Below, piece after piece: positions 1-29,522 of a DNA stretch of 29,522 nucleotides. The stretch comes from a virus. Where the stretch lies: IMG/VR virus record IMGVR_UViG_3300030419_001047, positions 1 through 29,522 of that record. One strand, 5' to 3'. How positions within the stretch are numbered: position 1 is the first letter of the stretch; every line of letters starts with the position of its first letter. The notes beneath the pieces are model-generated. The model had not been told where the DNA came from and searched no databases. It saw only the letters and a list, made by a program, of their open reading frames with translations. A program made the position numbers and the translations under genes.

Positions 1-54
1 GTTTTAAGCCACGTAGAGAAGAATTTGCCCTTTGCTGGTGGTCTAGGGTATTTA

Positions 55-99
55 CCCCTCTAGTTGCTATTCCTGAGCGATCTGAGGGGGTTTTTTTTT
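55..99 (+). terminator. Plus-strand rho-independent terminator
   Basis: CCCCTC-T-AG at 55-63 pairs with CTGAGGGG at 82-89, leaving one bulged base on the left arm and one mismatch-free G/C-rich base. It is followed by G90 and a run of nine T (91-99). This is a classic intrinsic terminator for transcription entering from the left on the plus strand. Read from the other strand the hairpin is followed by TAAATA and has no U-tract, so it should stop minus-strand transcripts poorly. It ends 12 bases from the stop of the last minus-strand gene, marking the meeting point of two convergent operons. Confidence 0.75.
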
Positions 100-110
100 G
101 TCTAGACCTG

Positions 111-515
111 TTATCTTTTCATATTATTGCGCTGTACACCCCTAGATTTTTCAAAACTACGCATTCCACCCAATCCTAACAAAGCCATTGTTAAGGACAT
201 AAGACCTTCGGTTTGAATAACAGGAAGAGCGATGCCCGAACCTGTTAGTGCTAAAATCCAGACAGCTATGGGTTGAAAAACAAACTGCCAACCTAGACCA
301 AAAGCGCATATCCACATGATGGCTGGCCTAGCTCCTGCAACGAAAATAGAGGAATGTTTCGCTTGTTCTAGATTAGTTTGTGCTTGAGCCAGATCCAGAG
401 ATACAATCTGTGATCTTAGTTCGTGGTCAAGTTTCTTTTTGAGATCTTTGTCTTCTACAAATTTGTCTAAGACTTTTCCAGCCACTCCAATTACGCTTTC
501 GGCTATACCTAACAT
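111..515 (-). CDS. Holin, GTA-type three-transmembrane family
   Basis: This 134-residue protein matches the pattern of the 'holin of 3TMs, for gene-transfer release' family. It has an amphipathic N-terminus, a charged segment (residues 20-55), then GARPAIMWICAFGLGWQF (61-78) leading into hydrophobic helices at about 64-91 and 105-118, and the terminal signature LLGLGGMRSFEKSRG (112-126). Family knowledge: such holins assemble in the inner membrane, permeabilise it at lysis time and let the endolysin reach the wall. It is the last gene of the minus-strand operon, 48 bases after the giant ejection protein gene, with GGAG about 10 bases before the ATG. The endolysin gene is about 25 kb upstream, so the lysis genes are not clustered. 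Assignment rests on motif recognition and topology. Confidence 0.82.
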   Translation of the reverse strand: MLGIAESVIGVAGKVLDKFVEDKDLKKKLDHELRSQIVSLDLAQAQTNLEQAKHSSIFVAGARPAIMWICAFGLGWQFVFQPIAVWILALTGSGIALPVIQTEGLMSLTMALLGLGGMRSFEKSRGVQRNNMKR

Positions 516-563
516 TTTCTTTGTTCTCCATTTCTAAACATCGTATGTACGCTAAACCAATCA

Positions 564-3500
564 TTACTGCATTAGTTGATTCATTTGTCTTGATAAATCT
601 TCTTGTGCTCTAAGATCTACGTCTTCAGGGTCTTTATCATATAAAGATTCTGCAAGAGTGTTCATTATAACTATATTTAGTTTAGGCCAGAATTGTGGTG
701 GTATAGTTTCTCCCCCACTTTCTAAAACTTGTATAAAAGCTTCCGTAACTTTTGGATCTGAAAGCATTCGCCCTAAAATTTCAACTTTTTTCATTCTTAA
801 ACCTAGCAGAGCTACTTCTGTAGCTACATATTTAGGACTGATTATACCACGAGAAATGCTGTACAATCTAGATATATATGATTCTACAGACAATCCAGCA
901 GGGACTCTTAAACCTACAGGTGTATCTGATAATCTACTTCTTGCATCCTTATTAAAAATTGTCATTATCTTAGCTAGATTTTTTATACTTTCATAAGACT
1001 TTTCTCCTGCAAGGTACTTTAAATTTTCTTCGTTGTTTACAACCTCTTCAAAAAAAGTACCAACTTTAAAAGGTCTAATAACTTCTCCTGTTAATCCAGC
1101 ACCAGTTGCCAATATAGGTTGTTTCTGCGTAGATTTTGCTAGACCTTCTATAACTATGTCGGAAATAATTTTTTTAACTTCGCTTTCAGGTATGTCTAAG
1201 TCTTTTGCAAGAAGGGGTACAATCTTGTCTACTCTTTGCGAACCCACCCCACTCTTTACAAAGTATTCATACATTCGTTCATAGGAATCTATACCAGAAG
1301 CTTCTTCTATGCCCAGTTTTTTTATAGCCTTGTCTAATACCGTTTTCCTTGTATTAAATTCTGTAGACAATCTTTTTTGTATGTCTTGTAAACCTTTTGC
1401 TAAATCTTCTATTGTGCCAGTTAGTAGGTTTTCTTCTGTTAAATATCTTTCTATACTATCATTGTACGTTAACACTTCCTCTGCATCAAGTACGCCTAGT
1501 TCTTGCAATTTGAGTAAACCTGGAGATTCCATTTCATTAAAAGATTTTGTTGCATCTGCTAGCATTTTTCTTTTTATGGTCATGCCAGCATCTACTTCTA
1601 GAGCCATGTGTGCTTTTGAATCTGCACCTCTATACAACACTTTTAAATCATCTAGAAGTTTTTTAGCGACTGCACTTTTTTGTTTTCCAGTTGTCTCTTT
1701 ATAAACTTTTTTTCTTATTTTTCCAATAGATCTGCTAGCTTTTACAAGTTCTTTTTTAGATTGAAATTCATTACTAAACGCTGCGTTCATTAAATTTTTT
1801 ACAAGCTGTCTTTGCTCATCGTTTAGCACATAAGCTTCTGCATTTGGTTCGCTGTATACTGATTGAGGTGGAAAGCTTTTATAATCATACTCTCCAAAAG
1901 TTATAGCTAAGTCTCTTTCTAAAGCCTTAGCTAGTTCTTCAGCTTCACCTTCCTTAGCGTTCATTATATCTCTGATCCTAGCACCTAACCAATTTACTGG
2001 ATTATTTATAAACGCCTTGTGTCCTAGTACTTCTCCTGTAGTTTCATCTAAGGGTACGGTTTGAGAAAGTTCATTTCCTAAACGATTAAACGCAGGATTT
2101 CTGTATCTATTTATTACCTCTACAGACCAGTTATCTACTGCTGCCTGTAGCCTTCTAACCAATTCTTTAGTTACTAGGCCATCCACACCCTCTGCTGTTT
2201 CTCTAGTGATAGCCTCTACATTACCTATAAGATTATCAACTACAGTACTATATCGTTTTGCTGCATCTAGCTTGTTGTTTTGAAATAGTTCTCTTGATTG
2301 TCCTTGAAGTGCTTTTCTTATTTTTATAAGCTCTGCTACACTTATTTCCATTCGTAACTCAGGTATAGCATCTGCCTTACCTAACTCCTTATTAAGAATC
2401 TTTATTTCATCGTCTAGTATTTTAAATAAATCAAAACTTCCTAATGCACCTCTTTTTTGTTTTATGAGCGTAGCGTTCCATAGAGATCCATAGATATGAT
2501 TTAAAAGGTCATGGTTAACATCCTTTGAAGTAATAGCTATCGGTTCACCATCAGCATTACCTTTAAAAGATGATATGTCTCCAGAATCAAGCAAATCATT
2601 GTGCATCTTTACAAAGAGTTCTTTCAACGAATCGGAGCCATCTAAAGCTTTGTTTATAGAATCTTCTGCTTCTATATTTGCAAATGCGTTCAGAGCAGGA
2701 GCCTTAGATAGCCTAGTGTCTGTTAGACCTTTCAGCACCTTTTCTCTTTGAGTTTGTGGTATTGCAAAAGTATCTGTAAACTCATTATCAGCAAAAAGAG
2801 TTCTCATCCATTTGCTTATATCTACAAGAACAGGACTACCATCCTCGTAAGCTAGATTCTCTAGATCCGTAAACATCTGGTTTCCATCACTATGTCTGAA
2901 TGTACGGTCATTAACCATAGTAGTCCATAATTCGGTAGCAGCTTTATCTGCTTCTATTGCATGTGTTTTAGGATCGTGCAGACTTGCTAAATTTTCTAAA
3001 ATTCCTTCTCGTCCTAAAATTCCCTCTTCTCCTTCTACTCCCTCTAGTCCTTCTGTTCGTATTTTTATCTGTTCTTGCAGTTTACGTGCTAAATCTCTAA
3101 ACGAGTTTAGTTTTGTTTTTTCTCTTGTACCTATAAGTTCATCTATACCTTTAGTACCTGTCTGAGTCCCCTCCCTCAAGAAGTGATGCTCTAAAAGAGT
3201 ATCTACTAACTCTTCTAGTGCTTGTGGACTACCAACCAACACAGATAACTGTCTGTCTGTTAGATTGTTCACCATATTAATTACAAAGCTATCTATGTCG
3301 TTTTTACTTTCATTTAAAGCACTGACTATATTGTTATCCAGATTATTTAAAGCTGCTATAAAATTATTAAGCTTATCGGCATTTTCAGACCCACCGTTAA
3401 GATATTCAGAAGATTGATTTGCTAGTTTCTTTAAGGCATTGCGAAATTCGAGTATTTGTTTTTCTACTGCTGTCTCTTGTGCAACAAGCCCTTTTATCTC

Positions 3501-5186
3501 CTCAGCCATACCTTTAAATCGAGTTGTATCTAATTTAACAGTCATAATCGTATCTCTTATCATCATAAGAGGTATCATATTAGCTGCTTTATCTATGGTA
3601 GTATCTAAAACTTTTGGGTCTATTCCAAGATCTGTTAAATCTTCTTTTACTCGTTGAAACATTAGTATGTTATCTACTGCTGCTTGTTTTTGTTCTTTAG
3701 GAAGAAGTCTTATAAAATCTGCAAACCTATTTAAGTTATCTATTTCTGCATTGGAAAAACCTTCTATTTTGGGTGGTAACTTTCCTTCTTTTAGAAATTG
3801 TTCTCTCTGTGCATCACTTAACTTGTCCATGTCGTTCCCTAAATTTTTGAAGTGCCGTCCAAGTGCTGCTCCTCCTCTTCTTAGTATAAGCTCATAACCT
3901 ACACCACTAAGAAGCCCTCCACCAAGCGCACCCATCCATGCATAGTCGTCACTTCCAAACAAATTTCCTGCAATAATGGTTCCTGCAGTAGCCCCTGTCT
4001 CAGTCATGTTTATCAATCTAAACTCGTAGGGAACTTTAGATGCTCTGCCTTTGTTTAAATCAGCTATTTTTTGAGTTTCTATACGAATAGTTTCTTTGTC
4101 TTTTTTACTTCTTGCTGAAGCTAGCTTACCTTTGGCAGATACTATATCTTCATCAAATTTTCTCTGCTGTGTTTTCATACGTTTTTCTTGTACAACTGTT
4201 TGTACTCGTTTTGCATATCCTGATGCTCTAAAATTTGCCCACCATGACGAAACTTTTCCTTGAGCACTGTCAAACTTGTTCTGAAATTTATTGGTCACTA
4301 CGGTTTCGTGTACTAATCTCCAATCGTCTTCGTCTATGTTTTCAATATGCTGTTCTTTTTTACCTTGTTTTTTTCTTAGATCGTTATATGCTATCTGAGC
4401 TTTTTTCAACATAGGTATTGCACCTCTGGTAGCAATCATTTTACCTACGCCTTTAAACGTAAGATACTCTGGTGCGAACCTTAAAACTTGTTCTGGAAGA
4501 CTTGCCTCTGGCCTCCATATTCCTGTCAACTCAGCAGCCTCTCGTGTAGTGATGTCCGTACCAGACAACATCTTAACCAATCCTTGTGTAAATATGGCTG
4601 CGCTAGGTAGTTCTGGCGCATCTTTAAATGCCTTCCACGCTACTGCATTTTCAGCAGCCCAAAAACCTTCTTTTCTTTTTTTGTTGTAAAGTTTTTCATA
4701 TTCTTTAGCTTTTTCAGGAGTAAACACTCTATCTGGATCTGCAGTAAAACGCCCTCCAAGAAGAACATTTGTTGCTCCTGAAACTAAATTACCAATACCT
4801 GCTACTATACTATACCCTGTAGAAGCAACACCAAGCAAAGTAGGACTAGCCCCTAAGTAACCTTCTTTTCCTTCTTTTATATCTATAGCTCTTTGTAGTA
4901 TTTCTGCTCTACTTCTTTTGGGTTGACCTGCTGCTTCTGAAGCTCGTATCAATGGTCCTGTAACATCTTCTAAGCTTTCTTTAGCACTACCCACACCTAA
5001 GCCAAAAGGCATAGGTATTAGATCTCCACTATCATCAGATTGATATCTTTCTGGAGCTATATCAGAAACACTTTCTACTGTAGGGGCAATACTGTAAGCA
5101 GGTCGTTGTTGTTGATCTTTTCTAGCTCTAATTTCTTGTAGCTTTCTTTCTGCTTCGTCTTTACCAATTGAAAATTCTATATCCAA
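564..5186 (-). CDS. Giant internal virion (DNA-ejection) protein, putative
   Basis: This 1540-residue, largely helical protein is the biggest in the window. Two Gly/Ala-rich hydrophobic stretches (about residues 110-146 and 396-434) could insert into membrane. Long charged coiled-coil regions lie between them (about 330-380) and further on. The C-terminal block starting near residue 1428 (VPAGLSVESYISRLYSISRG) resembles the end of large internal virion proteins of T7-like marine phages as I remember them. Its role would then be to travel in the capsid and form part of the channel that carries DNA across the envelope. I see no enzymatic domain. The start is TTG, preceded by AAAGGA at 8 bases. 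The stop of the preceding gene is 3 bases upstream, so the two are probably translationally coupled. The next in-frame ATG would remove nearly 60 residues. The ejection role is inferred from size, composition and position. Confidence 0.6.
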   Translation of the reverse strand: MDIEFSIGKDEAERKLQEIRARKDQQQRPAYSIAPTVESVSDIAPERYQSDDSGDLIPMPFGLGVGSAKESLEDVTGPLIRASEAAGQPKRSRAEILQRAIDIKEGKEGYLGASPTLLGVASTGYSIVAGIGNLVSGATNVLLGGRFTADPDRVFTPEKAKEYEKLYNKKRKEGFWAAENAVAWKAFKDAPELPSAAIFTQGLVKMLSGTDITTREAAELTGIWRPEASLPEQVLRFAPEYLTFKGVGKMIATRGAIPMLKKAQIAYNDLRKKQGKKEQHIENIDEDDWRLVHETVVTNKFQNKFDSAQGKVSSWWANFRASGYAKRVQTVVQEKRMKTQQRKFDEDIVSAKGKLASARSKKDKETIRIETQKIADLNKGRASKVPYEFRLINMTETGATAGTIIAGNLFGSDDYAWMGALGGGLLSGVGYELILRRGGAALGRHFKNLGNDMDKLSDAQREQFLKEGKLPPKIEGFSNAEIDNLNRFADFIRLLPKEQKQAAVDNILMFQRVKEDLTDLGIDPKVLDTTIDKAANMIPLMMIRDTIMTVKLDTTRFKGMAEEIKGLVAQETAVEKQILEFRNALKKLANQSSEYLNGGSENADKLNNFIAALNNLDNNIVSALNESKNDIDSFVINMVNNLTDRQLSVLVGSPQALEELVDTLLEHHFLREGTQTGTKGIDELIGTREKTKLNSFRDLARKLQEQIKIRTEGLEGVEGEEGILGREGILENLASLHDPKTHAIEADKAATELWTTMVNDRTFRHSDGNQMFTDLENLAYEDGSPVLVDISKWMRTLFADNEFTDTFAIPQTQREKVLKGLTDTRLSKAPALNAFANIEAEDSINKALDGSDSLKELFVKMHNDLLDSGDISSFKGNADGEPIAITSKDVNHDLLNHIYGSLWNATLIKQKRGALGSFDLFKILDDEIKILNKELGKADAIPELRMEISVAELIKIRKALQGQSRELFQNNKLDAAKRYSTVVDNLIGNVEAITRETAEGVDGLVTKELVRRLQAAVDNWSVEVINRYRNPAFNRLGNELSQTVPLDETTGEVLGHKAFINNPVNWLGARIRDIMNAKEGEAEELAKALERDLAITFGEYDYKSFPPQSVYSEPNAEAYVLNDEQRQLVKNLMNAAFSNEFQSKKELVKASRSIGKIRKKVYKETTGKQKSAVAKKLLDDLKVLYRGADSKAHMALEVDAGMTIKRKMLADATKSFNEMESPGLLKLQELGVLDAEEVLTYNDSIERYLTEENLLTGTIEDLAKGLQDIQKRLSTEFNTRKTVLDKAIKKLGIEEASGIDSYERMYEYFVKSGVGSQRVDKIVPLLAKDLDIPESEVKKIISDIVIEGLAKSTQKQPILATGAGLTGEVIRPFKVGTFFEEVVNNEENLKYLAGEKSYESIKNLAKIMTIFNKDARSRLSDTPVGLRVPAGLSVESYISRLYSISRGIISPKYVATEVALLGLRMKKVEILGRMLSDPKVTEAFIQVLESGGETIPPQFWPKLNIVIMNTLAESLYDKDPEDVDLRAQEDLSRQMNQLMQ

Positions 5187-5188
5187 AG

Positions 5189-8125
5189 CTATGTTCCTTT
5201 TCTATTTTTTTTAATGTTTTGAGAATTAAAAAAAGGTTTTCTTCCAGGTATTGTTCTACGCCCACCTTTATAGTCTAGTTTATTTCGCCTCTGTGATCTT
5301 AGGTAGACACCGTTGATTAAAGCACCAAGTTCTTCTGCAGATCTTCTATTAGGATTTTCAGTAAGTTCTCTAAAAAGCCTACGGTAATCTTCTCTATTCG
5401 TACCTGTAGAAATTAGTTGTCCTTCTGGTCCTAGTCCTGCTTCTCCGTTTTGCATTTCGTAAATAAGAAATTCAAGATTTGTTTTTAAGCTTCTTATATC
5501 TCCGCCTCTATCTTTTGCAAATTTTTTAAACGCTTCTAACCTGTCCCCTCTCCACTGTGCAATACCTGCGTTTGTTTCAGTTTTTCCGCCTCCTAGCTGT
5601 TTTGTCGTAATGCCTCTAGACAGTTCTTTCATCATATTTGGACCCAGTTCTTTACGAAAATTTTGCATAAGGGCTATAAAGCCTTCGGGAGAAAAGTTAA
5701 CATCTAAAGCTTTAAGTTCAGGTACTGCAGCACTTGAAAATTGTCTTTGATTTAACCCATCTTCTCCAAGACCTCCAATATATTCGTCTACTTTTACTTT
5801 AAATGCTTTATCTCGTTCTTCTGCAATCTGCGTTCCTGTTTTAACGCTTGGGTCTTCACCAGAAATCTTAACATTAACTACTCCCTGTTTAGTTAGACTA
5901 TACGTTATGGTTTCGCCTCTATTTGTAACCATGTTATAAGCTGATTTTGAAAGTTTTTGCAGTACTTCTGCTTTTTTTGCTGGAGTTTGATTTGACGCTG
6001 CTACCCTAAGAAGACGTTCATAGCTGTCATCATCAACTATGTGGGGATTCGATCCACCTTGCGGAATCCATATCCTAAAGTTTTTTATAGATGTATCTTG
6101 ACCCTGAGAAACTCTTGAAAACTTATAGCGTGTTGTTGTATCTTTACCTAGCCAATCTGTAAATGTAGCTTTGTTAAAAGTACCATATTCAGGATATTTT
6201 TCTTTATCTACGTCAGCTACAGCTTTAAACAATTCCTCTGGTAAATTTTCATCTGGACCAATCGTAAAAGAAGAACCATTTAAAGTCATTCCTCTAACAG
6301 CTTCATTTGCTCTTGTTAATAAGTTTCTTGCCCTCTCTTCTCCACTATTTCCTGCTAGTGCATCCATCTTTAATAGTTCTCCAGCAGCTTGTATAGCCCC
6401 AAGCACATCTTTATTATTTTTCCACTGGCCTTTTCCTGAAAGAGGAAGGTTATACAGATCAGCCATATTGACTGTGTTAACTAACATACCTCTTATTACT
6501 CCTAATTTTGCTAAAGAACGATTTACGTTTGTAAATACATCGTTTCCTATTATATCTAGATTTATCTTAACGTCTGTATCAGATATAGTTTTACCGCCAG
6601 TACCACCTTGAAGAACACTACTTAATTGGTAAGCTAGTATGTACCTTAAAGAACCTGTTAAGGCTGAAGCATCGTTACGTGATAAAGTCTCTTTGTTTGC
6701 TAAATTTCTAAATGTTGCTATATTATTTATAAGCTTTTCTGCAACGCTAGTACTCGTACCACCAATATCTACACCATTAACTTGTCTAGGTCTTACTGAT
6801 CGTAACGCTCTTTCAGCCTGATCCGCTAGGTCAGGAAGAACAGATATAACTCTTCTAGCTTCGTTTACTAAAGAAGAAGGTGTTCCTGTTGTTTTTATGT
6901 TATTTATAAGTTTATCTATAGTTTCAAGACCTGCTCGTGCTAATGGGGCAGCACCAGTATAATTTTTATATGCAGCAACTTTTTGAAGATCGGTTTCGTT
7001 AAGTACTCTATAAGGTATTTTGTCCCTTCTCATATAAGGACCATCTTGTTTTACATCTTTTTTATTTGCAGCCATAGCTACAAGCAATTTAAAATCGTTT
7101 GTAATTCTACCGTCTGGATTTACCCAAGTATTTTTAGTCTCAGCAAAAAACTTAGCAGCCCCATCTACTTTGCTCTGTATGGCCCCTCCCTTAAGAACAT
7201 GTGCTACTAGATCATTTCCTAAAGCCTGATAGATCTTTAAGCCATTACCTTCTGTAGGCTCTATTCCATATTCTTCTGATATTCTTGCTTTTAACATTTG
7301 TCTACCAGCAGGAGTATTTAAGTCTAATTGTTTTTCAGCACCTATAAGAGTTTTGTTAAAGTTAACTAAAGCTTTCTGTATTATAGGCGCATTTGAAACA
7401 GAAGGTTTAGCTGCTGCTGTAGGAACTCCATTCTTTTTATAAACATAATCAACATTGTTTCCGTTATCGGATCGAATCCCATCTCTCATAATTGTACTGC
7501 TTAACTTTTCTACATCAGCCCTTAGCTCTGGATTTTTTCTGAAAACACCTGGAAATAGCGTTTCTTTAGGGTCCTCTCGACCTACTATTTTACCGTTTAA
7601 ATCTCGACTTGTAAGTTGGTTTGCTAAAGTATTATAAGCTGTACCCATTTCAGAAACTAGGCTAGTAGTATTTTTTAAATAGGCATAATCTGCAGGACTT
7701 AACTTTGCAAGGTTAGTAAAAAATGAGGTATTCCTTGTCATCTGATCTCCACCCTTTATGGGTCTTAATACATGTATACCATCAAGATCGCCTATAACAG
7801 AAAAATTTGAACGTATGGTTTGCCTGTTTTTTCCCAACGTAGCAGCATTTCGCAGTTCTTGAACTGCTAGTGCATTAGCTCTATTAAGCGAACCTTCCTT
7901 TGCCTTTCCTGCAAGTTCTTCGCCTAAAAGTTTTGATCGCATTGCCGATTCTGCATCTACTTGTAGCAGCTTGGTTTGTCTTGTAAACCCTAATTGAGCT
8001 AGCTGGTCTGCCTGTTTTCTGGCATCTTTAGCTATTTCGGCTCTACCTGCTCTGACCTCATTCATAAGCCTATTGCCTTCATCTACAGCACCCTTAATCA
8101 TAAACATAAACGGACTTAATCCCAT
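5189..8125 (-). CDS. Internal virion protein with C-terminal tail-lysozyme-like domain
   Basis: This is a 978-residue protein. The N-terminal 110 residues are helical and charged and the middle has no recognisable domain. Residues about 811-935 resemble the phage tail lysozyme domain (as in phi29 gp13 type proteins). NFRKELGP (822-829) aligns with the family's N-x-x-x-E-S segment, placing the likely catalytic glutamate at E826, and NAGIAQWRGDR (853-862 region) matches the hallmark GIAQW motif. The C-terminus is strongly basic. Family knowledge: such domains cleave peptidoglycan locally so that the ejection channel can cross the wall. A strong Shine-Dalgarno (GAGGAGGA) precedes the ATG, and the preceding gene's stop abuts it. 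It is adjacent to the other giant protein, as expected for a set of ejection proteins. The domain call is moderately sure; the middle 650 residues are unexplained. Confidence 0.65.
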   Translation of the reverse strand: MGLSPFMFMIKGAVDEGNRLMNEVRAGRAEIAKDARKQADQLAQLGFTRQTKLLQVDAESAMRSKLLGEELAGKAKEGSLNRANALAVQELRNAATLGKNRQTIRSNFSVIGDLDGIHVLRPIKGGDQMTRNTSFFTNLAKLSPADYAYLKNTTSLVSEMGTAYNTLANQLTSRDLNGKIVGREDPKETLFPGVFRKNPELRADVEKLSSTIMRDGIRSDNGNNVDYVYKKNGVPTAAAKPSVSNAPIIQKALVNFNKTLIGAEKQLDLNTPAGRQMLKARISEEYGIEPTEGNGLKIYQALGNDLVAHVLKGGAIQSKVDGAAKFFAETKNTWVNPDGRITNDFKLLVAMAANKKDVKQDGPYMRRDKIPYRVLNETDLQKVAAYKNYTGAAPLARAGLETIDKLINNIKTTGTPSSLVNEARRVISVLPDLADQAERALRSVRPRQVNGVDIGGTSTSVAEKLINNIATFRNLANKETLSRNDASALTGSLRYILAYQLSSVLQGGTGGKTISDTDVKINLDIIGNDVFTNVNRSLAKLGVIRGMLVNTVNMADLYNLPLSGKGQWKNNKDVLGAIQAAGELLKMDALAGNSGEERARNLLTRANEAVRGMTLNGSSFTIGPDENLPEELFKAVADVDKEKYPEYGTFNKATFTDWLGKDTTTRYKFSRVSQGQDTSIKNFRIWIPQGGSNPHIVDDDSYERLLRVAASNQTPAKKAEVLQKLSKSAYNMVTNRGETITYSLTKQGVVNVKISGEDPSVKTGTQIAEERDKAFKVKVDEYIGGLGEDGLNQRQFSSAAVPELKALDVNFSPEGFIALMQNFRKELGPNMMKELSRGITTKQLGGGKTETNAGIAQWRGDRLEAFKKFAKDRGGDIRSLKTNLEFLIYEMQNGEAGLGPEGQLISTGTNREDYRRLFRELTENPNRRSAEELGALINGVYLRSQRRNKLDYKGGRRTIPGRKPFFNSQNIKKNRKGT

Positions 8126-8761
8126 CTAAATTTCCTCCTCTTGATCTAAAAAAGACATTTCTGGCTGCTGTTCAATAAGAGGCATACCAACTTCTTCACC
8201 TTCAATAACTGCATTTTCTAAAGGTATATTTTCAATAGCATTTATACCTAACATTGCTGACTCGTACATGTCTGGTCTTCTTTCGCTCATCATATGCATT
8301 ATTTGATCGTCAGGTATATCAAGCCTTCTTTTTGCCACTTCTGGATCTGTATTAAATACAGTTGCAGGTATTTTATTTTCTATGGCTAAACCTATTAGAT
8401 GCATACTTACTGGCATCTTCAGTATTTCTGCTATGTCTGGTGTCCAGTACCCTTCTGAAAAACCAGTAAAAGTAATCGTATTGGTGATTGCCTCTACAGG
8501 TACACCTGCCAACATAAGCTTTATAAAGTTATCTTCTGTGTCAGGCTGTTCAATTTTGTCTACTATAAAATCCATAGCGTCTTCTGGAGTAGAGTATATA
8601 GAGGGACGTTCCCAAGCCCACTGTTGAGGATTGTCAGTAAGAGAGTGGCCTGGAGGAGGGGCATTGAAGATATCTATATCGTCTATGCTACCCTTTTCAA
8701 AATTTAATTTCTTTTCAAATTCAGGATCTCTGTAGTTTGGATCTGGATTGATCATAGCCAT
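8126..8761 (-). CDS. Conserved-looking phage protein of unknown function
   Basis: This is a 211-residue acidic protein. The segment PPPGHSLTDNPQQWAWERP (35-53) followed by a helical region with LMLAGVPVEAITNTITFTGF (82-101) and TPDIAEILKMP (107-117) recalls an unnamed family I associate with marine phage structural regions, but I cannot give it a function. There are no membrane segments or cysteines. The C-terminal 35 residues are Glu-rich and low in complexity. It sits directly between a small structural-type gene and the lysozyme-bearing ejection protein, whose ATG follows its stop without a gap. A virion component or assembly factor is plausible. AGGA lies about 9 bases before the ATG. Confidence 0.55.
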   Translation of the reverse strand: MAMINPDPNYRDPEFEKKLNFEKGSIDDIDIFNAPPPGHSLTDNPQQWAWERPSIYSTPEDAMDFIVDKIEQPDTEDNFIKLMLAGVPVEAITNTITFTGFSEGYWTPDIAEILKMPVSMHLIGLAIENKIPATVFNTDPEVAKRRLDIPDDQIMHMMSERRPDMYESAMLGINAIENIPLENAVIEGEEVGMPLIEQQPEMSFLDQEEEI

Positions 8762-8766
8762 ATTTT

Positions 8767-9438
8767 TTATCCTATATTTGGTAGGCGAAATTGCCTAAGC
8801 GCAGTTTGCAATGGTGTTTTTGTTCCTTTTGGTCTGGTTTCACCACTAATCATTTCAGCCAAGTCGTTTTGTGTTACTGGTATTCTTCCTTGATTAACCA
8901 TTTGTCTAGCTATTAAAGACGCTTGTTTTGCTCTATTGCTTTGGCTCATAAGGGCTGCAATCTTTTGTTCAGCAGCTTGTGTTCTTTTTGCCATTTCAGT
9001 TCTTTCCGTTGAACCTAAACGTGCTGTAGGTGTAGACGCTCTTCTTTGAGGAAGACCTTGATTTCCTGCTCCTCGTTGTCCAGCTTTTTGCCTAGCAGAA
9101 GTTATATCTTTAAAAACACCTGCAAGTTTTCCACTTATGCCCAATGCTGCTCGTGCTTTAGCTGCTGCTTCTGAAAAACCACTTCTAGCATCGTCTAGAA
9201 AACTGGTTTCTGTAGCTTGCTCATACGCCCTTTCTCCGTACTGTTGTGCTGCAATATCAAACATTTCATCTGAACTTCTACCGCCTACAGCAGTAAAAGG
9301 TTCGCTGTAGTCGTAGTACGTTAAATCGGAAGGCTCAATGTCTCCATAAACTTCATCTATGTCAAAAGAACCCAAGGTTACATCGTCCCAAAACGATCCA
9401 CCACCACCCTCATATAAATATTTATACGGATCAGCCAT
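8767..9438 (-). CDS. Unknown phage protein in the ejection-protein cluster
   Basis: I do not recognise this 223-residue protein. The N-terminal third is rich in Tyr, Asp and Gly. The middle and C-terminus are Arg/Gln/Ala-rich and mostly helical, with a basic, probably disordered stretch around residues 115-145. There is no signal peptide or membrane segment. AGGAG lies about 9 bases before the ATG. It is separated from its neighbours by only 3-5 bases, in a run of genes that look like internal virion or tail components, so a structural or scaffolding role is the best guess. The opposite charge of its two ends hints at a linker or nucleic-acid-contacting protein, but nothing more specific is supported. 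Confidence 0.5.
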   Translation of the reverse strand: MADPYKYLYEGGGGSFWDDVTLGSFDIDEVYGDIEPSDLTYYDYSEPFTAVGGRSSDEMFDIAAQQYGERAYEQATETSFLDDARSGFSEAAAKARAALGISGKLAGVFKDITSARQKAGQRGAGNQGLPQRRASTPTARLGSTERTEMAKRTQAAEQKIAALMSQSNRAKQASLIARQMVNQGRIPVTQNDLAEMISGETRPKGTKTPLQTALRQFRLPNIG

Positions 9439-9441
9439 ATT

Positions 9442-10854
9442 CTAAGCTCCTAAAAATGTAAACACACCGTTAATAACTGCAGACCCAAGACTGTTAAAAA
9501 AAGCATTTCTTGTATCGGTTTCAAATTGTTCTGCATTAAAACTTTGCTGTTGAGAAAGAATAGCTACATTGTGTGCTCTTTGGTTTGCATTCTCAGATAT
9601 CTGTATCATCCAGCTTGCTTCATCTCGATACCGTTGCCAAAGCTTATCAAGCTGTGCTTGATTTATACCAAGTAAATTTAAGGCATTTTGCCTATTGTTT
9701 TCGTTGTCTCTGGTGTTATTAGCAGTGTTTATATTTCTTCTCCACACAGCATTTGATTGTTGTATATGAGCATCGTTTTGTATATTAAACTTATCTCTTG
9801 CATCGTTTATTTTTGCAAAGTATCTTTCTGCAGCATTTTCTTGGTCTGCATTAAACTGTTCCATCGCTGCAATTCTACTGGTATTAGCGTTATCTACCTG
9901 TGTTTCTAACTCTAAAAAGAATTGATCTGTTTGCAGTTGAGACTTTGCATTAAACTGTCTGGCTGCGTTTTCTTGAGCTTGATCTGTAAATAGTTTTTGA
10001 AATCGACTCTGTAAATCTATTGTCTTTAGCTGCTGGTCATTGTTAAGATTTTGTGTATCTAACTGTAAAAAAGACTTAGCGTTGTTTACAGCAGCAGTCA
10101 TACGTGCATCAAGGTTAGCTTTATCCATAGCTGCGTATGTCATAGCATTTTGTAAAGTAGCCTGTTGTTTATTGTTTAGGTTTTGTAATTGAATAGCTGC
10201 ATGTTTATTTGCATCTTGTGCAGCAATAGGTATACCTGCTTCTAACATAGCTTGAGAAATAGCAGCAGCAGCCATGCTAGATTGACCAAGACCTCTTTGA
10301 GACATAATAGCCCCTGCCCTACGAACTGCTGGAGCAGCCCATGCAGGTGGTGGCTTACCTTCTTCAAAAGAAGAGAACAACTGTTCTAGTTGAAAAGTAA
10401 GAGTAGCCTTTTGGTCTAACTCTTCTGTTTGTGGAGTAGCCTTTGCTTCTGCAGATACAGCACCTTGAATGTCACCTACAAGACTTTCTGCAGATACCTG
10501 TCCCTGCGCTGCTACAAACTCTGGTGTTCCTTCTTCTACAAAGGATGTGTATGTAGCTGCAGCTTCTCTAGGAGGTTTAGCTATTTCTAGCCCTGTTAAA
10601 GAAGCCTTAGATATTTTAGTTTCTAGTGTAGGAGCTTCGGCTATGTCCTCAAATAACTCGTCTTGCTGTACTGTTTGAGGGATAGTAGATACCTGCGTTC
10701 CTGTAGGAAGCGTAGGAGGCTGCCCTGTGATAAGGTCTGCTTGTTGAGCCAATTCTCCAGTGAGTTTTTGACTTAGGGCTGCTGGCGTATCTATTCCTGT
10801 ACCTGTTTGTTGAGGAAGAATTTCTTCTACGGTTGTAGGTGTTTCATCTGCCAT
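9442..10854 (-). CDS. Gln/Asn-rich coiled-coil internal virion-type protein
   Basis: This 470-residue protein has a Thr/Pro/Glu-rich disordered N-terminus (1-150), a conserved-looking block PPPAWAAPAVRRAGAIMSQRG (about 168-188) ending in GLGQSSMAAAAISQAM (188-203), then about 220 residues of Gln/Asn/Ala-rich helix (210-430). The C-terminus is short and hydrophobic (NSLGSAVINGVFTFLGA). The arrangement resembles internal virion proteins of podoviruses, and the GLGxSS block recurs in marine phage structural proteins as I recall. It would be packed in the capsid or tail and may cross a membrane at ejection through its Gly/hydrophobic end. It starts two bases beyond the stop of the 55-residue gene, with AAGGA 8 bases before the ATG. 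An alternative is a tail-tape-measure-like or core protein. Confidence 0.55.
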   Translation of the reverse strand: MADETPTTVEEILPQQTGTGIDTPAALSQKLTGELAQQADLITGQPPTLPTGTQVSTIPQTVQQDELFEDIAEAPTLETKISKASLTGLEIAKPPREAAATYTSFVEEGTPEFVAAQGQVSAESLVGDIQGAVSAEAKATPQTEELDQKATLTFQLEQLFSSFEEGKPPPAWAAPAVRRAGAIMSQRGLGQSSMAAAAISQAMLEAGIPIAAQDANKHAAIQLQNLNNKQQATLQNAMTYAAMDKANLDARMTAAVNNAKSFLQLDTQNLNNDQQLKTIDLQSRFQKLFTDQAQENAARQFNAKSQLQTDQFFLELETQVDNANTSRIAAMEQFNADQENAAERYFAKINDARDKFNIQNDAHIQQSNAVWRRNINTANNTRDNENNRQNALNLLGINQAQLDKLWQRYRDEASWMIQISENANQRAHNVAILSQQQSFNAEQFETDTRNAFFNSLGSAVINGVFTFLGA

Positions 10855-10857
10855 AGT

Positions 10858-11025
10858 TTATTCCTTGTCTTCAAAAAGTTCCTCTGCTTTTTCTTTATTT
10901 TTAAACTCTTCAAGCTCTTCTATAGCAATAGCTAGCTTAGCTTCGAGTTCAGCACAACGATTAAGGTATGTGTTTCGTTGTCTAGTCAGAGTGTTAATTA
11001 GTGATTGTCCATAACTTTCAGCCAT
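10858..11025 (-). CDS. Small coiled-coil protein, 55 residues
   Basis: The ATG at 11025 is preceded by GAGGA at about 8 bases and opens a 55-residue frame ending 3 bases before the next gene. The product is MAESYGQSLINTLTRQRN, a leucine-spaced helix, and a Glu/Lys-rich tail (ELEEFKNKEKAEEL). The heptad-like leucines (residues 21-40) predict a coiled coil. The frame fills an otherwise empty 186-base gap between two good genes, carries its own ribosome binding site, and its last codons (AAG GAA TAA) supply the Shine-Dalgarno of the next gene. All three points favour a real gene. The function is unknown; a small structural or chaperone peptide is possible. Confidence 0.6.
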   Translation of the reverse strand: MAESYGQSLINTLTRQRNTYLNRCAELEAKLAIAIEELEEFKNKEKAEELFEDKE

Positions 11026-11040
11026 AAAAATATCCTCATA

Positions 11041-11487
11041 TTAGGCTGCTACCTCTTTTTTTGATTTTTCTTTTGGTGGTTTTTTACGAATGGCAGTCCA
11101 GAAATATGTTACTTCTTCTCCTTCTTTGCCCTCGTCAAATATAACTTTCCATATTTCTATATAATCGTTGTCATAGAAAGGTCCTGAAAACTCTAGTTTA
11201 ATTAGCTTAGCCAGTACAGGTTGTGGAAAAGTAATGCACTTTTCTTCAAATATCTTTCTGATATAAGCTTTTTGTCCCTCTTCTAGACTTTTTAGATAAG
11301 TTTTGTATAGATCTAGCTGTGTATCCAGCTTATCGCAGACTTCATATATTGCTACTACTTCTGCATCTTTTTTGTCGTATACTACTGCATCGGATACTGT
11401 ACAGCAAACTAATCCCAAAGTCAAGAGAAAAGTGCATGTAAACTTAAAAAATCTATTCTTTACTTTCTGTAGGAGGGTGTGATCCAT
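11041..11487 (-). CDS. Exported protein or lipoprotein, possible outer spanin
   Basis: This is a 148-residue protein. A basic n-region (KVKNRFFK, 8-15) and hydrophobic core (16-29) form a signal peptide. It ends in LVCC (26-29), which is close to a lipobox with Cys29 as the modified residue, although Cys at -1 is unusual. The mature part is mixed helix and strand, with a Lys-rich end. The start lies 35 bases inside the preceding gene in another frame, with AGGA 7 bases before the ATG. An overlapping pair made of a membrane-anchored coiled coil followed by a lipoprotein is the arrangement of inner/outer spanins, which fuse the two membranes at lysis. Against this, classical outer spanins are shorter and Pro-rich. 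I am confident of export, not of the role. Confidence 0.5.
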   Translation of the reverse strand: MDHTLLQKVKNRFFKFTCTFLLTLGLVCCTVSDAVVYDKKDAEVVAIYEVCDKLDTQLDLYKTYLKSLEEGQKAYIRKIFEEKCITFPQPVLAKLIKLEFSGPFYDNDYIEIWKVIFDEGKEGEEVTYFWTAIRKKPPKEKSKKEVAA

Positions 11488-11803
11488 TGTGCATCCTATG
11501 TATGTTGTCTAGCTCCCTTTCTATTGAATCTAATCTCTGAGCTACTTTGCCATCTCGTTCTGATTGTTGCTTTAGTATCTGTGGAGATAAGATATCTTTA
11601 CTCATTGTGTCGATTGCTGCTATTGCTACAGCTTGTTTAGCTTCTACTTTATCTAGCCTTTGATTGAGGCTGGCTAGATCTTCGCTAACTGCGTCTAGTG
11701 TTGCAGTGATAGATTTTATCGTAGCCTTTAGTACTCCCCATGTAGTAGCTATACCTGTTAACACTATTCCAAATGTTACTATTTCCCTTGGCCCAAGTTC
11801 CAT
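11453..11803 (-). CDS. N-terminal membrane-anchored coiled coil, possible inner spanin or holin-like
   Basis: This 116-residue protein has one transmembrane segment near the N-terminus (about 7-26, IVTFGIVLTGIATTWGVL), then two coiled-coil stretches (about 30-66 and 80-105) and a short hydrophilic tail. The ATG overlaps the stop of the 52-residue Cys-rich gene as TAATG, with GAGG just upstream inside that gene, so translation is probably coupled. Topology and the overlap with the downstream exported protein fit an inner spanin. XhlA-type haemolysin-like proteins (TM plus coiled coil) are an alternative. No family-specific motif decides between them. Confidence 0.5.
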   Translation of the reverse strand: MELGPREIVTFGIVLTGIATTWGVLKATIKSITATLDAVSEDLASLNQRLDKVEAKQAVAIAAIDTMSKDILSPQILKQQSERDGKVAQRLDSIERELDNIHRMHNGSHPPTESKE

Positions 11804-11961
11804 TATTCCTCACAATCAGTACAACGGCAGTCTTTACATACTTCTACCTTTTGATTACCTGTAGAATCAGCATAAGTTCTAAAAGATCTTGCTACGGATA
11901 AATCTTTATTTAGCTTATTACCACAGTGAGAGTCGTATCCACAATTATTACATTTAGCCAT
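11803..11961 (-). CDS. Small Cys-rich zinc-binding-type protein, 52 residues
   Basis: The ATG at 11961 opens a 52-residue frame with seven cysteines: C4-x2-C7, C13, then C42-x2-C45-x-C47-x2-C50 at the end. A Cys/His-poor helical segment (16-40) separates the two clusters, which look able to bind zinc together. The CxxCxCxxC end is shared with the 31-residue protein encoded about 500 bases upstream. The stop codon overlaps the ATG of the next gene (TAATG), and the last codons GAG GAA TAA provide that gene's Shine-Dalgarno. Its own ribosome binding site is weak, since AAAAGG lies about 16 bases before the ATG. The function is unknown; metal binding is inferred only from cysteine spacing. Confidence 0.62.
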   Translation of the reverse strand: MAKCNNCGYDSHCGNKLNKDLSVARSFRTYADSTGNQKVEVCKDCRCTDCEE

Positions 11962-11974
11962 TTAGTATTTTTAT

Positions 11975-12463
11975 TTACCTTTTTGCATACATTATAAAAA
12001 GCCATAGACCACCAACGATAACAACTACAGCAAGAATACTACCTAAAAATTCTAATATTTTGGCCCATCGTTTCTTTGATATTCGTCTTTTTGCTTCGAG
12101 AGCCTCTTCATATTGTTTCTTTTTTTCATCTCTGGTTATTAGTATGTACGCCCAAGTATCTTGACCAAACTTTCTATTTAACAGGTATGAAATTCTATCT
12201 ATGGCCTTTTGAGCTTCTTTTTCCTGAATTGTTTCTGTGATAGCCATCTGAAGAAAATTATCAGAGGTTACACCTTTTATTAAACCACCCCACTTACTTG
12301 CAATAGGATGAGCTTTTTTCTTTAACTGCTCTTGCCCTTTAAAGACGTTATCAATTAGTCCTGCTATCTCTGACACATCTTCAGTAGTCTTGAGAGCCAT
12401 TTTTATGGCTTTGCAACTCTGCTGAACTAGCTGTAGTCCAAAAAGTGTTTCTGCAACGACCAC
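11975..12463 (-). CDS. C-terminally membrane-anchored protein, unknown function
   Basis: This 162-residue protein has a helical, Lys-rich cytoplasmic-type body and a single strong transmembrane helix near the C-terminus (about 137-158, LGSILAVVVIVGGLWLFIM) followed by YAKR. The start is GTG at 12463, placed by GAGGA, which forms the tail of the 31-residue gene just upstream. The overlapping ATG one base away is in another frame. The stretch before the helix (KRRISKKRWAK) is very basic and would hold the body inside the cell by the positive-inside rule. It lies between two tiny Cys-rich genes and next to probable lysis genes. A tail-anchored lysis regulator or pinholin-like protein is conceivable, but I do not recognise a family. 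Confidence 0.5.
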   Translation of the reverse strand: MVVAETLFGLQLVQQSCKAIKMALKTTEDVSEIAGLIDNVFKGQEQLKKKAHPIASKWGGLIKGVTSDNFLQMAITETIQEKEAQKAIDRISYLLNRKFGQDTWAYILITRDEKKKQYEEALEAKRRISKKRWAKILEFLGSILAVVVIVGGLWLFIMYAKR

Positions 12464-12465
12464 AT

Positions 12466-12561
12466 TTATTCCTCTTCATCTCTGCAGTTACAGTCTTCGC
12501 AAACGCAGTTTTCACACTTCTTTTCACAGTGGCAGGGGTGTTCACAGTGAATACAAGTCAT
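12466..12561 (-). CDS. Metallothionein-like micro-protein, 31 residues, 9 cysteines
   Basis: The ATG at 12561 starts two bases after the TGA of the large adhesin gene, and the frame ends two bases before the GTG of the next gene, filling the gap exactly. The 31-residue product has cysteines at 3, 6, 10, 12, 16, 19, 21, 24 and 26 (29 percent Cys), histidines at 5, 8 and 11, and an acidic end (RDEEE). The CxxC/CxC pattern is that of metallothioneins and other metal-thiolate peptides. A weak AAAGG lies about 11 bases upstream. The last codons GAA GAG GAA overlap the ribosome binding site of the next gene. It is small enough for ordinary gene finders to miss. Coding status rests on the exact fit in the gap, on cysteine periodicity and on the shared motif with the 52-residue neighbour. 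Confidence 0.6.
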   Translation of the reverse strand: MTCIHCEHPCHCEKKCENCVCEDCNCRDEEE

Positions 12562-12563
12562 GG

Positions 12564-15557
12564 TCATACTGCCTTTGCAGGTGTAACACCTGACCCTGCT
12601 ACACCGCCTCTTCCTCCAAAAGGCGATTCAGCCCAAGCGCAATAAATAAAATTTGCAGATCCAGAATAGTCGGTAGTTCGACACTTAAAACCGTTGCTTA
12701 AAAAATCAATTTCTTCACTGCCTGTTGTTTCTGCTGCCGAAGAATCTATAAGCAACTGATCATCTGTTTCATTAAAAGAACTTCTGCTTCGGTCATACAC
12801 AAACCAATTTCCAGTGCTACTTATTTTTTTTATCCAAACCAGCGCAGGTCTAAAAGAAAGTTGCACCAGTGCGCCATTGTCATGGCCGTTGCCACGAAAC
12901 GTGCCGAAGTGACTGAAGCCATCCACACTTTTCCAGCAATAAAGATAGTAGACTTGACTGGAACTGTTAAACGTGGTGCTGGTTCCAAAACTTACAACGG
13001 TTGACGTGGGTGCTGTTGAGTTAAATGCAGTGCTGGATGTAGCCTCTGCTCCATTAGTATCTAAAACCAAATACCCTGTTGTCGCATTAGCCAAACTTGA
13101 ATGATACACTGGCGTGAAAGTGGATGATTTATCGGTATGCTTGAGTATGAAAAAATCAGGTGCGCCTGATAGCCCATGTCCAACCGTAGCGTTAGCTCCA
13201 GTTCCCGTCCATTTTGAGATTGAAAAACCGTTATCGCTTGAGACAATTTGGCTGGTTGTGTTTATCGAACCGTTCTCGTTGTCTTGACTTGCACCCCCAC
13301 CAGCAGACCAGCAATAAGCTACAAAGCGTTCCCCTGCATCGTTAAAGCCTCCTGCCCCACTACCTAGTGTAAAGCCGTCTGTATTAAATGCGGTCAGTGA
13401 ATTTGAGTCTGTGGCTATGTTTGCATCATCACTAGGCAACCAAAAACTTTCTGCTGTTTGCACTCTATCAAATGCCTTCCAGTGGTCAGCTTGATCTCTG
13501 TTTTTGATAAACACAAGGTCGGGTTTGAAAGTTGAAACAGCACGATCATTATCCGTGGGCTTCACTCTAAAATCAAATTCGTTCCACATGGTTGAATTAA
13601 CGCCATTGCCGTTTGTATTTCGACACCTGTAGTAAATATACGTATCGTTAGCACCAATTAAATTCATACTAAGAACGTCCATCACTGGGGCTGAGGAGAA
13701 GTCTTTTGTTCCACTGATGGCTGTCCAGGTTCCACTGGTATCATTGGTTGCTTCGAAAATCCAACTATCACCCATGTTCCCACCAGCAGATTGTCTATGA
13801 ATAATTATTTCTGTAATGTTAACAGCTTCAGGAAATTGAAAACGAATTTCCATATCCGTTGCGAAACCACTATAACCAAAGCCATCAGTACTACCATAAC
13901 TTCCATTGACCAATTCTTCGTAATCACTTTGAAAAGTAGTGCCACCTGTCACAGATACGATAATTAGTTTTGATCTATCTCCCGAACCTAACCTGTGGCC
14001 GTAAGAATTGCCTCCCATCACAATTTGGTTAGTAGCTCCAGTTCCCTCGTAGGTAATTACTTGAAACGCACTTGTGGGATCTGTAAAGGACGGTACTGGT
14101 AGATTGTCTGAGTTCAATTTTTTAAAACCACTAGGTATGTCAATTTGATCCAGCAAAGTTCCTTGACCAAAATCAACCAGCCCATTTCGTCCACTATAAG
14201 TTGCAACCCCCCAATAATATGGCGGTGTATCAAGTGTAAAACTTGGGTTTGTTCCGTTGGCAGGATCGCCATCAAAAGATGTGGAGCTACCAGCCCATTG
14301 CGTAGTGCCTGCACTATCGTCATAATATCCAAACCACAGTTTATTATTGTCAAAGTCCATTGCTACCAGATGCATATCATCAGAGCCATAGGTAATTGAA
14401 ATACTTGTAGACCCACCATTCGTAAGTTTTGCGAAGACGCTTGCGCTATCAAAGGATGCTTCAAATCCGTCTGCATCGATGTATGCGTAGTGGGTGGTTC
14501 CATCGCTTTCTTGCATATGCTTCCAACCGTCCTGATTCACAACCCAAGGGTCGCACTGTCCAGCACCGCTTGTGGAGGGCTTCGTACACCAGACCCACTT
14601 TCCAGAACTAAAGCCACCAAAAGATGCTCCAGCGTTATTAAAGACAACTAGTTCAGTACCAGCAACTTTTAGGTTGCCTTCAGATAATGTGACTGTTCCA
14701 CCGCCTTCGGACATAATCTCCGACAAAGTACACCAGTTAAGGGTAGGCGTATCCGTTGTTTGGTCGCTAGAGGTAATATTATTAACCGTAAAATCATTGC
14801 CATTTCCAGAGACATCTTTACCAAGATCGCTACTGTCAGCAAAATCAAGTTTGTAACCAGTTGTTCCATACGTTACAACAGGCGTTTTCGGAACCCATAC
14901 GCCGTTAGCATTAAATTTTCCAAATGAATCTGGGCCTAAAGTACTGCCATCAACGAAGCAGACTTCAGCCATGTAGCCATCGTAAAAAATACCAGACGAA
15001 ACATTGTAATTACCCCATTGTTGCTCAACAGTATTGGCAATGGCTAGGTCAAAGTCTTCTGCTATTGCCGTGTAAGTGCTAAACTCTTGTTCTTGCCGTC
15101 CATTCACGTACAGCTTCATTCTTTCGGTACTGGTAGCATTCTCTGTATCAAAGGCTATTACAAAATGATACCAAGCGTGGGTATCTCGAAATTTTCGGGT
15201 TGTTATGTAAGAATATGTGCCACCAGACAAATTCAATTTAAGTGTATTATTTGAACTTAGCTCAAAATAGTCAATGGCCCCTGAACCCATTGCACTAAAA
15301 AATACCATCTGTTCGGAAATATTTCCCCTCTTTAACCAGAACGAAAAAGTGCTGGAACGTCTATTACCTGCACCACTGGGTGTGCGGTCTAGAGTGGGTG
15401 AGTCATCATCATTAAAGATGACAGCGTTTCCTACTGTAAGATCAGCTTCTACACCTCCTCCTGCACCAAAACCTATATAACTACCATAGAAGTAATCACA
15501 TAGTCTGTTTTGTTCTTGAGGAACGAGTAGTGAATTTTTATTACGTTTAAGCGTCAT
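12564..15557 (-). CDS. Large tail adhesin with LamG-, SPRY- and discoidin-like domains
   Basis: In this 997-residue protein, residues about 45-205 look like a LamG/concanavalin fold (SFWLKRG, AWYHFVIAFDT, KLYVNGR, YMAEVCFVDG). YKLDFADSSDLG...SGNGNDFTVNN (235-260) is a linker familiar from marine phage tail proteins. About 290-470 resembles SPRY (GKWVWC, YYWGVATYSG). About 500-670 has discoidin-like traits (EIRFQFPEAVNITEIIIH, ATNDTSGTWTAI). From about 675 there are repeated KPDLVFIKNRD / FRPALVWIKKIS modules ending in CAWAESPFGG. These are carbohydrate- and protein-binding folds, so host receptor binding at the tail is the likely job. The gene overlaps the upstream fibre gene by 11 bases. G+C is visibly higher than around it, suggesting recent exchange. 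Confidence 0.72.
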   Translation of the reverse strand: MTLKRNKNSLLVPQEQNRLCDYFYGSYIGFGAGGGVEADLTVGNAVIFNDDDSPTLDRTPSGAGNRRSSTFSFWLKRGNISEQMVFFSAMGSGAIDYFELSSNNTLKLNLSGGTYSYITTRKFRDTHAWYHFVIAFDTENATSTERMKLYVNGRQEQEFSTYTAIAEDFDLAIANTVEQQWGNYNVSSGIFYDGYMAEVCFVDGSTLGPDSFGKFNANGVWVPKTPVVTYGTTGYKLDFADSSDLGKDVSGNGNDFTVNNITSSDQTTDTPTLNWCTLSEIMSEGGGTVTLSEGNLKVAGTELVVFNNAGASFGGFSSGKWVWCTKPSTSGAGQCDPWVVNQDGWKHMQESDGTTHYAYIDADGFEASFDSASVFAKLTNGGSTSISITYGSDDMHLVAMDFDNNKLWFGYYDDSAGTTQWAGSSTSFDGDPANGTNPSFTLDTPPYYWGVATYSGRNGLVDFGQGTLLDQIDIPSGFKKLNSDNLPVPSFTDPTSAFQVITYEGTGATNQIVMGGNSYGHRLGSGDRSKLIIVSVTGGTTFQSDYEELVNGSYGSTDGFGYSGFATDMEIRFQFPEAVNITEIIIHRQSAGGNMGDSWIFEATNDTSGTWTAISGTKDFSSAPVMDVLSMNLIGANDTYIYYRCRNTNGNGVNSTMWNEFDFRVKPTDNDRAVSTFKPDLVFIKNRDQADHWKAFDRVQTAESFWLPSDDANIATDSNSLTAFNTDGFTLGSGAGGFNDAGERFVAYCWSAGGGASQDNENGSINTTSQIVSSDNGFSISKWTGTGANATVGHGLSGAPDFFILKHTDKSSTFTPVYHSSLANATTGYLVLDTNGAEATSSTAFNSTAPTSTVVSFGTSTTFNSSSQVYYLYCWKSVDGFSHFGTFRGNGHDNGALVQLSFRPALVWIKKISSTGNWFVYDRSRSSFNETDDQLLIDSSAAETTGSEEIDFLSNGFKCRTTDYSGSANFIYCAWAESPFGGRGGVAGSGVTPAKAV

Positions 15558-18300
15558 TGATTCCGTCTGTTGTAAAGAATAGTTTAACCCCTATGAGTCT
15601 AGCATCTTCTGCCATATCATCGTTACCATCACTTACGTCTCTAAATATTCTAAAGAAACATAAGTCACCCACAGCAGGACTTCCTGCTATTGTAATTGCA
15701 CTGCTTTCTGCAGTAACACACAAATCTTCTGCAGCACCTAATGCATCGTCTGTTACAACTATTGCAGTGCCGTATGCTACATCTATTGTATCGTTATCGC
15801 TTACTGCAACACCCTGTAAACCCCAAGCAACGCCATCCGTATCCGTGGCTGTTGTTGTCCAGTAAGCTTGATAGGTTACAGTCCCTTCATTCCATGATTT
15901 AGGAAAAGAAACTTGAAATTGTGCATGTTCATCTGCAGTAGCGTCAAAGTCTAAAACTTGCATATCTGGTCGTCCAGCAGTAGATTCTACATCTGTAATA
16001 GTAGCACACCCATTGCTTGAAGTAGGTCGCATAGCAGCAGCAGGAACCCATATTGTCTGTTTACCTACAGCAGCTAATGTGTTTCCTGCAGCAGTAATAG
16101 ATCCAGCAAACGCCATAGTAGAACTAGCAACTGTAGAGTTAGGAGTAATAGTAAGATGAGTTACGTGTGTTCCAGCACTTGCAATATCATTTGCTAGTGT
16201 TAGGGTTCCACCATCAGCAATGTTTAGTTTCCACTCATCTCCAGCATCATCACCTTCGTCAGCCATCAAGGTAATACCTAGACCAGCACCCTCAGTGGCT
16301 GCAATTCTTAATGTGTCTGTTGTAGTTTCATCGTAACCTATTAAAACATTCTGATCGTTACCAAACTGTATGTATTTATCATCTGCTACATAAACATCGC
16401 CCCACTCTGCTGTAGCTGATCCAATATCAGCACCGCCTGAAGCGTCAGGAAGTAGAGAGGTTGAAGCAGTTATAGTAGTACCGCTTACAGTACCGCCTTC
16501 AAAGTTAGCATTTATTGTTCCTACTGAACCGCTAACTACCTCACTGGATAAACTTGCATCTGGAATAAACTTTAACTTGTAAGAGTCATCATCGTCAATA
16601 CCAAGAAATGCTGTTTTTGCAGCAGTTCCTGTATGATATTGCATTGCTATACCAACATCTTTATTAGTATCTGATCCTAATGCGGAGCCATCTGAAGCAG
16701 TTTGTAAATGTATGATAGGATCTACAACAGCTAAAGTTGAAACGTCCAAAGTTGTTGACGTTCCGTTAACTACTAAGTTTCCTGTAACTGTTAGATTTTG
16801 TGATGCTGTTACGTTTCCGCTTGAATCTATAGCTAAAGAATCCGTATCGCTTGCAGAACCTATATTACCATCGTCAGGTATAACAATACCACCTGCACTT
16901 AATGTTAGTACACCTGCACCAGACAGTTGCATCTTGGAAGCAGCAGCGTCTGTTCCATTAGCCTTTGTCTTAAAGTCTATTTTAGATGTACCTGTTCCAT
17001 CACCGCCACCTGAAGACAGTGTAAGATCACCACCATTAATGTTAGCTGATCCTGTTGCAGAAGAACCAGCAGCAACTGTTAGACCCTTACCTGCTGTTGT
17101 TCCGCTTGTTGCAGCTACACCTAATTCCCAGTTAGCACCGTTGGTAAAGGTTATACCGCCATCGTCTATTTCTACAACATCTGTACCATCTACATCAAAA
17201 CGTATCTTACCTGCATCTGTACCACTGTCTGCTGTAGCTGTAGATATTTCTAGGTAGTTTAGGGTTTGTGCGCTGGAGTCAAAGACTGCCTGTATCATTC
17301 CCTTTTCAGCATCTGCACCACCAACAGATATAGATGGATTTCCATCATTTACATCTTCTAGTAGTTTTAGGTCTGAACCGTCAAAGGTTAAATGAGCCTC
17401 ACCAGCTAATGCATTTGCACCTGTAACTGTAGCTATTGTGTTGTCTGTGCTTCCGCTAAGCGATACGGTGCTAATTGTTCCTGTGAAACCATCTAAGGCA
17501 TTTAGTTCTGAAGCTGAAGCTGTTACAAGTGTACCACCTAGCTTAAGACCACCAGCACTGCCATCGTGAGTGCTAATATCAACAGTAATGTCACCATCAC
17601 TCGCTGCCCCTGCAATAGCCATACCTTTTGTAAGAGTTCCATCATTTTCTGCAACATAAAAATCTATCCCTCCTTGTTCACCACCAGCAGTAACATCAAC
17701 AATAGTAGACTGTATTCGTCCATAGGTTGTTGCTGCATTTCCTGCATCTTCACTTAAGAAATCTATATTACCTATAACATCACTTGTAGCAGGGCTAGCT
17801 CCATTTTTATTAAGTATTAAACTAGCACCACTTGAATCTGCATTAGTATTGGTTATTGTTAGTACAGGTTTAGCAGATGTTGAACTCTCTATAGCCATAT
17901 CAGACCCTGTTAGTACAAGGTCATTATCACCATCTTCATCGTACTCTATTGTCCAATCAGAATCAGAACCAAATATAAGTTTTTCATCATCAATCAGCAT
18001 TACCTCATCGCTGAACTTGAACATGTCTTCATCTTCCATCCATGTAAGAAGACCATCGTTTGACTCACCGTCAAAGGTAACAGCAATATCTGTACCTGTT
18101 GTTCCATCACCTATAGTAAGGGCAGTACCTAATAGCTTAGTTACGTTACCGCCTTCTCCTGTAGTCCCATCGTGAGAATGCCCTGTGCTAGCAGTAAAGG
18201 CAGCATCAATAGCATTGAACTCAGTAGTAAAGTCTGCTGCTTCTATTACCTCGCCTGTAGCAAAAGGGGTAGGGCTTGTTTTTGCGAATCCTGTTCCCAT
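15547..18300 (-). CDS. Tail fibre protein
   Basis: This 917-residue, Gly/Thr/Ser/Asp-rich beta-repeat protein begins with a short conserved-looking adaptor (about 1-60, with HSHDG at 41-45) typical of phage tail fibre N-termini. A long run of short beta-strand repeats follows (DGSDLKL, GNLVVNGTS, ADIGSATAEWGDVYVAD), as in beta-helical fibre shafts. Residues 751-917 form a compact globular domain (WVPAAAMRP, QVSFPKSWNEGTVTYQAYW, GVAWGLQGVAVSDNDTIDVA) that I recognise from the ends of many marine phage fibres. It probably forms trimers protruding from the tail and reaches the host surface. The ATG overlaps the stop of the preceding tail gene (TAATG), with AGGAG upstream. There is no chaperone or endosialidase motif. 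Confidence 0.78.
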   Translation of the reverse strand: MGTGFAKTSPTPFATGEVIEAADFTTEFNAIDAAFTASTGHSHDGTTGEGGNVTKLLGTALTIGDGTTGTDIAVTFDGESNDGLLTWMEDEDMFKFSDEVMLIDDEKLIFGSDSDWTIEYDEDGDNDLVLTGSDMAIESSTSAKPVLTITNTNADSSGASLILNKNGASPATSDVIGNIDFLSEDAGNAATTYGRIQSTIVDVTAGGEQGGIDFYVAENDGTLTKGMAIAGAASDGDITVDISTHDGSAGGLKLGGTLVTASASELNALDGFTGTISTVSLSGSTDNTIATVTGANALAGEAHLTFDGSDLKLLEDVNDGNPSISVGGADAEKGMIQAVFDSSAQTLNYLEISTATADSGTDAGKIRFDVDGTDVVEIDDGGITFTNGANWELGVAATSGTTAGKGLTVAAGSSATGSANINGGDLTLSSGGGDGTGTSKIDFKTKANGTDAAASKMQLSGAGVLTLSAGGIVIPDDGNIGSASDTDSLAIDSSGNVTASQNLTVTGNLVVNGTSTTLDVSTLAVVDPIIHLQTASDGSALGSDTNKDVGIAMQYHTGTAAKTAFLGIDDDDSYKLKFIPDASLSSEVVSGSVGTINANFEGGTVSGTTITASTSLLPDASGGADIGSATAEWGDVYVADDKYIQFGNDQNVLIGYDETTTDTLRIAATEGAGLGITLMADEGDDAGDEWKLNIADGGTLTLANDIASAGTHVTHLTITPNSTVASSTMAFAGSITAAGNTLAAVGKQTIWVPAAAMRPTSSNGCATITDVESTAGRPDMQVLDFDATADEHAQFQVSFPKSWNEGTVTYQAYWTTTATDTDGVAWGLQGVAVSDNDTIDVAYGTAIVVTDDALGAAEDLCVTAESSAITIAGSPAVGDLCFFRIFRDVSDGNDDMAEDARLIGVKLFFTTDGINDA

Positions 18301-19829
18301 TATTGTCTAGCTCCTGGTGTAAATTCTAATGAAAATCCTTTAAGTGTGTATGTAGGATTTGTACTTGTATCTAAAAAGTTAAGTGCTACGGCAAAGCCTG
18401 AACCCTCTACAGATTGCCTAAATAGAGGGGTATAGTCTGTTGTAGAATACCTTGTTGTTCCATATTTAGATGAGGCTTGTCCAAAAAAAGCTGCACCTTC
18501 ACTGTCTACAAGATCATATGCTGCAGGGTTATTTACTGTTGTGTCTCCATAATCATATACGAGATTCATATCTACATCTGCAACAGTACCGCTTGGATTA
18601 TAGTTAAGCAAAACCCTTTGCATATTTTTACGTATACCCACGTCTCCCATATTAAAATCTGCAGTCCTATACTGGCAACTCATAGTAGTGCCATCAAAGT
18701 CATTTCCGCTTTCTTGTACGTATACATAGCCCCCATCGTAGTCCCCATGAATAACTTTTTCTATATCTGCTATGTATCCTGATTCAGCTATTTTAGGCTT
18801 GATGCCTTTTATGTCTGAAAATTCCCAGTTAATTTGTCCAGTAGTAAGATTTCTCTTAAGGACTGCTATTACTCCTTGTGCCTCAGATTCACTCTCAGCA
18901 GTATTAGGAAAGTACATACGATATTGTGATTTTGCTCTAATTACATGGGAAGATACTTGTGTTATTTGATCTTGTATCAAACCATTAAGTCTTGTCTGTA
19001 TTTGTTTAGATATTGTACCAAGCTCTGTATCACCAATCTTTTCAGTACCAGCAATAGTACGCAAACCGTCTGGAGCAAGAAATATAAGATCACCGCCTAT
19101 TTCCTGTACAGAGTAGTGAGTCAAACAGCCTATGTTGCGTGTAACTGGTGCTACCTGAAAATCTGCTGCACTTGTACCTGCAAGCCTGTAGATTGATTCT
19201 TTACAGAATATAATCAGGTTGTCACGAAAGGGTTTTAAGCTAACTACATCGCTACCAAAAGCTATTTCTCCTGCACCAGAAGCTGCAGAAAAATCATTTT
19301 CGTCATACGGAGCAGAAAACTTAACTGTGTGAGGAGAATTAGACATACCTCCAAAAAATAGATGGCCTTTAAACTCTTGTACTACATCTGGAGCAGTTGG
19401 CTTAGTGCCTCCATTTGCTGCGTTAATGGCTGTAAGGGTACTGCCATCAAAAAAAGCAGCATCGTTTACGCCATCTGCCATTGCAAGATTTTCTGTACCG
19501 TCCCAATCATAGCTTGTAAAATCATACCGTCCTGCAGAAGTACGTCCTGTAGTTAAAGAAGTCCACGATCCTCCTGTACCATGCATAACATTTGGTCCAC
19601 GACAGGCTATTACTTTTTCATTTCCATAAAAAGCTAAACCAAGTATACCTCCTGTTCCAGATACTTCTGTATCTGAAAACTTAGAAAATCCTTTTATTTT
19701 AGCATATCCACCGCCAATATCAGGCTCAAAATTTATAAGCCTTATAGCTTCTCCAGGTTGCATAACAAATACGCTCTTATCCAGAACGAGTCCACCATCA
19801 CAGTTTACAGGAAAAGCTTGTGTAGTCAT
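18300..19829 (-). CDS. Tail nozzle/hub-like beta-propeller protein
   Basis: This is a 509-residue protein rich in beta-strands. The N-terminus (LINFEPDIGGGYAKIKGFSKF, split around residues 32-52) and the repeated short beta hairpins with Gly/Trp/Asp turns (GLAFYGNEKVIACRG, LFFGGM, NLIIFCKESIYRLAG) resemble the podovirus tail proteins that follow the adaptor, such as P22 gp10-like stabilisation proteins or T7 gp12-like nozzle proteins. At about 510 residues it is shorter than T7 gp12. It sits exactly where a nozzle is expected, after the adaptor and before the fibres, with TAATG overlaps at both ends. It would form the distal tail tube and hold the fibres. Family membership is inferred from motif style and synteny. 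Confidence 0.62.
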   Translation of the reverse strand: MTTQAFPVNCDGGLVLDKSVFVMQPGEAIRLINFEPDIGGGYAKIKGFSKFSDTEVSGTGGILGLAFYGNEKVIACRGPNVMHGTGGSWTSLTTGRTSAGRYDFTSYDWDGTENLAMADGVNDAAFFDGSTLTAINAANGGTKPTAPDVVQEFKGHLFFGGMSNSPHTVKFSAPYDENDFSAASGAGEIAFGSDVVSLKPFRDNLIIFCKESIYRLAGTSAADFQVAPVTRNIGCLTHYSVQEIGGDLIFLAPDGLRTIAGTEKIGDTELGTISKQIQTRLNGLIQDQITQVSSHVIRAKSQYRMYFPNTAESESEAQGVIAVLKRNLTTGQINWEFSDIKGIKPKIAESGYIADIEKVIHGDYDGGYVYVQESGNDFDGTTMSCQYRTADFNMGDVGIRKNMQRVLLNYNPSGTVADVDMNLVYDYGDTTVNNPAAYDLVDSEGAAFFGQASSKYGTTRYSTTDYTPLFRQSVEGSGFAVALNFLDTSTNPTYTLKGFSLEFTPGARQ

Positions 19830-21178
19830 TAAACGGCTCTCATGTAGTTTTTCTGATTAATAAGTTCTATTCTCATACGCCTAACACCGTTTTCATAGTC
19901 TCTTTGTGCTAGCTGAGCAGCTTGTATATTTCCTCGCAGTGTATGTACAAAATATCTTACTCTGGCAACGATTACGTCATGGAACCTGATAGGTATATTA
20001 GGTATATCTCCAAACGCTGTAAGATCTTCAGATGTAGTCCAAAAGTCAAACTCTAGCTCAAAAGCATCGTTATCAGGAGACGGACTTAAACCAAAAGCAT
20101 CTGCAAGGTTAGGTTTAAATACTTTTTCTGGAGTGCCAAAACCAGAATCAGGATTTACAAGTGCTAGTTGTGATCTTTCTCTTTCAGACGCTGAAGTTAT
20201 TTTTCCTGAGTGGTACTCATCATAAGTTAAAAAGTCTAGTTTTCTAGGTGATAAGTCTTCTTGAAAAACTTGTATAAAATCAACATCTAGATTAGCAGAC
20301 GCTTCGTTGCTCAGCGAAATATAAGTTTGTTGGTTAGTAGCAGTGAATGTTGTAGTTTTGATAGCCCCTCTACCTACGTCATTTATTGTAAAGTCTTCTG
20401 ATAGATCTGAGTCTTTGTCTGAAGACGTTCCTGCAAATACACGTAGAGTAGATGAAGAATCGCTATTAGTTCCAGAAGCAAACCGCACTGTAAGTCTATA
20501 TTTTTCACCTTCAACCGTAGGTATTAGTTGATCGGAAGTTCCATCGTTAAGTCTAAGAACACCAGCAGCATACGCATTGTTTCCAGAGGAAGCATTGCTT
20601 AGTGCAGGAGTTCCAGTAGTAGCTGTTCCTGCAGGATTAGATGTACGCCTTGTCCAAAAATTAGTAAGGGTAAAAGACTCATCAAAATCACCTTTTGTAA
20701 TTAAGTTACGAGGAACCAGAAAAAAACTGTCGAAATCTACATCTGTAGTCTCTCGAATATTTCCAGATGTTGCTGTAATTGCAGAGGTAGCACCTGTCAA
20801 AGTTTCTGAAGATTGGAATGTACCATCAACAACTTCTATTGTCAAAAAACTTTCTTTTATTTTTCGTATTATTCCAATAGCAGAAGAAGTACCGCCTGTT
20901 ATTCTTTCGTTGATTACAAAAGCACCTGATACTGAAGTAACTGCTACCTTTATTGGAAACTTATACTCTGTTCTTCCACCAAATAACGTGTACTTTACTC
21001 TATCGTAGTTGTAAGGCCACTGAGTGTGTTCATTATTTATATTACGAATTGCCTTATTAATATCTTCTTTTACAGTAGTCTGTATACCTCGTGTAGCTGC
21101 AAGACCATCAGCCGTTTCAGCAATAGTAGTTTCGTTCAGATCGTAAAGAACGGCATTAATAAGTTCTACGTAATTCAT
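19829..21178 (-). CDS. Tail tubular/adaptor protein with carbohydrate-binding-like insertion
   Basis: In this 449-residue protein, residues 1-78 (MNYVELINAVLYDLNE, INKAIRNINNEHTQWPYNY) and the C-terminal helices (about 385-440, RFHDVIVARVRYFVHTLRGN, DYENGVRRMRIEL) match the style of T7 gp11-type head-tail adaptors. Between them are a small beta domain (about 80-145, with repeated G-TSSAIGII and G-TSAITATSG hairpins) and a jelly-roll-like module at about 158-305 (NLITKGDFDESFTLTNFW, YAAGVLRL, GEKYRLTVRF, TYISLSNEASANLDVDFIQVF) resembling family 4/9-type carbohydrate-binding modules. T7 gp11 is under 200 residues, so this one is more than doubled by insertions. It would form a ring joining portal to nozzle, with the insertion probably displayed outward. 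GAGGT precedes the ATG by about 7 bases. Confidence 0.68.
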   Translation of the reverse strand: MNYVELINAVLYDLNETTIAETADGLAATRGIQTTVKEDINKAIRNINNEHTQWPYNYDRVKYTLFGGRTEYKFPIKVAVTSVSGAFVINERITGGTSSAIGIIRKIKESFLTIEVVDGTFQSSETLTGATSAITATSGNIRETTDVDFDSFFLVPRNLITKGDFDESFTLTNFWTRRTSNPAGTATTGTPALSNASSGNNAYAAGVLRLNDGTSDQLIPTVEGEKYRLTVRFASGTNSDSSSTLRVFAGTSSDKDSDLSEDFTINDVGRGAIKTTTFTATNQQTYISLSNEASANLDVDFIQVFQEDLSPRKLDFLTYDEYHSGKITSASERERSQLALVNPDSGFGTPEKVFKPNLADAFGLSPSPDNDAFELEFDFWTTSEDLTAFGDIPNIPIRFHDVIVARVRYFVHTLRGNIQAAQLAQRDYENGVRRMRIELINQKNYMRAV

Positions 21179-21190
21179 ACCATACCTCTA

Positions 21191-21865
21191 TTAGTGTGCG
21201 TTATCAGGAAGTTCCGTACCATCCTTACTTAATTTTAACTTTACGTTGAAACTAAAAGATCTACGTTCCCCTTTAGATTTAAAAGGATAAACACAATGTA
21301 ATAAATATGCAGGAAATAGATAAAAATCTCCTACTTCAGGCTTTATTAATTGGTTATGGGCATTAAACAGTGCAGGTGTTCCATGCTGAAATTCTATATG
21401 CCCTACACAAGGATAATTATCTTTGTAATCTTCTTTCCACTCTTCTTCAATATCTTCTGGCATTTTTAAATACCCAACTGCAGAAAGATCACAGCCTGTA
21501 TGCATATGGTTAGGATTAAAATCTCCAGGAAAAGTTCTAACGAACCAACCAGATAAGTAATGTATATTGTACACAGAATTTTCAGGGCGTTGCCTATTTA
21601 AAAAATCATCATTCCAGTTTAAATATTGTTCAATGGTAAAATTAAAAAAATCTTGATATTTTGAAAAAACTTCTTGAGGAATACTAAACTCTTCTTGTAC
21701 TTTTCCTACGAGATTAGCAGAATAATCTCTCTTTTTTAATTCTTCTTTATCTTTAATAACTCCATCTGCTGAAGTATTAAAGGCATCTATTAGTTCCTGT
21801 GGCATTTTAGAACGTGCCATACTAGGACCAAAAGGACGTATAATTTCTACTTTTTCAGGTCGCAT
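21191..21865 (-). CDS. 2-oxoglutarate/Fe(II)-dependent oxygenase
   Basis: This 224-residue protein ends in the cupin half of the 2OG-Fe(II) oxygenase fold. NPNHMHTGCDLSAVGYLKMP (117-136) supplies the first metal histidine (H122, or H120) and possibly D126. PEVGDFYLFPAYLLH (176-190) gives the distal histidine H190, and ERRSFSFNV (200-208) gives the 2-oxoglutarate-binding arginine. This pattern is known from phage and bacterial 'putative 2OG-Fe(II) oxygenase' proteins, many in cyanophages. The substrate is unknown; the acidic ligand is less certain than the histidines. It lies between head and tail genes, behind a terminator-like hairpin and with a weak ribosome binding site, so it is probably made at lower level than the capsid protein. 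Confidence 0.75.
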   Translation of the reverse strand: MRPEKVEIIRPFGPSMARSKMPQELIDAFNTSADGVIKDKEELKKRDYSANLVGKVQEEFSIPQEVFSKYQDFFNFTIEQYLNWNDDFLNRQRPENSVYNIHYLSGWFVRTFPGDFNPNHMHTGCDLSAVGYLKMPEDIEEEWKEDYKDNYPCVGHIEFQHGTPALFNAHNQLIKPEVGDFYLFPAYLLHCVYPFKSKGERRSFSFNVKLKLSKDGTELPDNAH

Positions 21866-21884
21866 ATATTTACTCTAACTTTAT

Positions 21885-21921
21885 AAAAAGAGTACGGAAG
21901 AGGGAAAATTTTCCCCCTTCC
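21885..21921 (-). terminator. Terminator-like hairpin after the head genes
   Basis: Read on the minus strand, GGAAG-G-GGGAAAA pairs with TTTTCCC-T-CTTCC (21921 to 21896). This is one continuous stem of up to 13 pairs with a single G-U pair, the innermost A/T pairs opening to make the loop. A T5 run follows at 21889-21885, six bases beyond the stem, which is farther than in a canonical intrinsic terminator. The A-C mismatch on the plus strand becomes G-U in minus-strand RNA, so the element suits minus-strand transcripts. Partial termination or 3'-end protection of the capsid message is likely. Confidence 0.6.
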
Positions 21922-21935
21922 AATACCCAATAGTA

Positions 21936-22439
21936 TTAACCAGATGCAGAGCCATTATGAACTTGCTTTTCTGTTTTACCAGAAATATCAGCAAGAATAG
22001 CATAAACTCGCATCTTACCTGCAGACATTGTACCGCCTGTGAACTCAAGTTTCACATCAATGGTGTCTGAAGCTGTAATACGGTTGCTAAATGTAGCAAC
22101 TGCAGTATAGTCTACGTGACCATTGGAGCCTTTAGCAAGATAACCAGCAGAACTGATGTCGCCACCATCTACTAAGTCATCTCCAGCAGCGAAGTCAATG
22201 TCGCATGTTGGTGAAGTACCAGTGAAAGCCGTTAAAACTTCGGCCCCTGCGTGGAGTAAATAGCACTCAGCAGGAACGTCAATAACTTCAAAGATATCGC
22301 CAGTTGTAACAGCAGTAATCGTACCGTCTGCAATAAGCTTAGCAACATCAAAAGTTTTTTCAACGACATGAACACCTCGTTGTCGGGAGGGCATGAACTC
22401 ACCAGTACCCTGCCCACCTGTTAAATCAACAGTAGCCAT
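21936..22439 (-). CDS. Probable capsid decoration or head protein
   Basis: This 167-residue protein is predicted mostly beta, poor in Lys/Arg and rich in Gly, Ala, Thr and Asp. It includes DIFEVIDVPAECYLLHAGAEV (54-74, in two strands), then GYLAKGSNGHVDYTAV and SDTIDVKLEFTGGTMSAGKMRVYAIL. It follows the major capsid gene by 11 bases and has its own strong Shine-Dalgarno (AGGAGGG, 6 bases before the ATG). High expression directly behind the capsid gene and the all-beta composition suggest a decoration or cement protein displayed on the head. No named family is recognised. A minor head protein or tail component are alternatives. Confidence 0.55.
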   Translation of the reverse strand: MATVDLTGGQGTGEFMPSRQRGVHVVEKTFDVAKLIADGTITAVTTGDIFEVIDVPAECYLLHAGAEVLTAFTGTSPTCDIDFAAGDDLVDGGDISSAGYLAKGSNGHVDYTAVATFSNRITASDTIDVKLEFTGGTMSAGKMRVYAILADISGKTEKQVHNGSASG

Positions 22440-22450
22440 GATAAACCCTC

Positions 22451-23422
22451 CTATGAGTAGTCAATAATGCCTAGAACCAGACCTTCAGGACGAAGGACTT
22501 TTCGGCCAAAGACATGAAGACCACGAATAATGTCAGCAAAGCTGTCAGGATCTCGTACTACTTCAGTCTTTGCAATCGAAGATGCAGTAGCAACTGCAGA
22601 CATATGACCAGCAAGAACTACGTTCTCACCAGTACCTACGCCTGAAAGCGATACTAAATCATCATCTGTAATGTCAGCCGATTGATTCAAAGCATTAGAC
22701 TTGTAAAGGGAAAAGCCCATAACCTTTTGGTTAGTGACTAATCCGTTACGTAACGGAGAAACAGCATCTCCAGTTACTTGTACTTCCATAATTTTAGAAC
22801 CTGCTGTATACAAATTCTGATACACACGAGGTGGTGCTACAAACCAACGACCCTCTTCAGGCACGTCTTGCTCATCGAGCTTTCGTGCAATAAGAGCCAT
22901 CATGTTTACAATTTCATCACCAGCGTCTGAACCATCTGCAGTGACAGGAGTTCCTGCAGTACCAAGATTACTATCTGTTTCAACAGAACCAGAAGCACCT
23001 TTGATACCAGCAGAATCTATCATTTCCTGAAGTACGTTTTTGTCGAAATTTCGCTTCAGAGCAAATGCACCTGAAGAAGTAGACAAAGACTCAAAATTTA
23101 CATGAGATTGTCTTTCTTCAATGTCATCTACCTTAAAAGCGAAGGCATTAGCCTTATCTACAGTCAATTGAATTTCGTCATCTGCGAGATCCTGCGGAGT
23201 AACCACAGCACCACGAGCATACGAACTTACGGTAACAGCAGGTTCTTTAATAATGCGAACTGTGTCACCAAAGTTTTCAATTTCCCCTGCGTAGTCAGTG
23301 TTTGTAATATCTTCAACCACCGAAGCTCTTCGGAAAAATTTAAGAACTTTTTGACTATAGATTTCAGCCTGAAAATTGCCATTTGGTAGATTGCTGTATC
23401 CAGCAGCAGTAGCAACAGCCAT
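22451..23422 (-). CDS. Major capsid protein
   Basis: This 323-residue protein has the composition and segments of podovirus-type HK97-fold coat proteins. These are an N-terminal arm with KVLKFFRRASVVEDITNTDY (25-44), the spine-like strands GDTVRIIKEPAVTVSSY (52-68), then IQLTVDKANAFAFKVDDIEE (84-103), and the C-terminal GLHVFGRKVLRPEGLVLGI. It would form the icosahedral shell around the scaffold. Position supports this: it directly follows a scaffold-like gene and has the best ribosome binding site in the window. No N-terminal protease site or fused protease is visible, so maturation by scaffold exit rather than proteolysis is likely. Confidence 0.88.
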   Translation of the reverse strand: MAVATAAGYSNLPNGNFQAEIYSQKVLKFFRRASVVEDITNTDYAGEIENFGDTVRIIKEPAVTVSSYARGAVVTPQDLADDEIQLTVDKANAFAFKVDDIEERQSHVNFESLSTSSGAFALKRNFDKNVLQEMIDSAGIKGASGSVETDSNLGTAGTPVTADGSDAGDEIVNMMALIARKLDEQDVPEEGRWFVAPPRVYQNLYTAGSKIMEVQVTGDAVSPLRNGLVTNQKVMGFSLYKSNALNQSADITDDDLVSLSGVGTGENVVLAGHMSAVATASSIAKTEVVRDPDSFADIIRGLHVFGRKVLRPEGLVLGIIDYS

Positions 23423-23427
23423 TTTAG

Positions 23428-23435
23428 ACCTCCTT
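23428..23435 (-). promoter_or_regulatory. Strong Shine-Dalgarno of the capsid gene
   Basis: Minus-strand AAGGAGGT is a full 8-base match to the 16S rRNA 3' end, with CTAAA as a 5-base spacer before the ATG at 23422. It overlaps the stop codon of the scaffold gene, so ribosomes finishing the scaffold can reload. This is the strongest site I saw in the window and fits the need for hundreds of coat-protein copies. Confidence 0.85.
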
Positions 23436-24253
23436 TAGCCGTTTGAGATGCGCCCTTCTAGTCGAGCCAGATCTATATCTGCCTCAAACTTTTCATATTC
23501 ACTTGGTTTGAGCGCACGTATTTCAGAAGCTGTCCATGTCTTCTTGTTAGAGTTCGGGTCGGTAGAGATAGTTTTTGTTGTTGTTCTTGTAACTGCCTCT
23601 GCTGCCGAAGCCTGAGATTTAGGACGGCCTCTCTTCTTGTTTAGGCCAGAATCTGCCTTGTACAGATCTATGACACGAGCAGCCCATGATACATCTGTGT
23701 TATTCTTAGCGATTCCATCTGAAATATTAGGTGGCTGCTTTCCTAACCATTCTCTGAACTCTTCAGATTTTTTAATTTCAGAGAAGTCAGGGTGCAGGGC
23801 TAATAGTTCTTGATAAGCACCTTTTGCCTTTAGTTCTTCCTCACGCTTTGTTAAACGATTAATTTCAGCGTGAAGTTGTTCTGTTTTCTTGGTGCTTATA
23901 GCGTCCACAATATTATAAACGTCAGGATAGTTTTCCTTAAAACTTTCTATGTCAGCATCTTCTGGCTCAGTTTGCTGAACTTCAGAGGCTGCTTGTGAAA
24001 CCAAGCTTTCTTTTTCCTCTTTCCATTCATTTAACTTAGCATCGTAATGTTTCTTTAGATCATCATAACGCTTTTTAAAGTCGTGTTCGCTTTCCTTTGA
24101 ATCACCAAAAGAAATAACTTCTTCTTCAGTGGACTCTTCTTCAAGGGTGGCTTCTTCAGGAGTTTCCGTTTCGTCTTCTTCTTTAAAAGCTTCTTCTTTG
24201 TACGCTCCTTTGTAAGGGCCTTTTATATCTTCTGTACTCAATTTTTCCTCCAT
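23435..24253 (-). CDS. Scaffold (capsid assembly) protein
   Basis: This 272-residue, highly charged helical protein lies immediately before the major capsid gene. It has a Glu-rich N-terminus (15-55), coiled coils at about 58-95 and 118-150, and a basic stretch KKRGRPKS (about 205-215). A C-terminal helical motif follows (WTASEIRALKPSEYEKFEAD), the usual coat-binding end of scaffolds. Scaffolds fill the procapsid and leave before DNA packaging. The start is uncertain. The ATG at 24253 lacks an upstream Shine-Dalgarno, but GGAGG lies just after it, 5 bases before an in-frame TTG at 24241. Starting there would remove four residues (MEEK). Confidence 0.78.
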   Translation of the reverse strand: MEEKLSTEDIKGPYKGAYKEEAFKEEDETETPEEATLEEESTEEEVISFGDSKESEHDFKKRYDDLKKHYDAKLNEWKEEKESLVSQAASEVQQTEPEDADIESFKENYPDVYNIVDAISTKKTEQLHAEINRLTKREEELKAKGAYQELLALHPDFSEIKKSEEFREWLGKQPPNISDGIAKNNTDVSWAARVIDLYKADSGLNKKRGRPKSQASAAEAVTRTTTKTISTDPNSNKKTWTASEIRALKPSEYEKFEADIDLARLEGRISNG

Positions 24254-24346
24254 TCGGGGCCTGATTTCAGGGTAGCCGTTGGTTGGTTAGATGCAGTGCC
24301 AACTATGTTGGGTGGCTGCAGATACTACAAGATAACGCTTGTAGAA
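24254..24346 (-). other. Intergenic leader with three small inverted repeats
   Basis: This 93-base gap before the scaffold/capsid pair is the longest non-coding stretch inside the head module. It holds three inverted repeats: CTACAAG/CTTGTAG at 24325-24344 (7-pair stem, 6-base loop) right after the preceding stop codon, CCAAC/GTTGG at 24299-24311 (3-base loop), and CCTGA/TCAGG at 24260-24271, next to the start codon. None has a T-run, so they are not intrinsic terminators. RNA processing, mRNA stability or start-site control of the abundant head proteins is possible. I see no clear -10/-35 promoter. Confidence 0.5.
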
Positions 24347-25183
24347 TTACGTAGCACGAACAGGAATTGTTTTTTGTGGTGTTCCCTGTTGTTCCTGTGC
24401 TTGTTGTTCCTGTATTTTTTGTTCGGTAGCTGCTTTTCCTCGTTCATTTATCTTAGTAAGCCTATCACCACCAATTTCTTCTGCCATTGCTTTTGAGATT
24501 ATTACTTCACCGTTGCTTATAAGAACGTCCTCTGTACCTGTAGTCTGAGCAGATGGATCTTTTATATTTCCTATGTTTACTTTCTTGCCTTGTCTCTCTA
24601 AGCTTTCTGCAGCTTCTTCTATCATCTTTCGTATGTCCATACGTCCTGCAAATGTAACTGCTTCTGCGTTTAGTACAAAAGCTCCTTCGCTTGACTTAAT
24701 GGGTATGTCGTCTGCAACACCGCTGGTGTCTGCCCCTTCTACTGCAATCTCTCCAGTAGTTTCTTCACCTTCTGTAGGTTGAGACATGCCTAGAAGTAGC
24801 TCTTCTTGAGACGGTACTATTTCTGTGCTCTGGTCTGATCTCTCTACTACTTCGCCTAGCTGCAATGCTTGCATTTGTGTGTCTACTGGAACTTCTGTCT
24901 CAACAGTTGCAGGTTCTTCCGTTACTGGTTCCTCTACTATTGGCTCTTCCGCTACTGGTTCCTCTACCACTGGTTCTTCTTCTACCACTGGCTCTTCTTC
25001 TACCACTTCTTCGGTAACTGGCTCTTCTTCATCTTCTTCTAAAACCAAAGTAACACCAAGAGCTTTAGCAAAAATTTCTAAGCTATCTGAATCTGAAGTA
25101 TCCATTAAATTAATAACGGTATCCTGTTCAGCCTCTTCCATCCCTTCTACATTATCTTCAAACTGTTGTTGTGTTAGTTTCAT
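24347..25183 (-). CDS. Acidic repeat protein of the head module
   Basis: This is a 278-residue, very acidic protein. The N-terminal 45 residues are helical. Residues about 49-92 are a Glu/Pro/Val repeat (variants of EEPVVEE and EEPVTEE). The conserved-looking block DDIPIKSSEGAFVLNAEAVT (158-177 region), followed by VLISNGEVIISKAMAEEIGGD, is a pattern I know from phage virion-assembly proteins (P-x-x-SEGEFV-type), without a firm function. The C-terminus is Gln/Glu/Lys-rich. It lies between the endolysin and scaffold genes, so a head-assembly or minor virion role is likely. The repeat tract probably acts as a flexible acidic spacer. Confidence 0.55.
   Translation of the reverse strand: MKLTQQQFEDNVEGMEEAEQDTVINLMDTSDSDSLEIFAKALGVTLVLEEDEEEPVTEEVVEEEPVVEEEPVVEEPVAEEPIVEEPVTEEPATVETEVPVDTQMQALQLGEVVERSDQSTEIVPSQEELLLGMSQPTEGEETTGEIAVEGADTSGVADDIPIKSSEGAFVLNAEAVTFAGRMDIRKMIEEAAESLERQGKKVNIGNIKDPSAQTTGTEDVLISNGEVIISKAMAEEIGGDRLTKINERGKAATEQKIQEQQAQEQQGTPQKTIPVRAT
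24907..25037 (-). repeat. Glu/Pro-coding imperfect tandem repeat
   Basis: Short imperfect units of 15-18 bases built on a GAA-GAG-CCA-GT core code for the alternating EEPV(V/T/A/I)EE stretch at about residues 49-92 of the acidic head-module protein. Units differ mainly at one variable codon. The repeat lies wholly within the reading frame, so unit-number change would alter spacer length without breaking the frame. Confidence 0.65.
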
Positions 25184-25195
25184 GCGTTTATTCCA

Positions 25196-25681
25196 CTATG
25201 CCAAAAACAAATTATAAAATTCTCTATTACGATCCTCTAGTTCTCTTACTTCTCCAGAGGGTGTACGATAATATCTTTTGTACTCTTCTCTCATACCGTC
25301 TATGTCACCGTACACTGTTGCAGTTACGAATTTAGGAAACTTACGAAGACCATTACTGCCAAGATTAAAAACAAAGTCAGTAAATATTTCTTGGCAGTGT
25401 TGAGGTAGATCTTCAAAATTATCGCTTCCGTACTCGTTAATGACCTCTGCTGCATTTTCCGAAGCAGAGAAAATATCTTGATACAAAAGTCTTTCATTTT
25501 CTTCATCTGAAATTCCTTCTTTCATCCAATCTTCGCTGTCAAGTAGCTTATGGCCGTATCCTATCGTATCGTTTCCTCCTTCTGGTGATGGATGAGGAAA
25601 CCAAAATCCATCTGTGTATCCTAACTTAGCTCCGTTTTCTACTCGCTTAATGTAGTCTACAAATTCTCCTCGTACCTCCAT
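25196..25681 (-). CDS. Endolysin, GH24 (T4-type) lysozyme
   Basis: This 161-residue protein is counted from the ATG at 25681. The catalytic Glu is E15 (KRVENG), followed by D24 in LGYTDG and the family hallmark DTIGYGHK (38-45), which contains the catalytic-region T39. The T4 triad is E-D-T, and all three appear present. The conserved C-terminal segment FTDFVFNLGSNGLRKF is also seen. It cleaves the MurNAc-GlcNAc bond of peptidoglycan at lysis. There is no signal peptide, so it needs a holin. Start choice: ATG at 25681 overlaps the upstream stop as TAATG with AAGGGGG before it; a TTG two codons earlier is possible but less likely. It lies before the head genes, far from the holin. Confidence 0.88.
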   Translation of the reverse strand: MEVRGEFVDYIKRVENGAKLGYTDGFWFPHPSPEGGNDTIGYGHKLLDSEDWMKEGISDEENERLLYQDIFSASENAAEVINEYGSDNFEDLPQHCQEIFTDFVFNLGSNGLRKFPKFVTATVYGDIDGMREEYKRYYRTPSGEVRELEDRNREFYNLFLA

Positions 25682-28600
25682 TACCAAAGACCCCCTTCGT
25701 CACCACTGTATCCACCACCTTCTCCACCAAAACTACCTGCATCTGCACCTGCAGCGTCAGAAACTCCTGCATCATCATCAATTACGGACTGTGCTACTAG
25801 ACCGCCAGCTTGGGCTGCCAGTTCTTCTAGGTCTGGTGCTGTTGGAGGTGCAACAGGAATGGGTTCATTACCTCCTCTGGTTTCAGGATCGTAAGGCTCT
25901 ATGTCAACTGGAGCAAGAGGGTCTTTACTGTCATCTGGTGTTAACTTAATTTCTCCTCCAAAAATGTCAGCAGCAGCATCCTTAATAAACTCCAATACGG
26001 TTGGAATAGGACCTGCTGTGCCGATAGCTCTTGATGTTTCTCTACCTATATATGCTGGTGTCGGGTCGCCTCGTACAGTTACGACTGTTCTTCCAGTCCT
26101 TGCAGTAGCTCCTGCAAATTGATCACGACCTAATAGGCTTTCTATTTCTTGTGAATACGTAGGCACTTCTTCCTCGAAAGTTTTTCCTTCCCAAAATACT
26201 TCATCGTCTGGATCTACTTTACTAAGCAACTCTTGTTTATCTTTATCCCTAAAAATGTATTTAATAGTGCCACCAATCATATGCATAGAATCTTGTATTA
26301 ATTCCTTAGCCAGATTTTTTAAGCTGTCTTTATTTTTAATCTCGTTTTGTGATAGCAATTTACCTTTATCGTTCCTAACTTGAATTTCTGTATCTTTATT
26401 AACAGATATACTATTTGATTTTACTGATTCTCCTACCTTTGCAGTTACTGCAGCATTAGTAATTTCTATTCTATTACCGTCAGGTGTAAGCACTACTGCA
26501 TTATTACCACTTTTACTTTCTACTTTTCCATTGATAGTTTGTGTTTGATGTATATTTTCTAAGTTAGTATTTTTAGGTGCTGGTCGGGCTAAAGAAAGAG
26601 GCTGTCCTGCAGGACTTCTAAAGTCTTGTCCCTTTGCTGAATCTCTTCTCAACTCTGCATCTGAAGGGTCTACTTCAGGGTCTGGTTCTTTTGCTGCATC
26701 TATTCTATATTCTTCTTCAGGAGATAAATCTAATAGTCCTTCTGGCATAGCAAATTCTTTTGATTGAAAATCTCTTGTAGTAACCGCTTTATCTCCAAGA
26801 CCTCCTATAGTAGTCATGCCTCCAAAATCTGCAGGTCTATCGGGCAACGTAAATTCAGAACCCTCAATCTTCTTCACTTCGCTAGGTAAATAACGGTCAT
26901 CTGTTGCAGGTTCAAATAGATCAGCAGGTTCAAGTCTATCGGGCAACATAAATTCAGAACTAGGTTGATTCATTTTTGTTACACTATTTACGATAGTTTG
27001 CATATTACCAGCCAACTGACTTCTAGCCCGATTAAAAAGTTCTCTATTTTTATATGTTGTAATATCTACGGTATCTCTCATATTTTTTAATTGGTTCTCA
27101 ATTATATTCATACCGTCTCTAATCTTTTCTACAGTATTGACTGCGCTTTTGGTAGGGTCTTTTGAAAAATTTACTGCCCCTTCTAAAAGAGTAGACAAAT
27201 TCTTTTCGCCACTTACGCTTCTACCTTCAACAATCTCTTGATCCATAGCGTATGCGTCTGGAAAAAGAGGTACTTCTTCGTCAAAAAGAGTTTGTATAGT
27301 TTTATCTACTTTCTCTGAAGCATCAGCAATACTGACAACAGGATTGTTTAAAAGTTTTGGGTCTACATTTTCACCAAGATAAACTGATCTAGCCACTGCT
27401 TCTATAACTTTTTTATCTAGGGTAGTTCCCAAGACCCTAAGCTGGCCTAACTGTGATGTATATTCTTTATCTCTAGGATCAAATCCAAAAGCTGTAAATG
27501 TTCTGCCTGTTAAGTCTCTAGCTGTTTGTGCTATGTCTGTAGCCTCTTGGTTAAATCCTCCGTAGTTAAATTCAGAAGCACCTACCACAAAATCATGCCA
27601 TTGTTCTGCTGCTACAGAGTTAGGGTCCATCATATCAGAATAATCTTCACTCTCTAAGTTTTGATCTGTAAAAGCCTTAAAATTTTTACCTGCATCTCTT
27701 AAAAAGTCTCTTACCATTTTAGGACTAAATTCTGTAGTATAGTCATCAAAATTTTGATAGGAAGCCCTTGGATTTAACATACTCCAAGGTTGCAACCCCG
27801 ATTCATTAAAAGCTACAAAATAATCATTAAAGTTATTATAGTACGTCTCGATAGCAGGTTTGTGAATGTTTCCAACTTCTTGACTTAACTCTGCAATAGG
27901 TGTTTGGTCTGATAAACCTAGTCTTTGTGCGTGATTACTTAGTACACTAAGTATATGTTCACTAGCTTGAGCCTGTTCGGGATCTGTGTATAAAAGATTT
28001 CCGTCTGTAAAATGACCAGACATATCAAAATAAGACGACACACTAGGCATATTTTTAAGATCTGCCAGCGTCACATTAGGAAATTCTTGTGCAAATGTAT
28101 TAAGGTTAAAAGACGTATTCCACTTGCCACTAAAACTTTCTCCATCAATAGTAGTGCCTGTGTTAACATAGTTATCTATACCATTAGAATACGTTGCTGT
28201 ATCCTCATCATATTTAAACCCTCCTACCTGAGCAGCAGAAGCAAGTCTTTCATATCTGTCTTTTAAATCAGGATAATAGTCTGTAAAATTTCTTGCTCCA
28301 TATTGTATTGAGCTAAATACATCTCCTACAAAAGGAGTCATTTTCATAAGGGCAGTTATAAATCCTGGATACACAAGATTTTGATTTTCGTCTAGCACGT
28401 AGGATATTTTTCCATGAGCAAGATCTATGGAAGTAACATCTGGAATAGCTGCTCCGTATGTAAACACATTACCAAGACCTTTAAGAGCACTTACAGGGTC
28501 TGTTATAAACTCTGCTACTCCTTTTACTCTATCTCCTATTTCATCTTTTAAATTAGTAAAAAATTCTTCTGGAGAATTTGCACGAGTAAACATTCTACCA

Positions 28601-29376
28601 AGGTTTGTACCCACGTTATGTAAAACTGTAGCAGCACCAAGCCCACTAACAGTAGATGGCACACTGTTAAAATTAGTAATATCAGAAAACGCTTTTCCAG
28701 CGTCAATTGCTTGTGGAACACCAAGCAACACAGAATTGTTAAAAAAGTTTGTAGCTACGTTTTTTGATACGTCTGCAAAATTTTGTCCTCCCACTGTAGT
28801 AGCTCGTACTACATTTGTAAGAAGATTTGCTGTGCCTACGGCTCCTCTGGTAGTATCTGTAGCAAGAGGAGATATTTGATTACTTGTACCTGCAAAATCA
28901 GCTAATAAATCTATAGGGGTTGTTGTCTGTCCAGTGTCAAAAGTTCCTTCTATAGGATCAAAAGTATTTGCAGCCGTTCTAGCAACAAGAGGATCTAAGG
29001 TACTAAAATCTTGTAAAGGAATGTCTTCAAAAGTTTGTTTAAACACAGGTACTTCTGCTTGGCTTACTGAAGCACCAGAATCAATAAAGTCAGACACATT
29101 TGACTTAAATGCCTGTACAGAAGCAGCATTTCCACTTTGTAAATCTTCTACAGCTTCTATAAGTTCCGTATTTGCTCCTGCAGAACTAAGACTATTTACA
29201 AACGGTGTGTTTTTCTTTTTCTTTTTGCCACCAATAGCAGCTATTTCTAGCGAACCACCTACACCACCCTCTACGTCAATATTACCTTCTGGAAGAGTTT
29301 CTGTAACGCCTTTTGGCCCTCCAGTTAAATTGCTTATCTGATTAGCTAGGGCTTCTTGGTTTATTGGTGTTGTCAC
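25681..29376 (-). CDS. Large phage protein of unknown function, 1231 residues
   Basis: I do not recognise a family. The N-terminus has a Lys-run (GGKKKKKN, about 49-56), then a long Ser/Thr/Asn/Ala-rich region (60-350) with amphipathic helices. The middle is helical (350-760). Around 806-880 three blocks recur at 33-residue intervals (EFMLPDR, EFTLPDR, EFAMPEG). A small beta-rich stretch follows (about 930-990, GKVESKSGNNAVVLTPDG), and the end is Gly/Asp-rich (GGGYSGDEGGLW). There is no catalytic motif. The start is GTG at 29376, with AAAGGA upstream. It sits between a probable portal-side gene and the endolysin. Size and position suggest a virion or ejection-associated protein, but that is inference. 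Confidence 0.5.
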   Translation of the reverse strand: MTTPINQEALANQISNLTGGPKGVTETLPEGNIDVEGGVGGSLEIAAIGGKKKKKNTPFVNSLSSAGANTELIEAVEDLQSGNAASVQAFKSNVSDFIDSGASVSQAEVPVFKQTFEDIPLQDFSTLDPLVARTAANTFDPIEGTFDTGQTTTPIDLLADFAGTSNQISPLATDTTRGAVGTANLLTNVVRATTVGGQNFADVSKNVATNFFNNSVLLGVPQAIDAGKAFSDITNFNSVPSTVSGLGAATVLHNVGTNLGRMFTRANSPEEFFTNLKDEIGDRVKGVAEFITDPVSALKGLGNVFTYGAAIPDVTSIDLAHGKISYVLDENQNLVYPGFITALMKMTPFVGDVFSSIQYGARNFTDYYPDLKDRYERLASAAQVGGFKYDEDTATYSNGIDNYVNTGTTIDGESFSGKWNTSFNLNTFAQEFPNVTLADLKNMPSVSSYFDMSGHFTDGNLLYTDPEQAQASEHILSVLSNHAQRLGLSDQTPIAELSQEVGNIHKPAIETYYNNFNDYFVAFNESGLQPWSMLNPRASYQNFDDYTTEFSPKMVRDFLRDAGKNFKAFTDQNLESEDYSDMMDPNSVAAEQWHDFVVGASEFNYGGFNQEATDIAQTARDLTGRTFTAFGFDPRDKEYTSQLGQLRVLGTTLDKKVIEAVARSVYLGENVDPKLLNNPVVSIADASEKVDKTIQTLFDEEVPLFPDAYAMDQEIVEGRSVSGEKNLSTLLEGAVNFSKDPTKSAVNTVEKIRDGMNIIENQLKNMRDTVDITTYKNRELFNRARSQLAGNMQTIVNSVTKMNQPSSEFMLPDRLEPADLFEPATDDRYLPSEVKKIEGSEFTLPDRPADFGGMTTIGGLGDKAVTTRDFQSKEFAMPEGLLDLSPEEEYRIDAAKEPDPEVDPSDAELRRDSAKGQDFRSPAGQPLSLARPAPKNTNLENIHQTQTINGKVESKSGNNAVVLTPDGNRIEITNAAVTAKVGESVKSNSISVNKDTEIQVRNDKGKLLSQNEIKNKDSLKNLAKELIQDSMHMIGGTIKYIFRDKDKQELLSKVDPDDEVFWEGKTFEEEVPTYSQEIESLLGRDQFAGATARTGRTVVTVRGDPTPAYIGRETSRAIGTAGPIPTVLEFIKDAAADIFGGEIKLTPDDSKDPLAPVDIEPYDPETRGGNEPIPVAPPTAPDLEELAAQAGGLVAQSVIDDDAGVSDAAGADAGSFGGEGGGYSGDEGGLW
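26835..26960 (-). repeat. 99-base-spaced direct repeat inside the 1231-residue protein gene
   Basis: Twenty-seven bases at 26835-26861 and 26934-26960 are identical except for one position. Both code for SEF(T/M)LPDR in the same frame. The 99-base spacing equals 33 codons, and a third, more diverged copy of the peptide (KEFAMPEG) lies another 33 residues downstream. This looks like internal duplication with selection on the EFxLPDR peptide. Confidence 0.7.
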
Positions 29377-29408
29377 TCTTTAGGTATTCCTTTTGTTGAG
29401 TGTTGACT

Positions 29409-29522
29409 TCATCCTTCAGGGATAATAGGTGCTGTATCAGTTGGAGTCGGCCCTGCTGGTGGCGTACCTCCACCTCCTGGGTTTCCTGTATTAGGGCTTG
29501 GCGATCCTTGTCCTGCAGGTCC
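29409..29522 (-). CDS. C-terminal end of an upstream gene, possibly the portal
   Basis: An open frame enters from the right edge and ends with TGA at 29409-29411. Its 37 visible residues are Gly/Pro-rich (GPAGQGSPSPNTGNPGGGGT, then PPAGPTPTDTAPIIPEG). Such low-complexity tails are common at the ends of phage portal and other head proteins, and a portal would fit the gene order (portal, then head genes), but nothing in the tail itself identifies it. The next gene begins 32 bases later with a GTG. Confidence 0.5.
   Translation of the reverse strand, partial: GPAGQGSPSPNTGNPGGGGTPPAGPTPTDTAPIIPEG

Follow-up and report, generated by a model that had tools for sequence, protein, structure and literature searches.

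We find that a nine-cysteine peptide gene, carried by the viral DNA analyzed here (29,522 nucleotides, positions 1 to 29,522 of IMG/VR record IMGVR_UViG_3300030419_001047; hereafter the window), is a genuine gene under purifying selection and is one member of a family that comprises at least 133 distinct short peptides across viral contigs (patterns pooled). The reading that we favor, and hold to be rather probable, is that this is a late gene in a marine podophage of the HMO-2011 type, whose product would be a cytoplasmic metal-thiolate peptide working like a metallothionein. The initial annotation had pointed to a single peptide; the finding is larger, i.e. a whole phage family.

A nine-cysteine gene under purifying selection

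The shorter of two possible frames encodes MTCIHCEHPCHCEKKCENCVCEDCNCRDEEE, with Cys at positions 3, 6, 10, 12, 16, 19, 21, 24, and 26 and His at positions 5, 8, and 11 (Table 1). Gaps of two bases flank this frame, one to the end of the upstream stop (12564) and the other to the GTG start of the downstream gene (12463). The frame, both gaps, and the positions of the nine Cys and three His are all as the initial annotation described them. A second in-frame ATG, at 12567, lies two codons upstream and overlaps the TGA of the upstream gene as ATGA, making a 33-residue peptide (MTMTCIHC...) possible. The core of the peptide consists of an N-module (C-x2-C-x-H-x-C-H-C), a linker with one Cys, and a C-module (C-x-C-x2-C-x-C).

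The 997-residue upstream protein matches Pfam PF24299 (E 1.5e-77) and PF13385 (E 1.3e-11). Relatives of the 162-residue downstream protein are encoded on 14 viral contigs, and none was found among the phage isolates searched. The two overlapping small genes further downstream could form a spanin pair.

Table 1. Coordinates of the peptide gene and of other genes in the window
Feature	Position	Strand	Basis or remark
Nine-Cys metallothionein-like peptide gene, 33-aa form	12466..12567	minus	sequence, purifying selection, profile match
Nine-Cys peptide gene, 31-aa form	ATG 12561-12559, TAA 12468-12466	minus	31 codons
Cys/His core of the peptide	12484..12555	minus	alignment A1, ligand count, unique in window
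Upstream gene, 997-aa tail/adhesin-like protein	12564..15557	minus	LamG and DUF7483 domains
Downstream gene, 162-aa protein	11975..12463	minus	hydrophobic C-terminal segment
Two overlapping small genes	11041-11487 and 11453-11803	minus	in one, a hydrophobic N-terminal segment plus a coiled coil (weak resemblance to XhlA / phrog_25947); in the other, a lipobox-like start
Holin, GTA_holin_3TM family	111-515	minus	PF11351 E 6.8e-13; holin by phrog_3427; some 11 kb away from the peptide gene
2OG-Fe(II) oxygenase among structural genes	21191-21865	minus	PF13759 E 2.6e-18
Phage lysozyme	25196-25687	minus	PF00959 E 1.8e-7, TTG start predicted

In 100 dinucleotide-preserving shuffles, the exact spacing of the nine Cys never appeared, and the window itself contains it once. 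To avoid bias, homologous loci were found through the downstream neighbor gene and not through the peptide, and in 6 of the 14 neighbor-carrying loci (L122, L123, L124, L126, L127, and L128) the peptide is present at the same site with the same tight spacing. Across these six loci and the window, all nine Cys and all three His are invariant, with synonymous changes in 7 of the 9 Cys codons and in every His codon, and the amino acid differs at 10 of the 21 non-Cys codons. The group dN/dS, a check that the initial annotation had proposed, is 0.042 and thus indicates purifying selection (Nei-Gojobori counting, based on small numbers and on pairs that are not independent). For example, the peptides of L122 and L124 are identical to that of the window, with 2 and 3 silent changes, respectively, and the neighbor protein has changed. 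Pairwise counts at Cys codons over groups found by pattern were not taken as proof, since such codons are fixed by the pattern; the neighbor-found set was used instead, together with the C-module, which the search pattern did not require.

The view of the initial annotation that a phage gene had been overlooked is borne out by this selection and by the lack of any database annotation. That the frame is open by chance, or that the DNA is retained for another cause such as a regulatory signal, would suit its very short length, its tight fit between two genes, and its absence from databases, but a dN/dS of about 0.04, Cys and His that stay invariant despite synonymous changes among loci that the pattern played no part in finding, the 133 distinct listed peptides in differing gene contexts, and a reversed pattern without matches leave this reading with hardly any probability, and a chance frame is already contradicted at the sequence level.

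The peptide family and its distribution among marine phages

The family shares a two-part motif, C-x2-C-x-[HC]-x-C-H-C and C-x-C-x2-C-x-[CH], joined by a linker of 6 to 18 residues in the 133 listed peptides, and the window peptide fits this motif, including a linker with Cys or His. The pattern T-C-x-H-C-x-H-x-C-H-C finds 47 viral contigs vs. none for its reverse, the looser C-x-H-C-x-H-x-C-H-C yields at least 120 matches in viral contigs, and a nine-Cys pattern with family residues gives 95. Among the 78 distinct, nonspurious matches listed for the loose N-module pattern, 76 also have the C-module, which this pattern does not require. An alignment of 41 representatives (A1) has seven invariant Cys, and the window peptide, itself a training member of that alignment, matches the family profile with an E-value of 2.7e-14. 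A plain nine-Cys pattern run on viral contigs was of little use, returning mostly poly-Cys repeats and frames with stops and few family members.

When four family peptides were searched by tblastn against phage isolates, no match emerged; low-complexity masking strips most of the query score for three of the four, as shown locally, and DNA patterns, neighbor genes, and the profile were therefore used instead. With the profile, matches are found in 11 of 15 phage records, and in none of 398 Pseudomonadota genomes at an E-value of 1e-5. A pattern search of cellular genomes (84,980 species), which covered family members with His at core position 6, returned three matches, all rejected, i.e. two Cys-His repeats and one short frame lacking the C-module, whose genome shows only a weak partial match to the profile (E 0.002). 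The family is thus widespread in marine phages, and the cellular genomes examined yielded no member.

The loci span several unrelated phage groups, including the HMO-2011-type phage of the window, two pelagiphage-related groups, and others. The coat protein of the window (G + C = 38.9%) shares 54.5% identity with its counterpart in pelagiphage HTVC033P and 43.6% with the one in HMO-2011, and the late-gene order of the window is similar to that of HMO-2011-type isolates; by this homology and gene order, we assign the window to an HMO-2011-type podophage. None of six isolates of this type carries a copy of the peptide, either in their late regions or in whole records searched with the family profile. 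The late block of HTVC033P encodes two 2OG oxygenases and, according to its annotation, a ferrochelatase. One of the pelagiphage-related groups is related to HTVC023P and HTVC027P (portal about 49-52% identical) and the other to the small phages HTVC111P, 112P, 202P, and 026P (portal 56-57% identical).

A profile search of the whole records of 14 isolates reveals one member, in HTVC023P, an isolated SAR11 phage whose host is Pelagibacter HTCC1062. This copy is unannotated and lies between gp44 and gp45, at 29080-29166 by the profile (E 7.8e-7) or 29083-29169 as a frame (L376:2584-2670). No ATG, GTG, or TTG occurs there from the upstream stop to the core, and translation of the copy may begin in another frame within gp44 or at a rare start codon.

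Of 347 flanking genes of at least 80 residues, 339 share the strand of the family member, which places the peptide gene inside operons. These neighbors include portal, methyltransferase, GroES-like, and tail genes. One frequent neighbor (c1) was considered to be the same holin as the PF11351 protein of the window, which BLASTP did not support. At three loci (L310, L322, and L357), a 620-residue protein that resembles a CHASE2-adenylate cyclase by eye is encoded upstream of the family member.

The gene also comes and goes among related phages. In L125, the peptide is missing at the neighbor locus, where a remnant resembling the end of the frame is found (gatgaagaggattaa), and a related copy lies elsewhere on the same contig (MVCIHCEHLCHCSEEKCNSCSCNYCNCREETVEDTNNE). 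A relocated second peptide type, CIHCEHLCHCS[EK]EKC..., was seen at L125:489-602 (plus strand) and in L177 near 2438 (plus strand), and the phage of L127/L177 has both types, about 5 kb apart. In L129-L135, where the neighbor protein is more distant (64-67% identity), no copy occurs at the site or elsewhere in the loci fetched, and for L129, L131, L133, and L135 the absence was checked by profile in their records. The initial annotation had held that related loci without the frame would speak against the peptide. Such loci do occur in part, i.e. L125, which lost it, and L129-L135, but decay is not what they indicate: in the copies present, the Cys are invariant and changes fall at third positions. 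Together with the second family member of L125, this argues for an accessory gene that is gained and lost.

Ligand pattern and candidate functions

Among the 133 listed peptides, core position 6 is His in 87 and Cys in 46, and nothing else. Core position 9 is His in 131, and the last core position is His in 69 and Cys in 57, i.e. one or the other in 126. In seven peptides, a His takes the place of the missing linker Cys. When Cys and His are counted at the core ligand positions and in the linker, their sum is 10-12 in all 133 peptides and exactly 11 in 98, and the window peptide likewise has 11 ligand-type residues, formed by its nine Cys with His 8 and His 11. Some ligand positions were fixed by the patterns used for collecting, and the free evidence is found in the C-module, the linker residue, the last position, and the neighbor-found set. 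His cannot replace Cys in a disulfide, and the interchange of the two at two core positions therefore speaks against disulfides and for coordination of metal, with zinc the foremost candidate. As an argument from composition, the ligand pattern points to metal coordination.

In the reading that we favor, the 11 ligands of the window peptide would hold a cluster of three to four metals, most likely zinc, and this cluster would fold a peptide otherwise lacking a core. The peptide would be translated with tail and lysis genes, probably coupled to the upstream gene, and its position among these genes suggests late expression. No signal sequence is visible, which suggests that the product stays in the cytoplasm, where, under reducing conditions, its thiolates and two His could bind metal, giving a small buffer or reservoir of zinc (or of copper or cadmium), probably during host protein turnover and phage protein synthesis. 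We infer metal binding, its stoichiometry, and the buffering role from ligand conservation and count. The initial proposal of a metal-thiolate peptide thus stands as far as sequence hallmarks go, i.e. invariant Cys, His/Cys interchange, and a near-constant ligand count. Several points count against a metallothionein-like function: the gene is absent from many relatives and is thus dispensable, the peptide matches no metallothionein family, and a zinc-folded adaptor would give much the same conservation of ligands.

Such an adaptor is the main rival and, in our judgment, an unlikely one. Here, structural zinc would make the peptide a rigid scaffold presenting a tail, charged or aromatic, that binds a host or virion protein and inhibits or redirects it. 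Many small phage proteins act by binding host proteins, and a conserved tail past the last ligand, NALD[DE]F[WY], is present in 32 of the 133 listed members (e.g. L205:2203-2334 and L242:4011-4163). This tail looks like a binding motif and counts against a pure metal buffer, which would not need it; smaller subfamilies have other conserved tails. By contrast, the tail of the window subfamily is only short and acidic (RDEEE), the 10-12 ligand-type residues within a stretch of about 24 to 35 are more than one or two structural sites would require, and the spacing between modules varies freely.

We regard as improbable that the peptide is a redox or disulfide peptide, either a thiol partner of lysis or membrane proteins or an exported, disulfide-rich, toxin-like peptide. 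For 54 of 124 peptides, a membrane- or lysis-type gene (c1, c10, or c12) is indeed present no more than three ORFs away, a raw count without a background rate in which peptides were told apart by their first 36 residues. However, other neighbor genes are equally common, no signal sequence is visible, and Cys/His interchange at fixed positions is incompatible with disulfide chemistry. The suggestion of the initial annotation that the peptide partners nearby membrane or lysis proteins is accordingly unsupported, with portal, methyltransferase, GroES, and tail genes also nearby.

A slim chance likewise attaches to an iron-sulfur or copper-specific site, in which the Cys would hold an Fe-S cluster or Cu(I) in place of zinc. 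The CxxC and CxC motifs of the peptide are also found in Fe-S and Cu(I) proteins, but its conserved His and the Cys/His exchange would suit zinc better, judging from ligand counts.

If the metal-thiolate reading is extended to the family as a whole, the peptides could represent a virus-borne class of metallothionein, without cellular homologs, that has moved by gain, loss, and relocation among unrelated and abundant lineages of marine podophages and manages zinc or copper during infection, a proposal that we put forward tentatively and rate as somewhat short of probable. If true, this would be a previously unrecognized metal-handling step in the life cycle of phages of SAR11 and related hosts. 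The family is overlooked by usual annotation because its members are very short, are masked by BLAST as low complexity, and have no family model. HTVC023P and Pelagibacter HTCC1062 form a cultured pair with a member of the family, making a direct test possible.

Relation to known metallothioneins and zinc proteins

The window peptide and the 133 listed members have the traits of the metallothionein class, being small and Cys-rich, with CxC and CxxC motifs and few hydrophobic residues. No model in Pfam, PHROG, or NCBIfam matches the window peptide, and Pfam scans of this peptide and 40 relatives gave no match to a metallothionein family; the weak Pfam matches scattered among these 41 members are not convincing. 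Specifically, PF02069 (Metallothio_Pro) matches none of 11 phage records, including the window, at an E-value of 1 or below, vs. a control that matches four genomes, including that of Synechococcus elongatus. By this profile, the peptide is not a member of PF02069, the SmtA/BmtA family. A full-text literature search found no phage-encoded metallothionein, and the main text of papers on HMO-2011-type and HTVC023P-type phages makes no mention of metallothionein.

A profile search of PDB sequences found nothing. The predicted model of the peptide, modest in confidence (mean pLDDT 80, pTM 0.38), has no match among PDB folds. It is metal-free, which for such peptides makes it weak evidence, also with regard to the zinc-finger-containing fold of SmtA (1JJD).

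Small zinc fingers of the CCHC-knuckle type resemble the phage peptide in their Cys/His ligands and very small size. Matches to retroviral nucleocapsid knuckles in the PDB (E 0.25 and 1.8) are not convincing, the phage peptide has no significant match to such proteins in sequence or fold, and its family has 10-12 ligand-type residues compared with 4 per site in zinc fingers.

In mammalian metallothionein, the beta domain holds M3Cys9 with nine Cys in about 30 residues, and the alpha domain holds M4Cys11. The phage peptide is like the beta domain in size, Cys density, and its CxCxxCxC stretch, and like the alpha domain in its ligand number of 11. It differs from both in having His ligands, another spacing, and no Pfam match, and the likeness is probably convergent.

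Differences from the bacterial proteins SmtA and BmtA lie in length (31-33 residues for the window peptide compared with 56 for SmtA), in the order of motifs, in a phage family without homologs in the cellular genomes searched, and in the missing profile match. By contrast, the phage peptide shares with them a short chain without a signal sequence, Cys in CxC and CxxC motifs, and His as extra ligands. The core of the zinc metallothionein SmtA is Zn4Cys9His2 (PMC10119931), and the nine Cys and two conserved His of the window peptide correspond to this same set of ligands.
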